DNA of 64,000 nt, taken from positions 1,287,763 to 1,351,762 of the forward strand of contig NZ_QRDP01000004.1 in NCBI RefSeq assembly GCF_003385775.1, written 5' to 3'. A program made the position numbers and the translations under genes. Positions 1 through 64,000 of this stretch are shown piece after piece. This stretch comes from Parasphingopyxis lamellibrachiae. Its GTDB lineage: Bacteria > Pseudomonadota > Alphaproteobacteria > Sphingomonadales > Sphingomonadaceae. Numbering within the stretch: the stretch's first letter is position 1; every line of letters starts with the position of its first letter. Below the pieces are notes generated by a model. It had not been told where the DNA came from, ran no database searches, and was given only the letters and a program-made list of their open reading frames with translations.

Positions 1-202
1 AGAGCACCATCGGCAGGCCGCAGGCGATAACGGCGAGCATCGAGGAAACCGGGCCGTTAGCGCCCGTCATCCGCCCGACAACGATCGCCGTCAACAGGCC
101 GAAAAGCCCGGCAAAGCCGACACCGCTGGAGACCGCCGAGGGCGGCCGCGGATCGGCATGCGCGGCCCCGGCGGACGGCGCGATATCGCGGTGCACGTTC
201 AT
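1..202 (-). CDS. Membrane protein, 5' part only (unidentified)
   Basis: This is the first 67 codons of a minus-strand gene that leaves the window at the left edge. The start ATG is at 202-200. After a polar N-terminus of about 28 residues rich in Ala, Pro and Ser, the chain becomes hydrophobic (VGFAGLFGLLTAIVVGRM and then SSMLAVIACGLPMVL), which looks like two membrane-spanning segments separated by a short loop. I do not recognise the family from this fragment, and no function is assigned. The frame is open throughout and shows the same high GC third-position bias as its neighbours. Confidence 0.55.
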   Translation of the reverse strand, partial: MNVHRDIAPSAGAAHADPRPPSAVSSGVGFAGLFGLLTAIVVGRMTGANGPVSSMLAVIACGLPMVL

Positions 203-299
203 AGGGCGCAAATCTAGGGAATAATGGTAAGTATTAGATGAAGATCGGCGATGGGGCGAAGCGGCGAAAAACCTGCTTCACATCCCGGTTTTCAGCCAG

Positions 300-1055
300 T
301 CAGGCCGGAATATCCGCCCAGAATGTCGCGATCCGGGCGGCGATGCTGTCCGCTCGCTCGGCAATCGCCCAGTGCCCGGCGCCGCGCTCAATGTGCAGCG
401 GCACCGCCCAGCGTTCGGCAAAAGCTTCCGCATAATGCAGCTCGACATAGGGATCGGTCTCGCCCCAGACGACAATCCCCTGTTTCGGCATATCGGCCAG
501 TCGCTCGATCCAGTCGCCGGTAAAGCGCAGGCCGTCTGCGCTGCGATAGAGTTTGAGGATCGCCCGCTTCTTGCCGCGCGTCCAGGTTTCGGCGTCATGC
601 GCCGCGATATCGGCGGGAATGCCGGCCCCGGCCAGCCCCTTGGCAAGAGCAGCCGGCCGGGCGAGCGCCATGACCAGTTCGCCGACCAGCGGCGTATTCC
701 ATTTGCGCGCCATCGGATGGCCACGATAATCCGGGTCGATCATCGCGTCGCTGACGATCCAGGAGCGGACCAGTTCGGGCACGAGGCTCGCCGCGCGCAG
801 CACGAGTACCGCGCCCCAGTCATGCCCGATCAGGTCGACCGGTCCGGCCTCGGCATGGGCAGCGCGAATATAGTCGATCAGCCAGTCGGTATAGGCTTCC
901 TTGGTCGCCGGAAATCCGTCCGGCGCGGCGTCTACAAAGCCGGGCAATGCTGGGCATCGGACCGGACCATCCAGTTCGCCCAGCGCCGCGACAAGCGGCC
1001 CCCAGATCGCCGGCGTATCCGGCACGCCGTGCACAAAAATCTTGGTGGTTCCCAT
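300..1055 (-). CDS. Alpha/beta-fold hydrolase with Asp nucleophile motif
   Basis: A 251-residue alpha/beta hydrolase. The oxyanion-loop motif HGVPDT lies near the N-terminus. The nucleophile elbow reads GHDWGA, placing Asp rather than Ser at the nucleophile position, as in haloalkane dehalogenases and epoxide hydrolases. The acidic residue is probably in WGETDPY and the catalytic His in GAGHWAIAE near the C-terminus. It is therefore more likely to open epoxides or cleave carbon-halogen bonds than to be an esterase, but the substrate cannot be read from the sequence. A longer frame begins upstream inside the adjacent tRNA-Gly gene; the ATG at 1055, directly before GTTKIFVHG, is the sensible start. 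It lies 48 bp downstream of the tRNA on the same strand. Confidence 0.8.
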   Translation of the reverse strand: MGTTKIFVHGVPDTPAIWGPLVAALGELDGPVRCPALPGFVDAAPDGFPATKEAYTDWLIDYIRAAHAEAGPVDLIGHDWGAVLVLRAASLVPELVRSWIVSDAMIDPDYRGHPMARKWNTPLVGELVMALARPAALAKGLAGAGIPADIAAHDAETWTRGKKRAILKLYRSADGLRFTGDWIERLADMPKQGIVVWGETDPYVELHYAEAFAERWAVPLHIERGAGHWAIAERADSIAARIATFWADIPA

Positions 1056-1103
1056 CGCGCATGGGATAGCCCAGAATTGCACACGCGTCGAACTGGAAAA
1101 CGC

Positions 1104-1177
1104 TGGAGCGGGTAGCGGGGATCGAACCCGCATCACAAGCTTGGAAGGCTAGTGCTCTACCATTGAGCTATACCCGC
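1104..1177 (-). tRNA. tRNA-Gly (anticodon TCC)
   Basis: Read on the minus strand the gene starts GCGGGTATAGCTC, has the anticodon loop CTTCCAA (TCC), the T-loop GGTTCGATCC and ends in an acceptor strand TACCCGC followed by the discriminator and an encoded CCA. The seven acceptor-stem pairs and the D-, anticodon- and T-stems can all be formed by eye. Length is 74 nt including CCA. It decodes GGA/GGG glycine codons. Confidence 0.95.
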
Positions 1178-1305
1178 TCGCCACGCGCGAGGCGGGAGTT
1201 AGGCGGTTGCTACACCATATGCAATATCCGGCTGCGTATTGCCCCTATCATTAACGTGGGGATTACAGGTGACGTTAGGCCATAACATGTGCAAGACTGC
1301 CCGTG

Positions 1306-1953
1306 ATGAACCATGAAGACACCAGGGTTACCGCGCCGCTGCGTGCGGGACGACCAACCGATGAACGCAAGACAGAGGCCATTCTCGACGCGGCGAGAGC
1401 CGTGTTTTTCCGTCATGGCTTTGGCGCGGCCTCGATAGAAGGCATCGCCGAGCAGGCCGGTGTCTCGAAGGTCACCATATACAATCGCTTCGGCGACAAA
1501 ATCGGTCTGCTGGAAGCCCTGGTCCGTCGTCAGGCCCGGCATATGACCGAAATCATCAGCAAGGCCAATCGGGATGCCGCGACGCTGGAGGCACAGCTCG
1601 CAAATTTCGGCTGCACCCTGATGGGCTTTCTGCTTGAGGAGCAGCATTTCTATTTCGATTCGATGCTCGCCATCGGCAAACAGCGCCATCCCGAAGCGAC
1701 CAGACGGTTTTTCGATGCCGGTCCGGGCACGATGCGCAGCGAATTGACAGCCATTCTGGAAGCCGCCCAAGCACGCGGCGACCTGACGCTGGACGAGCCC
1801 CAACGGGCCGCAGAGGATCTCCTCTCCCTGTGGAGGGGTTTCAAGGATATCGAAGCCCGGTTCGGCGTCGCCAAAATGACGAGCCGGGACGAAATCAGGA
1901 GCCATGTTCGCCGCGGGATCAATATCTTCCTGCGCGTCTATCGCAGCGAATAG
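1306..1953 (+). CDS. TetR/AcrR family transcriptional regulator
   Basis: A 215-residue TetR-type repressor. Residues about 13-70 form the N-terminal helix-turn-helix domain: RPTDERKTEAILDAA, then SIEGIAEQAGVSKVTIYNRF, the classic recognition-helix pattern. The remaining 140 residues are the variable ligand-binding domain, with an AefR-like look. A GTG lies directly before the chosen ATG at 1306; either could start. The gene is convergent with the alpha/beta hydrolase at 1958-2848, with only 4 bp between the stops, and divergent from the tRNA-Gly gene. Its target is unknown; TetR regulators usually control a neighbour, so the adjacent hydrolase is a candidate, but no operator was identified. 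Confidence 0.85.
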   Translation: MNHEDTRVTAPLRAGRPTDERKTEAILDAARAVFFRHGFGAASIEGIAEQAGVSKVTIYNRFGDKIGLLEALVRRQARHMTEIISKANRDAATLEAQLANFGCTLMGFLLEEQHFYFDSMLAIGKQRHPEATRRFFDAGPGTMRSELTAILEAAQARGDLTLDEPQRAAEDLLSLWRGFKDIEARFGVAKMTSRDEIRSHVRRGINIFLRVYRSE

Positions 1954-1957
1954 CGCC

Positions 1958-2848
1958 TCAACGCCCCAGGCAATGCTCCGCGACAGTATCGGTAAGCTGT
2001 GCATGTTTGTCCTGCGGCAGGTCATGCCCCATGCCGTCGATCAATGCGAAGCGGGCGCCGTCGATATGGGCCGCGACATCCTCGCCGCACGCATAAGGAA
2101 TAAGAGGATCGTCCGCGCCGTGAATCACCACGGTATCCGCCTGCACCCGCGACGCCCATGGCCTCAGGTTCCCGGTATCGATGATTGCCGCCATCTGGCG
2201 CGAGGGGCCTTCGGGATAAAAGCTGCGCTCGACATTCTTGCGGATCAGCTCTTCGATCTCGGCGCGCCTTTCCTCCCCGCCCGGCGAACCGATCACGGTG
2301 AAGAAATTCATGCCGGATTCCAAAGCCTCTTCGGCTGTCTCCGGCCTGTTGCGCGCCGCCTTTATCAGGGCTTTCCTGACCTCGCTATCGGGGCCGGGAA
2401 GCCCAGGCGCATTGGTCGAGGTCATCACCGGCATCAGCGTCGAAACCCGTTCGGGATAGTCGGCGGCGAGGATTTGCGAGATCATCCCGCCCATCGAAAC
2501 GCCCAGAACATGCGCGCGCGCTATCTCCAGCGCATCGAGCACCCCAACCGCATCGGCCGCCATGTCGGTAAGCCGGTACGGCGCCAGCCGGCGACCCGGA
2601 AAAAAGCGCTTGACCAGAAGCTGCCAGATCGGATGCGGCGCTTTCACGCCATGCAGCTTGTCCGAGAGCCCGATATCGCGATTGTCGAAACGAATGACGC
2701 GAAACCCGCGATCGACAAGCCCGTCGACAAAGGCGTCGGGCCAGAGGGAAAGCTGACCCGAAAAACCCATTATCAGCAGGAGCGCGGGATCATTTCTGTC
2801 CCCATGATCTTCCACTTCAAGGCTGATACCGTTGGCGGTAAGCTGCAT
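1958..2848 (-). CDS. Alpha/beta-fold hydrolase (Ser nucleophile)
   Basis: A 296-residue alpha/beta hydrolase. The nucleophile elbow is GVSMGGM, the oxyanion strand is ALLLIMGFSGQ, the acid is probably the Asp in VIHGADDPLIP and the catalytic His is in GMGHDLPQ. The RFDNRDIGLSDK segment is typical of the RdmC-like esterase and acyl-hydrolase subgroup. Substrate is unknown. The ATG at 2848 is preceded by a good ribosome-binding site (GGGGAGACAGGA). It is a single gene, convergent with the TetR gene next to it, and has no signal peptide, so it is likely cytoplasmic. Confidence 0.8.
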   Translation of the reverse strand: MQLTANGISLEVEDHGDRNDPALLLIMGFSGQLSLWPDAFVDGLVDRGFRVIRFDNRDIGLSDKLHGVKAPHPIWQLLVKRFFPGRRLAPYRLTDMAADAVGVLDALEIARAHVLGVSMGGMISQILAADYPERVSTLMPVMTSTNAPGLPGPDSEVRKALIKAARNRPETAEEALESGMNFFTVIGSPGGEERRAEIEELIRKNVERSFYPEGPSRQMAAIIDTGNLRPWASRVQADTVVIHGADDPLIPYACGEDVAAHIDGARFALIDGMGHDLPQDKHAQLTDTVAEHCLGR

Positions 2849-3049
2849 TGTCCTGTCTCCCCGGAACGCAGTTTATAGGAAAAAAATGTCGTTTGTCGCG
2901 CCCGAAATGCCGCGTGCCCGGCATGGCGCGCCGTTCACCCCCTCCCAAGTGGGGCTTTTTGTCGAGCCGAATCGCAACTTTGTCGCATGGGGTTTGAGAG
3001 GACAGGCGCGAATACCGATAACGCTCCGCAGGGGGAGATATTGCCAGTC

Positions 3050-3634
3050 ATGAGCATCTTGCACCGCATCTCGCACGGAACGGGCATCGCCTGCCTCTTT
3101 CTCCTGGGCGCACCGGGCACGGAAATGGCCTCCCCCGCTGCAAACCAATCACAGCTGCCGGAGGGGGCACCGTCAGCCAGTGTCGCAAATGCGCGCGAAG
3201 CGCTGGCTGCCTGGATCGAATCATATCGGGCCGGTGATTATGCGGAACAATGGCGGCTCACCCATTCCCGTATCCGCCGGTGGCGTCCACGCGGCCTCTG
3301 GAATCGGGTGATGAGGAACGCGCGGCGCACCAACGGCGCGTTGATTTCATACGCTATCCTGGGCCAGGCGGAAGTTACCGCGGAGCAGCTGCCCTGTTCT
3401 GAACAGGGCCATTGCTACCGCCCCGGCATAGAATATGTGCTTTTCACCCTCGCAACCGAATATGAAAATGCCGCGCCGCCACAGCCTGAATATGTCGCCA
3501 TGGCGCTCAGGGGCGGCCAATGGTATTTCGGCGGAGGGACGCTCCTAAACCGCCCCTTTGGCGAGACCTCTGTAATCATGACGGAATCGGACGAACGCCG
3601 GTACCGGCCCCGCGCGCCTGTTATCAATCGCTGA
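3050..3634 (+). CDS. Secreted DUF4019-like protein
   Basis: A 194-residue protein with an N-terminal signal sequence (hydrophobic ISHGTGIACLFLLGA, then a probable cleavage before about residue 30). The mature part begins with an acidic/amphipathic helix (ALAAWIESYRAGDYAEQW) followed by an Arg-rich RIRRWRPRGLWNRVMR segment and a beta-rich C-terminal half ending in GGQWYFGGG. This layout resembles the DUF4019 family, small periplasmic domains of unknown function. The start at 3050 is favoured because AGGGGGAGA precedes it by about ten bases and because the signal peptide then begins at residue 1; the frame is open further upstream. No partner gene is evident. Confidence 0.6.
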   Translation: MSILHRISHGTGIACLFLLGAPGTEMASPAANQSQLPEGAPSASVANAREALAAWIESYRAGDYAEQWRLTHSRIRRWRPRGLWNRVMRNARRTNGALISYAILGQAEVTAEQLPCSEQGHCYRPGIEYVLFTLATEYENAAPPQPEYVAMALRGGQWYFGGGTLLNRPFGETSVIMTESDERRYRPRAPVINR

Positions 3635-3680
3635 GTCCGAAGACATCTTCGGACCGCCTGAGCACATCGATTTTCGAGAA

Positions 3681-3766
3681 TGGTGGACGGGGCTGGATTC
3701 GAACCAGCGTACGCTTACGCGGGCAGATTTACAGTCTGCTGCCTTTAACCACTCGGCCACCCGTCC
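3681..3766 (-). tRNA. tRNA-Tyr (anticodon GTA)
   Basis: On the minus strand: acceptor GGACGGG, D-arm GGCCGAGTGG, anticodon loop CTGTAAA (GTA), a long variable arm (class II tRNA), the T-loop GGTTCGAATCC, then CCCGTCC-A-CCA. The acceptor stem pairs perfectly over seven positions. Length 86 nt with an encoded CCA, as expected for bacterial tRNA-Tyr. Confidence 0.95.
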
Positions 3767-3859
3767 ATCGGGATCAAACACCGGCAATAGCCATGCAACT
3801 AACGCGGTGAAGGGCGGCTCAATGGCGAAACACCGCTTGCCTGTCAACGCCGGTTACCT

Positions 3860-4127
3860 GGGTCAGGCTCCATTGGCTGCACGGGCGTGGCGGCGAAATG
3901 ACGAAGATATCGAGTGAAACTGCCCGGCGGGAAGGCTGACTGCCTTTTAAAGGGCGATTTTTTGCTTGAGATCGATGTCATTTCGCCGTCCCTTCGGGAT
4001 TTGATCGCTTCGCCTCTGTGCTTCGTCGGAAAAACTTGCAATAGCACGGCTATCGCCGCGCTTTCCTTCCTCCCGCCAAGGCCAAGCGCTTCAAACCACG
4101 CTCCGCGCAGCCAATGGAGCCTGACCC
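3860..4127. repeat. 268-bp element bounded by 21-bp perfect inverted repeats
   Basis: The outer ends are perfect 21-bp inverted repeats: GGGTCAGGCTCCATTGGCTGC at 3860-3880 and its reverse complement at 4107-4127. After one mismatch the pairing continues for three more bases inward. Inside the left half lies a second inverted pair, GGCGAAATGAC (about 3892-3902) and GTCATTTCGCC (about 3977-3987). No convincing coding frame lies between. The organisation resembles a REP/BIME or MITE-like element; GGGTCAG(A/G) termini are reminiscent of sequences I associate with REP-linked Y1 transposases, but that is from memory. The right repeat ends 17 bp before the rlmB start codon, so the element forms most of the rlmB leader. 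Confidence 0.7.
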
Positions 4128-4143
4128 CAGAAAGCACGGCCCT

Positions 4144-4884
4144 ATGGCAAAGAGACGCAAGGCAAAACAGCGCGAGAGCCGCGCACCACGCTTCTGGGGG
4201 CGTCACGCCGTGCTTGCTGCACTGGACAATCCGGCACGGACGATTCGCAAACTCTGGGCGACGCATGAAGGGATAGCCGGTGTCGATATTCCCTCCGGCC
4301 TGCAGATCGAAATGGCGGGAGTTGCCGATCTCGGCCGCCTCGTGCCGCAGGATGCGCCGCATCAGGGACTGGTGATCGAAGTCGAGCCCCTTGATGATAT
4401 CGGAATGGAGGATCTGCTCGCGGGTGCCGAGGATGGCCGCCCCCTGGTGGTTCTCGATCAGGTGACCGATCCCCACAATGCCGGCGCAATCATGCGCTCC
4501 GCCCTCGCCTTCAACGCACTGGGCCTGGTTACGCAGGACCGGCACGCACCGCCCGAATCAGGAGTACTGGCCAAATCCGCGTCCGGGGCGCTGGAAACAC
4601 TGCCCTGGTGCCGGGTCGTCAATCTCGCCCGGGCACTGGATCAGATTGCCGATGCGGGATTCTGGCGAATCGGCCTTGCCGGCGAAGGCGAACTCACCCT
4701 GTCCGATGCTTTGGGAAGCAAGCGGATTGCGCTGGTTCTTGGCGCGGAGGGTGCCGGGATGCGCCCGAACACCGCAAGCCATTGCGACGCCGTTGCTCGC
4801 CTGCCGATCAGCGACAAGATCGAGAGCCTGAATGTTTCGAACGCCGCTGCAATCGCGCTCTATGCCGCGGCGACCAGCGAATAG
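4144..4884 (+). CDS. rlmB: 23S rRNA (guanosine-2'-O)-methyltransferase RlmB (SpoU family)
   Basis: A 246-residue SpoU/TrmH-family methyltransferase. The N-terminal substrate-binding domain opens with FWGRHAVLAALDNP. The SPOUT catalytic domain carries motif 1 LDQVTDPHNAGAIMRSA (catalytic Arg after NAG), motif 2 LVLGAEGAGM and motif 3 LPISDKIESLNVSNAAAIALY, all characteristic of the trefoil-knot AdoMet site. The family methylates G2251 (E. coli numbering) of 23S rRNA. The ATG at 4144 before AKRRKAKQRE is preferred; an in-frame ATG at 4114 lies inside the inverted repeat just upstream. The gene is convergent with the ferredoxin gene (15 bp between them). Confidence 0.9.
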   Translation: MAKRRKAKQRESRAPRFWGRHAVLAALDNPARTIRKLWATHEGIAGVDIPSGLQIEMAGVADLGRLVPQDAPHQGLVIEVEPLDDIGMEDLLAGAEDGRPLVVLDQVTDPHNAGAIMRSALAFNALGLVTQDRHAPPESGVLAKSASGALETLPWCRVVNLARALDQIADAGFWRIGLAGEGELTLSDALGSKRIALVLGAEGAGMRPNTASHCDAVARLPISDKIESLNVSNAAAIALYAAATSE

Positions 4885-4898
4885 ACCGAAGGCCGGGT

Positions 4899-5216
4899 TC
4901 AGTCTTCCTGCGCGATCGTGACTTTCAGGCCGTCCAGTTCGTCTTCGAACGGAATCTGGCAGGAAAGGCGCGATCTTTCATTGCGATGGTCGGAACTGTC
5001 GAGAAGATCATTCTCGTCTTCGTCCATCTCGGGAAGTTTGGCCGCAAATTCCGGATCGACATGCACATGGCAGGTCGCGCAGGAACAACATCCTCCACAC
5101 AGAGCAAGGAGCTCGTCAAAGCCATTGTCACGGATTACTTCCATCACGGTGAGGCCGTTATCCGCATCGACGGTGGTTTCTTCGCCATCGCGATTGACGA
5201 CAATAAGCTTGGGCAT
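4899..5216 (-). CDS. 2Fe-2S ferredoxin (adrenodoxin/bacterial vertebrate-type)
   Basis: A 105-residue [2Fe-2S] ferredoxin. Cluster ligands follow the C-x5-C-x2-C spacing in [14 protein letters not shown] (with an additional Cys in the loop) and the fourth is the Cys in SRLSCQIPF. The [14 protein letters not shown] start and the acidic segment [12 protein letters not shown] match ferredoxins that feed electrons to cytochrome P450 or Rieske oxygenases, or that act in iron-sulfur cluster assembly. The ATG at 5216 has a good RBS (AAAGGAAC); upstream in-frame codons are not protein-like. No P450 or isc genes are adjacent, so the partner is unknown. Confidence 0.9.
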
Positions 5217-5298
5217 GAACAGTTCCTTTTGGGCAGGTTCGACAAATGCTGCGGCGCGGCTATGTGATGGCCCGCAGATGAAATCAAGGGCCGTATAA

Positions 5299-5916
5299 GT
5301 GGGAATTGGCGAAGAACAGCTGCAAAAGTCGATGGATGCTCTGGCGATGATTGAACCCGCCTTCGGCAAACGCCTCGGCGAAATCGGCTACCCACCGCCC
5401 CGCATCCGGGATCGCGGTTATCAAACATTGTTGCGCACCATTCTTGGTCAGCAGGTTAGCGTTGCCTCCGCCGATGCCGTTTGGCGTAAGCTTTCCGATG
5501 CGCTCGGCGATGCATCCGATCCGGAAAATTTCATCACGGCAAGCGACGAAGAACTGCGCGGTGCCGGCATGAGCCGGCAGAAAAGCGGATATGCACGCAG
5601 CCTGGCGGAACGGGTTGTATCGGGCGCTCTCGACCTCGACGCGCTTCCGGAGGACGATGAAGAAGCCATCGCGGCCCTAACTGCTGTAAAAGGCATCGGC
5701 CGCTGGTCCGCCGAAGTCTATTTGCTGTTCGCCGAAGGGCGCCCGGACATCTGGCCCGCCGGCGATCTCGCCGTGCGAATAGAAACGGGGAAGATTTTGG
5801 GACAAGCGGAACGACCCAGCGAGCAGGATATTCGCGAGACGGCGGAAGCATGGCGGCCGCATCGCGGCACGGCAGCTATTTTCGCCTGGCATTCCTACAA
5901 TACGCAAGTCATCTAG
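5299..5916 (+). CDS. DNA-3-methyladenine glycosylase, AlkA-like (HhH-GPD)
   Basis: A 205-residue helix-hairpin-helix glycosylase that removes alkylated bases from DNA. The HhH motif is VKGIGRWSA (residues about 130-138) and the catalytic Asp is D156 in PAGDLAV; there is no lysine in the lyase position, as in monofunctional alkylpurine glycosylases. [11 protein letters not shown] near residue 50 is also typical of the family. It is shorter than E. coli AlkA because the N-terminal beta domain is missing. The reading starts with GTG at 5299, behind a weak CAAGGG; an ATG at 5332 is the alternative. It is divergent from the ferredoxin gene and convergent with the PilZ gene. Confidence 0.88.
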
Positions 5917-5926
5917 AGACCGTTTT

Positions 5927-6259
5927 TTACGCAGTCTTGTGACGGCTCAGAAAATTGTCGAGCACCGGCTCGTAAAAGGGAGCCGAAAATTCGCACCCGG
6001 CCTCGAAACCATTCACCCAGATCACCGTTGCCGGCATCGCCTGGAGCCCCGGCAATTTGATCCAGACCTGCATTTTTGCGCGTAGGTTGATCGCACTATC
6101 GACCTTGCATCCCGTCCTCGAAAGGTTGCTGATATCCGCCCTGGCCGCGTCCAGGCCAGATTTGCGGAATCCGGCCTGCACTGCCACCGGCGTGCGCGAA
6201 CACAATCGGCGTTCGACGGTATCGTCGACCCTGGTCAGCAATTGAGCGGTGATGGACAT
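5927..6259 (-). CDS. PilZ-domain protein
   Basis: A 110-residue single-domain protein with the two PilZ cyclic-di-GMP motifs: an Arg-rich RRLCSRTPV (RxxxR type) at about residues 17-25 and DISNLSRTGC (D/N-x-S-x-x-G type, with an insertion) about 18 residues later. The rest is a beta-barrel pattern ending with TVIWVNGFEAGCEFS. A stand-alone PilZ domain usually works as a c-di-GMP receptor; the two GGDEF-EAL genes at 21.9-26.3 kb supply the matching enzymes in the same window. Ten bases separate it from the glycosylase gene, tail to tail. Confidence 0.8.
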   Translation of the reverse strand: MSITAQLLTRVDDTVERRLCSRTPVAVQAGFRKSGLDAARADISNLSRTGCKVDSAINLRAKMQVWIKLPGLQAMPATVIWVNGFEAGCEFSAPFYEPVLDNFLSRHKTA

Positions 6260-6470
6260 CGATATCCCTTCTCTCGTTCATCCGGGTATCGGCCAAGTTC
6301 GTGAACATTGAATTGAACGACGCGGTTAACATCGAGCTAATTTGCAGTCCGCTGGCGGATATCGCGCATCACGCGGCATTCGTACCAGCGCCGGAAAGGT
6401 TAATGGACAATGGAGCCTTTGCCGCTCTTTCGCAGTTGACGTTAGCGTAAAGTCATGCTCGATAGCTGCC

Positions 6471-7379
6471 ATGAACGCTTCGCCGCCTCCCGCCAATGTT
6501 CTCGCTTCCTACAAAGGCGCCAAACCCGATGCGCCGGACTGGTTCACCCAAGCGCTGACTCACAGGCCAGAACGCCACGAGGTGGAGAGCAACGGCGCCG
6601 CTATCGAATGCTTCACCTGGGGCAATGAGGGCAAACCGGGATTGTTCCTGCTGCATGGCGGCGGGGCCCATGGGCTTTGGTGGGCGCATATCGCGCCCTT
6701 CTTTGCCGATACCTATCGGGTCGCCGCAATGTCGATGGCGGGCATGGGAAATTCGGGCTGGAAGGATGAATATTCGATCGCAGGCCATGCCGAGGACATG
6801 CGAACCGTTGCCGAGGCGGTCGGGCTTTTTGCGGCCGGCAAACCGGTCGTCGCGGGACACAGTTTCGGCAGCGCACCCACTGCGGCGGCAGCTGCCGATC
6901 CTTCGGGCTGGGTCGGGCGCGCCTTCATCATCGACTCCTCGCTTCAAATGCGCCATTCGCCGGACCAGCACGGCCCTGCGCGGCGCGAGCGACGATATTT
7001 CGACAGTTTGGAGGAAGGTCTGGCCCGGTTCCGCTTTCTGCCCCCGCAATCGTGCGACAATCACTATGTCGCCGACATGATCGCGCGCGACGGAATTGTC
7101 GAGATCGAACCGGGGCGCTGGAGCTGGTCGCTCGATCCCAACGGATTTGGCAGCACCAAACATCTCGAAATTGCCGAAATGGTGAGGGAGGCGCATTGCC
7201 CGATGGCCGTTCTCTATGGCGAACGCTCGGCACTGATGGATGAAGAAGCCTTGACCCATCTGCACGAGATCATGCCGACGGGCACGCCGTTCGTCGCGAT
7301 TCCCGATAGCGGACATCATATAATGGTCGATCAGCCCCTGGCCCTGGTGGCGGCGATGCGGGCGTTGCTCTCCGGCTGA
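6471..7379 (+). CDS. Alpha/beta-fold hydrolase
   Basis: A 302-residue alpha/beta hydrolase. The oxyanion motif is LLHGGGAHG, the nucleophile elbow is VAGHSFGSA, the acid lies in LYGERSALMDEE and the catalytic His in DSGHHIMVDQP. The Ser nucleophile points to an esterase, lactonase or C-C hydrolase; the substrate is unknown. The frame is open upstream, but the ATG at 6471 is where the protein-like sequence begins (MNASPPPANVL). It precedes fghA by 42 bp on the same strand and may share its transcript. Confidence 0.78.
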   Translation: MNASPPPANVLASYKGAKPDAPDWFTQALTHRPERHEVESNGAAIECFTWGNEGKPGLFLLHGGGAHGLWWAHIAPFFADTYRVAAMSMAGMGNSGWKDEYSIAGHAEDMRTVAEAVGLFAAGKPVVAGHSFGSAPTAAAAADPSGWVGRAFIIDSSLQMRHSPDQHGPARRERRYFDSLEEGLARFRFLPPQSCDNHYVADMIARDGIVEIEPGRWSWSLDPNGFGSTKHLEIAEMVREAHCPMAVLYGERSALMDEEALTHLHEIMPTGTPFVAIPDSGHHIMVDQPLALVAAMRALLSG

Positions 7380-7421
7380 ACAGTCTATCGCGCGCGGATC
7401 AAAGAATGATACATCGCGATC

Positions 7422-8255
7422 ATGGAAACAGATTCGACCCATAGGGCCTTTGGCGGCACCCAAGGCATATACACGCATGACAGCGAGGAAACCGGAACGC
7501 AGATGCGGTTTTCCGTGTTCGTTCCCGATCATGATGAAGGGGCGAAACTGCCGGTTGTCTGGTATCTGTCGGGGCTGACCTGCACCCATGCGAACGTCAC
7601 CGACAAAGGCGAGTTCCGGCGCACTTGTGCGGAGCTCGGTTTGATCTTTGTCGCGCCCGACACATCGCCGCGCGGCGATAATGTTCCCGATGAAGAAGCC
7701 TATGATTTTGGCCAGGGCGCGGGCTTTTATGTCGATGCGACCGAAGAGCCCTGGGCCAGGAACTTCCGGATGCGCAGCTATATCGAAACAGAACTGCCAG
7801 CGCTTATCGCCAAGGAATTTCCGGTGGCCGACATGGAGCGCCAATCCATCACCGGGCATTCGATGGGCGGGCATGGCGCGCTCACTATCGCATTGCGTAA
7901 CCCCGATCGCTTTCGCAGCGTGTCAGCCTTTGCACCCATAGTATCGCCACTCAATTGCCCCTGGGGCCATAAGGCGCTGACCGGATATCTCGGTACCGAT
8001 CGCTCGACCTGGCGGGCCTATGACGCCTGCGCGCTGATCGAAGACGGCGCGCGGATTTCGGGGATTCTCGTCGATCAGGGCGAGGCCGACAATTTTCTCG
8101 ACGAACAGCTCAAACCGCATCTGCTGGGAGAAGCCTGCGCAAAGGCCGATATTCCGCTCACGCTGACTCTTCGCACTGGCTACGATCACAGCTATTATTT
8201 CATCTCTACCTTCATGGACGCGCATTTGCGCTGGCATGCCCAACGGCTCGGCTGA
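7422..8255 (+). CDS. fghA: S-formylglutathione hydrolase
   Basis: A 277-residue esterase-D family enzyme that hydrolyses S-formylglutathione to formate and glutathione in formaldehyde detoxification. Diagnostic stretches are VVWYLSGLTCTHANVTDKG, APDTSPRGDNVPDEE, the nucleophile elbow GHSMGGHGA, the acid region VDQGEADNFL and the final GYDHSYYFI with the catalytic His. Length matches the family. The usual partner, glutathione-dependent formaldehyde dehydrogenase (adhC), is not adjacent in this window. The start is the ATG at 7422. Confidence 0.93.
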   Translation: METDSTHRAFGGTQGIYTHDSEETGTQMRFSVFVPDHDEGAKLPVVWYLSGLTCTHANVTDKGEFRRTCAELGLIFVAPDTSPRGDNVPDEEAYDFGQGAGFYVDATEEPWARNFRMRSYIETELPALIAKEFPVADMERQSITGHSMGGHGALTIALRNPDRFRSVSAFAPIVSPLNCPWGHKALTGYLGTDRSTWRAYDACALIEDGARISGILVDQGEADNFLDEQLKPHLLGEACAKADIPLTLTLRTGYDHSYYFISTFMDAHLRWHAQRLG

Positions 8256-8329
8256 AACGGTATCGCCAAATGCTTGCCCGCGGGCAAAATCGCGCCGATA
8301 AAGCGACGCGGAGGCGAGAGAGGTAAATC

Positions 8330-9376
8330 ATGGACGATCAGGCATCGCATAACAGCTTTGTAAGGCGCTGCTTCGCCGTGCTGGCTATCGTGGCGCTGGC
8401 TGCGGTCATCCTGGCGCTGGGCAATCTTCTGCTCCTGATATTCGCCTCGCTCGTCGTCGCGGTCATCCTTCGCGCCATTGCGCGCCAGTTCATGCGTTTC
8501 GGCCTCCCCCAGGGATTGTCGGTTACGCTGGCCGTGCTCGCTCTTTTCGCGCTGCTGGGTTCGGTGGCCTGGGTCTTTGGCGGGCTTATCATCACCCAGT
8601 TCGCGGCCCTGGCCGTCAGGATACCCGAAGCAATCGATGCGACCCAGGTCGCTTTTGACAGCTGGGGCATCGACTATGATGTGCGGCAGGCCAGCCGCGA
8701 TATCATGGCGCAGATTTCCGGCCTGTCGAGGCGCGCAGGCAGTTTTGCGGTGTCGGCCGGCGGGGCCGTGACCAATGTCATCCTCGTTCTCGCCGGAGCG
8801 ATCTTCTTCGCCGCCCAGCCCGAGCTCTATCGCGAAGGCCTGTTACGGCTGATCCCGAAAGAGCGCGAAGCACTGGCCCGCAAGACCTGCGACGATATCG
8901 GCCGCGCGCTCGGGCTGTGGCTGAGAGCGCAGATCCTGTCCTCGTTCATTGTCGGCATCCTGATCTATGTTGCCTTGAAAATTATCGGCGTACCTTCCGC
9001 GGCGGCCCTTGCGATCATCGCGGCCCTGCTCGATTTCATTCCGTTCATCGGCCCGGTTTTCGCCGGCATCCCGGCGGTCCTCGTCGCCTTTAGCGTCAGC
9101 CCGGTTACGGCAGCATGGACGCTCGGCGTTTATGTCCTGATCCAGCAATTGCAGGGCAATATCCTCCAGCCGATCATCCAGAAACGCTCGGTCGACCTTT
9201 CCCCGGCCGTCTTGCTTTTTGCGGTCGTGGCGGCGGGCAGCCTGTTCGGCATAGTGGGCATCCTCCTCTCCGCTCCGCTTACCGTGGTCGGTTTTGTTCT
9301 GGTCCAGCGCGTCTACATCGAACAGGTGTTGCAGAAGGAACCGAAAAGGCCGGCAGGGGGCGCTTCGGCCGAATGA
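8330..9376 (+). CDS. AI-2E family transporter (PerM-like permease)
   Basis: A 348-residue inner-membrane protein with a PerM/YdiK/TqsA-type arrangement: an N-terminal pair of helices (CFAVLAIVALAAVILALG and following), a central less hydrophobic region with a long amphipathic stretch, and a C-terminal bundle containing IAALLDFIPFIGPVFAGIPA and LQGNILQPIIQKRSVDLSP. The last two are signature segments of the AI-2E exporter family. Members export various small molecules or ions; the name does not prove AI-2 transport. A GAGAGAGGT ribosome-binding site precedes the ATG. Its stop overlaps the next start (ATGA at 9373-9376), so the two genes are translationally coupled. Confidence 0.88.
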   Translation: MDDQASHNSFVRRCFAVLAIVALAAVILALGNLLLLIFASLVVAVILRAIARQFMRFGLPQGLSVTLAVLALFALLGSVAWVFGGLIITQFAALAVRIPEAIDATQVAFDSWGIDYDVRQASRDIMAQISGLSRRAGSFAVSAGGAVTNVILVLAGAIFFAAQPELYREGLLRLIPKEREALARKTCDDIGRALGLWLRAQILSSFIVGILIYVALKIIGVPSAAALAIIAALLDFIPFIGPVFAGIPAVLVAFSVSPVTAAWTLGVYVLIQQLQGNILQPIIQKRSVDLSPAVLLFAVVAAGSLFGIVGILLSAPLTVVGFVLVQRVYIEQVLQKEPKRPAGGASAE

Positions 9377-10530
9377 ACCCGGTTTTGAGCGCACTGCCGA
9401 CGACCATTTTCGAAGAGATGTCGAGCCGGGCCAGGGCGAGCGGGGCGATCAATCTCGGACAAGGGTTTCCCGATTCCGAGGGGCCGGACGATGTGCGGCA
9501 AGTCGCAGCGGAGGCGGTGCTCTCAGGCTGGAACCAGTATCCACCCATGCGGGGTATAGCCGAACTCAGGGCCGCTATCGCCAGCCACTATGCCGCGCAT
9601 CAGGGGCTGGATCTCGACGACCAAAGCGAAACTCTCGTCACATCCGGCGCAACTGAGGCACTGGCCGCTTCGATCCTGGGCCTCGTCACCCCCGGCGACG
9701 AAGTGATACTGATCCAGCCTGCCTATGATGCCTATGCACCGCTTGTACGGCAGGCAGGCGGCGTACCGCGCTTCGTAACCACACACCCGCCTGACTGGTC
9801 GATCGCCGCCGGAATGCTCGAAGCGGCGGTTGGCGACAAGACCCGCTTCATCATCCTCAACAGCCCGCTCAACCCGGCCGCGACCATGCTCGGCGATGAA
9901 GAACTCGCCCTACTCGCCGATTTCTGCGTCAGGCATGACCTGATCGCGATCTGCGACGAAGTATGGGAGCATATCGTCTTTGACGGCCATACGCACCGCT
10001 CGCTCCTGACCATGCCGGGAATGAGGGAGCGAACCGTGAAGATCGGCTCGGCCGGCAAGATCTTTTCGCTCACCGGCTGGAAGGTCGGCTGGGTCATTGC
10101 GGCTGCACCGCTCTCCGCGGCCATCGCCAAGGCCCACCAGTTCCTGACCTTCACGACCCCACCGAATCTGCAGGCCGCCGTCGCCTACGGACTCGGCAAG
10201 GACATGACCTATTTCACGGCCATGCGCGCCGGGTATCAGGCTTCGCGGGACCGGCTCACCGACGCCTTGTCCGCCGGCGGCTATGCCGTGCTGCCCGGTA
10301 TGGCGACCTATTTCCTCTCGATCGACCTTACACGGTCCGGCCTCGTCATGACCGACCGGGATTTTGCGATCCGGCTGGTCGAAGAAGCCGGCGTCGCGGT
10401 GATCCCGATATCGCCCTTTTTCGAAACAGAGCCGGTCACCAACATCGTCCGCCTGTGCTTCGCGAAAAGCGACGATGTGCTGGATAGCGCGGCCGAAAAG
10501 CTGGCGGCTGCCCACCAATTATTTGCCTAG
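9373..10530 (+). CDS. PLP-dependent aminotransferase class I/II (methionine/kynurenine type)
   Basis: A 385-residue fold-type I aminotransferase resembling kynurenine-oxoglutarate and methionine (YbdL) aminotransferases. Visible motifs: NLGQGFPDSEGP near the N-terminus, NSPLNPA for the substrate carboxylate region, CDEVWEHIVFDG with the PLP-binding Asp, and SAGKIFSLTGWKVGW with the Schiff-base Lys. The start ATG at 9373 overlaps the permease stop in an ATGA. A much longer upstream extension in this frame lies inside the permease gene and is not protein-like. It converges with the TIR-domain gene, the last 4 bp overlapping. Confidence 0.9.
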   Translation: MNPVLSALPTTIFEEMSSRARASGAINLGQGFPDSEGPDDVRQVAAEAVLSGWNQYPPMRGIAELRAAIASHYAAHQGLDLDDQSETLVTSGATEALAASILGLVTPGDEVILIQPAYDAYAPLVRQAGGVPRFVTTHPPDWSIAAGMLEAAVGDKTRFIILNSPLNPAATMLGDEELALLADFCVRHDLIAICDEVWEHIVFDGHTHRSLLTMPGMRERTVKIGSAGKIFSLTGWKVGWVIAAAPLSAAIAKAHQFLTFTTPPNLQAAVAYGLGKDMTYFTAMRAGYQASRDRLTDALSAGGYAVLPGMATYFLSIDLTRSGLVMTDRDFAIRLVEEAGVAVIPISPFFETEPVTNIVRLCFAKSDDVLDSAAEKLAAAHQLFA

Positions 10531-12155
10531 CGCGGCGCGCGCCAGCGATAGCTGCCCGAATAGAGCCCGGCCACGGGATTACCCGAAGCATCGCGTCCCG
10601 GCCGGAAGCGTCCCCGGCTCATCACCATGTTGCAGGCCCTGGCATCGAGCTGGAAATGACCGCTCGACCCGATCGTGAAACAGGCGGTCGGCACACCGTT
10701 TGCGCCGACCCGCACCTGAAAGCGCGACGTACCTTCCTCGCCGTTACGCAGGATATTCGCCGGATAGTCGCTCGCGCGAACCCAGTTTCCCGGATTTCCG
10801 ATCGGCTCGGGAGGCGTGGTCCTGGTTGTGCGGGGCGGATCGGGTTGCGCAGCAGGCCGCGTCTCGGCCGGCCGTGTCTCAACCGGCGTGGTCGGCCGCT
10901 CGGCTGCCGGTGTGCGTTCTGCCGGTGCCGTCTCGCCGGGGCTCTCGGGCACCTGCATCTCCGGGGCTGCTTCTTCCGACTGGTCTTCCTCTGCGGCGGG
11001 GTCCGGGTCGGCCTCCACAGGCAGATCATACTGACCGAGTTCCCCTTCCCGGGCATCATAGACGGTGGCGACGCAAGCCGCCGTCCGGCATTCGTCACGC
11101 CGCGCCTGGTAGGCGGCATAACCTTGTTGCAGGGCAATCCGCTGCTGACCATCGGCCTGCGTCAAAACGGCCTCATAGAGATCCGATAATTCGCTTTCGC
11201 GACTGCGCAGCGCTTCGCTGGCGCAAATGATGCCATGGCTGGCCAGATCGGTATTGGCGCAATCCACGCTTGGCGAAAGGACGCTATTCTCAGCTTCCTC
11301 ACCGGATTCTCCACCGGACAGGAAAAAGAATAGCAAGAGAATCACGACTATCGCCAGCACTGCCGCCCCGATAACCATCATCGTCTTCCGGTTCGGCGGG
11401 TTGCCTCCGGCTTCCCCGTCCCCGGGCGCGGCGCGCCCCGATGCAACGGGTGCCACCTTTAACGGGCTTGGCTGATCCGGGGTGTCGGGCGGCTCGGGCA
11501 ACTTTGCAGTCGCCTGTGCCGGCGACTGCTCGGCGGGTGGAGTCGGCGGCACTACAGACGGCACGCCGATGTCGGCGGCAACCGGCTCGGTCTCGGATTC
11601 CTTTTCACTTTCCGTCTCTTCTGGCGGGACCGGCGGCACCGCAGGAGGCGAAGCGACGGCGCTTTCCTCAGGCGGCGGTACAATTGCAGAAGCGACAGGT
11701 TCGCCCGCCTGCTCCTTGGCCACACTCATCGCAACGATCCGCTTGATCGTATCGATCATCCGCTGGATCGTATCGTCGCGCCGGTCGAACCAGTCGATCC
11801 ACTGATAGTCGTTCAGCCAATAAGCCAGGCCTTCCGCATCGATATTCTCAAGTCGGACGGGAAAGATAAGCTTGTCGCCATTTTCCGCCATCATCAGCTC
11901 TCGCTTCACGTGGCGCGACTGATCGGACCGCGAACAGAACAAGAGAATGATCAGGTCGGACCGACGCACCTGTTCGATAATCGCCTGATCGAACGGCCGA
12001 CCCGGATCGATATCGTCGGGCGCCATCCAGCCATCCACGCCGTTGCTGCCCAATACCTTTTTGAGCTGGCGGGCGGTTTCGACCTGGGAACTGTGATGAC
12101 TGATAAAGGCTACAGGGCGCCTTTGACCGCTCGTGTCCGCGCCTTCAGCGCCCAT
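10527..12155 (-). CDS. TIR-domain membrane protein with LprI-like and TonB-C-like domains
   Basis: A 542-residue multidomain protein. Residues about 12-140 are a TIR domain: VAFISHHSSQVETA, then GWMAPDDIDPGRPF, SDLIILLFCS and SRHVKREL, where E86 sits at the position of the catalytic Glu of TIR NAD-cleaving enzymes. A Pro/Glu-rich linker (150-255) leads to one membrane helix (258-279, VIGAAVLAIVVILLLFFFL). Outside it, residues 299-374 resemble the LprI/DUF1311 lysozyme-inhibitor domain with four Cys, then another Pro/Thr-rich linker, and residues 455-541 resemble a TonB C-terminal domain. TIR would be cytoplasmic and the rest periplasmic. A TTG four codons upstream is an alternative start. It follows the small regulator gene by 121 bp on the same strand. 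Function unknown; stress or envelope signalling is an inference. Confidence 0.82.
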   Translation of the reverse strand: MGAEGADTSGQRRPVAFISHHSSQVETARQLKKVLGSNGVDGWMAPDDIDPGRPFDQAIIEQVRRSDLIILLFCSRSDQSRHVKRELMMAENGDKLIFPVRLENIDAEGLAYWLNDYQWIDWFDRRDDTIQRMIDTIKRIVAMSVAKEQAGEPVASAIVPPPEESAVASPPAVPPVPPEETESEKESETEPVAADIGVPSVVPPTPPAEQSPAQATAKLPEPPDTPDQPSPLKVAPVASGRAAPGDGEAGGNPPNRKTMMVIGAAVLAIVVILLLFFFLSGGESGEEAENSVLSPSVDCANTDLASHGIICASEALRSRESELSDLYEAVLTQADGQQRIALQQGYAAYQARRDECRTAACVATVYDAREGELGQYDLPVEADPDPAAEEDQSEEAAPEMQVPESPGETAPAERTPAAERPTTPVETRPAETRPAAQPDPPRTTRTTPPEPIGNPGNWVRASDYPANILRNGEEGTSRFQVRVGANGVPTACFTIGSSGHFQLDARACNMVMSRGRFRPGRDASGNPVAGLYSGSYRWRAPR

Positions 12156-12276
12156 TCCCGCCCCCAAAATCCTGCAATCGGCCGATGCTAACCCCCTGCT
12201 ACCACCGCATATCCCGATTTCTTCGGCATATGGACCGATACGATTACACTAGGCAACCGCTCTCTCGACGGCAATG

Positions 12277-12636
12277 TTACACTTTGCCGGGCAGGGAGCG
12301 ATGGATTGAGCGGCAGTCCACATGGGAAATCGCCAGGCGATACCCCTCCCCCCGGACCGTTTCGATCAGACGCGCCGCGCCCACTTCCCTCAGTTTCGAG
12401 CGCAGCCGGCAGAGATGCACATCGATCACATTGGTCCCCGGATCGATGGAGAGCTTGCAGACATGGCGCAGCAGTTCCGCCCGCGAAACGATGACCGGAC
12501 ATCGCAAGACAAGGTGCACGAGTAAATCCAGCTCGCGCGTACAGAGAGAGATCGGCTTCCCGTCATAGCGAACCCGGCGGTGAAGAAGATTGATACGAAG
12601 ACGATCAAAGCCAAATTCGAAACGGGCGACATCCAT
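12277..12636 (-). CDS. Stand-alone OmpR/PhoB-type winged-helix DNA-binding protein
   Basis: A 119-residue protein that is almost entirely a Trans_reg_C winged helix: LCTRELDLLVHLVLR (alpha-1 region), VSRAELLRHVC, the recognition helix in TNVIDVHLCRLRSKLRE, and the wing RLIETVRGEGYRLA. There is no receiver domain and no membrane helix, so it is neither a normal response regulator nor a CadC/ToxR protein as read. The ATG at 12636 has a good RBS (GGGCAGG) and starts just before the domain; the frame continues up to a GTG at 12714 with a hydrophobic stretch, so a longer form is possible. It lies downstream of the two cupin/helical genes on the same strand and may regulate the cluster. Confidence 0.72.
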   Translation of the reverse strand: MDVARFEFGFDRLRINLLHRRVRYDGKPISLCTRELDLLVHLVLRCPVIVSRAELLRHVCKLSIDPGTNVIDVHLCRLRSKLREVGAARLIETVRGEGYRLAISHVDCRSIHRSLPGKV

Positions 12637-12733
12637 CGCCGAAACCTGCCCGCACAAGACCGAAAGAGCCAGATGCACTATGGCCATATTCGACAGACCT
12701 GCGATGCCGGACACCCGGTTCAGCCCGTAACAT

Positions 12734-13627
12734 TCAGTCGGAGCGGTTCAGCCAGTTGCGACAAAGACCGGCAAGCTGCCCGCTGGGATCGCCGGCGCCC
12801 CGTTCCAGCATGTCCTGCTTGGTCTCCGCATCGCCCGCACCGTCGACAAGTGCGACAATGGCATCGAACCGCACATGATCGCTGGGATGGCGACCGGCGA
12901 AATCCGCGACAAGCGCCCGGCCCGTCTCACCGCCTGTCGCAAGCGCCGCCCGCATCACCATCGCGCTCGGCATGGTTGTGAGCAGGCCGGCAATCTTCTT
13001 CTCCTCAAGGTCAAAACGATATTGATCGGACCAACCGGATCTGGATGACGATCCGATAAGATTGATCGAAACAGAGAGGGTTTCGGGCGGCAACTGACGA
13101 TGAATGTCCCGGTGCGCGCGATACAGCAGCACCCGACCCTGTTCCAGCCGCGAGCGCTCGATGAAGCGCAGCGGTACGGCCTCGCCCGGATATCCGGCGA
13201 CGTCCTCATAGTCATATTCGTAATAGTCGCTCCAATAACCGGGGCCCGCATAACCGACGGTCAGGAAACTGAAATTATGATCGTGCGGGAGATTGTAGAA
13301 AAAAGCGTGCTGGCCGCTGGCCCGGACGATGCTGTCACGTTCCGAGGGCCAGAAATTTGCCCGCACGAAATACCCCTTGCCGGCATGGAGCATGACAACC
13401 TGTATGCCGTAACGGTTGTGGCGCGCCTGTTCGCCGCAGCGGTTTTCGAGCTCCCGGATGACGAACTCGGCCAGAAAGCGGCGATTGTTCGCCAGCCTGC
13501 CGAGCTGCGGTGCAAACGCAGCGAGCGAGGCCTCGTCGCAGGGATCGACATTGCCCGCGTCGACCGACTCAACAAACTCTTCCAAACCGATCGCATCGGT
13601 ATCGGGGCAGCTTAGCTCGACTGGCAT
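12734..13627 (-). CDS. Cupin-like protein with helical C-terminal tail (candidate peptide-modifying enzyme)
   Basis: A 297-residue protein I cannot name. Its core (about 72-205) reads as a double-stranded beta-helix: GIQVVMLHAGKGYFVRANFW, then LPHDHNFSFLTVGY with H115 and H117, GPGYWSDYYEYDYEDV, and GRVLLYRAHRDIHRQLPP with H172 and H176, then SVSINLIG. The H-x-H plus later His arrangement is what a cupin metal site, for example of the cysteine-dioxygenase type, would show. The C-terminal 90 residues are helical and HEAT-like (PSDHVRFDAIVALVD). The same tail pattern is seen in the upstream gene. The ATG at 13627 overlaps the upstream gene's end by 16 bp. Enzymatic activity on the small peptide encoded at the head of the cluster is inference. 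Confidence 0.72.
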   Translation of the reverse strand: MPVELSCPDTDAIGLEEFVESVDAGNVDPCDEASLAAFAPQLGRLANNRRFLAEFVIRELENRCGEQARHNRYGIQVVMLHAGKGYFVRANFWPSERDSIVRASGQHAFFYNLPHDHNFSFLTVGYAGPGYWSDYYEYDYEDVAGYPGEAVPLRFIERSRLEQGRVLLYRAHRDIHRQLPPETLSVSINLIGSSSRSGWSDQYRFDLEEKKIAGLLTTMPSAMVMRAALATGGETGRALVADFAGRHPSDHVRFDAIVALVDGAGDAETKQDMLERGAGDPSGQLAGLCRNWLNRSD

Positions 13628-14604
13628 ACTGACGGACTTTTCGGGCCGGAGAGGCGCCGGAGCAGATCCAGGGTCTGGCATGCGGCAAACCGAATTTCAT
13701 GATGCGGGTCGTTTCTCGCCATTTCGGTCAATCGCGGCAATGCCGAGACCGGATCCAGGGAAACCCATTCCCGCATCACATCCCAGCGTACGTAAAAAGG
13801 TGCTTCGGCTATCACCCGATTAAAAACGGCCGGTGCGCTAGGCACACCGAAACGGGAGAGAAAGCTCGCCATGAGCTGAACCCGGGACCAGGCCTCCGAG
13901 CCGCTGCTCCGGCCGACACACTGGCCCGAGTCGGCCTCATATTCCCGCGCCAGTTCTGCACCGCCAACCCGCAGCTCCCCGTATAGGAAGAGCACAAGGC
14001 TATCGGCATGGTCGAACACAAAGCTTCGCTGTGCCAGATCGATGGAGAGCAGTTCGGCCTGGGCAATCTCTTTATCACCCAGGCGCAGACATTGAGTCCC
14101 TGCATCAGGATTTGTGTCGCTCCGGCCATGCTTTTCCCAAAAAGACATGCGCAGGCCGCCCGGTTCGAGAAATTTCAACCAGGCGCGGCTGCCGGAGAAA
14201 AAGACCGATCCCTTTTCCTGTCTCTGACGCTTGCATGCGCGCAGCCGGGCGGAGTCGATGGCGCACAGAGATATGGTGACACCGGGCAGTTCGAGCAGCA
14301 GGGCGCTTTCATGAAAAGCGCCCGACGCGGGACGAAAGGGTGGCACGAAGAAACAGTCTTTTCCCGCCTCCCCGATCCAGTCCCGAGTGAGCATGGTCAC
14401 CCAGTCCGTGTCCGCGAACAGCTTTTCTATCGCCGTGCCGATAGTGCCACATTCATCTTCTCCCAGCCCCTCTACAGCCTGCAAGAAAGCCGCCACCGGC
14501 GGGAATGCCTCAAGGCGGCGGCGCGCTGCCGCCGTGCGTTCCCGTCCGGTATTGTCGAGGTCTGCGCAGTCGAGCCAGGCCCGAAATTCATCACGCGGCT
14601 TCAT
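13612..14604 (-). CDS. Probable paralogue of the cupin-like protein, metal site degenerate
   Basis: A 330-residue protein of unknown function. After an alpha-helical N-terminus (1-85) comes a beta-rich region (about 100-222: SALLLELPGVTISLCAI, GSVFFSGSRAWLKFL, LRMSFWEKHG, SFVFDHADSLVLFLYGE) that parallels the core of the downstream protein but lacks its His-x-His. The C-terminal part (about 235-318) is helical, with APFYVRWDVMREWVSLDP matching HPSDHVRFDAIVALV of the neighbour, followed by a second repeat-like unit (MARNDPHHEIRFAACQTLDLL). I infer that the two genes are distant duplicates, perhaps an active and a scaffold subunit. It starts 13 bp after the 45-codon peptide gene and overlaps the downstream gene. 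Confidence 0.7.
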   Translation of the reverse strand: MKPRDEFRAWLDCADLDNTGRERTAAARRRLEAFPPVAAFLQAVEGLGEDECGTIGTAIEKLFADTDWVTMLTRDWIGEAGKDCFFVPPFRPASGAFHESALLLELPGVTISLCAIDSARLRACKRQRQEKGSVFFSGSRAWLKFLEPGGLRMSFWEKHGRSDTNPDAGTQCLRLGDKEIAQAELLSIDLAQRSFVFDHADSLVLFLYGELRVGGAELAREYEADSGQCVGRSSGSEAWSRVQLMASFLSRFGVPSAPAVFNRVIAEAPFYVRWDVMREWVSLDPVSALPRLTEMARNDPHHEIRFAACQTLDLLRRLSGPKSPSVCQSS

Positions 14605-14617
14605 CGCTGTTGCCAGT

Positions 14618-14755
14618 TCAGCTGCTGGGCGGGTTGATGATCAGAATGGCGATGCACTGGGCGCCGCCAACCTCCTGCTGCACGTTCGAACCATGCGCAG
14701 CAACGCTGGTCTCCAGCTCCGGCAGTTCTTCAATATCGATTGCACGATCTTCCAC
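14618..14755 (-). CDS. Small peptide, candidate RiPP precursor
   Basis: A 45-codon gene that starts with GTG at 14755, six bases after a strong AGGGGGG ribosome-binding site, and stops with TGA at 14618. An in-frame stop lies seven codons upstream of the GTG, so the frame cannot be much longer. Residues 1-31 are acidic and helix-prone (DIEELPELE and then HGSNVQQEVGG), resembling a leader ending in a Gly-Gly junction; residues 32-45 are AQCIAILIINPPSS, a hydrophobic tail with a single Cys. It is the first gene of a closely packed minus-strand set and precedes the 330-residue protein by 13 bp. An A/T-rich stretch with TATTAT (14806-14811) could be its -10. That it is a modified peptide precursor is inferred from size, layout and context. 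Confidence 0.62.
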   Translation of the reverse strand: MEDRAIDIEELPELETSVAAHGSNVQQEVGGAQCIAILIINPPSS

Positions 14756-14871
14756 GACGCCCCCCTGTTTCGTTCAATCAGGGAAGTAGGGCGATCCAGG
14801 CCCGAATAATATTTAAGCTTTTGTAATGTTTGAGGAACGGAAAGCCCCGCCCCTCAAACCGGATCGGCGCC

Positions 14872-16137
14872 TTAGTCGGTAAAGATGAGGACGGGCGTTT
14901 CGATGAGTTTTTTCAGCGCTTGAACATAGCTTGCCGCATCATAGCCATCGACCACGCGGTGATCGCAGGAGATGGAAATGTTCATCTGCTTGCGCGCTTC
15001 CAGCTCGCCATCGATGATGGCCGGTCGCTCGACAATCTTGTTCGGCCCGATGATCGCGACCTGGGGCCGGTTGATTACCGGTGTGGTCGCGATGCCGCCC
15101 AAGGGGCCCAGTGAAGTGAGGGTCAGCGTGCCGCCGCTAAGCTCCTCGCTCTTGATCTTGCCGGTCCGGGCCGCTTCGGAAAGCCGCGCGATTTCGAGCG
15201 ACAGCTGCCAGACGTTCATATCCTGCGCATTGCGGATCACGGGAACGGTCAGACCGGCATCGGTCTGCGTGGCCATGCCGAGATGTACTGCACCATGCCG
15301 CGTGACCGTGCCGCCCTCATCGTCATAGGTGGCGTTGAGCATCGGGAAATCGGGCAGCGTCTTGCAGATCGCCGCGATGATGAAGGGCAGGACGGTAAGC
15401 TTGGGACGATCGCCGCGAGACCCGTTCAGGTCATTCCGCATATCCTCAAGCTCGGTAACATCCATTTCCTCGACATAGGTGAAATGCGGGATGTTGCGTT
15501 TGGAGGCTGCCATATTTTCAGCGATCCGCCGGCGCATGCCGATAACCTTGATTTCTTCGTCTTCACGCTTCCTCGAGCGGCCGGGAGCCCGATAGCCCTG
15601 TCCGCTGCCATAGCTCAGATAGGCGTCGAGATCGGAATGCCGGATCCGGTCGCCATGCGGCTGAACCTGGGCGAGGTCGACACCAAGGTCGCGGGCACGC
15701 TCGCGCACGGCGGGCGATGCGAGAATGGGCGCGCTGGGCGACGGCGCGGGTGCTGCCTCAGCCACTGGTTGAGGCGCAGGAGTTGACGCAGGCGCGACAG
15801 TTTCCGGTTCGCTCGCTGCTTCAGTCGGTTCTTCCTTCGCGGGCTCCGGTGCAGCCTTTTGAACGACCGGCGCAACATCGTCTTCGTCGGGAATGTCATC
15901 GGTCTCGATCACGGCAAGAACGGAACCGATGGCCAGCATCTCGCCCGCTTCGCCGTTCAGTTCCACGACCTTGCCGGTAACCGGCGATTCCATCTCGACG
16001 GTCGCCTTGTCGGTCATCACATCGGCAATGCCCTGATCCTCTTCGACCTCGTCGCCGACCTGCACATGCCAGGCCACTATCTCTGCCTCGGCTATGCCCT
16101 CCCCAATATCCGGAAGCTTGAATTTATACGTTGCCAC
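14872..16137 (-). CDS. bkdB: Dihydrolipoamide acyltransferase E2 of branched-chain keto-acid dehydrogenase
   Basis: A 421-residue E2 subunit. It has one N-terminal lipoyl domain (FKLPDIGEGIAEAEI with the lipoylated Lys in VMTDKATVEMES), an Ala/Pro-rich linker, a peripheral-subunit-binding domain (SPAVRERARDLGVDL) and the catalytic chain-folded acyltransferase domain ending in SISCDHRVVDGYDAA with the active-site HxxxD. A single lipoyl domain and the E1alpha-E1beta neighbours favour a branched-chain 2-oxo acid dehydrogenase over the pyruvate complex. It begins with GTG at 16137 and overlaps the E1beta gene by 14 bp. An E3 gene is not seen within the window. Confidence 0.92.
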   Translation of the reverse strand: MATYKFKLPDIGEGIAEAEIVAWHVQVGDEVEEDQGIADVMTDKATVEMESPVTGKVVELNGEAGEMLAIGSVLAVIETDDIPDEDDVAPVVQKAAPEPAKEEPTEAASEPETVAPASTPAPQPVAEAAPAPSPSAPILASPAVRERARDLGVDLAQVQPHGDRIRHSDLDAYLSYGSGQGYRAPGRSRKREDEEIKVIGMRRRIAENMAASKRNIPHFTYVEEMDVTELEDMRNDLNGSRGDRPKLTVLPFIIAAICKTLPDFPMLNATYDDEGGTVTRHGAVHLGMATQTDAGLTVPVIRNAQDMNVWQLSLEIARLSEAARTGKIKSEELSGGTLTLTSLGPLGGIATTPVINRPQVAIIGPNKIVERPAIIDGELEARKQMNISISCDHRVVDGYDAASYVQALKKLIETPVLIFTD

Positions 16138-17182
16138 TAACGTCCTCCATCACGCGTTCAATTGCGAGGCGCAGCCGCACCGGCCCCGGGAAATACGCCC
16201 ATTCCAGGCTGTGCGGATAGGGCGTGTCATAGCCCGTCACCCGCTCGATGGGCGCTTCGAGATGATAGAAGCAGCGCTCCTGGACGAGCGCGGAAAGCTC
16301 GGCGCCGAAGCCGGATGTCCGGGTTGCTTCATGGACGATAACACACCGCCCGGTCTTCTTCACGGATGCCTCTATGGTTTCCATATCGAGCGGCAGCAGC
16401 GTACGCAGATCGATCACTTCGGCGTCGATCCCCAGCTCCTCAACGGCCGCAGCGGTCACATGCACCATGGTGCCATAGCATAGCATCGTGACCGCGCTGC
16501 CTTCACGCAGGACATTGGCCTTGCCGAGCGGGATTGCATAATGGCCATCCGGCACTTCGCTCGCCGGATGCTTGGACCAGGGCAGGACCGGCGTATCATA
16601 ATGACCGTCAAACGGGCCGTTATAGATGCGCTTGGGCTCGAAAAAGACGACCGGGTCCGGGTCTTCGATCGCAGCGATCAGGAGGCCCTTGGCGTCATAA
16701 GGCGTCGACGGGATCACCGTTTTCACGCCGCAGACATGGGTAAAGATGCTTTCAGGCGACTGGCTGTGGGTTTGGCCGCCAAAAATACCGCCGCCAAAGG
16801 GCGTGCGGATCGTTAGCGGTGATGTGAATTCCCCGGCCGACCGGTAGCGCAGCCGCGCAGCCTCAGAAACCAGCTGGTCGAGACCGGGATAGATATAGTC
16901 GGCAAACTGGATTTCCGCGACCGGACGCATCCCGTATGCTGCCATGCCGACCGCCACGCCGATAATCCCGCATTCGTTAATCGGCGTATCGAAGCTGCGC
17001 GTCTTGCCGTATTTTTCCTGCAAGCCCGCCGTCGCGCGGAATACGCCGCCATAATAGCCAACATCCTCACCGAATACGCAGACATTATCGTCGCGCTCCA
17101 TGCACACGTCCATGGCGTTGTTGATCGCCTGGATCATGTTGCGCTGTGTGGTGGCACCCTTGTTTTCCTCGCCCTTGCTCAT
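16124..17182 (-). CDS. bkdA2: Branched-chain keto-acid dehydrogenase E1 beta subunit
   Basis: A 352-residue transketolase-like E1 beta subunit. Recognisable segments are MIQAINNAMDVCMERD, VFGEDVGYYGGVFRAT, FDTPINECGIIGVAVGMAA, IQFADYIYPGLDQLVSEAA, SPFGG-like TPFGGGIFGGQTHSQSPE and IVHEATRTSGFGAEL. It pairs with E1alpha to decarboxylate branched-chain 2-oxo acids with thiamine diphosphate. The start at 17182 forms an ATGA overlap with the E1alpha stop, indicating coupling; an in-frame ATG at 17194 is an alternative with a worse RBS position. Confidence 0.93.
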   Translation of the reverse strand: MSKGEENKGATTQRNMIQAINNAMDVCMERDDNVCVFGEDVGYYGGVFRATAGLQEKYGKTRSFDTPINECGIIGVAVGMAAYGMRPVAEIQFADYIYPGLDQLVSEAARLRYRSAGEFTSPLTIRTPFGGGIFGGQTHSQSPESIFTHVCGVKTVIPSTPYDAKGLLIAAIEDPDPVVFFEPKRIYNGPFDGHYDTPVLPWSKHPASEVPDGHYAIPLGKANVLREGSAVTMLCYGTMVHVTAAAVEELGIDAEVIDLRTLLPLDMETIEASVKKTGRCVIVHEATRTSGFGAELSALVQERCFYHLEAPIERVTGYDTPYPHSLEWAYFPGPVRLRLAIERVMEDVSGNV

Positions 17183-18465
17183 CGCGTTTTGCATACCCCG
17201 TTTGCGGCATCATTTTCGTCGAGCATGTCCTGCATCTGCTCTTTCAGGTGCCAGGGCATCTCCTCGAAAACCTGCTCGAACATGGTTTCCAGCGGTTGGT
17301 GGAGGCCATGGCCCAATATGCCGTTCTTCTCGGCCTGTTTCTGGGCGGTCTTCACCTGGGTGGCGACCTCCTCATCCATCGCGGCGTGACGCTCTTCATC
17401 CCATTCGCCGATTGAAATAAGATGCTTTTTCAGCCGCGCGATCGGATCGCCAAGCGGCCAATCCGCCGCTTCATTGGCCGAACGATATTGTTCCGGATCG
17501 TCAGAGGTCGAATGGCCTTCCGCCCGATAGGTGAAATGCTCGATCAGGGTCGGGCCATTGTTCGTGCGCGCGCGTTCGGCAGCCCATTGGGTCGCGGCAT
17601 ACACGGCCAGCGCGTCATTCCCGTCGACGCGCAGGCCCGCAAGGCCATAGCCCACCGCGCGCGCAGCAAAGGTTGTTTCATCGCCGCCCGCAAACCCGCT
17701 GAACGAGCTGATCGCCCATTGGTTGTTCACGACATTCATGATTACCGGCGCCCGGTAGACAGAAGCGAATATACAGGCGGAGTGGAAATCGCCCTCCGCG
17801 CTCGAACCCTCACCGGTCCAGGTCGCCGCGATCCGCGTGTCGCCCTTCGCCGCGCTGGCCATTGCCCAACCAACGGCCTGTGGGAATTGTGTGGCGAGAT
17901 TGCCCGAGATCGAGAAGAAGCCGCCCTGTTTGGTCGAATACATGATCGGCAGCTGGCGGCCCATCAGCCGGTCTTTTTTGTTGGAATAGACCTGATTCAT
18001 CATATCGACGAGAGACCAGTCCCGCGCGATCAATATGCCCTGCTGGCGGTAGGACGGGAAAGTCATGTCATCCCGGTCCAGCGCGAAGGTCGCGGCAACA
18101 GCCACTGCCTCCTCGCCCGTGCATTTCATGTAGAAGCTTGTCTTGCCCTGGCGCTGGGCGCGAAACATGCGTCCGTCATAGGCGCGCGTCAGCGCCATGG
18201 CGCGCAACATCTTGCGCAGTGTTTCAGGATCGAGCTTCGGATCCCAGGGGCCAGCCGCTTTCCCGTCATCATCAAGCACACGGACCAGTCCGTACGAAAG
18301 GTCCGGCATATCGCGATGATCGTCGGCAATATCGGGCCGCCGTGTTTCACCGACAGTCGGTATCGCGATGTCCGAAAAATCGGCATCGTCGCCCGGCCGA
18401 AATTTCGGCTCGGGCACATGAAGTTCAAGAGGCGGCAGATTGCGCCGCTCGGTATCGCTAGCCAT
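17179..18465 (-). CDS. bkdA1: Branched-chain keto-acid dehydrogenase E1 alpha subunit
   Basis: A 428-residue thiamine diphosphate-dependent E1 alpha subunit. The ThDP-binding motif is present as GEGSSAEGDFH ... NVVNNQWAISS; other family hallmarks are FYMKCTGEEAVAVAATFAL, RQQGILIARDWSL, and TYRAEGHSTSDDPEQYR, the conserved phosphorylation-loop-like region of BCKDH E1alpha. The length is that of bacterial BKD E1alpha rather than the shorter pyruvate dehydrogenase alpha. First gene of a three-gene minus-strand operon (E1alpha, E1beta, E2) in which consecutive genes overlap. The upstream leader is A/T-rich but no clear promoter hexamers are assigned. Confidence 0.93.
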   Translation of the reverse strand: MASDTERRNLPPLELHVPEPKFRPGDDADFSDIAIPTVGETRRPDIADDHRDMPDLSYGLVRVLDDDGKAAGPWDPKLDPETLRKMLRAMALTRAYDGRMFRAQRQGKTSFYMKCTGEEAVAVAATFALDRDDMTFPSYRQQGILIARDWSLVDMMNQVYSNKKDRLMGRQLPIMYSTKQGGFFSISGNLATQFPQAVGWAMASAAKGDTRIAATWTGEGSSAEGDFHSACIFASVYRAPVIMNVVNNQWAISSFSGFAGGDETTFAARAVGYGLAGLRVDGNDALAVYAATQWAAERARTNNGPTLIEHFTYRAEGHSTSDDPEQYRSANEAADWPLGDPIARLKKHLISIGEWDEERHAAMDEEVATQVKTAQKQAEKNGILGHGLHQPLETMFEQVFEEMPWHLKEQMQDMLDENDAANGVCKTR

Positions 18466-18596
18466 CAGATATCCAGTCCAGCCGATTCGTTTATGTCACC
18501 CCTTATAATATAATTACACGGCCTTCGGATAGCTCCCTTGAATTTGGCCCATATCTGCGATTGATCGCGGGTCCGGATTTTGCGAGAACAAGCACT

Positions 18597-19331
18597 ATGA
18601 AACAGCTTTCTGCCGCCCTCGCCCTTCTCGCCATTGCCTGTGCCACTCCGGCAAAAGCCGATCACCACGGCGCGGAGACGGAAACGGAAACGGCAGCAGA
18701 TCCCTGGACCGGGTTTCGCGGACTCGGAACGGAACCCTTCTGGACGTTGAGGATCACCGATGAGAGATTGTCATTTGAGCATTTCGACGTGCTTACCGCC
18801 CAGGCGGCTCGGCCCGAGTCCCAATATTCAGGCGGCGCCACGGTGTTCAGCAGCCGATCCGAAAATGAGGGGCAGCGCGACTTCATCGTGCTGATTGAAG
18901 ATCGCCTGTGCGGCGACGGCATGTCGGATACGCCCTACCCCAAATCGGTTCGCGTCTTCGTCGATGGCTATGCTTTCGCGGGATGTGGCGGCGACCCGCA
19001 GGACGTGTTGCGGGGCGAAGACTGGATCGTGACCGAACTGATGGGCCAAACCGTATCCGAAAGCGCAGGGCTAAGCTTCGCGTTTGACGGTTCGGGCGGT
19101 ATGAGTGGCAATGGCGGCTGCAACCGGTTCACTGCGACATATACCCTGGACGAAGGACTGAGCATCGGACCGGTCGCATCAACACGGCGCGCTTGTACCA
19201 ATCCCGAAGCGAGCCGCCTGGAACGCCAGCTGTTCGCAGCGCTTGGCACCGTCATCAGCCTCCAGGTCGATGACGATGGAAGCTTGACCCTATATTCCGA
19301 AACTGACCCGGTACTTACCGCAAGGCGTTAG
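18597..19331 (+). CDS. Secreted META-domain protein (HslJ-like)
   Basis: A 244-residue exported protein. It begins with a signal peptide (MKQLSAALALLAIACATPAKA). Residues about 30-130 contain the GLGTEPFWTLRI segment typical of the COG3650-type domain that often precedes META domains. Residues about 135-240 form the META domain, with MSGNGGCNRFTATYTL and the Cys pair later in ARRACTNPEAS-like RRACTNPEA. META/HslJ proteins are envelope proteins linked to stress such as heat or antibiotic exposure; their biochemical role is not settled. The ATG at 18597 begins the signal peptide. It is divergent from the BKD operon and convergent with the M3 peptidase gene. Confidence 0.8.
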   Translation: MKQLSAALALLAIACATPAKADHHGAETETETAADPWTGFRGLGTEPFWTLRITDERLSFEHFDVLTAQAARPESQYSGGATVFSSRSENEGQRDFIVLIEDRLCGDGMSDTPYPKSVRVFVDGYAFAGCGGDPQDVLRGEDWIVTELMGQTVSESAGLSFAFDGSGGMSGNGGCNRFTATYTLDEGLSIGPVASTRRACTNPEASRLERQLFAALGTVISLQVDDDGSLTLYSETDPVLTARR

Positions 19332-19420
19332 CCATCAGCACGAACACCGTCTGATTTCCCCGCGACAATCCACCGGAATTGCCGCCACACCGGGCCGTTG
19401 AACTAATCTGACAGGCAAAA

Positions 19421-19443
19421 AGGGAGGACAGGTCGTCCTCCCT
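19421..19443. terminator. Bidirectional rho-independent terminator
   Basis: A perfect 9-bp stem AGGGAGGAC/GTCCTCCCT (19421-19429 with 19435-19443) closes a 5-nt loop. It is flanked by AAAA(A) on its left and CCTTTTA on its right, so it gives a U-run for both directions: TTTTTG for the minus-strand M3 peptidase gene and TTTT for the META-domain gene. It sits in the gap between those convergent genes. Confidence 0.85.
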
Positions 19444-19469
19444 CCTTTTACTGATCAGATCATTCCCGA

Positions 19470-21647
19470 TCAGTCGTCGGTATCGGCATCGGCCTCCGGC
19501 ACCGGAAATCCGCGCTTCCTGAGTAGCGCATTCACGTCCGGATCGCGGCCGCGGAACTGGCGATAGGCTTCCGCCCGGTCGGTTTCGTTACCGGTCGAGA
19601 GCAATGTCGCGCGGAAGCGGTCTGCGATCTCGCGATTCCAGACATCGCCGCTCTCGACAAAGGCCTCCCAGGTGTCGGCATCCATCGTTTCGGACCAGAG
19701 ATAGCTGTAATAGCCGGCCGAATAGGAGTCGGACGAGAAGAGGTGGTTGAACTGCGGCAAACGGTGACGCATCACAATCTCGTCCGGCATGTTGATCGCC
19801 TCCAGCGTCTCGCGCTCGAACGCGTCAACATCGGTAACCGGCTCGGTGCGGTTATGCAGCATCATATCGACAAGGGCCGACGACAGATATTCGACTGTCG
19901 AGAAGCCCTGGTTGAATGTCTCACTCGCCGCAATCCGGTCCAGAAGCGTCTGCGGCATCGGTTCGTCCGTCTCAACGTGGCGCGCGAAGCGGTTGAGGAC
20001 ATCGGGCGTAAGCACCCAATTTTCGTTCACCTGGCTTGGATATTCGACAAAGTCGCGCGGCGTTCCCGCGAGCCCCGGATAATATACATCCTGCAACAGA
20101 TAATGGATGCCATGGCCGAATTCGTGGAACAGTGTGCGCGCATCGTCGAGGCTGATCAATGCCGGCTCGCCTTCGGGCGGTTCGGTGAAATTGTTGTTGT
20201 TCGAAGCCAGAACATTGCGCTCACCGCCCAGCGTCTGCTGGCTGCGATAGGTCGTCATCCAGGCGCCGGAGCGTTTGCCTGTCCGCGCATAGGTGTCGAG
20301 ATAGAAAAGCCCGACGTTCGAACCGTCCCGACCGTCCGTCACAACAAAGGTGCGGACATCTTCCTGGAAAACCGGCACATCGCCCGTATTTTCGGTGAAT
20401 TCGAGATCGTAGAGACGGCCCGCAGCGTAGAACATCGCCTGGACCATATTTTCGAGCTGAAAATAGGGCCGGATCTCGGCTTCATCGATGCTGTAGCGCG
20501 CCTGCCGGACTTTTTCGGCGTAATAGCGATAGTCCCAGGGCGCGATCGTGATGCCCGCGCCCTCTTCATCGGCAATTGCCTGCATATCGGCAACTTCCTG
20601 GTGAACGCGCGCGACCGCAGCCGGCCAGACACGCATCATCAGGTCGGTGGCATTTTCCGGCGTGCCGGCCATCGTATCGGCCATCCGCCAATGGGCATGG
20701 GTTTCAAAGCCGAGCAGCGCCGCACGTTCAGCACGCAGGGCAAGAATTTGGGCGATGATATCGTTCGTATCATTGGCATCGCCATTGTCACCGCGATTCA
20801 CATAGGCCGTCCAGACCTGCTCGCGCAGATCGCGCCGCGTCGAATTTTGCAGGAAAGGCTGCATGACCGAGCGGGTGTTGACGAGCGCCCAGCCTTCTTC
20901 GCCGCGCTCCTCAGCGGCAGAACGGATCGAGCTGATGAAGCTGTCCGACAGCCCCCCCAGATCGTCTTCGCTGTCGAGCAGGATATAGGTTTCCTCGTCG
21001 GCCAGCACCTTGTTGCTGAATTCGCTGTAGAGCCCGGCAAGTTCCGTCGTGATAGCCGCAAGGCGTTCGCGATCTTCGCCCTCAAGCAATGCGCCCTGAC
21101 GCAGCAACTGCTCATAATCCCGTTCGACAAGACGCAACTGTTCAGGTGTCAGGTCCGCATCTTCACGGCCTTCATAAACCGCCCGGTACCGTGCGATCAG
21201 CTCGGGCTGAAGGTAAAGTTCCTGATAAAAGGAGGCGATACGCGGCGACCATTCGCCCTGAACGGCGCGGTATTCGTCGTTGCTGACATTGCTTACCGCG
21301 ACGCCAAACATCGACAATATATTACTCATGCGATCGCCCATCAGTTCCATCGCCTGATTGGTATTCTCGAAATTGGGCGCCTCGGGATTGTCGATGATCG
21401 ACTGCACCTCGGCGCGGGCTTCCGCCATCGCAGCTTCAAAAGCGCCCGCGAAATGTTCGGGCTGCATCTCATCCCAGGGTGGCACGCCTTCAAACGGGCC
21501 TGTCCAGTCGGCAAGAAGCGGATTTTCGGTAGCCGGCGCTTCCGTGGTTTCGGAGTGATGATTAGCCATGGCGGCATCCTGTCCAAAAGGCGTGATAGAC
21601 GCTGTCAGGGCTAGTCCGCTGACCGCAAGATAAAGGGCTTGACGCAT
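19470..21647 (-). CDS. dcp: M3-family peptidyl-dipeptidase (Dcp-like), exported
   Basis: A 725-residue zinc metallopeptidase. The active-site motif HEFGHGIHYLL lies near residue 500 and the third zinc ligand Glu follows in the FVEYPSQVNENW region. Upstream stretches such as RDLREQVWTAYVNRG, LFYLDTYARTGKRSGAW and the C-terminal GYYSYLWSE are characteristic of Dcp, which removes dipeptides from peptide C-termini. It begins with a signal peptide (MRQALYLAVSGLALTASI), so it should act in the periplasm. The ATG at 21647 is preceded by TAGGAGAG; codons upstream are not protein-like. The bidirectional terminator at 19421-19443 lies just after its stop. Confidence 0.9.
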   Translation of the reverse strand: MRQALYLAVSGLALTASITPFGQDAAMANHHSETTEAPATENPLLADWTGPFEGVPPWDEMQPEHFAGAFEAAMAEARAEVQSIIDNPEAPNFENTNQAMELMGDRMSNILSMFGVAVSNVSNDEYRAVQGEWSPRIASFYQELYLQPELIARYRAVYEGREDADLTPEQLRLVERDYEQLLRQGALLEGEDRERLAAITTELAGLYSEFSNKVLADEETYILLDSEDDLGGLSDSFISSIRSAAEERGEEGWALVNTRSVMQPFLQNSTRRDLREQVWTAYVNRGDNGDANDTNDIIAQILALRAERAALLGFETHAHWRMADTMAGTPENATDLMMRVWPAAVARVHQEVADMQAIADEEGAGITIAPWDYRYYAEKVRQARYSIDEAEIRPYFQLENMVQAMFYAAGRLYDLEFTENTGDVPVFQEDVRTFVVTDGRDGSNVGLFYLDTYARTGKRSGAWMTTYRSQQTLGGERNVLASNNNNFTEPPEGEPALISLDDARTLFHEFGHGIHYLLQDVYYPGLAGTPRDFVEYPSQVNENWVLTPDVLNRFARHVETDEPMPQTLLDRIAASETFNQGFSTVEYLSSALVDMMLHNRTEPVTDVDAFERETLEAINMPDEIVMRHRLPQFNHLFSSDSYSAGYYSYLWSETMDADTWEAFVESGDVWNREIADRFRATLLSTGNETDRAEAYRQFRGRDPDVNALLRKRGFPVPEADADTDD

Positions 21648-21883
21648 TGATGCTCTCCTAAAGATGCAAGGGTCCAGCCGAACGGCGACCCTGCAATATC
21701 GATTGACCGTCATCTATGCGAAAAAGGTGGGATTCGCAAAATATATAACGCATTTCCGCTCGCTGCGGCGCAGGCGACGGGCGGGCCCCAGCCGATCCAG
21801 TATATTTATTCCCAACGCCGTCTTAACCAAGCATCAAAGTCTTCATGCCTAAAAGGAGGCTGCATTAATTCGAGCCGGAGCCG

Positions 21884-24229
21884 ATGGCAGCACAAGACTC
21901 CCTGCGAGTGCGCGAAGCACAATCGCCCATGCGGCGCAAAAATGACTCCCGCAATCCTGCACACAGGATTGAAGAACGCCACGCGCCTGCCGGCGAAGTG
22001 CGCAACGCGCAGCTCACGATCCTTTCCCGCTTCACGCTCTATTCCGGGGCAACCCAGACCATTTGCGCGGTCGTATTCGCCCTTCTGGAATACCGGCACC
22101 TTCCCATGCTGGTGTTGCTCGGCTGGCTCGGCCTGATCATCGCCGCGACCTATATTTCCGCGCGTTGGCTGAACCGCACAACCATGGTCCGGCGGAGCGA
22201 TCAGCAACCTGTCATGAAAATCAGGATCGCCGCGCTCGACGGTGCAATTCGAGCGGCGCTCTGGATCGCGATGCCGGTATATGCCGCTCTTTCCGGCGCC
22301 CCGATCAACTATGCTTTTACCGGCGGGCTTGTCGCAATGATGATGGTGAGCGGTATTTCGGTCGCCGTTATACCCGCCGCGATCACCCTCTGGATTTCCC
22401 TGCTCGGTGCCGGCCTCGCCTTTGCGGCCTATTATGGCGGCGGCGCGATGGCATTCCCCGGCATCGCCATCCTGATCGCCTATTCCGGTGCTGCGCTTGT
22501 CGGCTTTCTCCTGCTCGCTCGTTCCTGGCAGGGCCAGATTGACCGTGCAGGTGTGCTCGCGGCCAAGCGTTCCGATATCCGGTACCTGCTTCAGGAATAT
22601 GAAGACCGCGGCGCCGGCTGGCTGTGGCAGGTCGATAGCCAGTTCCAACTGACATATGTATCGCCGAGAATGGGCGAGTTGGTCGGCGCAGCCACTTATC
22701 AGCTGCTCGGCAAGCCTCTCGCAACAGTGCTGGGCAACAAGCAAAGCCTGTCGCAAATTCTGGCAAACAGGGAACGGTTCGACAAGATTGAGCTTGAGGT
22801 CGGTGCTGAAAACAAATGCCGGTGGGTGACCCTGTCCGGCAGCCCAATCATCGATGAAGATGGCCAGTTTCAGGGATATCGGGGCGTCGGGCTGGACATT
22901 ACCGACACCAAAAGCTCCCATGCCAAGCTGCAACATCTCGCCAATCTTGACGTCCTGACGGGCCTACCGAACCGGTCTCGCGTCAGAACCCTGCTGGATA
23001 CCGCTTTGAGCGAAGCCAAGCAGAAGAACATTCCCTGCGCGATCATGTTCCTCGATCTGGACGGGTTCAAACCGGTCAACGACACCTTCGGCCATCCGAA
23101 GGGCGATGCCGTTCTGAAAACCGTTGGACGGCGGCTGAGAGACCTTGTGGGCCCACGCGGCACGGTCGGCAGGATCGGCGGCGATGAATTCGCCATCGTT
23201 CTCGACGATGCCCAAAGCCGGGTCGGCGTGGAAGCGCTGGCCGAAAAGCTGATCGCCGCGGTGAGCGAACCTTATATGATCGACAACGTCCAGATCAGGA
23301 TCGGGTTGAGCATCGGCTGCTCCTATGGCCCGATCGACGGGGATACAGTTGACGATCTGGTGCGCAAGGCGGACCTCGCCCTCTATCAGGCGAAATCGCT
23401 GGGACGCGCCACTTTCTGCAATTTCGATCCGCAAATGCAGGTCGACGCTGAAGAGCGTGTCCGGCTGGAACATGATATGCGCCAGGCAATCGGCACCGAC
23501 CAATTCCATCTTCTCTACCAGCCTCTGGTATCTTCATCCACGCAACGGGTTACGGGTTTTGAGGCCCTGCTGCGCTGGAACCACCCATCGCGCGGTCCTA
23601 TCTCTCCGGCCGTTTTCATTCCGATTGCCGAAGAAAGCGGTCTCATCGAAGAATTGGGGGCGTGGGTGCTGCGCAAGGCCTGCATAGATGCGACGACCTG
23701 GCCCGACGAAATCACCGTCGCAGTCAACGTATCGCCGGTCCAGCTTGTCGTTCCGGCGCTGCCGAACACGGTATCGGGTGCGCTTCAAAAGGCGCGCATG
23801 CCTGCCAACCGGCTTGAACTCGAAGTAACGGAATCGGTATTTATGAGCGGCGCCGGGAATGCCGTCGACGTTTTGAAACGTCTGCGCGGGCTAGGCGTCG
23901 GTATCGCTCTCGACGATTTCGGTACCGGCTATTCGTCGCTCGGCTATCTGAACAAGGCCGTTTTTCACAAGCTGAAAATCGATGGCAGCTTCGTTCGTAA
24001 TGCAGCAACCCAGGAAGAAACGATTTCAATCATCAAGGCGATTGTAATGCTGGCGAATAGTTTTCGTCTCACGATCACTGCCGAAGGGGTTGAAACAGCA
24101 GAGGATTTCAACCGAATGCGCGACCTCGGATGCGATCAGATACAGGGCTATCTGTTCGGAAGGCCGATGCCGATCGAACGGACAAGAGAAATTGTCGGCA
24201 GCAAATGGGAACACCGGCTTGTCGGCTAG
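21884..24229 (+). CDS. Membrane PAS-GGDEF-EAL cyclic-di-GMP protein
   Basis: A 781-residue cyclic-di-GMP turnover protein. Several membrane helices (about residues 45-215, for example GLVAMMMVSGISVAVIPAA) are followed by a PAS-type domain (about 235-350), a GGDEF domain with GRIGGDEFA and LDVLTGLPNRS, and an EAL domain with FEALLRWNHPS, ELEVTES, DDFGTGYSSLGYL, and a final GCDQIQGYLFGRPM. The active-site signatures of both catalytic domains are intact, so it could make or break c-di-GMP. It starts with ATG at 21884. A similar gene follows after 115 bp on the same strand and an rpfF homologue lies beyond, which suggests a link to DSF signalling. Confidence 0.92.
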   Translation: MAAQDSLRVREAQSPMRRKNDSRNPAHRIEERHAPAGEVRNAQLTILSRFTLYSGATQTICAVVFALLEYRHLPMLVLLGWLGLIIAATYISARWLNRTTMVRRSDQQPVMKIRIAALDGAIRAALWIAMPVYAALSGAPINYAFTGGLVAMMMVSGISVAVIPAAITLWISLLGAGLAFAAYYGGGAMAFPGIAILIAYSGAALVGFLLLARSWQGQIDRAGVLAAKRSDIRYLLQEYEDRGAGWLWQVDSQFQLTYVSPRMGELVGAATYQLLGKPLATVLGNKQSLSQILANRERFDKIELEVGAENKCRWVTLSGSPIIDEDGQFQGYRGVGLDITDTKSSHAKLQHLANLDVLTGLPNRSRVRTLLDTALSEAKQKNIPCAIMFLDLDGFKPVNDTFGHPKGDAVLKTVGRRLRDLVGPRGTVGRIGGDEFAIVLDDAQSRVGVEALAEKLIAAVSEPYMIDNVQIRIGLSIGCSYGPIDGDTVDDLVRKADLALYQAKSLGRATFCNFDPQMQVDAEERVRLEHDMRQAIGTDQFHLLYQPLVSSSTQRVTGFEALLRWNHPSRGPISPAVFIPIAEESGLIEELGAWVLRKACIDATTWPDEITVAVNVSPVQLVVPALPNTVSGALQKARMPANRLELEVTESVFMSGAGNAVDVLKRLRGLGVGIALDDFGTGYSSLGYLNKAVFHKLKIDGSFVRNAATQEETISIIKAIVMLANSFRLTITAEGVETAEDFNRMRDLGCDQIQGYLFGRPMPIERTREIVGSKWEHRLVG

Positions 24230-24344
24230 CCTCGAGCGGGCGATATTCCGCCCCTGCCGCGCCGGAAAATATCTGATCGCGGGTACAAACACCCATATAT
24301 CCTTAACCATATGCCATTATCACTATTGGGCATGGGAGATTTAG

Positions 24345-26318
24345 ATGCCGACTGTCGGCAGTAAATTACGGCATTTAGCGGCTTCGGAAAGCTCGCTGGC
24401 GCGACAGGTTCGCGGAGCCCTTGTTGGCACTCTCTATACATCGCCCGCCTCCCTTGCCATCGGCGCTATCGCCGGCAGCGTGACGGCCGGTTGTATCGCT
24501 TATGCATCCGGCAGCCTTTCCCTGCTGATCTGCTCCATCGCTATACATCTTGTGGGCATTCTGCGCATCTTCAGTGCGGTTATCTATATTCGCAGAAAGA
24601 CTGTGGGTTCGCCCGACGAACAATTGCATTGGGAGCGCATCTACGAGATCGGCGCATGGCTCTATGCATCGCTTTTGGGTGCCCAGGCATTCCTAACCCT
24701 CACCCAAAGCAGCGAGACGATGCTCCTGCTGATGGCGACAATCATGGCAACCGGCTATTCCGCCGGCGTTGCCGCGCGCAACGCAGGCCGCCCGATTATC
24801 GCTATCGGCCAGCTCTGCCTGGGTACACTTCCCATGGCTATCGGTCTTTTTGTCACAGGAACGCCGCTAAGCATAACTCTCGGCCTGTGCACTATCATCT
24901 TCATGATGGGCATGGTCGATATCAGCCTGCAGACCTATGAGGTCGTCTACACGGCTCTTTCCGGCAAGCAGGAAAAGAGCGAAGTCGCAGCACGGTTTGA
25001 AAAAATGGCGCGTAGCGACATGCTGACAGGCCTGGACAACCGTCTCGCGATGCAGATGCGTCTGGGCGAGCTGCTCGATGCAGTCGACCCGGATGAATCA
25101 GAAAAACTCGCTGTGATCTGGATGGATCTCGATCATTTCAAGACAATCAACGATACGCTCGGCCATCTCGCGGGCGACAAAGTGCTGATCGTCACCGCCC
25201 AGCGCGTAAAAGCCGTACTCGGCGATCGCGGGTGGCTTGCCCGGTTCGGCGGCGACGAATTCGTGATCATGGCGCTTGTGTCCAGTTCCGAAGAGGCAGG
25301 CACGCTCGGCGCCGAGATTCTCGAATCGGTATCTCAGCCCGTCAGCATCAACGAAAACATCGTAGAGGTTGCGGCATCTCTCGGCGTCGCCGTTGCTCCC
25401 GATCATGGGCGTCAAAGCGAAATCATGCTCAAAAACGCCGATATCGCGCTCTACCACGCGAAAAATGAGGGCGGAAAGCGTGTCCAGATATTCGAACCGT
25501 TCATGCATGAAGATTTCCTCATGCTGCGCCAGATCGAATCCGGTTTGACCGACGCCTTGGAAAATGACGAATTCACGGTACTTTTCCAGCCGATCATCGA
25601 CCTTGCGACGGGCCGAACCAAAAGCTGCGAGGCGCTTTTGCGGTGGAAGCACCCCGAACTGGGTGATGTCAGCCCTGCGATGTTCATTCCCGTCGCCGAA
25701 AGCGCAGGCCTGATCGGCGACATCACCGAATGGGTACTGCGCAAAGCCTGCGAGGCGGCTGCCGAATGGCCGGAGGATGTGCACATATCGGTCAACATCT
25801 CGCCGGCCCTGCTCAAGCAGAACAATCTTCCGGTTACGATCATCGAAACCTTGGTTAATACCGGCATGGTTGCCCGCCGGCTCGAGCTCGAAATCACGGA
25901 ATCGGTGCTACTCGACAAGAATCCGCACACCAACTCCCTGCTCCGTCAGCTGCAAAAGATGGGCCTGCGCCTCTGCCTTGATGATTTTGGCACGGGCTTT
26001 TCCTCGCTCACCTATCTGCGCAGCTGGGAATTCGACACGATCAAGATCGACAAGTCCTTTATCCGCAACATCGGCAACAGCCCCACGGACCAGAAGATTA
26101 TCGGCGCGGTCGTACAGCTGGCCAAATCACTCGATGTGGCGACAGTGGCCGAAGGCGTGGAAACAGAAGAACAGCTGTCGCGCGTACGCGAGGCGGGCTG
26201 CAGCCGTGTCCAGGGCTACTATTATGCAAGACCAATGACCGCAGCCCAGGCGACCGAGCGCCTCGTACAGGAAGAATTGCCCGACGACGGCCCGTTGAAA
26301 ATCGTCAACCAGCGCTGA
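24345..26318 (+). CDS. Membrane GGDEF-EAL cyclic-di-GMP protein
   Basis: A 657-residue protein with an N-terminal membrane domain (about residues 25-205, five to six helices such as ASLAIGAIAGSVTAGCIAYA), then a GGDEF domain (MLTGLDNRLAM, WMDLDHFKTINDTLGH, ARFGGDEFV) and an EAL domain (CEALLRWKHPELG, ELEITESVLL, CLDDFGTGFSSLTYL, RVQGYYYARPM). Both catalytic signatures are complete. Unlike the preceding gene it has no PAS domain, so its sensor must be the membrane part. GGGAGA precedes the ATG. Its 3' end overlaps the 3' end of the convergent rpfF homologue by 14 bp, so transcription of one gene will run into the other. Confidence 0.92.
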   Translation: MPTVGSKLRHLAASESSLARQVRGALVGTLYTSPASLAIGAIAGSVTAGCIAYASGSLSLLICSIAIHLVGILRIFSAVIYIRRKTVGSPDEQLHWERIYEIGAWLYASLLGAQAFLTLTQSSETMLLLMATIMATGYSAGVAARNAGRPIIAIGQLCLGTLPMAIGLFVTGTPLSITLGLCTIIFMMGMVDISLQTYEVVYTALSGKQEKSEVAARFEKMARSDMLTGLDNRLAMQMRLGELLDAVDPDESEKLAVIWMDLDHFKTINDTLGHLAGDKVLIVTAQRVKAVLGDRGWLARFGGDEFVIMALVSSSEEAGTLGAEILESVSQPVSINENIVEVAASLGVAVAPDHGRQSEIMLKNADIALYHAKNEGGKRVQIFEPFMHEDFLMLRQIESGLTDALENDEFTVLFQPIIDLATGRTKSCEALLRWKHPELGDVSPAMFIPVAESAGLIGDITEWVLRKACEAAAEWPEDVHISVNISPALLKQNNLPVTIIETLVNTGMVARRLELEITESVLLDKNPHTNSLLRQLQKMGLRLCLDDFGTGFSSLTYLRSWEFDTIKIDKSFIRNIGNSPTDQKIIGAVVQLAKSLDVATVAEGVETEEQLSRVREAGCSRVQGYYYARPMTAAQATERLVQEELPDDGPLKIVNQR

Positions 26319-27252
26319 GTTTTGCAGACAATTTTGTCTGCGCACGTACCAGTCTTTCCATCAGCCGCAAATCGCTCTCTTTCAGCTTGAGCGCTGTATC
26401 CGCCCAGATATCGACAATGGCGTTCAGTTCTTTGAGCGAAACCGGCCAGACTTCACGGCTGGCCTTATACACAGCGCGGTTGCCGGCATGCCGCCTGCTG
26501 TTGTGGCTGATATAGTCGATAACCGCCTGCTCGCCTTCGCCATCTTCGACGAGATAATGGACAAGGCCCAGTTTCTGCATCTCCGCGGCAGTATAGGTCT
26601 TGCCGCTGAGGATCATCGTTTCGGCCTTTGCAAACCCCAGTCGCCGCGCCAGCAGAGCATGAGCGCCCATGCCCGGAAACAAGCCGAATGCCATCTCGGG
26701 CAAACCGAATTTCGCGCTCCGCTCCGCAATGATGACGTTGAAGGACATCAGCGCCTCGAAACCACCGCCGAGCGCCTGCCCCTGAACCAGTCCTATGGTT
26801 ACAATCGGCAAATCCAGGCTTTTCATGTTCCGGAAGAGAATATTGTTACAGGCCCGGCCATAATCGACGAGAGCCTGGCGGTCCCGGCTGCGAATATAGT
26901 TCGAGAAAAGCCCCAGATCCCCGCCAAAGTTCCAAACGCCGGGAAAGCGCGATCCTAGTATGAGATAGCGCAATTCTTCGCCGCCATCACCGTACAGCCG
27001 CGTAATCTCATTCTGCCAGACATCGAAATCGCCGAGCATCGGCAGGTTGAAACTCGGCCGCCCGGTCGGCGTCATATAGGTCCACAGGGCCTTGCGTTCG
27101 GCATCCCAGCTTACATCGAGTTGACCGAGATCGAAAAGTGGCGACGGTTCCTGGTCCGTCAGTTGCCGAAGTTCGGCTTCCTCGAGCAACGCATCCGCCA
27201 CCTCTTCAGAGAGCGTGTGACTGTCCGTCGATCCGATCCTGCTCTGGTCCAC
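26305..27252 (-). CDS. rpfF: RpfF-like enoyl-CoA hydratase/thioesterase (DSF synthase homologue)
   Basis: A 315-residue crotonase-fold enzyme that resembles RpfF, which makes diffusible signal factor (cis-2-unsaturated fatty acids) from acyl-ACP. Diagnostic stretches are NFGGDLGLFSNYIRSRDR, LVQGQALGGGFEALMSFNVI, GLPEMAFGLFPGMGAH and DLRLMERLVRAQ. The two catalytic Glu residues of RpfF are present (E166 in GGGFEA and E186 in GLPEM, 20 apart as in the Xanthomonas enzyme). The N-terminal about 60 residues are less conserved. GTG at 27252, behind a GGAGA, is the likely start; an upstream TTG is also in frame. Its tail overlaps that of a GGDEF-EAL gene. Other crotonases lack this Glu pair and layout. 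Confidence 0.85.
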   Translation of the reverse strand: MDQSRIGSTDSHTLSEEVADALLEEAELRQLTDQEPSPLFDLGQLDVSWDAERKALWTYMTPTGRPSFNLPMLGDFDVWQNEITRLYGDGGEELRYLILGSRFPGVWNFGGDLGLFSNYIRSRDRQALVDYGRACNNILFRNMKSLDLPIVTIGLVQGQALGGGFEALMSFNVIIAERSAKFGLPEMAFGLFPGMGAHALLARRLGFAKAETMILSGKTYTAAEMQKLGLVHYLVEDGEGEQAVIDYISHNSRRHAGNRAVYKASREVWPVSLKELNAIVDIWADTALKLKESDLRLMERLVRAQTKLSAKLSAG

Positions 27253-27436
27253 TAAACAATCTCCGAACAAGGTATATGGAATCTAAACATATTTGGTTTC
27301 ACCGAGCAAATTATATTCGGGTTTTTTTCCAACGGTCTCGTTGCAAGACAGAGTTACGTCGACCGATCGAAGATGGTTAACGAACCGCGTCCGCAAGGGG
27401 TCCGTCCATAATTTCTTAAGTTCTGGCGTTCATGTC

Positions 27437-27652
27437 ATGACGATGGACCGAAACCGCACACCTGGCGCGCACAAGCCTTATGTTCAGCTCCGTGAAGCGA
27501 AGTTTCATCTCGATGACGGAACGATAATCACATTTCGCCTGAGCGCCGGCTGCGAGCAATTTGTCGGGCGTTTCACACGGCTTCCCGAAATCCGGCACAC
27601 AGATCATATCATCCGCTTTCAAGATCTGGCCTTCGCCCGGCGTCAGGAATGA
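27437..27652 (+). CDS. Small hypothetical protein
   Basis: A 71-residue frame beginning ATG at 27437 or two codons later at 27443. The product (YVQLREAKFHLDDGTIITF ... RFQDLAFARRQE) is basic and looks beta-rich; I do not recognise a family. The frame is open further upstream but that part looks non-coding. It ends one base before the hemN stop codon on the other strand, so the two genes are tail to tail. It may be a real small gene or an incidental frame. Confidence 0.35.
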   Translation: MTMDRNRTPGAHKPYVQLREAKFHLDDGTIITFRLSAGCEQFVGRFTRLPEIRHTDHIIRFQDLAFARRQE

Positions 27653-28972
27653 TCAGACCGCGCGACTGAAGCGCTGCTCCTCAGCAATACGATGGAGATC
27701 GAAGAGACTGGCGATGGCCCGGCTATAAGGTCTGCCATCCTCGGTAATGGCAATATTATCCGCATTCTGCTCCAGCAGGCCCAGCTGGCAAAACTTGCCT
27801 AGCCGGATGTGAGTGTCGGGAGAGATATCCAGCACGCCGATATTTGCCGTGCCCGCGCATAAGAGATCTTCAATCACCGCCCCGTGCTTTCGATCGATCG
27901 CTCCGCGCAGAATGCCGCGTTCCGTCGCCAGTCTGTTCGCACCCGCCAGTTCTCGATACCGCCCGCTATTCTTCTGATTTTGCACCAGACGATCCGGAAA
28001 ACTGCTGATGGAACTGGCGCCAAGACCGATAAGGGTTTCGCTCTTATCATCGGTGAATCCCTGGAAGTTCCGGCGCATACCGCCGGTTTCGCAGGCCAGC
28101 GTCAACGGATCGTCCGGGAGCGCGAAATGATCGAAGCCGATAGGCCTATAGCCTGCAGCCGTCAGCATGGAGAAACCAAGATCGGCCATCTCGAACCGCG
28201 CCCGCCCATCGGGCATGTCGCTCGCATCAATCTGGCGCTGGCGCGGGATGGCGGCTGGCAGATGCGCATAGCCGAACAGGGCTATCCTCTCCGGTTTCAG
28301 CGCCACGGCCTGTTCGAGCGTTGCCGTGAGGTCGGCAATGGTCTGGCCGGGCAACCCGTACATCAGATCGAAATTGAGCGAGGCAATGCCATTGTCGCGC
28401 ATCCCTGCAACCGCTCGCTTTATGCTCTCTACCGGCTGTATTCGCCCGATCCGCGCCTGCAAACCGGCATCGAATGTCTGTACGCCGAGGCTTGCATGAC
28501 TGACCCCCGCCCGGCCTAGCAATGCCATCCATTCGGTTGTCAGGCTGCGCGGATCAAGTTCGATTGATATGCGCGCATCCAACGCGTCGAAAGCGATCAG
28601 GATATGATCCAGCAACCTGACGAAATCGACCGGCTCAATCGCATTCGGGCTGCCGCCGCCAAAGGCCAGCTGGGTCACCGGCCTCTGGTTCCCCAAGCGC
28701 TCGGCAACCGTTTCGACTTCCATATGCAGCGCATCGAGATAGGCTGTTAGCCTGTCCGCGCGATTGGCGGCACCTGTATTGCATCCACAGTACCAGCAGA
28801 TTTTGTCGCAAAACGGGATATGGGCATAAAGCGAAACGGCGGTGCCCGGAGCCAGTTCATCAAATCCGGCCTCGTGAAAGCCGGCATCTACCGGCTCAAA
28901 CTCTGCTGCAGTGGGATAGCTCGTATATCGCGGAACGGGTTGCTCGAGCAATTCTGGGATATAAGGCCACAT
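27653..28972 (-). CDS. hemN: Oxygen-independent coproporphyrinogen III oxidase HemN
   Basis: A 439-residue radical SAM enzyme that converts coproporphyrinogen III to protoporphyrinogen IX without oxygen. The cluster motif is FCDKICWYCGCNT (C-x3-C-x2-C plus an extra Cys, as in HemN). Other family features are PVPRYTSYPTAAEF at the N-terminus, QLAFGGGSPN and RISIELDPRSL. It is required for heme synthesis at low oxygen, consistent with two FNR-box palindromes between its start and ompW. The ATG at 28972 begins the conserved N-terminus. Confidence 0.93.
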   Translation of the reverse strand: MWPYIPELLEQPVPRYTSYPTAAEFEPVDAGFHEAGFDELAPGTAVSLYAHIPFCDKICWYCGCNTGAANRADRLTAYLDALHMEVETVAERLGNQRPVTQLAFGGGSPNAIEPVDFVRLLDHILIAFDALDARISIELDPRSLTTEWMALLGRAGVSHASLGVQTFDAGLQARIGRIQPVESIKRAVAGMRDNGIASLNFDLMYGLPGQTIADLTATLEQAVALKPERIALFGYAHLPAAIPRQRQIDASDMPDGRARFEMADLGFSMLTAAGYRPIGFDHFALPDDPLTLACETGGMRRNFQGFTDDKSETLIGLGASSISSFPDRLVQNQKNSGRYRELAGANRLATERGILRGAIDRKHGAVIEDLLCAGTANIGVLDISPDTHIRLGKFCQLGLLEQNADNIAITEDGRPYSRAIASLFDLHRIAEEQRFSRAV

Positions 28973-29007
28973 GCCTCGCCAGAGACCAGATGATAGCGTG
29001 CGACTCC

Positions 29008-29021
29008 TTGACCATAATCAA
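29008..29021. promoter_or_regulatory. FNR-type box, hemN/ompW intergenic (left)
   Basis: TTGAC-CATA-ATCAA, matching the FNR consensus TTGAT-N4-ATCAA in nine of ten defined positions. It lies 36 bp upstream of the hemN start codon and 84 bp upstream of ompW. A TATCAT (28990-28995, minus strand) could be the hemN -10. The Fnr gene is 0.8 kb away. Confidence 0.75.
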
Positions 29022-29029
29022 AGAAGCGG

Positions 29030-29043
29030 TTGACTGATATCAA
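29030..29043. promoter_or_regulatory. FNR-type box, hemN/ompW intergenic (right)
   Basis: TTGAC-TGAT-ATCAA, also nine of ten positions. Centre-to-centre spacing to the left box is 22 bp, about two helical turns, so two Fnr dimers could bind on the same face. The expected class II start for ompW from this box would fall about 41 bp to the right, leaving a short leader before the ATG at 29105. Confidence 0.75.
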
Positions 29044-29104
29044 AGAGCCGGTGCCGCCTTTTCCCCAGACCATGGCCATACAAACCGAACTGAAAGGTAT
29101 GATC

Positions 29105-29761
29105 ATGCGTGCGCTTCCCCTCCTGCCCCTGCTCGCCATTGCAGCTGTTCCGGCCCCGGCCTTCGCCGAAGCTGGCGATGTGCTGTTGCGGGTCCGGGCG
29201 GTCGTGGTTTCCCCCAACGAGGATTCCGGATCGATCCTCCCTGCCTTTCCCGGCGAAGAAGTAGACGTCACCGACAGTTTCGCACCGGAAGTCGACATCA
29301 CTTATATGGCGACCAACAATATCGGCTTTGAGCTGATCGCCGCGACGACCCAGCATGATTTCGGCGGAACATCGGGCGTGACCGGTGGGATTGGCCAACT
29401 CGGATCGACTTGGGTTCTGCCGCCGACTCTCACCGCCCAGTATCATTTTTCGCCGGAAAGCTCGGTACGGCCCTATGTCGGAGCGGGCGTCAACTACACC
29501 GTCTTCTATTCCGAGGACGCGACCAACGGCCTTGAAAACGCCGTCGGGCCGACATCGGTGTCGCTAAGCGACAGCTGGGGCTGGGCCCTGCAGGCGGGTG
29601 TGGACGTCGATCTCAACGAGGACATCTTTCTCAATTTCGACATCAAATACATCGACATCGATACCACGGCGACGCTGCGCAACGCGACGCTCGGCACACA
29701 ACAGGTCGACATCGACCTAGACCCGTTCGTTTTCGGAATTGGGATCGGGTTCCGGCTCTAA
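29105..29761 (+). CDS. ompW: OmpW-family outer-membrane protein
   Basis: A 218-residue eight-stranded beta-barrel protein. A signal peptide (MRALPLLPLLAIAAVPAPAFA) is followed by GDVLLRVRAVVVSPNEDSG, the typical N-terminal strand, and by VDITYMATNNIGFELIAA, VLPPTLTAQYHFSP, and a C-terminus ending in phenylalanine-arginine-leucine, as in the family. OmpW forms narrow hydrophobic channels and is often induced at low oxygen. The start at 29105 follows AAAGG by a suitable distance; ATGs at 29099 and upstream are less well placed. It is divergent from hemN with two FNR boxes between, and is followed by a strong terminator. Confidence 0.9.
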   Translation: MRALPLLPLLAIAAVPAPAFAEAGDVLLRVRAVVVSPNEDSGSILPAFPGEEVDVTDSFAPEVDITYMATNNIGFELIAATTQHDFGGTSGVTGGIGQLGSTWVLPPTLTAQYHFSPESSVRPYVGAGVNYTVFYSEDATNGLENAVGPTSVSLSDSWGWALQAGVDVDLNEDIFLNFDIKYIDIDTTATLRNATLGTQQVDIDLDPFVFGIGIGFRL

Positions 29762-29779
29762 CCGGTAATGCGTCCCTCT

Positions 29780-29817
29780 CGGGCAGGTCGCCACCCTCTG
29801 CGGCCTGCCCGTTTTTT
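29780..29817 (+). terminator. Rho-independent terminator after ompW
   Basis: An 8-bp perfect stem CGGGCAGG (29780-29787) pairing with CCTGCCCG (29804-29811), followed directly by TTTTTT (29812-29817). It lies 18 bp after the ompW stop and abuts the fnr stop codon on the opposite strand. Confidence 0.9.
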
Positions 29818-30518
29818 CAGCCGCGTTCGGACTCATGTTCGAGCCCGGCCCAGTCGGTGATTTCAATCGTACGCCGGTCCGGCGTCAAAATCATACCCGC
29901 ATCGCGTAACCGGCCAAGCTGACGGCTGACCGTCTCGATAGTGAGACCCAATATGTCAGCTGTCTGCTGGCGCGACAGCGGCAGTTCGAACCGGTCCGCA
30001 GGGCCCGTCGGCCCCTCGCAGGCCCGTCCGCCAAGACGCTTCGACATTTCGATGAGGAAGGACGCCACACGCTCGGCCGCACTCTTCCGGCCGAGAAGCA
30101 ACATCCAGTCCCGGGCCCGATCCAGCTCGCCCAGCGTCCGTTCGAGCAATTCATGCTCAAGACCCGGATGCTGTTTGGCGAAGCCGTCGAAACTGGAGCG
30201 GGTAAACACGCAAAGCTGCGCGTCCGTCAGCGCAGTCACCGAATTGGAGCTGCTCGCGCCGAACGGCCGGCCAATAAAATCGGACGGATAGGTGATGCCG
30301 ACAATCATCTCGCGCCCATCGCCGGTCGCCGTTGTCAGTTTCAGCATTCCATCGATGACGTTGGCAACGATGGGGGCATCATCGCCTTCCCAGATTACGG
30401 TCTCGCCCCGGCGCACATTTTTGCGGCGGCCGATCCGATTCAGCTCATCAAGCGCATCGGTTTCGAGCACGGAGCAGATGGCCCGATTGCGAACAAGGCA
30501 GGTATCACAGCTGGACAT
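29817..30518 (-). CDS. fnr: Oxygen-responsive Crp/Fnr regulator with Fe-S cysteines
   Basis: A 233-residue Crp/Fnr regulator. The N-terminal Cys set C4-x2-C7-x7-C15 plus C103 matches the [4Fe-4S]-binding pattern of FnrN-type proteins (E. coli FNR has x5 at the middle gap). The cyclic-nucleotide-binding fold spans about 20-130 and the winged helix includes LSRQQTADILGLTIETVSRQL, where E-x-x-S-R specifies the TTGAT half-site. Boxes matching that site lie in front of hemN, ompW, ccoN and other genes of this window. It is last in the cco direction, separated by 57 bp from the small gene upstream. Oxygen would destroy the cluster and inactivate it. Confidence 0.92.
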   Translation of the reverse strand: MSSCDTCLVRNRAICSVLETDALDELNRIGRRKNVRRGETVIWEGDDAPIVANVIDGMLKLTTATGDGREMIVGITYPSDFIGRPFGASSSNSVTALTDAQLCVFTRSSFDGFAKQHPGLEHELLERTLGELDRARDWMLLLGRKSAAERVASFLIEMSKRLGGRACEGPTGPADRFELPLSRQQTADILGLTIETVSRQLGRLRDAGMILTPDRRTIEITDWAGLEHESERG

Positions 30519-30575
30519 GCGGCCGGGTTAGCGGAAGAAAGCGGCGAGGTCAGCCGTTTTTTGTCGCTATACGGA

Positions 30576-30830
30576 TCAGACAACGGCGCCGCGAGCGCCG
30601 CCGTTGCGCAAATCGCCGGTCGACTTGCGGCACAAAGCTGCATGACAGGCCTCGGCGCAATCGCGTTTTTCGTTAGACGGCTCGCCATTTAGCGGGATCG
30701 CGACGCGCATGCCCGGGCGCCCGCACACCTCGGCCCACAGGATATTCTCTTCGGTGGCCGGGGGAACAAGCCCGTTTGCCGAAAGGCCAAGCAATGCGCC
30801 GACCGCAAAAAGCTGCTCGATTATCTTCAT
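30576..30830 (-). CDS. Small exported Cys-containing protein of the cco operon
   Basis: An 84-residue protein with an N-terminal hydrophobic stretch (MKIIEQLFAVGALLGLSANG, probably a signal sequence or anchor), then LWAEVCGRPGMRVAIPL and a Cys cluster DCAEACHAALCRK. Its start codon overlaps the ccoS stop in an ATGA, which is the best evidence that it is translated. I do not recognise the family. The C-x3-C-H-x3-C spacing could bind a metal or form disulfides; a role in cbb3 oxidase or copper handling is only suggested by its position. Confidence 0.62.
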   Translation of the reverse strand: MKIIEQLFAVGALLGLSANGLVPPATEENILWAEVCGRPGMRVAIPLNGEPSNEKRDCAEACHAALCRKSTGDLRNGGARGAVV

Positions 30831-30985
30831 TTCCCGACCGGCTCATCATCGTCATCGTCCAGAATCCGGGCCGCCGCGCCGTCCGGATCCTCGAACTGAT
30901 TGTTGGACAAAGCCCAGAAAAAGGCGGCAAGACCAGCGAGACCCAGGCCGATCGCAACCGGAATGAGGATAGCCAGTCCTGTCAT
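30827..30985 (-). CDS. ccoS: Cbb3 oxidase assembly protein CcoS
   Basis: A 52-residue protein with one N-terminal membrane helix (LAILIPVAIGLGLAGLAAFFWAL) followed by NNQFEDPDGAAARIL and an acidic run of five Asp. The helix then QFEDPxGxAxRIL pattern is the CcoS/FixS signature. CcoS is needed to insert heme b and copper into CcoN. Its ATG overlaps the ccoI stop, and its TGA overlaps the next start, both as ATGA. Confidence 0.9.
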   Translation of the reverse strand: MTGLAILIPVAIGLGLAGLAAFFWALSNNQFEDPDGAAARILDDDDDEPVGK

Positions 30986-33105
30986 CGAACCCTCCGCAAT
31001 CGAAGCGAATTGGCGATAACGATCAGCGACGAAAGCGACATGGCGACGGCGGCAACCAGCGGCGTTACGAAACCGCCGATCGCGAGCGGCACGGCCACCA
31101 CATTGTAAATCAGCGCCAAACCGAAATTCTGTCGCACGATATCCATGGTTCGCCGCGCAGCGCGGATCGCAAAGGGGATCGGTGCGAGGCTGTCTCCGAG
31201 GAAAACCAGATCGGCCGCATTTTGCCCGACATCGCTGGCGGAACCCGGCGCGATGGAAACATGGGCGGCGGCCAGGGCCGGGCCGTCATTCAACCCGTCG
31301 CCCACCATCAAAACACGATGGCCCTGCCGGCGCAACCGCTCAAGCGCCTCGCATTTGTCGTCCGGACGGGCGTTCGACTGAGCGGTCAGATGGAGCGCGC
31401 CGGCGATCGGCTGGATTGCGCTGCTCTTGTCACCAGAGAGAATAGTGCCGGGCAAACCAAGGCCGGCGATGTCCGCGACCGCTTCTTCGGCATCGGGGCG
31501 AAGTGTATCGCGGAAACGGATAATCGCCGTACGATCATCGCCGATGGTCAATGCTACGGCAGGGGTTGATTGCGACCCCTCCGGCGCTTCAAGCGCGACC
31601 TTGGTCTTCTCGTAAATCCCGGTCACTCCGGTTCCCGGCAGTTCGGCCAGCCCGGTGATGGAAACTGCGCGAACGCCCTCGGATTCAAGACCCTCCCGAA
31701 TGGCCGTGGCCAGGGGGTGTCGCGAAGCGCGGGCCAGGGCAAGCGCAATGGCTTTCTGATCATGGTTCAGCTCTTCGAGATTCTCCGCCACAAGGCGGTC
31801 GAGCGTTAGTGTCCCTGTCTTGTCGAAAACCGCGCGATCAGCTTCGGCGAGCCGTTCGATCGCCGATTCATGTTTGACAAGAATGCCCCGTTTCATCAGC
31901 GAACCCGTCGCGACGACATGCGCCACCGGCACCGCCAGGCCAAGCGCACAGGGGCAGGTGATTATCAGCACCGCAACGCCGATCAGGAGCGCCTGGTGCC
32001 AGTCCGCCCCCGCCATCATCCAGCCGACAAAGGTCAACAGAGCAAGTGAATGGACCACAGGCGCATAGAGACGGGCCCCGCGATCGGCAATCCGCACATA
32101 GCGGGACTTGCTCTGACCCGCCGTCGCCATCAGCCGCCCGATATCGGCCAGCGCCGTATCGTCGGCGGCGGCCGTCACTTTGACCGTGAGCGGTGCGGCA
32201 ACATTCAGCGTACCGGCGAAAACCTGTTCCCCGGGCCCCACCGATTGCGGCGCGCTTTCGCCTGTCAGCAGCGACGCATTGATCGCGCTTTCGCCCTCGA
32301 CGACAATGCCATCCCCCGCCAGGCGCTCTCCCGCCGCCAACTGCATGATCATGCCAGGTCGCAATTCCGCGGCTTTGTGCCATGCGCTGCTTCCGTCGCT
32401 GTCGATCACCAGCGCACCCGGTGCCGACTGGCGGGCCAGCGCCGCCACGCCATCGCCAACCTTGCGGCGCATCATGGCGTCGAGCGCCCTGCCGACAAGC
32501 AGGAAGAAGATCAGCATCAGCGCGCTCTCGAAATAAGCATGATCGCCGCCGACAATCGTCTCGTACAGGCTGATCGCGGCGGTAATCGTCACGCCTATAG
32601 CTATCGGCACATCCATGTTGGTCCGGCCATGGCGAAGCGCCTGCCATGCAGAACGGAAGAACGGCCGGCCGGCATAGGCAATTGCCGGCAGGGCAATCAG
32701 CGCCGAAATCCAGTGAAACAATGTGCGCGTAGCGCCATCGGCTCCAGACCAGATGCTGACGGAAAGTAGCATCACATTCATTGCGGCAAACCCGGCAACG
32801 GCCAGGCATCTGAGCAATTCACGACCCGCAGCGGCAGCCGCCTCGTCACTCCGGTCTTCGGCGATCAGGGACGGTTTGAAACCAAGGCCGCGAATGGCCT
32901 CCGCAAGATCGAGATCGGACAGTGCCTTGTCATGCGCGATCGAAACCTGCTTGCTAGTGAAATTGACGCGCGCGGCATGAACCCCGGCATGCGCCATCAG
33001 GCCATGCTCAATCTTTGAAATGCAGCCCGCACAATGAATATCCGGCACTGCAAAGCGGCTTTCCTCTGCCGAAACCGGCTTCTTGGCCTGGAGCGGTGCG
33101 TTCAT
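30982..33105 (-). CDS. ccoI: Copper-translocating P1B-type ATPase CcoI
   Basis: A 707-residue heavy-metal ATPase. It has an N-terminal HMA domain with the metal-binding pair in DIHCAGC, eight membrane helices, the translocation motif TCPCALGLAVP, the phosphorylation motif DKTGTL, and the hinge VGDGLNDGPALA. CcoI/FixI pumps copper for cbb3 oxidase assembly. It is linked to ccoH upstream and ccoS downstream by ATGA overlaps. The size and the position between ccoH and ccoS separate it from general CopA exporters. Confidence 0.93.
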   Translation of the reverse strand: MNAPLQAKKPVSAEESRFAVPDIHCAGCISKIEHGLMAHAGVHAARVNFTSKQVSIAHDKALSDLDLAEAIRGLGFKPSLIAEDRSDEAAAAAGRELLRCLAVAGFAAMNVMLLSVSIWSGADGATRTLFHWISALIALPAIAYAGRPFFRSAWQALRHGRTNMDVPIAIGVTITAAISLYETIVGGDHAYFESALMLIFFLLVGRALDAMMRRKVGDGVAALARQSAPGALVIDSDGSSAWHKAAELRPGMIMQLAAGERLAGDGIVVEGESAINASLLTGESAPQSVGPGEQVFAGTLNVAAPLTVKVTAAADDTALADIGRLMATAGQSKSRYVRIADRGARLYAPVVHSLALLTFVGWMMAGADWHQALLIGVAVLIITCPCALGLAVPVAHVVATGSLMKRGILVKHESAIERLAEADRAVFDKTGTLTLDRLVAENLEELNHDQKAIALALARASRHPLATAIREGLESEGVRAVSITGLAELPGTGVTGIYEKTKVALEAPEGSQSTPAVALTIGDDRTAIIRFRDTLRPDAEEAVADIAGLGLPGTILSGDKSSAIQPIAGALHLTAQSNARPDDKCEALERLRRQGHRVLMVGDGLNDGPALAAAHVSIAPGSASDVGQNAADLVFLGDSLAPIPFAIRAARRTMDIVRQNFGLALIYNVVAVPLAIGGFVTPLVAAVAMSLSSLIVIANSLRLRRVR

Positions 33106-33554
33106 CGGATATCGACCAGCACCCGTTTACGCTCGGCGCCTCTCACAATTTCAATCCGCACGAGCCAGCGACCGCTGCCAAGTGCTTCATTGCTCCGGTA
33201 CATGCCATCGCCAGTCTCTGCGAAGGAGAGCAAAACCTCGTCGGCCCGGCCAACAGGATGGCTGGCAATGCCGGTTACAACCGCACCAGACAACGGCCCT
33301 TCGGGCGTATCGATCGTGACCGCCACCCGGTCCTCGCCCCGCTCGACAGTCTCGGCCCATTGCAGGTTGCCCTGCTCCCGCGCGGCTTCGAGCCAGGCGT
33401 TGAAATTCTGGCTTGCGACATAGCTGTTATCGACAACCGTGCCGCCGAAGCTGCGCGTCGCAAAGGTCGCCATCACCATATTGACTGCAACCACTACGCC
33501 GAAAAAGGCGACAAGGATGGCGGTCATGTGCCAGCCATTGAACCGCCGGGTCAC
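33102..33554 (-). CDS. ccoH: Cbb3 oxidase assembly protein CcoH (FixH)
   Basis: A 150-residue protein with one N-terminal membrane helix (WHMTAILVAFFGVVVAVNMVMATF) followed by a periplasmic beta domain with ASQNFNAWLEAAREQG, the FixH signature. It is required for stable cbb3 oxidase. It starts with GTG at 33554, overlapping the ccoG stop in GTGA, and its own stop overlaps the ccoI ATG. Confidence 0.88.
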   Translation of the reverse strand: MTRRFNGWHMTAILVAFFGVVVAVNMVMATFATRSFGGTVVDNSYVASQNFNAWLEAAREQGNLQWAETVERGEDRVAVTIDTPEGPLSGAVVTGIASHPVGRADEVLLSFAETGDGMYRSNEALGSGRWLVRIEIVRGAERKRVLVDIR

Positions 33555-35023
33555 TGTTCTGCTCCGGGGCGGGAAAAGCGGGCGGATTCAAAGGCTGTTT
33601 CCTCTTCCTCGCCACCGGTTGCCGTGACGATGAAGGTGAAATCTTCCCGTGCTTCCCCGTCATGTGGGGCCGCAACGAACACCCGGGTGTTGAGCAGCTG
33701 ATCTGCGGGCACGGTAATGTCAAACGCGCGCAGGGCCTGATCGCGGTTGCCGGAACCGGCCCACATAACCCCGCCTTCCAGGCCTTCCAATTCAAGCGTC
33801 ATCGTGCGTGGCCGGTTTTCCATATTGCGGATCTTAACGTCGAAGCTGTTACGAACCTGACCGCCAGTCAACTGGACGAAGGTCGGGTTACGCTCCTGAA
33901 TAGCGTTGATCGTCAGCCGGTCACGCGTACCGACAGCAAAGAGCATGGCCAGACCGATACCTGCCCAAAGCGTGAAATAAATCAGTGTGCGCGGCCGGAA
34001 TATCGTGCGCTTGAGCGAAGGCACGGAGGCCCCGCCTGCCTCAAGCTCGCTACTCTCAAGCGTTGCATAGTCGATCAATCCGCGCGGCCTGCCGATCTGA
34101 CCCATGACCTTGTCGCACGCATCAATGCAAAGCGCACAGGTGATGCAGCCGATTTGCGGCCCTTCGCGGATATCGATACCGGTCGGGCAGACGGCGACAC
34201 ACTGGTCGCAATCGATACAGTCGCCGAAAACGCCCGGATTCTCGCGCGACCGCTTTACGCCGTGGCTCCGCGGTTCGCCGCGCCAGTCCTTATAGGTCAC
34301 CGTAAGCGACTTTTCATCCATCATTGCCGTCTGGATACGCGGCCAGGGGCACATATAGATGCACACCTGTTCACGCATGAACCCGCCCAGCGTAAAGGTG
34401 GTGAATGTCAGCACGCCTATGGTCGCATAGGCCACGAACGGCGCGTCTCCCGTGAACAGGGACAGGAACAGCGTTGGAGCGTCGGCGAAGTAGAAGATCC
34501 ATGCGCCGCCTGTCGCCACCGCGATCAGGAGCCATATCCCCCATTTTGTAACGCGTTTGACGACCTTTTTGGACGTCCATGGCGCTTTTTCGAGACGGAT
34601 CTGCGCGTTGCGATCCCCGTCGACCCAACGCTCGACATGCTGGAAAAGGTCCGTCCACACGGTTTGCGGACAGGCATAGCCGCACCAGGCCCGGCCCACC
34701 GAAGAAGTTACGAGAAACAGGCCGATGCCGGCCATGATCAGCAGACCCGCTACATAGTAGAATTCATGAGGCCAGATCTCGATGCCGAACATATAGAAGC
34801 GCCGCCCGGCGAGGTCGACGAGCACAGCCTGATTCGGCGCGTAGGGGCCGCGATCCCAGCGGATCCAGGGCGTGATATAATAGACGCCCAGCGTCAACAG
34901 CATGATCGTCCATTTCAGGCGACGAAAATTGCCATTCACCGCCTTGGGATAGACGCCCTTGCGCTTCTCATAGAGATCGGGCTTGGGCGATCCTTCCGGC
35001 GCGGCGAGGTCAGCCAGGTTCAT
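33551..35023 (-). CDS. ccoG: Cytochrome c oxidase accessory protein CcoG (FixG/RdxA)
   Basis: A 490-residue polytopic protein with two 4Fe-4S ferredoxin-type clusters: GDCIDCDQCVAVCPTGID and GCITCALCIDACDKV. Membrane helices flank these, and the C-terminal periplasmic part is an Ig-like FixG domain. The CPxT-type segment YACPQTVWTDLF and CIYMCPWPRIQTA are also conserved. CcoG is implicated in copper delivery to cbb3 oxidase. The ATG at 35023 before NLADLAAPEG is preferred; longer upstream frame overlaps ccoP. Confidence 0.93.
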   Translation of the reverse strand: MNLADLAAPEGSPKPDLYEKRKGVYPKAVNGNFRRLKWTIMLLTLGVYYITPWIRWDRGPYAPNQAVLVDLAGRRFYMFGIEIWPHEFYYVAGLLIMAGIGLFLVTSSVGRAWCGYACPQTVWTDLFQHVERWVDGDRNAQIRLEKAPWTSKKVVKRVTKWGIWLLIAVATGGAWIFYFADAPTLFLSLFTGDAPFVAYATIGVLTFTTFTLGGFMREQVCIYMCPWPRIQTAMMDEKSLTVTYKDWRGEPRSHGVKRSRENPGVFGDCIDCDQCVAVCPTGIDIREGPQIGCITCALCIDACDKVMGQIGRPRGLIDYATLESSELEAGGASVPSLKRTIFRPRTLIYFTLWAGIGLAMLFAVGTRDRLTINAIQERNPTFVQLTGGQVRNSFDVKIRNMENRPRTMTLELEGLEGGVMWAGSGNRDQALRAFDITVPADQLLNTRVFVAAPHDGEAREDFTFIVTATGGEEEETAFESARFSRPGAEQ

Positions 35024-35945
35024 TGCTCTGCGCCTCGGCAACATCTTCGCCCTCGTCGTCAGGCACGGTGGGCGCAGTTTCACCGCCGCCCAGCGACCAG
35101 ACATACGCCGCGAGCATCCGGATGGTTACTGGGTCGAGGCGATGGCCCCAGCGCGGCATCACACCGAACCGGCTGTTCGTCACAGTATTGGTGATCGCGG
35201 CGCGATCTCCACCGTAAAGCCAGATTGTATCGCGCAGATTGGGCGCGCCCTGGGTTTGGTCGCCACCGCCATTTTCACCATGGCAGACAGCACAATTGGC
35301 AGTGTAGAGCTCCGCACCCCGTGCCGATGCGGCACTCGCTTCTTCCGCGCCGTTAAACGTGCGAACATAGGAAACGACATCGGCAATCTGGCGGTCGTTC
35401 AATATACCGTCTGCGCCGAATGCAGGCATTTGCGAAATACGGGTTTCATCGTGATTCGGGTTCCGGATGCCATGGATCAGCGTATATTCAATCGCTGCCA
35501 TATCGCCGCCCCAGAGCCAGTCATCATCATTGAGGTTGGGATAACCCGCGCTGCCCGCGGCCCCGGAGCCATGGCATTGCACGCAATGCACGATAAAGGC
35601 GGAGCGTCCGCCCTGCACCGCTGTTTGCATCAACTGCTCATCGGCAGGCAAGTCTTCGATCGAGATCTCGGCTATCGCGGCGCGCAGCGGCGCGCGCTCG
35701 GCCTCCACCGCAGCCATGTCCTCAGCCAGTTCGGCTCGGCTCGAATAACCGAGTACCCCCTGGGTTGCGCTATTGATAAGCGGCCAGGCCGGATAGGCGA
35801 CGGTATATGCCGCCGCCCAGATGATGCAGGCATAGAATATGATCAGCCACCAGCGCGGCAGCGGCGTATCAAGCTCTTCGATACCGTCCCACTCATGCCC
35901 GACAAAGTCGGTGCCCGTGGGTTCGTCGACGCGTTTGTCAGCCAT
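35010..35945 (-). CDS. ccoP: Cbb3-type cytochrome c oxidase subunit CcoP (diheme)
   Basis: A 311-residue diheme cytochrome c subunit. A single N-terminal helix (PRWWLIIFYACIIWAAAYTV) follows the FVGHEWDGIEELDTPLPRWW signature. The two heme c sites are HCVQCH (residues 121-125) and NCAVCH (218-222), with axial Met ligands in ISQMPAFG and GVMPRWG. ATG at 35945 is favoured; a GTG at 35954 is in frame. The stop lies within the ccoG start region (14-bp overlap). Confidence 0.95.
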   Translation of the reverse strand: MADKRVDEPTGTDFVGHEWDGIEELDTPLPRWWLIIFYACIIWAAAYTVAYPAWPLINSATQGVLGYSSRAELAEDMAAVEAERAPLRAAIAEISIEDLPADEQLMQTAVQGGRSAFIVHCVQCHGSGAAGSAGYPNLNDDDWLWGGDMAAIEYTLIHGIRNPNHDETRISQMPAFGADGILNDRQIADVVSYVRTFNGAEEASAASARGAELYTANCAVCHGENGGGDQTQGAPNLRDTIWLYGGDRAAITNTVTNSRFGVMPRWGHRLDPVTIRMLAAYVWSLGGGETAPTVPDDEGEDVAEAQSNEPG

Positions 35946-36099
35946 CGTTCTCACTCTCGTCGAAAATCATGTTTGCGGCGTCTTCATGATGCTGCTTGGC
36001 GCCCGGGCGGAATGCCCAAAGGGCAAAACCGATCCACACAAGGACCATGAATAACAGGCCCCAACTGTCGGCAAAATGGCGAAAGGCTTCGTAGCTCAT
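35938..36099 (-). CDS. ccoQ: Cbb3-type oxidase subunit CcoQ
   Basis: A 53-residue single-helix protein: [20 protein letters not shown], then [15 protein letters not shown] and a His/Asp/Asn-rich tail. Short N-terminus, one helix and the WAFRPG end match CcoQ/FixQ. Its ATG overlaps the ccoO stop as ATGA and its 3' end overlaps the ccoP start. It stabilises the CcoP-CcoNO interaction in known systems. Confidence 0.88.
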
Positions 36100-36830
36100 C
36101 GCGCTTCCTCCTGGGCCGCCGCCGCCTCGAAATCGACAAGGGTGCCGAGCATCTGGAGATAGGCGATCAGCGCGTCCATCTCCGTCAGCATTGCCGGATT
36201 GCCATCAAAATCGCGTATCTGGACGTCGCCATAACGCTCCCGAAGGCCGCTTGCATCGCCGAAAATATCGACCTGTGCCGCGAAATCGGCTGCCGCATTT
36301 TCGATCATCGTCTCGTCATAGGGAACGCCAATTGAGCTCAGCGCGCCGAGGTCTCCGTCAATATCCTCAAAGTCGATTTCGCGGGTTGCGAGGAACGCAT
36401 AGGGCGGCATGATCGATTCCGGAACCACCGAGCGCGGATCCGTCAGATGCTGGACATGCCATTCGTCCGAATAGCGGCCGCCGACGCGGGCAAGGTCCGG
36501 CCCCGTCCGTTTCGAACCCCATTGGAAGGGATGGTCGTACATACTTTCCGCCGCCAGGCTGTAATGGCCGTAACGCTCCACTTCGTCGCGGAACGGACGG
36601 ACCATCTGACTGTGGCAGGTATAGCAGCCTTCGCGGATATAAACGTTCCGTCCGGCCAGTTCGAGCGGCGTATAGGGCCGCACACCCTCCACTTCCTCTA
36701 CTGTCGAGTCGATGTAGAATAGCGGTGCAATCTCGACGATACCGCCGATCGCCACGGTGATGAATGCACCGATAGCAAGCAGGGTGACGTTGCGTTCGAG
36801 CTTTTTGTGATCGAAAAATCGGGATGCCAT
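36096..36830 (-). CDS. ccoO: Cbb3-type cytochrome c oxidase subunit CcoO (monoheme)
   Basis: A 244-residue subunit with one N-terminal membrane helix ([22 protein letters not shown]) and a periplasmic monoheme cytochrome c domain: heme site GCYTCHSQM (C69-C72-H73) and a distal axial Met in the [10 protein letters not shown] region. [19 protein letters not shown] is a signature of the family. It begins 11 bp after the ccoN stop. Confidence 0.95.
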
Positions 36831-36841
36831 GTCTCGCGTCC

Positions 36842-38506
36842 TTATTCGGCTGGAACGGTTTGCGGGGAGACGATCGGGCGATCCGCTTCGGGATCGAAGG
36901 CCGCGTCACTCATCGGTTTTTCTGTCCGGCTACGTCCGGCGATTGTCTGCCAGACATTGTAGGTCATAACGATGGCCCCAGCGAGATAGAGGAGACCGCC
37001 CGTCGCCCGGATCAGATACATCGGGTGCATTGCAGCGGTAACTTCGGAGAAGGCGTAGACCAGATAGCCATCCGCCCCATATTCCCGCCACATCAAGCCC
37101 TGCATGATGCCGGCAACCCACATCGAGGCGGCGTAGAGAACGATCCCGACCGTCGCGAGCCAGAAATGCCAGTTCACCATGCGCAGGCTGTAGAGCCGTT
37201 CGCGCGCCCATAGTCGCGGTACCAGATAGTAGATGGCGGCAAAGGTTATCATGCCGTTCCAGCCCAGCGCGCCCGAATGCACATGGCCGATTGTCCAATC
37301 AGTATAGTGCGAGAGCGAGTTGACCGCCTTGATCGACATCATAGGCCCCTCGAAGGTGCTCATCCCGTAAAAGGCGAGCGCCATCACCATCATACGGATG
37401 ATCGGGTCGGTGCGAATCTTGTCCCAGGCGCCATTGAGAGTCATCAGGCCGTTGATCATACCGCCCCAGCTCGGCATCCACAGCATGATCGAGAACACCA
37501 TACCCAGCGTCTGCGCCCAATCCGGCAGTGCAGTGTAATGGAGATGGTGCGGACCTGCCCAGATATAGAGGAAGATCAGCGACCAGAAGTGAATGATCGA
37601 CAGCCGGTAGCTGTAGACCGGACGTTCGGCCTGTTTCGGCACGAAATAATACATCATGGCGAGGAAGCCGGCCGTCAGGAAGAAGCCGACCGCATTATGC
37701 CCGTACCACCATTGCGTAAGGGCATCCTGCACACCGGCAAAAGCCGAATAGCTTTTTGACCCCATGAAGCTGACCGGCACGGCCAGATTGTTGACGATAT
37801 GAAGCATTGCAATCGTCAGGATGAAGGCGAGGAAGAACCAGTTCGCCACATAGATATGCGGCTCCTTGCGCTTCGCGATCGTGCCGATGAAGACGATAGC
37901 ATAGGCGACCCAGACGATCGTCAGCCAAAGATCGACATACCATTCGGGCTCGGCATATTCGCGGCTCTGCGTAATGCCGAGCAGATAACCGGTGGCCGCC
38001 AGCACGATGAACAGCTGGTAGCCCCAGAAAACGAAGCGGGCGAGGCCAGGGAAGGCAAGCCTCGCCCGGCAGGTGCGCTGGACGATATAGAAACTCGTCG
38101 CAATCAGCGCATTGCCTCCGAAAGCGAAGATAACGGCCGACGTATGGAGCGGGCGCAGTCGCCCGAACGTCGTATATTCAAGGTTGAGATTGAGAACCGG
38201 AAAGGCGAGCTGGAGCGCAATATAAAGCCCGGCGAGAAATCCCGCCATGCCCCAGAAAACGGTCGCAATAACGCCCCAGCGCACCGGGTCGTCGTCATAC
38301 CGGCTCTGATCGGGCTTGGGCGCGCCTCCTCTGGCCAGGGCGGCAAAATCCGCCTTGTTCGCAATCACGAATGTCGCGAGCAGAGCCGCCGCAACCACGA
38401 TCCACATATGGACCGCAAAACCGCTATCGGCGGCCGAAGCTGCAGCCACAAATGCCAGAAATGCGACCAGCAGCAAGCTGCCGACCTTCATTGTCAGAGT
38501 TTCCAT
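36842..38506 (-). CDS. ccoN: Cbb3-type cytochrome c oxidase catalytic subunit CcoN
   Basis: A 554-residue heme-copper oxidase subunit I of the C type. Heme and CuB ligands are visible in [57 protein letters not shown] and [17 protein letters not shown]. Twelve or more membrane helices. It is the oxygen-reducing subunit of the high-affinity terminal oxidase. The ATG at 38506 follows GGGAAGGG and begins a hydrophobic helix. A perfect FNR box lies about 64 bp upstream, and the whole cco set runs in one direction to fnr. Confidence 0.95.
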
Positions 38507-38563
38507 GCGCCCTTCCCTTGCTAAAGCGTGCCCCGCCACTAGTGGACAATGTTGGGCTCCTTT

Positions 38564-38577
38564 TTGATCGGGATCAA
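38564..38577. promoter_or_regulatory. FNR box upstream of ccoN
   Basis: TTGAT-CGGG-ATCAA, a perfect match to the FNR consensus. Its centre is 64 bp before the ccoN start codon. At the class II position of -41.5 the transcript would start near 38529, leaving a leader of about 22 nt with the RBS. Confidence 0.88.
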
Positions 38578-38596
38578 GAAGCTGCCCTGAATGCAA

Positions 38597-38907
38597 TTAA
38601 TGAGCCTTTAGGCAGAGCAATTCCATTTTGGTACCCCACCTCCGCTTGTCCGGGAAAAGTTTGCGCTACGCGGCTGGTAAAGGGGAAGCGCAATCACGAA
38701 ATTATCGAAATTTCTGGCAATCGCAGCACCGATTTGGCCTATGCCGCAGTGAAATCGCGAGATTTTGTCATGTAGAGAATATTGAGATATCCGACGCCGA
38801 TAGCTCGTAGGGGCAGGATATTTCCCGACATTGCTGCATTGTTGCCCAACGCGTGACAATTACAAAGATCGAGGTTCGTTCCACAATAGCATTGCCGCGC
38901 GACGATG
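38597..38907. other. Intergenic stretch without supported gene
   Basis: About 310 bp between the ccoN upstream region and the serine hydrolase gene. The frames here are short, lack an RBS and do not look like proteins. The only structure seen is an 8-bp inverted repeat AATAGCAT/ATGCTATT (38885-38892 with 38905-38912) that includes the stop codon of the hydrolase gene; no U-run follows, so it is at best a weak terminator. Confidence 0.4.
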
Positions 38908-40260
38908 CTATTCTTCCTCAATTCGCACGGCCTCGTGATCCATACCGTAACGATAGCTAACATTCAGCCCCGTATCGGTGAACTGAATCTGGGTATCGGG
39001 ATCCGCCTGGAACATGAACCGGCTCTCACCGATGGGAACGAGATTATGCCAGTTTCCGCCGCCTCGGCTCGACTGGATGCGGCCGGCTTCGAAGCGAATC
39101 CGGCGCACGTCACCTGGTCCATGCCGATAGGTACCGACAAATCCCTCCAACGCGGCCTGCTCGAGAGAAATTTCAATCGATGCGCCGTTTTCCAGACCGA
39201 GCGCGGCTTTCATCAGACGGCTCGCGATAAGGCCTTCATCAGTGTCATTGGCATTGGCAAGCAGGGCGACAAAAGCATCCTGTTCGGGCACCATTATCAC
39301 ATAGGCCCGCCAGCCGCCGACATTGCCGCCATGTTCGTAGGTGGCATAGGGGCCGACGCGGCCGTGGAAGAGGCCCAGGCCATAGCGTGTATCCCGGCCG
39401 TCTGGCAGGATTTGTGAGGCATAGAAGGTTTCGCGCGTCTCGGCATTGAAGAGCCGGTCATCGCGCAACGCCTGATACCATTGAAGCAAATCGCCGGTCG
39501 TCGAATATATCTCACCGTCACCATGGCCAGATATCCCTGCCCGCTGGGCCGGATAGAAACCGTTCTCGCCATGCCAGTATTGGTTGGGACTGTTGGCCAT
39601 CACCTGTCCAGCTAGCTGGAATTGAGACTGGGTCATGCCAGCCGACGCAAAAATCCGCTCGGCCACAATATCTTCGAATTCGCGACCGGTGACGGTCTCG
39701 ATGATCAAGCTCGTCAATGCATAGCCGGAATTGGAATAGGACCATTCGCTCCCGACCGGAAAGTCGAGCGGCAGGTCTTCGAAATAGGCACACGTGTCCT
39801 GGAGGCTGATATCGGTGTGGGCGATTGCCTCGTAATCATCATGATTAGTGTAGTTGTAGAGCCCGGATGTGTGTCCCAACAGGTGACGCAAGGTGATTGT
39901 ATCGCCTTTATCGGCAAAGTCTGGCAGGTAAGTGCGGATATTTGCGTCCAGATCGAGAACCCCATCCTCGACCAGTCGCATAACGGTTGCACCGGTGAAC
40001 TGCTTGGTCACGGATGCAATCCGAAACCGGTTCGCAGTCGTCATCGCCACGCCCAGCTCGAGGTTGGCCAGGCCATATGCTTCGTGCAGCAGGATCTCAC
40101 CATTGCGGTACACGATCACGCTCGCGCCGGGACGATTGCCGTCATAAGCCTCCGAAGCGATGGTGCGCAAACGATCGGCCGCGGCCTCTTCAGCAAGGGC
40201 AGCATTAGGCAGAACGAACCAGCACAAAACCAAAGCAGCGAGGCGGATATGGCGGAACAT
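38908..40260 (-). CDS. Serine hydrolase of the beta-lactamase/class C PBP family, exported
   Basis: A 450-residue exported hydrolase. Signal peptide MFRHIRLAALVLCWFVLPNAALA is followed by the class C beta-lactamase-like fold with the SxxK motif ASVTKQFT, the YSN motif in WSYSNSGYAL, HTSGLYNY, and a C-terminal HGG triad in YEHGGNVGG. The last 100 residues are a lipocalin-like or DUF3471-type beta extension. Such proteins include DD-peptidases, esterases and D-aminoacylases; the substrate is unknown. Not enough to call it an antibiotic-resistance gene. Confidence 0.85.
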   Translation of the reverse strand: MFRHIRLAALVLCWFVLPNAALAEEAAADRLRTIASEAYDGNRPGASVIVYRNGEILLHEAYGLANLELGVAMTTANRFRIASVTKQFTGATVMRLVEDGVLDLDANIRTYLPDFADKGDTITLRHLLGHTSGLYNYTNHDDYEAIAHTDISLQDTCAYFEDLPLDFPVGSEWSYSNSGYALTSLIIETVTGREFEDIVAERIFASAGMTQSQFQLAGQVMANSPNQYWHGENGFYPAQRAGISGHGDGEIYSTTGDLLQWYQALRDDRLFNAETRETFYASQILPDGRDTRYGLGLFHGRVGPYATYEHGGNVGGWRAYVIMVPEQDAFVALLANANDTDEGLIASRLMKAALGLENGASIEISLEQAALEGFVGTYRHGPGDVRRIRFEAGRIQSSRGGGNWHNLVPIGESRFMFQADPDTQIQFTDTGLNVSYRYGMDHEAVRIEEE

Positions 40261-40323
40261 TCAGGAACCCGATCTCGTTTGGGACCCAGTACATATAACA
40301 AGCCAACTCGGCACGGCCAGCCC

Positions 40324-43300
40324 TCAATGAAAATCGCGCGATTTCGGAAGGATGCGTACGTTACGCGGATGCCCCCGCCCGCGCGGAATTTGGGAATTCC
40401 TGATTTCATCGGCAGGCGACAATTCCGGTTCCACGCCCTGCCCGTCGGATAGCCTGTCGAGTGCCTCTGTACGGTCAACGACATGCGTCGCCATCAGGTG
40501 CACGACGCCTTCCGCGCTCCGCTGTATCTCGCCATGGATCTCCATCAGCCGGGAAGCCATCACCGCACGGCGCAACCGCTCCAGATGCCGGGCCCAGAGC
40601 AGCGCATTGACGATGCCGGTTTCGTCCTCGATCGTGATGAAGATCGCATTGCCCTTGCCCGGGCGCTGGCGGATCAGGACAACGCCTGCCGTACGGACCT
40701 GTTTGCCGTTCTTCGCGGCGTTGGTCGCAGCACAACTCAGTACGCCTTCGCTTTCGAAGAGCGCGCGCAGAAACGCCATGGGGTGGCCTTTCAGCGAGAG
40801 CCGCACCGTCTGGTAATCGGCGACAACATGTTCGGAAAGCGGCATTGCAGGAAGGTTCGGATCGGCTTCATCCCGTAGCTCGCATTCTTTGGCAGCAGCA
40901 AAAAGGGGCAGCTCGCTCTGCGGCATGCGCTGCACATCCCATAACGACTGGCGGCGATTCTTGCCGATCGAGTGGCAGGCATCGGCATCGGCAAGCAGAC
41001 GGAGTGCACGGCGAGGAAGATTTGCACGGCGCGCGAGATCCTCCATCGTAATGAATGCGCCTTTCTCCCGGGCTTTCTCAAGTTGCTGGGCCCATTCCGC
41101 CCGGAATCCGTCAATCTGGCGAAAGCCGATGCGCAGGGCGAGATCGTCGCCCAAAGGCTCAAGGCTGTTGTCCCAAGTGCTGGCGTTGATATCGGGCTCA
41201 CGCACTTCACCGCCATGGTCACGCAGATCGCGGACAAGCTGGGCGGGCGCGTAAAAACCCATGGGCTGGGAATTGAGCAAGGCGCAGGTGAACACCGCCG
41301 GATGGTGGCACTTGATCCAGCTCGACACATAGACGAGCCGAGCGAAGGACAATGCGTGGCTTTCGGGAAAACCGTAGCTGCCGAATCCCTCGATCTGCCG
41401 GAAGCAGCGTTCGGCGAAATCGCGCTCATAGCCGCGCGAGACCATACCCTCGATCATCTTTTTCTCGAACTGGTCGATCGTCCCGACATTGCGGAAGGTC
41501 GCCATGGCGCGGCGCAACCGGTTGGCGTCTTCTGGCGAGAACTCCGCTGCAACGATGGCAAGCTTCATCGCCTGTTCCTGAAACAGCGGAACGCCCATGG
41601 TCTTGCCGAGCACAGTTTTCAGTTCATCCGGATCATGCGGCGCATTGGGGGACGGGAAAACGACCTTCTCGATCCCCTGCCGCCGCCGCAAAAAGGGATG
41701 TACCATATCGCCCTCGATCGGCCCGGGGCGGACAATCGCTACCTGGATGACAAGATCGTAAAACACCGCAGGCTTGAGGCGGGGCAGCATGTTGATCTGC
41801 GCCCGGCTCTCGACCTGGAAGACGCCGATACTGTCACCCTTTTGCAGCATCTTGTAGACCGCTGCGTCTTCATGCTGGATCGTATCCAGCGCATAGTCGC
41901 CCAGACCGTGCAACCGCATAAGATCGAAGCTTTTCCGGATGCAGGTCAGCATACCGAGCGCTAGGATATCGACCTTCATCAGGCCCAGCGCGTCGATATC
42001 GTCCTTGTCCCATTCGATGAACGTCCGGTCCTTCATCGCGCCGTTATGGATGGGCACAAGCTCGTCGAGCCGCCCTTCGGTGAGGACATAGCCGCCGACA
42101 TGCTGGGAGAGATGGCGCGGAAATTCGAGGATCTGGTCGACCAGCGCCTTGAGGCGCGCAATCTCGGGATTGTCGAGACTGAACCCGCTTTCGGCGATCC
42201 GCTGTTCCTGCATCGCGCGCGAATGGCTGCCCCACACCGTGCTCGAAAGCCGGGTGGTGACATCTTCCGAAAACCCCAGCGCCTTGCCGACCTCGCGAAC
42301 GGCGCTGCGCGGGCGGTAATGGATCACCGTCGCCGCGATCCCGGCGCGCTCCCGGCCGTAACGATCGTAGATATACTGCATCACCTCCTCGCGCCGCTCA
42401 TGCTCGAAATCGACATCGATATCGGGCGGCTCCTTGCGCTCGCGCGACACGAAGCGGGAGAAAAGGAGATTGTAGCGGACCGGATCAACCGAGGTGATGC
42501 CGAGCAGGAAGCAGACCATCGAATTGGCGGCCGACCCCCGCCCCTGACAGAGAATCGGCGGATCCTGCGCGCGCGCGAATTTCACGACATCGTGCACGGT
42601 CAGGAAATAATAGGCGTAATCTTGATCCCGGATCAGCGAGAACTCCTCGTCGATCAGCTTTTGCGCCTCGGGCGGGATGGCTCTGCCATAGCGCTCATGC
42701 GCCGCCTCCATCACGATATGCTCGAGCCAGCTTTGCGGTTCCCAGCCCTTCGGCACAGGCTCATGCGGATATTCGTAGCGCAGATCGTCCAGCGAAAAAG
42801 CGATGCGCGCCAGGAGATCGGTCGTTGCGGCGATCGCTTGCGGATAATCGCGAAACAGCCGCGCCATCTCCTCTGGCGGTTTCAGATGGCGTTCGGCGTT
42901 GGTGGCAAGCAGTTTCCCGGCATGGGCGATAGTCGTGCCTTCGCGGATGCAGGTCAGGACATCGTGAAGCTGCCGCTGCTGCGGCGTCGCATAGAGTGCA
43001 TCATTGGTGGCGAGCATCGGAATGGCGAGTTTTTCTGCAAAACAGGCGCGTTTCTCCAGCACGCGATGATCGCAACCCGATCGCGGCATGGTCACGCCAA
43101 GCCAGAGCCGATCCATCGTGCTTTCCTGTAAACGCCGCAGCGCAAATTCATCACTTTCATCAGCCATTGCGGTCAGCAGCAGATCCTCTGAATGTTCGAG
43201 CAGATCCTTGAGCTGAAGCAGGCAATCGCCTTTCACTGCGCGCCGGTTGCCAACAGTTAACAGGCGCGTGAGCCGCCCCCAGCCATAGCGAGTGGCCGGA

Positions 43301-43587
43301 TAGGCGATAATGTCCGGCGTACCGTCCACAAAGCAGAGCCGCGCGCCAACGACCAGGCGAAACGGGAATGCGGCGCGCCGGTCTTCAGGCAAATCTTCAA
43401 GCGCATCCCGCATCGCGATAAGCGCGCGCACCACACCGGCGACCGAATTGCGATCCGCAATCCCGATGCCCGCCATGCCAAGGCGAATGGCCTCATGCAC
43501 CATCTCGCCCGGATGCGAAGCCCCGCGCAGGAAGGAATAGTTGGTCGCGGCGGCGAGTTCGGCAAAAGATTCAGCAAAGCCGGCCAT
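40324..43587 (-). CDS. dnaE2: Error-prone DNA polymerase III alpha-like subunit DnaE2 (ImuC)
   Basis: A 1087-residue C-family polymerase for mutagenic lesion bypass. N-terminal PHP domain (NYSFLRGASHPGEMV), catalytic palm with PDIDVDFEHERREEV and the finger stretch HVGGYVLTEG, then a helix-hairpin-helix and OB-fold region (TAGVVLIRQRPGKG) near the end. Shorter than replicative DnaE1 and lacking its tau-binding tail. Its ATG at 43587 overlaps the imuB stop as ATGA. Third gene of an imuA-imuB-dnaE2 operon behind a LexA box. Confidence 0.95.
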   Translation of the reverse strand: MAGFAESFAELAAATNYSFLRGASHPGEMVHEAIRLGMAGIGIADRNSVAGVVRALIAMRDALEDLPEDRRAAFPFRLVVGARLCFVDGTPDIIAYPATRYGWGRLTRLLTVGNRRAVKGDCLLQLKDLLEHSEDLLLTAMADESDEFALRRLQESTMDRLWLGVTMPRSGCDHRVLEKRACFAEKLAIPMLATNDALYATPQQRQLHDVLTCIREGTTIAHAGKLLATNAERHLKPPEEMARLFRDYPQAIAATTDLLARIAFSLDDLRYEYPHEPVPKGWEPQSWLEHIVMEAAHERYGRAIPPEAQKLIDEEFSLIRDQDYAYYFLTVHDVVKFARAQDPPILCQGRGSAANSMVCFLLGITSVDPVRYNLLFSRFVSRERKEPPDIDVDFEHERREEVMQYIYDRYGRERAGIAATVIHYRPRSAVREVGKALGFSEDVTTRLSSTVWGSHSRAMQEQRIAESGFSLDNPEIARLKALVDQILEFPRHLSQHVGGYVLTEGRLDELVPIHNGAMKDRTFIEWDKDDIDALGLMKVDILALGMLTCIRKSFDLMRLHGLGDYALDTIQHEDAAVYKMLQKGDSIGVFQVESRAQINMLPRLKPAVFYDLVIQVAIVRPGPIEGDMVHPFLRRRQGIEKVVFPSPNAPHDPDELKTVLGKTMGVPLFQEQAMKLAIVAAEFSPEDANRLRRAMATFRNVGTIDQFEKKMIEGMVSRGYERDFAERCFRQIEGFGSYGFPESHALSFARLVYVSSWIKCHHPAVFTCALLNSQPMGFYAPAQLVRDLRDHGGEVREPDINASTWDNSLEPLGDDLALRIGFRQIDGFRAEWAQQLEKAREKGAFITMEDLARRANLPRRALRLLADADACHSIGKNRRQSLWDVQRMPQSELPLFAAAKECELRDEADPNLPAMPLSEHVVADYQTVRLSLKGHPMAFLRALFESEGVLSCAATNAAKNGKQVRTAGVVLIRQRPGKGNAIFITIEDETGIVNALLWARHLERLRRAVMASRLMEIHGEIQRSAEGVVHLMATHVVDRTEALDRLSDGQGVEPELSPADEIRNSQIPRGRGHPRNVRILPKSRDFH

Positions 43588-45152
43588 CACGCGAACAACC
43601 CGTGCAGATACCAGTCCGGATCGGTTTTCTCGCGCCCGTACAGGCCATGACGAAACACCCAGTATCGATGGCCGTTCGCATCCTCGATCCGGTAATAATC
43701 GCGCGTCAGTCGCTTCTCACCCAGTGGATCGCCTTTGCTGCGCCACCATTCCGAGGCAATGCGTTCCGGCCCTTCATAGCGCAGGACATCATGGACTTTG
43801 CGCCGCCAGGTAAAGCGGTGCGGCGGCCCGTCCGGCACTGCGGCAAGCACGGCGATGCGCTCTGGCGGATCGAACAGGTGGAGTGGACGGGATGGCGGCT
43901 CTCCTGCTTTCGGTACCGGCCAGGACTTATGCGCCGACACCTCGATAAAAGGCCGCGCGGCCTGGCCTTTTTCGGGAATATGGGTGTCGCAGGGCTGCAA
44001 CCGCTGCACGCGGTGACGACCGAGCCGAACGCTCAGCCGATCGACCAGCGCGGCGATATCGCTTTCCCCGGGCATTTCGCCTTCAAGATGTTTCTGGCTC
44101 GGGCGCAAGGCTTCGGTCCTGGGGATGGAAAGCCGCACACTATCGAACCCGAAACCCGGGTCGAGCGGATCGGCAAGCGTTTCCACCTTCTCGCTGAACA
44201 GCCGGATAATGGCGTCGCTGTCGCGCGTTGGCAGACCCGTCTCGACCTGCAGTCGCTGAATCCGTCCGTCAGAACGGATGAATATCGCTTCGAAAGCACG
44301 GCCGCCCTGATCCTTTTCGGCCAGCTCTACAGCCGCTTCCTCCGTCAATTCCCGCAATATACGCAGCCCATAATCCGTATTCGCTATGGGCTCGGCAAAA
44401 CGGCGCTCAAGAACAAGCGGCGGCTCCGCATAGCGCGGATTGAGCGGCGCTTCGGCTACGCCCAGCAGTCGGTCGAGCGCCAGCACCGAAGCCGCACCGA
44501 AACGCGCTGCAATCGCCGCCCTTGGCCGGTTCGCAACCGCACCCACTGTTTTCAGCCCAGCACGGCGCAACCCCAGGTCGCTCTCACTATCAAGCTCCAG
44601 GGCGGCAACGGGCAGGCTGCGGACCGCCGCCTGCTCGTCGCTAACGGTTCCCCGATGGAAACGTGCAAGAGCGTGCGCAGCCTCGGCCGTCGACGCGCGG
44701 GCGGACCGCATCATCACGCCCATCTCGCCAAACCATGCGCTGATCGTCGCAGTGAGATTTTCCGCGTCGCCGAACAGATGTGCGCAGCCTGTAATATCGA
44801 GCAGCAGCCCGTCCGGCGGATCAATCGCCACCATCGGGGTGAAGCGTACGCATCGGTCCGCCAGCTGGTCGAGCCAGCCGGTATCGGCCGGGGCATCATA
44901 ATCCTCCACAACCAGATCCGGCACCCGCGCCCGCGCATCGGCCAGTGTCAGGCCGGGCCCGAGGCCCAGCGCCCGTGCCGTCCGGTCGACCGCCCTGATC
45001 CGCATCGCACCCTTCACCTTTTCGACAAAGGCGAGCGGCACGTCAGGCGCTGAGGGCGATGACCCGCAAATCTTCAGCCTGTCCGCCGACAGGAACGGAA
45101 AGTGGAGCGCCAGAAGTCTTCGTTTCCCGCCCAAGCTCCGGAATGACTTCAT
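43587..45152 (-). CDS. imuB: DNA polymerase Y-family protein ImuB
   Basis: A 521-residue Y-family polymerase homologue. The N-terminal segment LLALHFPFLSADRLK lacks the acidic catalytic residues of active Y polymerases, as expected for ImuB, which acts as an adaptor to the beta clamp. The body contains DGLLLDITGCAHLFGD and ARASTAEAAHALARF; the C-terminus ends in ESRGYWVFRHGLYG-like RYWVFRHGLYGREKTDP. The start is placed at ATG 45152, giving a 110-bp overlap with imuA, as is common in this cassette; upstream starts would lengthen that overlap. Confidence 0.88.
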   Translation of the reverse strand: MKSFRSLGGKRRLLALHFPFLSADRLKICGSSPSAPDVPLAFVEKVKGAMRIRAVDRTARALGLGPGLTLADARARVPDLVVEDYDAPADTGWLDQLADRCVRFTPMVAIDPPDGLLLDITGCAHLFGDAENLTATISAWFGEMGVMMRSARASTAEAAHALARFHRGTVSDEQAAVRSLPVAALELDSESDLGLRRAGLKTVGAVANRPRAAIAARFGAASVLALDRLLGVAEAPLNPRYAEPPLVLERRFAEPIANTDYGLRILRELTEEAAVELAEKDQGGRAFEAIFIRSDGRIQRLQVETGLPTRDSDAIIRLFSEKVETLADPLDPGFGFDSVRLSIPRTEALRPSQKHLEGEMPGESDIAALVDRLSVRLGRHRVQRLQPCDTHIPEKGQAARPFIEVSAHKSWPVPKAGEPPSRPLHLFDPPERIAVLAAVPDGPPHRFTWRRKVHDVLRYEGPERIASEWWRSKGDPLGEKRLTRDYYRIEDANGHRYWVFRHGLYGREKTDPDWYLHGLFA

Positions 45153-45879
45153 GGAAAATGCGCCGGTCACGATGCCATTCCAGCCGCCAGCTTTTCCCCG
45201 CAGGGCCGGCGCGGCGGCGGAGCAAGGCAAGGTCGAAGGCCGGAGAGCCCGGCGCATTGGCTTCCAGCGGGCGGGACGGCGCGGCGCATACCGACCAGCG
45301 CGTATCGGCGGTGCTCGGTGCAGGCGTGCCCCCTAGCCGCAGCATCAGCGCCGTGACACGCGAATGTTCGGCCGCCAGCGTCAGCCGGCGACTGGCCATC
45401 AGGTCCAGCAAGTGAGGATTGCCCCAGCATTCGACGATTACCGCGCCCAGCCCGCCGCAGCGCAGCGCGTCGGCCGCTCCGCGCAACAGGGCCAGCGTGT
45501 CGGGAACGGTAACGAGGACAAGCGTCGCCGGATCGCCGCCCAGCTCGGCAAAACCCGCTCCATATAGCCGCCCGCCCCGCCTTTGCGCCTCTTCGCTGCG
45601 TAACCAGAGCAGGGGCCTGGCACCGCCCTTCCCCGTCCCTTGCGCCAATATGCCGAGCATCGTGGCAAAGCCAGTGGCCGCGCCACCATCTTCGCCTTCA
45701 CCGGCAAAAATCTCATGCAGCTGTCCACGCCGCAAACCTCCATCAAGATAGTCGTCGAGCGATGCATGACCCAAAGCCAGAATATCGGAGCTCCCGTCCG
45801 CGCGGTTTACCGAACGATCAGGCGCATCTTTCGCCAGGCGCGCCCGAAGCGCGGAGAGGATAGGAGCCGACTCACGCAT
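45043..45879 (-). CDS. imuA: ImuA, SOS mutagenesis accessory protein (RecA/SulA-like)
   Basis: A 278-residue protein related to RecA cores and to SulA. It contains LGHASLDDYLDGGLRRGQLHEIF and the central VLVTVPDTLALLRGAADAL, and ends in the characteristic GRETKTSGAPLSVPVG segment. ImuA works with ImuB and DnaE2 in damage-induced mutagenesis. The ATG at 45879 is five bases downstream of the LexA box, so the 5' leader is very short. Confidence 0.88.
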   Translation of the reverse strand: MRESAPILSALRARLAKDAPDRSVNRADGSSDILALGHASLDDYLDGGLRRGQLHEIFAGEGEDGGAATGFATMLGILAQGTGKGGARPLLWLRSEEAQRRGGRLYGAGFAELGGDPATLVLVTVPDTLALLRGAADALRCGGLGAVIVECWGNPHLLDLMASRRLTLAAEHSRVTALMLRLGGTPAPSTADTRWSVCAAPSRPLEANAPGSPAFDLALLRRRAGPAGKSWRLEWHRDRRIFHEVIPELGRETKTSGAPLSVPVGGQAEDLRVIALSA

Positions 45880-45883
45880 AACT

Positions 45884-45898
45884 GTTCTTGTTTTGTTC
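45884..45898. promoter_or_regulatory. LexA (SOS) box of imuA-imuB-dnaE2
   Basis: GTTC-TTGTTTT-GTTC, an exact match to the alphaproteobacterial LexA consensus GTTC-N7-GTTC (read GAAC-N7-GAAC on the minus strand). It lies between the promoter hexamers and the imuA start codon, where LexA would block initiation. Confidence 0.93.
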
Positions 45899-45928
45899 TT
45901 ATAGCGTGACTGATAAGGCAGGAGTCAA
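45898..45928 (-). promoter_or_regulatory. Putative promoter of imuA
   Basis: On the minus strand TTGACT (45928-45923), a 19-bp spacer, then TATAAG (45903-45898). The spacer is a little long. The expected start site falls inside or just before the LexA box, giving a 5' leader of about 14 nt. Fits a LexA-repressed promoter. Confidence 0.5.
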
Positions 45929-45962
45929 GCGGGCAAGCGGCCAGACAGCGAAAGTCCGTCTG

Positions 45963-47141
45963 TCAGAGCACCTGCGCGGCCGCCCATCCGCTGGCCCAGG
46001 CCCATTGGAAATTATAGCCGCCCAGCCAGCCCGTCACATCCACCGCTTCTCCGATTGCATACAGGCCCGGTACCGATTGGGCCTCCATGGTTTTCGAAGA
46101 CAGTTCGGCCGTGCTGATCCCGCCGACCGTAACTTCGGCCTTGGCAAAACCCTCGGTGCCGTTCGGGGCGAAACGCCAATCGGCGAGCTGTGCCTCTGCC
46201 CGGTTCAGCGCCTTGTCCGTCATATTTCCGAGATCGCCGCCCAACGCCAATCTTTCTGCCAGCGTTGTAGCAAGCCGATCCGGCAAAGCATCGCGCAGCA
46301 GGGCACGTATCGTACCGCTCGGGGTGCTGCGCTTGGTTTCGAGGAGCCAGCCCCTTTCCCGTTCCGGCAAAAAATCGATCCCGACCGTTTCGCCATGCCG
46401 CCAATAGGAGGATATCTGCAGAATGGCTGGCCCCGAAAGTCCGCGATGGGTGAACAGCGCCGCCTCGCGGAACGCCGTCTTGCCGCATCGCACGACGACA
46501 TCTGCGGCAACTCCCGAAAGTTCCCGGAACAATATGTCATCGCCGCCCAATGTCAGCGGGACGAGCGCCGGGCGCGGTTCGACAACCTTCAGGCCGAACT
46601 GCCGCGCCAGATCATAGGCAAAGCCGGTCGCTCCCATCTTCGGAATGGATGGCCCGCCCGTCGCGATGACCAGCGCCGGAGCCTCCGCCGTCCGGTTGCC
46701 TGTTTTCACCCGGAACCGGCCATCGGCGTGACTTGTGTCGGCGATCTCCTCTCCGCAGACCAGGTCGACGACGCCCTTCGCGCCTTCCTCGAGCAACATA
46801 TCGACAATCTGGCGGGCAGAGCCGTCGCAGAAGAGCTGGCCGAGTGTTTTTTCATGCCAGGCGATCCCGTATCGATCGACGAGCGCGATGAAATTCTGCG
46901 CACCATAACGGCTGAGCGCGGATTTGGCGAAATGCGGATTGGCCGAAAGATAGCGATCCGGCGCAGTGTGGATGTTCGTGAAATTGCAGCGCCCACCGCC
47001 CGAAATCAGTATCTTCTTGCCCGGCTGGTCCGCGCGTTCGATCAGCAGAACCCGCTTCCCGCGCTGCCCCGCTATCGCGGCGCAAAGCAGGCCAGCAGCC
47101 CCGGCGCCAAGAATGATCACATCATGAGAGGAATTGGCCAT
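45963..47141 (-). CDS. FAD-dependent oxidoreductase, YhiN/HI0933 family
   Basis: A 392-residue flavoprotein. The Rossmann dinucleotide motif VIILGAGAAGLLCA opens the chain, followed by the family signature GKKILISGGGRCNFTN, then KTLGQLFCDGSARQIVD and LVIATGGPSIPKMGATG, and a C-terminal FAD-contact GEAVDVTGWLGGYNFQWAW. The physiological reaction of this widespread family is not established. Single gene; divergent from the PadR regulator. Confidence 0.9.
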   Translation of the reverse strand: MANSSHDVIILGAGAAGLLCAAIAGQRGKRVLLIERADQPGKKILISGGGRCNFTNIHTAPDRYLSANPHFAKSALSRYGAQNFIALVDRYGIAWHEKTLGQLFCDGSARQIVDMLLEEGAKGVVDLVCGEEIADTSHADGRFRVKTGNRTAEAPALVIATGGPSIPKMGATGFAYDLARQFGLKVVEPRPALVPLTLGGDDILFRELSGVAADVVVRCGKTAFREAALFTHRGLSGPAILQISSYWRHGETVGIDFLPERERGWLLETKRSTPSGTIRALLRDALPDRLATTLAERLALGGDLGNMTDKALNRAEAQLADWRFAPNGTEGFAKAEVTVGGISTAELSSKTMEAQSVPGLYAIGEAVDVTGWLGGYNFQWAWASGWAAAQVL

Positions 47142-47274
47142 CCGCCGGTGCTGAACACTTCGATGCTATTTGGCAATTCTGATCTGGGCTAAGCGGCAGG
47201 CTGGCAAACAAACCTCATCGGATGCATCCAAGCTGAGTTGGCGGTCTGTTTCTAATCAGATAAGGCAGGCCAAG

Positions 47275-47832
47275 ATGAACAAAGAACAAGATCCGCCGCG
47301 CCTTAGCGACCATGAAGGGGCCTTGCTTGATCTGGTACGCCGTACCCAGCCGGTTACAGCGTACAGAATCGTGAAGATCTTCGAAATGAGCCCGGTTGCG
47401 GCCTTTAACTCCAGTCTCGGCCAAGTCTATCCGACGATCAAAAGGCTGGCCAAGGCCGGCCTGGTTGAGAGTGTGGCGGTCGAGGGCGACGCCCGCGGGA
47501 CGGCGACATGGACATGCACCAAAAAAGGGCAGGAAGCGCTCCGCAACTGGGTCCTTGACATCAAGTCGTCGCATCTCCTGATGGACGATCCGCTCCGCAC
47601 TAAACTGATGTCCTTCGACCTGCTAACGCAGGAAGAACGGATCTTGTGGCTGGTCGATGTGAAGGCCGAGCTTTCAGCCAAGCTCGAAGAGCAGATTGCC
47701 TATGATCAGGAGGTCGAGCTTCCCTATCAGGAGGCCGTTCACGACAATGTGGTTAGCAGCTTGCGCTCACGCATGGACTGGCTCGACAGGGTTTTGGGCA
47801 AGATCGTAAAGAGCGGTAGGCACAAAGACTAG
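47275..47832 (+). CDS. PadR-family transcriptional regulator
   Basis: A 185-residue PadR-type regulator. The N-terminal winged helix includes LSDHEGALLDLVRR, TAYRIVKIFEMSP, and SLGQVYPTIKRLAKAGLVES, the standard PadR pattern of a recognition helix at Gln-Val-Tyr-Pro. The C-terminal half is a helical dimerisation domain (QEERILWLVDVKAEL). The ATG at 47275 is chosen because AAGGCAGGCCAAG precedes it and the domain begins shortly after. It lies upstream of, and convergent with, the TonB-receptor gene. Targets unknown. Confidence 0.82.
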   Translation: MNKEQDPPRLSDHEGALLDLVRRTQPVTAYRIVKIFEMSPVAAFNSSLGQVYPTIKRLAKAGLVESVAVEGDARGTATWTCTKKGQEALRNWVLDIKSSHLLMDDPLRTKLMSFDLLTQEERILWLVDVKAELSAKLEEQIAYDQEVELPYQEAVHDNVVSSLRSRMDWLDRVLGKIVKSGRHKD

Positions 47833-47920
47833 AGCCACAAGGCGGCCGTATTTTCCGCCGCCGACTCTGTACGTCCATTGCGAATTCTGACGATCCAACT
47901 GCATATCGTCTGGACAAAAA

Positions 47921-47955
47921 TGGCGGGGGTGAGACTTCCGGTTTCACCCCCGCCA
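47921..47955 (-). terminator. Terminator of the TonB-dependent receptor gene
   Basis: A perfect 12-bp stem TGGCGGGGGTGA/TCACCCCCGCCA (47921-47932 with 47944-47955) with an 11-nt loop. On the minus strand it is followed by TTTTTGTCC. It lies 28 bp after the stop codon of the receptor gene. Confidence 0.9.
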
Positions 47956-47983
47956 CCAACAAGAACGTGACCAAACGTTCTAA

Positions 47984-50887
47984 CTAGAACCGGAGCCTGC
48001 CGGTCACCGAGTAGCGGCGACCCAGCGTGTCATAGCTCGTCGGATAGGTGTCGCCCGAGTTGAACGAACTCGAACCGATGAACGAACTGGTCTGCGGCGG
48101 ATCGCGATCCAGCAAGTTCTGGATACCGATCGTCAGATCGAAATTCTCACTGACATTCGAACGGACCGTCAGGTCGAAATAGTTCGCAGCGTCAAAGGCT
48201 TCCGATTCTGGCAGGAACCCCTGACCCTGACCGATGAACTCATATTCCACGCCATCGATCCAGCGCCACAGCAGCGAGATATCGACAAGATCGTCAATGC
48301 TGACTGTCGTCCGCAGGTTGAACGCCCATTCCGGTGTAATCGGCTCGCAGTTAGGCGAGAACAGACCAACACATTCACGAGTGATGTTGATCGGGTTTGC
48401 CGGGTTTGCATTGAACGTCAGCGTTTCGGTCCATGTGCCGTTCAGATCCCAGTTGATCGAACCGAAGCTCATCGGCAACGTGTAATTGACCCGGAAATCG
48501 ACACCGCTGGTTTCCAGTTCGCCCAGGTTCGACAATTGCAGGATAAGACCCAGCGTCTCGCCACCGCCGTTCAACGAACCGTTGATCGGGTTACGCCGAA
48601 TGTTGGCGCATGCTGTGGCATCGGAGCCCGCCCCATCATTGTTCGGTCCAAAGCAGGGCGTCAAAATGTCGCCCGGCGCCGGGTTCGTAATGGCACCCGT
48701 TACCTTGATGTTGAAGTAGTCGACCGAGACAACCAGGCCCGGAACCTGCGGCGGGGTCGCCACAAGACCGAGTGTGATCGATTCGGCTTCTTCAGTATCG
48801 AGATTGGCGTTACCACCCGTCGTGGCATTGATCTGCGCGGCAGACGGAACCGGAATGATACCGATCGTGGCAGCCGGGGCCCCCTGCGCAATACAGATCG
48901 CGGTCAGCGTTGCATTGCCAACCGGATTGCCAAGCTGACACGGATCGTTGGTCAGCGCGGTAAGGCCCGTGGTGACCGGACCGAACAGCTCACCGATGTT
49001 GGGTGAACGAACCGATATCGAATAGATACCACGGAAGCGGAAGCCTTCGAACGGTTCCCAGCTACCACCCGCCTTCCAGGTCGTGCTGGTGCCGGTGTTG
49101 GAGTAATCCGACACACGGATCGCGCCTTCAGCCTGGAGGCTGTAGAAGCCCGGAACGTCTTCGAGGATCGGCACGATCAGTTCGGCAAAGCCTTCAATGA
49201 CGTCATAGCCACCAGTAAAGGTTGGTGAAGGAGCACCCGAACCGAGAACTTCGCCCTGCGTACCGGCGGAAACGTCGGCAACACGGCTGGCGCTATATTC
49301 GCGATATTCGACACCGACAGCGAAGCCGATCGGGGTCTGGGTGAAGAAGCCCGTCTCACCAAACGTACCGTTGAGCGAAGCGTTGACGACCGACAGCGAG
49401 GTCGAGTCGGTGAAGCCCGAAGGCTGGTTGAAGAAGGCAACCGAACGCGGATCAATGTTCGTGCCCGTTCCCCCGCCGAGAAGATTGATCGGGAAACAGC
49501 CGTTCGATGGATCGAAACACTGTGTTGGACTGATCGCATTGAGCGCCTGCTCGATGCGCGACTTCAGGCCCCAGCCCCTGCGCGTCAGGGTGCGCTGCGA
49601 TTCGCCATATGTCGCATAGACATCATAGCTGATCGTCGGGCTGAGATCGCCGCGCACACCGGCCCAGATCTGGAACTGGTTGGTGACGATGTCACTGCTA
49701 CGTGGTCCCTGCTCAACCAACCGGCGGTTGATGATTGTCTGCGGAGCAAGATAACCGGGATCGTTCGGATCAACCGCGTCAAGCGCAGCCTGACAGGTTA
49801 CCGGATCGATCGGCACAGCGAAGCTGGCGCAAATCTGCTGCCCGACAGTGTCGTTGATGAACGGGTTGTTCAGCGGCAGCGTAAACGGCGCACCGAACAG
49901 GCCGGATGGTGCAAGCTGCAGGCTGACCGTGCTGTTCGTGAACATGCCGCGGGTGTAAACTTCGATGCCTGGCGTGACTTCATAATTGGCCGAACCAAAG
50001 ATGTTGTAACGTTCAAGCGGCGTCTGGAAATAGTTGAACGGCGCAAAGTTGAACGTGTTGTAGGTCGGAACCAGTTGCGACCCATCTGGCGCAACCTGCT
50101 GGCCGTTGAAGCGTGTCGGCACTGTTGTGCCCGAGCCGACCGGTTGACCGCCAAAGGTTGCCACCTGCGAAATTGCGCGGTTGGCTTGCAGGACATCGTC
50201 GACTTCCTGGTAACCGATCGAGAGGACTGCGTTGCCGCGGCCGTCATCGAAATTGGCGCCCAGGGTCAGGTCTCCGCGAACACGCTCGCCATCGCCACGC
50301 TCGGTGATGCCGTATGTCATGGCCGCTTCGAGACCTTCGAAATCACGACGCAGCACGAAGTTGGCAACGCCCGAAATGGCGTCGGCACCGTACACCGACG
50401 ATGCGCCGCCGGTGATGACTTCAACGCGCTCGACCAGCGCGACCGGGATGATGTTCAAATCGGTCTGGCTGGCAAGAGTAGAAGGAACAAGGCGCGTACC
50501 GTCCAGGAGTACGAGACTGCGTGTCGAGCTGAGGTTACGAAGGTTCAGTGTCGACGTACCGTTCGAACCGTTGTTGACCGAGTTGTTGGTGCCAGCAGCG
50601 ATGCCCGGCAGTTCGCCAATCAGCTCTTCAGCGTTGGTTGCCTGACGATAATCAATCTCATCAGTGCCAACGACCTGGATCGGGCTCGACTGTTCGAGGT
50701 TCGGGTTCGTAATGCGCGAACCCGTAACAACGATGGCTGGCTGATTAGCCGTGGCGGCCGCCAGTTCGTCATTATTCTGCGCGAAAGCTGGCGTGGTGAT
50801 CAGCGCGCTCGCGGCCGAACCTATCATCAGGCTCCGAACCACATATTTGCGCGTGCGCGGTCCTGTGCTGGAAGTCTTGTCAATCAT
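47984..50887 (-). CDS. TonB-dependent outer-membrane receptor
   Basis: A 967-residue TonB-dependent transporter. A signal peptide (VVRSLMIGSAASALITTPAFA) is followed by the plug domain: AIVVTGSRITNPNLEQSSP, EELIGELPGIAAGTNN, RSLVLLDGTRLVPST and VERVEVITGGASSVYGADAISGVANFVLRR. The remainder is a 22-strand barrel ending in the RRYSVTGRLRF terminal strand. The Ser/Thr-rich STLNLRNLSSTRSLVLLDG variant marks the large sphingomonad-type receptors for plant glycans or other carbon sources; the ligand is unknown. The ATG at 50887 follows AAGGGG; a TTG three codons up is also in frame. Confidence 0.92.
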   Translation of the reverse strand: MIDKTSSTGPRTRKYVVRSLMIGSAASALITTPAFAQNNDELAAATANQPAIVVTGSRITNPNLEQSSPIQVVGTDEIDYRQATNAEELIGELPGIAAGTNNSVNNGSNGTSTLNLRNLSSTRSLVLLDGTRLVPSTLASQTDLNIIPVALVERVEVITGGASSVYGADAISGVANFVLRRDFEGLEAAMTYGITERGDGERVRGDLTLGANFDDGRGNAVLSIGYQEVDDVLQANRAISQVATFGGQPVGSGTTVPTRFNGQQVAPDGSQLVPTYNTFNFAPFNYFQTPLERYNIFGSANYEVTPGIEVYTRGMFTNSTVSLQLAPSGLFGAPFTLPLNNPFINDTVGQQICASFAVPIDPVTCQAALDAVDPNDPGYLAPQTIINRRLVEQGPRSSDIVTNQFQIWAGVRGDLSPTISYDVYATYGESQRTLTRRGWGLKSRIEQALNAISPTQCFDPSNGCFPINLLGGGTGTNIDPRSVAFFNQPSGFTDSTSLSVVNASLNGTFGETGFFTQTPIGFAVGVEYREYSASRVADVSAGTQGEVLGSGAPSPTFTGGYDVIEGFAELIVPILEDVPGFYSLQAEGAIRVSDYSNTGTSTTWKAGGSWEPFEGFRFRGIYSISVRSPNIGELFGPVTTGLTALTNDPCQLGNPVGNATLTAICIAQGAPAATIGIIPVPSAAQINATTGGNANLDTEEAESITLGLVATPPQVPGLVVSVDYFNIKVTGAITNPAPGDILTPCFGPNNDGAGSDATACANIRRNPINGSLNGGGETLGLILQLSNLGELETSGVDFRVNYTLPMSFGSINWDLNGTWTETLTFNANPANPINITRECVGLFSPNCEPITPEWAFNLRTTVSIDDLVDISLLWRWIDGVEYEFIGQGQGFLPESEAFDAANYFDLTVRSNVSENFDLTIGIQNLLDRDPPQTSSFIGSSSFNSGDTYPTSYDTLGRRYSVTGRLRF

Positions 50888-51066
50888 CGAAATCAAACCC
50901 CTTATTGAGGCGCCCCACGGACCAGTCGAACCAAAGGTTCCGGGTTCGCGCCTGTTTCAAACCATAGCCATCATGCGAACGGCCCTTGATCGGGCGCCAC
51001 ATGATTTGGTGGGGCGCTTATGACGGCGCGTCTTGCTTCGCTCAACATTTTTTTACTACGTGACGC

Positions 51067-51072
51067 ATTATA
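51067..51072 (-). promoter_or_regulatory. Putative -10 element of the TonB-receptor gene
   Basis: TATAAT on the minus strand, a perfect -10 hexamer within an A/T-rich stretch upstream of the receptor. No convincing -35 was found 16-18 bp before it, which can mean an activator is needed. Confidence 0.4.
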
Positions 51073-51144
51073 TAACTCCCTGTGACAGAGAGAGCACACC
51101 CGATATATCGTCATTTAACGGAAGATAATTCGAGTTTTCATGAG

Positions 51145-51172
51145 TTGACCGTGACATTCATATATGTATTTT
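51145..51172 (+). promoter_or_regulatory. Putative promoter of the TetR-family gene
   Basis: TTGACC (51145-51150), 16-bp spacer, TATTTT (51167-51172). It ends 34 bp before the start at 51207. The spacer and -35 are close to consensus; the -10 is weaker. Confidence 0.4.
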
Positions 51173-51206
51173 TAATGCTTCACGTATTATTATGAAAGGT
51201 CTAAAG

Positions 51207-51878
51207 ATGGAAAGTCGGCCGGCGACACCATGCATCAATTGGCAGACGAGACGAGCCGCAATCGCCGACGGTGTTCTCGATCTCTATCTTGAGAAGCCGT
51301 GGCCAAATGTAAGTATCGACGACATCGCCGAACGCTTGGGTACCAGCTATTGGAAGATCTATTATTCGTTCGACGGCCAGGAAGATATCTACCGCGCCGC
51401 CATCAATCGCCTTGTCGATACGATCACCAATAGGGACAGTTTCACTGCTCACTCAAAGCTTTCGGTCAGCCAGTCCATTCAGGAATATATCAGATACGCC
51501 GCCGGTATCGTCGGCAGCGACGAGTATCGAAAGCTTCTGTTTCTCTGCCTTCGCGACCAGCATACAAATCCCTTTGTCAAAGCGGCCTACAACCAGAAAA
51601 TTGCCGAACCGCTCTGCCAGGGCCTTGAAAACACGATCGCGCAAGCTGGATCGCGGAACGGCCTGGATCTGTACGTTCTTCACGGCGAGCGGGATGCATA
51701 TCTGACCAGACTTGAAGCCACGCTCGCCCTTCCGAAGCTGCTCGGGCGCGACAATTTCCCGAACACGCAATTCGAAAACACCGTCGCAACGACTGCCAAA
51801 CAGGTTTTTGCCGCCACCTGCACATTCGATGGATTCGGCGACAGCAATCCGGACCGGCGCGTGCCCGCAGCGGCTTAA
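51207..51878 (+). CDS. TetR-family transcriptional regulator
   Basis: A 223-residue TetR-type regulator: NWQTRRAAIADGVLDLYL, then SIDDIAERLGTSYWKIYYSF as the helix-turn-helix with a slightly unusual recognition helix (Tyr-Trp). The C-terminal ligand-binding part is helical and unassigned. The ATG at 51207 has AAAGG seven bases upstream; a further ATG at 51192 is in frame. It is divergent from the TonB receptor and is a plausible regulator of it. Its stop overlaps that of the convergent MarR gene by 4 bp. Confidence 0.78.
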   Translation: MESRPATPCINWQTRRAAIADGVLDLYLEKPWPNVSIDDIAERLGTSYWKIYYSFDGQEDIYRAAINRLVDTITNRDSFTAHSKLSVSQSIQEYIRYAAGIVGSDEYRKLLFLCLRDQHTNPFVKAAYNQKIAEPLCQGLENTIAQAGSRNGLDLYVLHGERDAYLTRLEATLALPKLLGRDNFPNTQFENTVATTAKQVFAATCTFDGFGDSNPDRRVPAAA

Positions 51879-52378
51879 TCTGGCGTGAGGCAATCAATTT
51901 CGGTATTTTGGGCAATAAGCCGGTCAAACAGCGAATCTCTGTCCAGCGCCTTTTCAAACTGGCGAATGGCCCGAAACAGATCCACACCCGATTCATCAAA
52001 TATCGATGAGAATACCGAATGGATCTGGTCGGTGACAGCCTCCAGCCTGGCATGTTCGGAACGCCCTGCTTCGGTCATCGAAAGACCGCGCACCCGCAAG
52101 TCCGCCTTGGTTATCCCGCTTACCACCAGTCCGGCACGCTCCAGCTTGTCGACCGCCTTGGCAACCGCCTGATGCGAATATCCCAACGCATCCGCAATGG
52201 ATGCCGCAGACACATTTTCCCGGCGTGCGAGATAAGCCATTATCGCTGTAGCCTGAGCGGGAATTGCAAGATCACAATGGCTGAAATAGGCATTACCGTC
52301 AGCGGACAGCCGCCGCGCCAGGCGGCGTATGACAAGGTTCAGATAAGCCGGGCCAAGTTCATCGGCGAAATCGGTCAC
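51875..52378 (-). CDS. MarR-family transcriptional regulator
   Basis: A 167-residue winged-helix regulator. The DNA-binding core is IADALGYSHQAVAKAVDKLERAGLV followed by the wing (KADLRVRGLSMTEAGR); the N-terminal helix (YLNLVIRRLARRL) and C-terminal helices would form the dimer interface. Ligand and target are unknown. It is convergent with the TetR gene and divergent from the LytTR gene. Confidence 0.85.
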   Translation of the reverse strand: MTDFADELGPAYLNLVIRRLARRLSADGNAYFSHCDLAIPAQATAIMAYLARRENVSAASIADALGYSHQAVAKAVDKLERAGLVVSGITKADLRVRGLSMTEAGRSEHARLEAVTDQIHSVFSSIFDESGVDLFRAIRQFEKALDRDSLFDRLIAQNTEIDCLTPD

Positions 52379-52688
52379 GCGGACGACCGCAATCCGGCGG
52401 CGACACCCGACGGCGCGAACAGCAACTCGCGGAGATCAATGCGAAACTTCATTTGCACCCCTTAATGTATAGTTCGACAGTTTTTCGTCGGAAATATGTC
52501 GCACGATTTCGTTATTTATACAACCAGTTGCGGAATTGGGGCGACTCAGGCATAAGCAAGAGACAACAAGATGAGCGCACTTCCAGACCACGACCAAAGG
52601 GATGCTCCAGTGCAATGACCATGCACTTCACAACTTCCAGGCCAGCCGAAAACGGCATGTGCAAAGCCGTGACGATGGCGGCACTCCC

Positions 52689-53546
52689 ATGACGACAATG
52701 GACACGGCCGACAGGATGACCTCGCCCTATCTGCGCTTGCTGTCCAAGCGTTCTGCGGCGCTTTTTCTGTGGATAGCCCTGATTACGACGCCCCTCGTCG
52801 TCATTTTCGTGCTTTCCTTTGGCACCGCAGCCTATCTCGACGGCGATGTTCCCAATGCCACATGGATTCAACGCGTAACAATTTCCGCCATCGGCTTCCT
52901 GCCCTGGCTGGTTGCCGCCCCGACGGTCGTCTTGACTGGGTTTCGTCAGGCAGTGCTTCGGTATAGCTGGTTGGCGAGAGCCGCTGAAACGGTCGTTGTG
53001 GGACTGGCTATTTTTGCCCTTATGCTCGTCAGCATGACCTTTGTTATGGCGCCGTTCTGGGGCACCACGATTGACGTTATCATTGAGGCAACCGAGTTTC
53101 GCGACTGGATATGGGACATCCTGTTTTTTATCGTTGCCCTTTTGTCTGGACAGATACTCGGGACAATCAGGAGAAATTCCCTGCCGACCGAGCTCGGGAT
53201 AGGCGGTGGCAAGATCATGGCGCGTTCGGCGTCCAGGGTCGACATTGTCGACATAAACGATGTGATCGCGGCGAGTGCTCAGGGCAATTATGTCGCCCTC
53301 ATCACCCGGGAATCGGAATTCCTGCACCGCACGACTCTGGCGGAAATGAAGAAACAGCTGGACCGCCACGGCTTCGTCCAGGTGCACCGGTCGCATCTTG
53401 CGCGCGCGGATTCCATAGCATCCGTAACGCGGGCCGATGGCCGTATCAAAGACATCCATCTGCAAGGCGGGCGCCAACTCCCGGTCAGCGCCGGCAATCA
53501 GGAGCAACTGAAAGGCCTGCTCCGGACAGGGCATATCGCCGCCTGA
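52689..53546 (+). CDS. Membrane-anchored LytTR-type DNA-binding protein
   Basis: A 285-residue protein with four membrane helices (about residues 20-165: LFLWIALITTPLVVIFVLSF; ISAIGFLPWLVAAPTVVL; VVVGLAIFALMLVSMTFVM; IWDILFFIVALLSGQIL) and a C-terminal LytTR DNA-binding domain (about 185-285) with VDINDVIAASAQGNYVALIT, TLAEMKKQLDRHGFVQVHRSHLARADSI and the LPVSAGNQEQL end. Membrane-LytTR proteins occur with small transmembrane inhibitors in some bacteria; here none is adjacent. Starts at ATG 52689 or 52698. The target is not known. Confidence 0.82.
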   Translation: MTTMDTADRMTSPYLRLLSKRSAALFLWIALITTPLVVIFVLSFGTAAYLDGDVPNATWIQRVTISAIGFLPWLVAAPTVVLTGFRQAVLRYSWLARAAETVVVGLAIFALMLVSMTFVMAPFWGTTIDVIIEATEFRDWIWDILFFIVALLSGQILGTIRRNSLPTELGIGGGKIMARSASRVDIVDINDVIAASAQGNYVALITRESEFLHRTTLAEMKKQLDRHGFVQVHRSHLARADSIASVTRADGRIKDIHLQGGRQLPVSAGNQEQLKGLLRTGHIAA

Positions 53547-54134
53547 TGGCTTCCAGTCCGCAACCGACCTGATTGCTCGTCCCAAACCTCTGCAAATTCG
53601 CATCAAGAACCGTTTGTTCGTCACTATCGGGCACCGGGCCGCTTTCGCTGATGCGGCTCCCGTGAGAGAAATCCGCACATCACTGTTTCGACAGAGTTTA
53701 GATTGATCGCACCTGATGACCACAGGAGGCGAACTTCCACGAGGATCGAATTCGAGCAGAAATCCATGAAACATGACCACGGGCCGATCGGGACTGCCCG
53801 ACCCAAGACACCGCCAGCCAGAATATATGTGGCAAACCGTTCCGCGCATTTTTCTGCGGGCAGCCCATGCGGATCGCGAGATCGACTGATGCCGAAGGCC
53901 GGCACAGGGCTTTCTAAAAAAAATAGCGGAATTCTCTGACCCACACCCGAAATTTCCATCCGCCGGACGTGATCCGCAAGCCATGGCTCCCGGTGGATTG
54001 CGCGCCGCCAGCGGCAGCCCCCCGGTCAAGCATTCCGCCGGCCCACCAGAGAGCGCCGCCCTATCAACGCACCGGTTCGGGTGACGTTGGGTTCACCGAT
54101 CTATATAGGCCTTGAAAAGAGGATATATGCGATC
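53547..54134. other. Gene-poor stretch
   Basis: About 590 bp between the LytTR gene and the acyl-CoA dehydrogenase gene. Frames in all directions are short or antisense-like and show no recognisable domain or RBS-start pair. A long frame on the minus strand that enters from the LytTR gene is a codon-bias shadow. The last 20 bp contain the AGAGGA ribosome-binding site of the next gene. I see no tRNA, terminator or repeat. Confidence 0.4.
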
Positions 54135-55325
54135 ATGAACCTGGATGCCGACCCGAGCTTGCAACCTTTTCGCGCAGAGGTGCGGTCTTTCTTTGCCACC
54201 GCATATCCGAAAGAGATTCTCCGGAAAATGGAAGCCGGGGCCAGTCTGACGACAGACGAGGTCCGGCGTGCCGAAATGGCGCTCGGAGAAAAGGGCTGGC
54301 TGGCCAGCGCCTGGCCCGCCGAACATGGCGGCCCGGGCTGGTCGATCGAAGAACAATATATTTTCGACGAAGAACTGGAACGCGCCGGTGCGCCAACCGT
54401 CACACCTATGGGTGTCGTTTATGTCGGGCCGGTTATCTACACATTTGGCAGCGACGAACAAAAGGCGCGCTGGTTGCCCGGGATTGCCGATGGATCGGTA
54501 GGATGGGCCCAGGGCTATAGCGAACCCGAAGCTGGCTCTGATCTTGCATCGTTGCAATTCTCCGCAGTGCAGGACGGCGACGAATATGTGCTCAGCGGCA
54601 CCAAGATCTGGACTTCGGCAGCCCAGCATGCGGACTGGATTTTCCTGCTGACGCGCACCTCCCGCGAAGAAAAGAAGCAGCTGGGCATCACCTTCATTTG
54701 CTGCCCGCTGGACCAGCCGGGCGTCTCTGTGAAACCCATTATCTCCATCGATGGCAAATATCATCTGAGCCAGTGCGACTTCGTGGATGTCCGGGTACCC
54801 GTTACCAACCGCATCGGAGAAGAAGGGAAAGGCTGGTCCTATTCCCAATATCTGCTGGGCAACGAACGTACTTCTTACGCCCGGATCGGAGGCAAACGGA
54901 AGCAGCTGGCCGACATTCGCGCCATCGCCTCCCATATTCCTGCCGGCGGAAACCGGCGCCTGATCGATGACAGCCAGTTCGCAAGCCGGTTGAGCCAGGT
55001 GGAAATCCGGGTCGATGCGCTGGAAATTACCGTTTTGAGAGTGCTTAGCTCGGTACGGGATGGCGGCTCCCCCGGCACCGAAGCATCGATCCTGAAAATC
55101 ATGGCAACCGAAATCGCGCAGGAAATAACAACCCTGTTCCTTGAAGCCGCAGCCGATCATGGCATGCGCAAATTCAACGACAGTGTCAGCCCCGAATGGA
55201 CGGGCGACTCCGGTTTCGCAGCTCCCGGTGTTGCCAGCTATTTCGGTACGCGCGCGCAGAGCATTTATGGGGGCACGAACGAAATACAGCGAAACATTAT
55301 CGCCAAGCGGGTCCTGGGTTTATAG
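54135..55325 (+). CDS. Acyl-CoA dehydrogenase family protein
   Basis: A 396-residue flavoprotein of the acyl-CoA dehydrogenase superfamily. Signatures: YSEPEAGSDLASLQ for FAD and substrate contacts, IWTSAAQHADWIFLL, and the C-terminal RAQSIYGGTNEIQRNIIAKRVLGL. The N-terminal helical domain starts MNLDADPSLQPFRAEVRSFF. Such enzymes introduce a double bond next to a CoA thioester; chain length and pathway are not shown by context. The ATG at 54135 is favoured over an in-frame ATG at 54081. It stands alone, 130 bp before the FNR-controlled porin gene. Confidence 0.88.
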   Translation: MNLDADPSLQPFRAEVRSFFATAYPKEILRKMEAGASLTTDEVRRAEMALGEKGWLASAWPAEHGGPGWSIEEQYIFDEELERAGAPTVTPMGVVYVGPVIYTFGSDEQKARWLPGIADGSVGWAQGYSEPEAGSDLASLQFSAVQDGDEYVLSGTKIWTSAAQHADWIFLLTRTSREEKKQLGITFICCPLDQPGVSVKPIISIDGKYHLSQCDFVDVRVPVTNRIGEEGKGWSYSQYLLGNERTSYARIGGKRKQLADIRAIASHIPAGGNRRLIDDSQFASRLSQVEIRVDALEITVLRVLSSVRDGGSPGTEASILKIMATEIAQEITTLFLEAAADHGMRKFNDSVSPEWTGDSGFAAPGVASYFGTRAQSIYGGTNEIQRNIIAKRVLGL

Positions 55326-55408
55326 GCGGGGTCACCCGCCTTCCCTGCGACTAGCGAACAGCAACGCATGGAAACGCTCGTCTCGGCAAATCTCCAGCTC
55401 GATTTGAT

Positions 55409-55422
55409 TTGATATATATCAA
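55409..55422. promoter_or_regulatory. FNR/Dnr box upstream of the porin-nnrS pair
   Basis: TTGAT-ATAT-ATCAA, a perfect palindrome matching the FNR consensus, which Dnr-type regulators also use. Its centre is 40 bp before the porin start codon; the class II position would put the transcript start at or within a base or two of the ATG, so the mRNA may be leaderless. Confidence 0.88.
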
Positions 55423-55455
55423 ATATCTGTTGCGATCTTTCGCTAAATCGGCGCT

Positions 55456-56688
55456 ATGAAAAAGCGATTCCTCACTCGTCTGCTGATCATTGCGCCGCTA
55501 TGCGGATTTCCGGCAATCGCCGGTGCGACCGAAACGGATACGGCCGAAGAAGCGCCGCCGATCATCGATCCCTATGTCGATTTTCGCTACCGACTCGAAC
55601 TGGTCGATCAGGACGGATTCGCGAATGACGCAACCGCTTCGACATTGCGGATCCGCGCCGGGGTTCGGACACGGGAATGGAATGGATTAAGCGCCCATGT
55701 TCAGGCCGAAGGCATCGTGCATCTCGGACCGGAGGACTTCAACGATACCGTCAATGGCCGGGGTGCCTTTCCCGTCGTCGCCGATCCGGAAGACCTGCTG
55801 CTCAATCAGGCCTATATTCGCTGGCAGCTTCCCGACCGCGTCGACGCCCGCGTCGGTCGCCAGGTTATCAATATCGACAATCAACGCTGGATCGGCTCCG
55901 TTGGATGGCGACAGAATGACCAGACTTTCGATGCAGCCTTTGCAACGGCGCACCCGTCGCCCGCGACCAGCATAACCTATGGCTATGCCTGGCGGGTCAA
56001 CCGGATATTCGGGCCCGACTCTCCGCAGGGTATCTGGCGGGACAATGACATTCACATGATCCGCGGATCTCTCGATGTGGAAAATGTCGGAACGATCAGC
56101 GCCTATGGCTATCTGCTCGATATTCCCGATGCTCCGGTAAATTCATCGCGAACCTGGGGTCTGCGTTTGACGGGCCAGCAACCGGCCGGTGGCGACATCA
56201 CCCTCACATATGCGGCCGAATATGCTCGCCAGAGCGACCATGCCGGCCACCCACGCGATTTTTCGCTTTCCTATCTTCTCCTCCAGCCCGGAATCACAGC
56301 CGGGCCGGTCGCCCTCCGGCTCGGCTATGAGCGCCTAGGGGGCAACGGGGTCGATGCATTGCAAACGCCGCTCGCGACACTCCACGCCTTTAACGGCTGG
56401 TCCGACAAATTCCTCCGGACCCCGCCGAACGGACTGCGCGATCTCTACGCCGATGCAACCATCCGGCCATTCCGCAGCGGCTTTTTGCAGAACAGCGCCT
56501 TCCGGATCGCCTATCACGATTTCCGTTCGACCCGCGCGGACATGCATTATGGCCGAGAGTGGAATGCCCAATTCACGGTACCGCTTCGCCCCGGATGGTC
56601 GGTTGCGGTCAAATATGCGGACTATGACGCAGACCGGTTCGCGACCGACACCCGAAAATTCTGGTTAACGACACAGATAAGCTTTTGA
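55456..56688 (+). CDS. Alginate-export-like outer-membrane porin
   Basis: A 410-residue exported beta-barrel protein. Signal peptide MKKRFLTRLLIIAPLCGFPAIAGA is followed by PYVDFRYRLELVDQDGFAND, TLRIRAGVRTREWNGLSAHVQAEG, DRVDARVGRQVINIDNQRW and a C-terminal phenylalanine strand (FWLTTQISF). This matches the alginate_exp-type porin family seen in anaerobic gene clusters. No Shine-Dalgarno is present before the ATG. A FNR box lies directly upstream, and the stop overlaps the nnrS TTG start (TTGA). Possible role: entry of nitrate, nitrite or a carbon source at low oxygen; inference only. Confidence 0.75.
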   Translation: MKKRFLTRLLIIAPLCGFPAIAGATETDTAEEAPPIIDPYVDFRYRLELVDQDGFANDATASTLRIRAGVRTREWNGLSAHVQAEGIVHLGPEDFNDTVNGRGAFPVVADPEDLLLNQAYIRWQLPDRVDARVGRQVINIDNQRWIGSVGWRQNDQTFDAAFATAHPSPATSITYGYAWRVNRIFGPDSPQGIWRDNDIHMIRGSLDVENVGTISAYGYLLDIPDAPVNSSRTWGLRLTGQQPAGGDITLTYAAEYARQSDHAGHPRDFSLSYLLLQPGITAGPVALRLGYERLGGNGVDALQTPLATLHAFNGWSDKFLRTPPNGLRDLYADATIRPFRSGFLQNSAFRIAYHDFRSTRADMHYGREWNAQFTVPLRPGWSVAVKYADYDADRFATDTRKFWLTTQISF

Positions 56689-57872
56689 GCGGCGCTGCCG
56701 AAATTACGGCCGGCGAAAAGCGGCGTGCCTATACAGGCCCTGCGTTTTTGAGCCACGGCTTTCGCCCCTTCTTTTTCCTGGGCGCCTGTTTTGCGGCTCT
56801 GGCCATCCCGCTCTGGCTGGCCGCCTTCACCCATGGATATGGCGTTGGCGGAGACCCCATGCGCTGGCATGTGCACGAAATGCTGTTCGGCTATCTGGCC
56901 GCCATCATTGCCGGCTTCCTGATGACGGCCATCCCGAACTGGACGGGCCGACTGCCGGTCATGGGGCTGCCGCTGTTCCTGTTCGTATTCACCTGGATCG
57001 CAGGCCGCATCGCGATGGCGTCGGGTGACGGAATATTGGTGGCGACCGCGGACAGCGCCTTCCTGCTCCTGCTTGCGGGGTTTGCCTGGCGCGAGGTCCT
57101 CAACGGCAGGAACTGGCGTAACCTGCCTATTTGTTTCTTCGTCAGCCTGTTTGCGCTGGGCAATATTCTGTTCCACCTGGAATCCCACCTTGCCTTGCCG
57201 TTCGGCATTGGCCAGCGAACCGGGCTCGCCATTGCCGCCATGCTGATGTCGCTGATTGGCGGACGGATCATTCCGTCTTTCACCATCAACTGGATGAAGA
57301 AACAGGATCGGCACCCCCTGCCCTCACCCTTCGGTTCCTTCGACAAGGTGGTGCTGCTGGCGACAGGGTTCGTGATGATCGGATGGGTCGCCGCCCCAGA
57401 CCGTTCGGGCACCGGCTATGCGCTGCTGGCCGTCGGTATCCTTCACCTTGTCCGCCTTGCGCGTTGGCGGGGTTGGTCAACCTTCGCCGAACCGCTGGTT
57501 GCGATTCTGCATATTGCCTATGCGTGGTTGATGGCGGCGTTCCTCGCGATTGGGGCATCCATTCTCAGGCCCGATATCGTCTCCCCGACACTCGCCCTGC
57601 ATGTTCTGACTGCCGGAGCGATCGGACAATTGACGATGGCGGTGATGACGCGGGCGACTTTAGGCCATTGCGGGCGCCCGCTGGAGGCAGGCACGGGTAC
57701 GGTGACAATCTACGCGCTCATCTTTCTCGGCGCTGCCACACGGATTGCCGGCCCATTCGCGATGAGCGACTATGCACTGGTCATGACGATCAGCGGCACG
57801 CTCTGGATATCTGGTTTCCTGTTATTCGCGATCCTTTACGGCCCGATGCTCTTCACGCCGCGCCGCTCATAG
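56685..57872 (+). CDS. nnrS: NnrS-family protein (NO-stress heme-copper membrane protein)
   Basis: A 395-residue membrane protein with about twelve helices. The NnrS signature GFRPFFFLGACFAAL and the His motif WHVHEMLFGYLAAIIAGFLMTAIPNWTGR are both present, as is GGRIIPSFTINWM. NnrS proteins contain heme and copper and reduce NO stress during denitrification. It is read from TTG at 56685, overlapping the porin stop (TTGA); no ATG is available near the N-terminus. Its 3' end overlaps that of the convergent Dnr gene by 37 bp. Confidence 0.9.
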   Translation: MSGAAEITAGEKRRAYTGPAFLSHGFRPFFFLGACFAALAIPLWLAAFTHGYGVGGDPMRWHVHEMLFGYLAAIIAGFLMTAIPNWTGRLPVMGLPLFLFVFTWIAGRIAMASGDGILVATADSAFLLLLAGFAWREVLNGRNWRNLPICFFVSLFALGNILFHLESHLALPFGIGQRTGLAIAAMLMSLIGGRIIPSFTINWMKKQDRHPLPSPFGSFDKVVLLATGFVMIGWVAAPDRSGTGYALLAVGILHLVRLARWRGWSTFAEPLVAILHIAYAWLMAAFLAIGASILRPDIVSPTLALHVLTAGAIGQLTMAVMTRATLGHCGRPLEAGTGTVTIYALIFLGAATRIAGPFAMSDYALVMTISGTLWISGFLLFAILYGPMLFTPRRS

Positions 57873-58570
57873 ATTTCTTCAACGCCGTCGATCAGCGGCG
57901 TCGGCTTGGCGAAGTCGGCGAGCAGGGCCGCATCGTCGATATGAATGCTGCCGCCCCTTACTCTCACACCATAGGCGGACAATGCGCCAAAGGCCCTGGA
58001 GAGGTTCTCGGGCGTCATGCCGAGCAGCGCCGCTATCGTACCCTTGCCCGCCGGCAGCTTGAAGTGGGTTGGATCGCCGCGCGCCTGGGACTGGCGGAGC
58101 AGATAATTGGCCAGCCGTTCGGCGGCCAGGCGGAGCTTGATCTCCTTATGTTGCTTGACGAGCTGACGATAGGCTTGAGAAAGTTCGGCGACGACGGCCG
58201 CAGCAAAGGCTTTGTCTTCGGCAAAACAGCGCCGAATATGCTCATTGGGAATCATCATCACTCGCGAAGGCAGAAATGTCCGCGCCGACATCAGGAAAAC
58301 GGCATCGTTCAAAACGGCCGCCAGAATGAAGGCTGAGGTAGGCTCGATAACGGCCATCGTCGTCTCGCGGCCATTGTGCCCGGCATAGAGTTCAACCGCA
58401 CCCTCGACCAGCACATAGAGAAAATCGGCCGGATCGCCTTCACGGATCAGATCTACCTGGGGAGGGAAGGTCTGGAGCAGCGCCGCCTTGACCAGTTCGT
58501 CAAATCGCCGATCGTCCATATCGGCGAATAACGGCAAGTTGCGGACGACCGGGATATCTTCAGGGCGCAT
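57836..58570 (-). CDS. Crp/Fnr-family regulator, Dnr/NnrR type
   Basis: A 244-residue Crp/Fnr regulator without the N-terminal Cys set of Fnr, so it is not an Fe-S sensor; NO-sensing Dnr/NnrR proteins have this form. The cyclic-nucleotide-binding fold spans about 15-130 (EGDPADFLYVLVEGAVELY). The DNA-binding helix GMTPENLSRAF has the E-x-x-S-R contact residues for TTGAT half-sites. ATG at 58570 is the first good start; a TTG at 58621 is further up. The FNR box at 58615-58628 is directly upstream, so it may be regulated by Fnr or by itself. Adjacent nitrate genes suggest it controls them. Confidence 0.85.
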   Translation of the reverse strand: MRPEDIPVVRNLPLFADMDDRRFDELVKAALLQTFPPQVDLIREGDPADFLYVLVEGAVELYAGHNGRETTMAVIEPTSAFILAAVLNDAVFLMSARTFLPSRVMMIPNEHIRRCFAEDKAFAAAVVAELSQAYRQLVKQHKEIKLRLAAERLANYLLRQSQARGDPTHFKLPAGKGTIAALLGMTPENLSRAFGALSAYGVRVRGGSIHIDDAALLADFAKPTPLIDGVEEIYERRGVKSIGP

Positions 58571-58614
58571 GGGAAGGAATCTTTCTGCTGTGCGGTTTCG
58601 ACCTTCCGCAACAT

Positions 58615-58628
58615 TTGACAAATATCAA
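58615..58628. promoter_or_regulatory. FNR/Dnr box upstream of the Dnr gene
   Basis: TTGAC-AAAT-ATCAA, nine of ten consensus positions. It lies 45 bp from the ATG at 58570, so a class II start would give a leader of about 10 nt. Confidence 0.75.
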
Positions 58629-58658
58629 GCTATGCCTTGCCGACATACCGGAAGTGGA

Positions 58659-58672
58659 TCGATATTTGTCAA
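58659..58672. promoter_or_regulatory. Degenerate FNR-like box (Dnr-narK intergenic)
   Basis: TCGAT-ATTT-GTCAA on the plus strand, an 8/10 match when read from the minus strand (TTGAC-AAAT-ATCGA). The first nine bases repeat the box at 58615 with the opposite orientation, suggesting a weak second site between the divergent genes. Confidence 0.5.
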
Positions 58673-58718
58673 ATAACGATCCAATAAATGCCTGATTTTC
58701 TTATGCAAAGCTACATAT

Positions 58719-58732
58719 TTGATATAAATCAA
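58719..58732. promoter_or_regulatory. FNR/Dnr box upstream of narK
   Basis: TTGAT-ATAA-ATCAA, perfect consensus. The class II start would be near 58767, giving a narK leader of about 46 nt with the AGGGGAACGAG ribosome-binding site. Confidence 0.88.
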
Positions 58733-58812
58733 GATGCCTCCCTCGCCCCTCACGCAGACCCTTTCCGAGCATTGGGCGCATTGCGACTCACATGTGATCA
58801 GGGGAACGAGAA

Positions 58813-61551
58813 ATGCAGGACGTCGCCGACTTGAAACCGGGCCAGCAACACAAAGCGCTGGGCATGAGCACAGCAGCCTTCACGATCTGTTTTGCGGTTT
58901 GGACAATCTTCTCGATCATCGGGATCCAGATCAAAGAGGATCTCGGGTTGAGCGAAGCGCAATTCGGCCTGCTGGTCGGTACGCCGATCCTAACCGGATC
59001 TCTGTCGCGTATCTTCCTCGGCATCTGGACCGACCAATATGGCGGGCGACTGGTTTACACGCTCACCATGCTGTGCGCGGCCGCGGCGACGTTCTTGCTA
59101 TCCTATGCGACCAGCTATCCGGTCATGCTTCTGGCGGCACTGGGTGTCGGCCTGGCTGGCGGCAGCTTTGCCGTCGGCATCGCCTATGTCTCCAAATTCT
59201 ATCCCACCGAAAAGCAGGGCACCGCGCTTGGCATTTTCGGTGCCGGCAATGTCGGTGCCGCGGTTACCAAATTGCTCGCGCCGATGGTGCTCGTCGCTTA
59301 TGGCTGGACATCGGTCGCCCAGGTCTGGGCCGCCGTGCTTGCGGTTACCGCCATCATCTTCTGGCTGACAACGGAAGACGATCCGGAACGCAAGGTGCGC
59401 AAGCAAAGCGGTGAGAAACCGCGGTCTATGCTGACGCAGCTCGAACCTCTCAAAAACCAGCAGGTCTGGCGTTTTGCGCTCTATTATTTCTTCGTTTTCG
59501 GGGCCTTTGTCGCTCTTGCTCTGTGGTTGCCGCACTATCTGATCGATGTGTACGGCCTCGACATCAAAACGGCCGGCATCCTGGCGGCTGCCTATTCGAT
59601 CCCAGCCAGCCTCTTTCGGGCTTATGGCGGCCATCTGTCGGACAAATTCGGCGCGCGTAAAGTGATGTACGCGACCTTCGGCGTGTCGCTGTTGTGCCTG
59701 TTCATGCTGTCCTATCCCGAAACCGATTATATCATTCACGGGATAGAGGGGCCGATCGCATTCTCGACGTCGATGGGGCTGGTCCCGTTCGTTCTCGCGA
59801 TCTTCGTCCTCGGTTTCTTCATGTCTCTCGGCAAGGCGGCCGTCTACAAGCATATTCCCGTCTATTATCCGGGCCATGTCGGCGCGGTCGGTGGTCTTGT
59901 CGGCATGATCGGCGGCCTTGGCGGTTTCATCCTGCCGATCGCCTTTGGCGCGATGAACGACCTGACCGGAATCTGGACGAGTTGCTTCATGCTGCTCTTT
60001 GCGCTGGTCGCCGTTGCCATGCTCTGGATGCACTTCGCGGTGCGGCAGATGGAACAGAAAGCCGTTGGCGAGAAATTGTCCGAGCTGCCCGAATTTCCGG
60101 AAATGCAGGATATTCACAAGCCGAAAGAGCATCGCGAGACGAAAGCGGCAACGCTCACCGACTGGCGACCCGAGGACGAGGAGTTCTGGGCCGACAAGGG
60201 AGCGAAGATCGCCCAGCGCAATCTGTGGATATCGATTCCCTGCCTGTTGCTTGCCTTTTCCGTCTGGATGGTCTGGTCCGTCGTGGTCGCGAAACTCCCG
60301 GCTATCGGATTTGAATATTCGACCGACCAGCTCTTCTGGCTGGCCGCACTTCCAGGACTGTCAGGCGCAACCCTACGGATTTTCTACAGCTTCATGGTTC
60401 CGATTTTCGGTGGACGGCTATGGACGACGCTGAGCACCCTGTCGCTGGTCATCCCGGCCTTTGGCATCGGCTATGCTGTACAAAACCCGGAAACGCCGTA
60501 TTTCATCTTCCTCACGCTGGCTCTGCTGTGCGGCTTCGGTGGCGGCAATTTCGCCTCGTCCATGGCCAATATCAGCTTCTTCTTCCCGAAACGGCAGAAG
60601 GGCAATGCGCTCGCGCTGAACGCGGGGCTCGGCAATGCCGGGGTCTCGGTGATGCAGTTCGTCGTACCGATCGTCATCACGATGGGCGTGTTCGGAGCAA
60701 TTGGCGGCGATCCGCAACCGGTGGCAGGCGGTGACCCGCTCTGGATTCAGAATGCCGGCTTTATCTGGATACCCTTCATCCTGATCAGCGCCGCCCTGGC
60801 ATGGTTCGGCATGAACGACATAGCCTCGGCCAAAGCGAGCTTCTCCGAACAGGCGGTAATTTTCCAGCGGAAGCACAACTGGATCATGTGCTTCCTCTAC
60901 ACCGGCACATTCGGCTCGTTCATCGGCTATTCCGCAGGCTTCCCGCTGCTCGCCAATATCGCCTTCCCCGAAATCGACTCCCTCAAATATGTGTTCCTGG
61001 GGCCATTGGTCGGCGCGATCTCGCGCGCTGCAACAGGGTGGGTGTCGGACAAATGGGGCGGCGCCCGGGTTACCTTCTGGGTGTTTCTCGTGATGATCGT
61101 CGCGGTTGCCGGGGTTCTCTATTTCCTCGGGATCAAGGATCAACCGGGTGCTTTCTGGGGCTTCTTCGCCATGTTCATGCTGCTGTTCTTCGCGACCGGC
61201 GTCGGCAATGCCTCCACCTTCCAGATGATCCCGATCATCATGCGCAAGGAAACGGCACGGCTTATGCCGGAGCTTCCAGAAGCTGAGCGGCTGCGCGGAG
61301 CAGAAAAGGAGTCCGCAGCGATTATCGGCTTCACCTCCGCGATCGCCGCCTATGGCGCCTTCTTCATCCCGAAATCTTACGGCACGTCGATTTCGATGAC
61401 CGGCGCGCCCAATGCAGCGCTCTGGGGCTTCCTGATCTTCTACGCCGCCTGCGCCGTGGTCACCTGGTTCGTTTACTCGCGCCGGGGCGGCCTGCTCCAC
61501 GATATCGAACGCGGCCGTGAAATCCCGCTCCAACCACAGCCCGCCCAGTAA
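58813..61551 (+). CDS. narK: NarK1-NarK2 fusion nitrate/nitrite transporter
   Basis: A 912-residue double MFS transporter. The first half (about 1-420) holds twelve helices with PIxTGSLSRIxLGI-like LTGSLSRIFLGIWTDQYGG and AGNVGAAVTKLLAP; the second half (about 460-905) holds another twelve with GATLRIFYSFMVPIFGG and AGLGNAGVSVMQF. These are the nitrate-porter signatures GxGNxG for each half. NarK1-type halves act as nitrate/proton symporters and NarK2-type as nitrate/nitrite antiporters in other alphaproteobacteria. A good RBS precedes the ATG and an FNR box lies upstream. narG follows after 12 bp. Confidence 0.93.
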   Translation: MQDVADLKPGQQHKALGMSTAAFTICFAVWTIFSIIGIQIKEDLGLSEAQFGLLVGTPILTGSLSRIFLGIWTDQYGGRLVYTLTMLCAAAATFLLSYATSYPVMLLAALGVGLAGGSFAVGIAYVSKFYPTEKQGTALGIFGAGNVGAAVTKLLAPMVLVAYGWTSVAQVWAAVLAVTAIIFWLTTEDDPERKVRKQSGEKPRSMLTQLEPLKNQQVWRFALYYFFVFGAFVALALWLPHYLIDVYGLDIKTAGILAAAYSIPASLFRAYGGHLSDKFGARKVMYATFGVSLLCLFMLSYPETDYIIHGIEGPIAFSTSMGLVPFVLAIFVLGFFMSLGKAAVYKHIPVYYPGHVGAVGGLVGMIGGLGGFILPIAFGAMNDLTGIWTSCFMLLFALVAVAMLWMHFAVRQMEQKAVGEKLSELPEFPEMQDIHKPKEHRETKAATLTDWRPEDEEFWADKGAKIAQRNLWISIPCLLLAFSVWMVWSVVVAKLPAIGFEYSTDQLFWLAALPGLSGATLRIFYSFMVPIFGGRLWTTLSTLSLVIPAFGIGYAVQNPETPYFIFLTLALLCGFGGGNFASSMANISFFFPKRQKGNALALNAGLGNAGVSVMQFVVPIVITMGVFGAIGGDPQPVAGGDPLWIQNAGFIWIPFILISAALAWFGMNDIASAKASFSEQAVIFQRKHNWIMCFLYTGTFGSFIGYSAGFPLLANIAFPEIDSLKYVFLGPLVGAISRAATGWVSDKWGGARVTFWVFLVMIVAVAGVLYFLGIKDQPGAFWGFFAMFMLLFFATGVGNASTFQMIPIIMRKETARLMPELPEAERLRGAEKESAAIIGFTSAIAAYGAFFIPKSYGTSISMTGAPNAALWGFLIFYAACAVVTWFVYSRRGGLLHDIERGREIPLQPQPAQ

Positions 61552-61563
61552 GGAATAGATGCC

Positions 61564-64000
61564 ATGAGCCATCTTCTCGATCGCCTGAATTTCTTCACCG
61601 CCAAACAGTCCTTTTCGGACGGGCACGGCGTGACCACGAAAGAGGATCGCCGCTGGGAAGACGGATATCGCAAGCGCTGGCAGCACGACAAGATCGTGCG
61701 CTCGACGCATGGCGTGAACTGCACCGGCTCATGTTCGTGGAAGGTCTACGTCAAGGGCGGGATCGTCACCTGGGAAACCCAGCAGACAGATTATCCGCGA
61801 ACCCGCCCGGATCTGCCCAATCATGAACCGCGCGGCTGCTCGCGCGGCGCGAGCTACAGCTGGTACATCTATTCGGGCAACCGGCTCAAATATCCGCTGG
61901 TGCGATCGCGGCTCGTCAAGCTGTGGCGCGAGGCCCGCAAGACGATGGAACCCGTTGCCGCCTGGTCTTCAATCGTAAAGGACAAGGCGAAACGGGATTC
62001 CTACACCAAGATCCGCGGCCATGGCGGCTTCATCCGCGCCGACTGGGACGAGGTGACGGAGATCATCGCAGCTGCCAACGCCTATACAGCCCGCGAACAT
62101 GGACCCGACCGGGTTATCGGCTTCTCGCCGATCCCCGCCATGTCGATGGTCTCCTATGCAGCCGGATCGCGTTACCTGTCGCTGCTCGGCGGCACATGCA
62201 TGTCTTTTTACGACTGGTATTGCGATCTGCCGCCGGCCTCGCCGATGACGTGGGGTGAGCAGACCGATGTTCCCGAAAGCGCCGACTGGTACAATGCCGG
62301 CTTCCTGATGCTCTGGGGCTCGAATGTGCCCCAGACCCGTACGCCGGACGCCCATTTCTATACCGAAGCGCGCTACAAAGGGACCAAATCGGTAGTCGTC
62401 TCGCCCGATTATTCGGAAGCGGCCAAATTCTCGGATATCTGGCTCCATCCCAAACAGGGCACCGACGCCGCACTGGCCATGGCCATGGGCCATGTCATCC
62501 TGCGCGAATATCATCTCGACCGGCAGGCCCAATATTTCGAAGACTATGCCCGCCGCTATACCGATATGCCGATGCTCGTACGCCTCGTCGCGAAGGACGG
62601 GCAATATGTTCCCGAACGGTTGGTCCGTGCCAGCGAATTCGAGGGTGCGCTGGGCGAAGACAATAATGGCGAGTGGAAGACGGTCGCGTTCGACGAAAAG
62701 TCCGGCACTATCGTTGCTCCGAACGGCTCGGTCGGTTTTCGCTGGGGCGACAAGGGCAAATGGAACCTGGAAGAGAAGGAAAGCAGCGGCGACGATACAA
62801 AACTGCGCCTGACCAATATTCTCGATCAGGACCAAGACGGCGTCCTCGATGTCGCCTTTCCCTATTTCGGCAATCGCGATCATGACTATTTCGAGGGAAC
62901 AGACCATCCCGACACGCTGATGCGGCGGGTTCCGGTAAAGAAAATCGCGCTGGCGGAGGGCGAAGCCTATGTCGCCACGGTCTATGACCTGTTCATGGCC
63001 AATTATGGCCTCGATCGGGGGCTGGGCGGCGATAACCTGGCCAAGAGTTACGACGAGAACGAACCCTATACGCCCGCTTGGGCCGAACAGATAACCGGGG
63101 TTCCCGCCGACCATATCATTACCGTTGCCCGCGAATTCGCGTCCAATGCCGAAAAGACCAAAGGCAAATCGATGGTCATCCTCGGGGCCGGGCTGAACCA
63201 CTGGTACCATATGGACATGAACTATCGGGGGATCATCAATCTCCTGATCATGTGCGGTTGCGTGGGGCAGTCCGGCGGCGGCTGGTCGCATTATGTCGGA
63301 CAGGAAAAACTGCGCCCGCAGACGGGCTGGCTGCCGCTCGCCTTCGGCCTCGACTGGAGCCGGCCGCCACGGCAGATGAACTCGACAAGTTTTTTCTATG
63401 CCCATTCCGATCAATGGCGCTACGAAACGCTGGACGTCAGCGAGATCATGTCGCCCACCGCGCCCGAAGGCGATTGGGGCGGTTCGCTGATCGATTACAA
63501 TGTTCGTGCCGAACGGATGGGCTGGCTGCCTTCCGCACCCCAGCTCAAAACCAATTCGCTCGATATTGCGAAGGCGGCGAAAGAGGCTGGAAAAGAGCCG
63601 AAAGACTATGTCGTGGAGTCGCTTAAATCCGGCGATCTCGAACTTTCCTGTCACGATCCCGACGATCCGGCCAACTGGCCGCGCAACATGTTTGTCTGGC
63701 GATCCAATCTGCTCGGTTCGTCCGGCAAGGGCCACGAATATCTGCTCAAGCACCTGCTCGGCACGAGCCATGGTGTGCAGGGTAAGGATCTTGGCGAGAT
63801 GGGCCATACCAAGCCCGAAGACGTAGTCTGGCATGAGGAAGCCCCCGAGGGAAAACTGGACCTCCTCGTGACGCTCGATTTCCGCATGTCGACGACCTGC
63901 GTCTATTCGGACATCGTTTTGCCGACCGCGACCTGGTACGAAAAGAACGACCTTAACACCTCGGACATGCACCCCTTCATCCATCCGCTGTCGGCTGCCG
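61564..64000 (+). CDS. narG: Respiratory nitrate reductase alpha subunit NarG (5' part)
   Basis: The first 812 residues of NarG; the gene continues past the right edge. Near the N-terminus is the FS0 cluster motif H49-x3-C53-x3-C57-x34-C92 (STHGVNCTGSCSWK ... RGCSRGA). The Mo-bis-MGD ligand Asp lies in FYDWYCDLPPASPMTWGEQ. Other family stretches are SNVPQTRTPDAHF, KGKSMVILGAGLNHWYH and STTCVYSDIVLPTATWYEK. This is the catalytic subunit of the cytoplasm-facing membrane-bound enzyme. It starts 12 bp after narK and probably shares its FNR-type promoter. The beta, chaperone and gamma genes should follow outside the window. Confidence 0.96.
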   Translation, partial: MSHLLDRLNFFTAKQSFSDGHGVTTKEDRRWEDGYRKRWQHDKIVRSTHGVNCTGSCSWKVYVKGGIVTWETQQTDYPRTRPDLPNHEPRGCSRGASYSWYIYSGNRLKYPLVRSRLVKLWREARKTMEPVAAWSSIVKDKAKRDSYTKIRGHGGFIRADWDEVTEIIAAANAYTAREHGPDRVIGFSPIPAMSMVSYAAGSRYLSLLGGTCMSFYDWYCDLPPASPMTWGEQTDVPESADWYNAGFLMLWGSNVPQTRTPDAHFYTEARYKGTKSVVVSPDYSEAAKFSDIWLHPKQGTDAALAMAMGHVILREYHLDRQAQYFEDYARRYTDMPMLVRLVAKDGQYVPERLVRASEFEGALGEDNNGEWKTVAFDEKSGTIVAPNGSVGFRWGDKGKWNLEEKESSGDDTKLRLTNILDQDQDGVLDVAFPYFGNRDHDYFEGTDHPDTLMRRVPVKKIALAEGEAYVATVYDLFMANYGLDRGLGGDNLAKSYDENEPYTPAWAEQITGVPADHIITVAREFASNAEKTKGKSMVILGAGLNHWYHMDMNYRGIINLLIMCGCVGQSGGGWSHYVGQEKLRPQTGWLPLAFGLDWSRPPRQMNSTSFFYAHSDQWRYETLDVSEIMSPTAPEGDWGGSLIDYNVRAERMGWLPSAPQLKTNSLDIAKAAKEAGKEPKDYVVESLKSGDLELSCHDPDDPANWPRNMFVWRSNLLGSSGKGHEYLLKHLLGTSHGVQGKDLGEMGHTKPEDVVWHEEAPEGKLDLLVTLDFRMSTTCVYSDIVLPTATWYEKNDLNTSDMHPFIHPLSAA

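Follow-up and report, generated by a model that had tools for sequence, protein, structure and literature searches.

The window analysed here is the whole 64,000-nucleotide stretch, which comes from a genome of 2.95 Mb. Four minus-strand genes, referred to as P, A, B and R, follow one another in that order between an upstream gene, which we take to encode a 2-oxo-acid dehydrogenase E2-like protein, and a downstream gene for a protein with TIR and TonB_C domains (Table 1). The stop codon of P lies 13 nt before the start of A, A and B overlap by 16 nt, and 19 nt separate B from R. A sequence-only reading of the window had described a 45-codon gene with a ribosome binding site, the 13-nt gap to a 330-residue protein, an overlapping 297-residue protein and a winged-helix regulator, and these coordinates are borne out. 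Between positions 10000 and 16500 no RNA element reached the gathering threshold. The promoter scan found none (shuffled sequences gave a mean of 1.0), and four terminator-like elements were detected against 3.1 in shuffles.

Table 1. Genes of the P-A-B-R locus and its immediate neighbours
Feature	Position	Strand	Description
TIR-TonB_C gene	10527-12167	minus	546 aa; TIR and TonB_C domains
R	12277-12714	minus	OmpR-type winged helix (Pfam Trans_reg_C, 2.7e-19)
B	12734-13627	minus	297 aa; cupin predicted to have a thiol-dioxygenase fold and a three-His set, followed by a helical tail
A	13612-14604	minus	330 aa; helical N-domain, cupin resembling thiol dioxygenases but with no conserved His, and HEAT-like tail; predicted to be a metal-free partner
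P	14618-14755	minus	45-codon peptide gene; GTG start, AGGGGGG run just upstream
E2-like gene	14872-16137		presumed 2-oxo-acid dehydrogenase E2-like gene, upstream of P

With only 45 codons and a GTG start, P might be taken for a chance reading frame, yet the dN/dS of P is 0.12 against L031, an uncultured Parasphingopyxis that is the closest named relative at the locus (its B is 76% identical to that of the window), and 0.23 against L002 (40 codons). Shifted frames of P compared with L031 give ratios of 7.0 and 1.7, and genome-wide matches to P adjoin A-B in 37 of 37 cases. A chance frame is therefore rejected as vanishingly improbable. In the comparison with L032 synonymous sites are saturated, so that no ratio is obtained. 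Judged by these codon comparisons, P is under purifying selection.

B was found in 110 loci, 30 from a search of 199 genomes of the window's family and 80 from a second search, with the window locus itself counted as L001. A is called directly upstream of B in 102 of these loci, which represent 99 distinct B sequences. Six of the eight loci without an A call (L080, L085, L095, L097, L103 and L105) have B within ~0.7 kb of the locus end; of the other two, L099 has an A detectable by tblastn and L104 shows none. A profile of P, grown from ten seeds, picks up a small peptide gene ahead of A in 98 of the 102 loci, the stop lying 874-1168 nt from the match to B, and in the other four (L075, L028, L065 and L088) a peptide was recognised by eye. 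In all 102 A-called loci, then, A-B follows a short peptide with a related N-terminal motif and a hydrophobic tail. The earlier proposal of a cluster made up of the peptide and two related cupin-like proteins is supported in that the three are conserved together. When whole genomes were searched with the profile, 37 of 119 were positive, with one P each. All 37 are also positive for B, and P lies on the B strand 890-1202 nt upstream of it, the place occupied by the gene before A.

Some loci carry several peptides before one A-B pair. Ferrimonas (L075) has five copies of P, four near-identical and one variant, and L161 has two peptide types (by eye). A second A-B copy in Sphingomonas trueperi (L034, 7514-11726) and in Sphingomonas sp. 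S2M10 (L038, 7515-11720) is preceded by three tandem peptides, which have like N-terminal parts (LPSLELEAG, LPTLDLEVG or LPTLELEVG, and LPALDLDVA) and different tails. Such multiplicity is as expected of substrates. The sequence-only reading had regarded the occurrence of the large genes without a small peptide gene as evidence against itself; this condition applies in part, since A-B has no evident small gene in seven distant loci inspected by eye (L128, L162, L164, and L136 with L166-L168, which belong to one family), but in none of the 102 A-called loci is that so. Upstream of A in L136 and L167 lies a gene of 315-316 aa, presumably JmjC/cupin-like, and the peptide is not evident in L136 and L166-L168, suggesting that A-B may have another partner there. 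In genome G1318 (L155/L156) three A-B copies lie within ~15 kb, next to a Yip1-HlyD-MacB cassette, and a peptide is clear for one of them. In L163 (genome G1340) a 63-aa frame ~1.1-0.9 kb upstream of the second B repeats a segment in slightly different form (STLFIFAA, STAFIFAA), a pattern known from multi-core precursors.

The peptide of the window carries the N-terminal motif IDIEELPELETxVxxHGS, followed by VGGxxC and a hydrophobic tail. Across 98 aligned peptides (numbering by alignment column) the N-terminal columns are conserved, including Pro16 (94/96), Gly31 (95), Leu18 (92), Asp11 (87/98) and Ile10 (86/98), and the tails vary; the nine most hydrophobic residues fall in the C-terminal half in all 98. 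P therefore resembles a RiPP precursor in being genetically encoded, short and composed of a conserved and a variable segment, between which cleavage would take place. More distant peptides, judged by eye, are very varied, and those of L159/L160 contain a double-glycine-type LTLEDAEFVSGGG segment. The suggestion that the single Cys of the tail is the general target did not survive the comparison: 77 of the 98 peptides have no Cys, any Cys is present in 21, and the GG-Cys tail is confined to a minority of relatives, so Cys as a universal target is rejected. The alignment column of this Cys holds Asp in 67 peptides, Cys in 15 and Glu in 14; with related rows and a column that another alignment might place differently, this serves as a lead only.

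Both large proteins are predicted with high mean confidence by AlphaFold2 (mean pLDDT 94.3 for B and 91.9 for A, with an all-helical N-domain in A). The top-ranked Foldseek match of B is 3-mercaptopropionate dioxygenase (4tlf; E 1.2e-8, TM 0.63 by target and 0.43 by query, rmsd 6.0), followed lower down by cysteine dioxygenase, ergothioneine dioxygenase and plant cysteine oxidases; 3-hydroxyanthranilate dioxygenases and seed-storage cupins also appear. For A the first match is mercaptosuccinate dioxygenase (E 6.8e-7, TM 0.58 by target and 0.37 by query, rmsd 6.1). These TM and rmsd values indicate fits at the level of the fold, and both models are accordingly predicted to have a thiol-dioxygenase fold. 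Family models say less. No Pfam or NCBIfam model matches P, A or B above cut-off, HEAT matches of A and B in Pfam are weak and below cut-off, and none of the thiol-dioxygenase Pfam models matches any of 44 members at E<=0.1. No PHROG matches P, A or B at E 0.1, and sequence searches of solved structures return at best E 0.66 (B) and 0.065 (A), to designed helical or unrelated chains. PADLOC, run on A, B and the TIR protein, reported nothing for A; its one match of B, to PglZ (E 0.0077 over 50 residues), is weak and partial and is taken as chance. RiPP clusters commonly, though not universally, encode a PqqD-like recognition element, and at E<=1 Pfam shows none in the four genes P, A, B and R or in the neighbouring TIR protein.

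The conservation of the two proteins differs. Among 22 diverse rows of B, 26-75% identical to that of the window, H115, H117 and H176 are invariant, as are, among others, R89, W93, F119, G128, G130, Y131, Q178 and S185. H172 is not conserved and is rejected as a metal ligand. In A just two columns, L249 and R273, are invariant, and none of the columns that are invariant or nearly so is a His. From these alignments, a three-His set that forms a putative metal site is present in B and absent from A. The earlier assignment of the His pattern to B alone therefore holds for H115, H117 and H176 but not for H172, and its division into one enzyme and one partner fits, since only B keeps a metal-type set. 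Kinship of A and B, also proposed earlier, is suggested by the profile comparison, the shared fold and the domain order; the top fold of both is indeed that of a thiol dioxygenase, but the hhalign comparison, which spans the tail and the latter half of the cupin, gives E 1e-4 with a probability of only 57.7%. Thiol dioxygenases carry a catalytic Ser-x-His-x-Tyr set next to the iron site. At the corresponding place, as located by sequence, B reads S185-x-S187-x-N189.

Exporter genes accompany A-B in some relatives. Cassettes of Yip1, HlyD, ABC and MacB genes lie on the B strand in four genomes (L127, L075, L155/L156 and L161), and ABC genes follow B in L127, L156, L161, L162 and L050. The Alteromonas plasmid locus L127 reads Yip1, HlyD, ABC ATPase, MacB-type permease, small peptides (by eye), A, B, ABC ATPase and ABC-2 permease, while in L075 the five peptides, A and B are followed by Yip1, HlyD, ABC, MacB and a histidine kinase. 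In L050 the genes after B encode a protein with a LuxR-type autoinducer domain and an ABC ATPase. In L034 and L038 a gene for a 590-591-aa ABC exporter starts within the end of the second B, overlapping its stop, and in L034 an HlyD-like frame comes next (by eye). Transport-type matches were obtained in five of the 73 longer loci of the second set (L034, L038, L050, L075 and L037, with flanks of at most 6 kb), that of L037 lying on the other strand ~2.4 kb away. Fourteen exporter- or regulator-type query proteins have no match in the 64-kb window at E 1e-5, and most sphingomonad loci, the window included, have no local exporter match to them within flanks of at most 6 kb.

R is probably a local regulator. 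Eleven listed loci from several genera, L001 included (L006 and L036 are the same sequence), have a same-strand winged-helix gene just after B (offset -13 to 195 nt), which bears out the placing of such a regulator in the cluster. No receiver domain was matched in R by Pfam; the winged-helix gene of L004 has a full-looking receiver, and several others have an N-terminal part like a worn receiver (by eye). R itself was found by tblastn in L002, L003, L031 and L032. The TIR-TonB protein also resembles LprI, though weakly and below cut-off, and inspection by eye suggests a transmembrane helix and a stretch rich in proline. Three genomes of the same genus each hold 5-11 matches to it, some TIR matches in neighbouring pairs. 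Among the 110 loci tblastn finds its gene only in the Parasphingopyxis-like L001-L003, L031 and L032 (the flanks of L002-L030 being ~1.5 kb), and a role as part of the system is not favoured on this ground. The same-genus genome G074 has neither B nor P; its order is the E2-like gene, a gene of TonB_C type for 130 aa (L181, 1357-1864) and an aminotransferase-like gene, indicating that P-A-B-R and the TIR part of the neighbour are absent together. In L033, L034, L035 and L038 (Sphingomonas/Sphingosinicella) a sigma-70-type gene, with regions 2 and 4 by Pfam on L034, lies ~2.6 kb upstream of B.

Taken together, co-occurrence, precursor copy number, the leader- and tail-like halves of the peptide and the linkage to exporters point to P as what A and B work on, and the fold of B with its retained triad points to B as an O2-using metal enzyme and to A as its metal-free partner. 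We assign a probability of roughly 0.55 to the reading that P-A-B is the core of a RiPP-like pathway in which A and B oxidatively modify the tail of P. In P, the N-terminal part (IDI..LPELxTxxGxxGS) would serve for recognition, and the hydrophobic C-terminal part would become the product. A and B may derive from a common ancestor of thiol-dioxygenase fold to which HEAT-like tails were added. They probably act together in physical contact with P, which A, having no metal-type His set, would bind or present, while B would hold a metal, probably Fe(II), through H115, H117 and H176. Using O2, B would oxidise P where the hydrophobic segment starts or at an adjoining residue. Cys, Asp or Glu aligns there in most relatives, and this site is suggested because such side chains can bind iron. 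Leader removal and export would follow, and R would regulate the operon. Counted against this reading are the seven loci with A-B and no evident peptide, the absence of a thiol-dioxygenase family-model match, the S185-x-S187-x-N189 residues of B, the lack of an exporter or regulator query match in the window and the small share of longer loci with transport matches (five of 73).

Two other explanations have to be weighed against the RiPP reading. P could be an unmodified bacteriocin-like or signal peptide, with A and B a chaperone or immunity pair that binds its hydrophobic tail and the cupin site of B structural or sensory. The exporter cassettes do resemble those of unmodified leaderless bacteriocins, the tails of P are very hydrophobic, HEAT matches in A and B, though weak, would suit such binding, and A is without a conserved His. 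The retention of three His with R89, Y131, Q178 and S185 across rows of only 26-75% identity, however, fits catalysis better than binding alone, and we regard this explanation as unlikely, if worth keeping in view. We judge it improbable that A-B oxygenates a small thiol or another metabolite and has P as a small regulatory or structural subunit. Such a role would account for the activity of most top folds on free small thiols (as given by entry titles), for the four related and three other loci in which A-B stands without an evident P, and for a setting like that of the core genome; five copies of P in L075, three different tandem peptides in L034 and L038 and two types in L161 would be odd for a subunit, as would the varied tails and the exporter linkage.

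Within the RiPP reading a more specific proposal can be made, which we hold tentatively and at somewhat less than even odds: a new RiPP class in which a catalytic three-His enzyme of thiol-dioxygenase fold works with an inactive paralogue to oxidise the peptide. The target would be a metal-binding side chain at the opening of the hydrophobic product segment, supplied by Asp or Glu in most lineages and by Cys in some. The product would be exported and bacteriocin-like in Alteromonas, Ferrimonas and some Sphingomonas, and a retained near-core peptide in many other Sphingomonadales.

Several known systems resemble parts of the locus. Thiol dioxygenases (3-mercaptopropionate, cysteine and mercaptosuccinate dioxygenases and plant cysteine oxidases) are like A and B in predicted fold, and like B in its three-His set; A and B differ from them in matching no family model and in having a HEAT-like tail, a helical N-domain, a partner with no conserved His and a peptide gene in the operon, and in B the catalytic Ser-x-His-x-Tyr set is not evident. 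In RiPP clusters of the MNIO/DUF692 type the gene of a short precursor adjoins those of an iron oxidase and its partner protein, an arrangement like P-A-B. MNIOs are described in PMC12257519 as multinuclear-iron enzymes, whereas B shows one three-His cupin site. The bawcin cluster, of the leaderless or circular bacteriocin type, has a small peptide gene flanked by a set for HlyD, an ABC ATPase, a permease and a Yip1 protein, as do L127, L075, L155/L156 and L161, and the Yip1 type is prevalent in circular bacteriocin clusters according to the available part of that account (PMC10707071). The bawcin gene table in that part lists no cupin pair (PMC10707071). P differs in its conserved N-terminal segment. 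Searches confined to open-access papers for a RiPP with a thiol dioxygenase, or with a cupin and a cysteine dioxygenase, returned nothing relevant. The best reading is that P-A-B works like a RiPP cluster and that, as far as the open-access literature shows, the enzyme pair is new in that role. If so, an enzyme pair of thiol-dioxygenase fold would be added to peptide tailoring, with a dead-enzyme partner evolving by duplication, and many Erythrobacteraceae and Sphingopyxis would have a conserved peptide product for which no report was found in that literature. The P-A-B trio is small (~2 kb) and easily testable in E. coli.

In the window's family B occurs in 74 of 199 genomes (counts here include the window genome or the centre genome of each sample). 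It is present in 15 of 398 genomes of a phylum sample, 13 of them in that family, and in three of 289 of the window's class, all three in the family. Further samples around genomes outside the class, which we infer to be Gammaproteobacteria, gave six of 147 (G322), six of 149 (G490) and five of 93 (G752, one match at only E 8.6e-4) at family level, and two of 369 in the class of G490. Beyond Sphingomonadales, the records that carry a name are those of Ferrimonas (L075), of a sequence labelled Blastopirellula (L050), and of plasmids from Alteromonas stellipolaris and from Vibrio (the last at 28% identity over 65%). No match was found in phages or viral contigs, and an origin in either is rejected. 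Many loci of Erythrobacteraceae and Sphingopyxis are flanked by genes of housekeeping type, named from sequence. A cluster of antibiotic type would not usually have such neighbours or be kept so widely within a family, which also counts against the RiPP-like reading.
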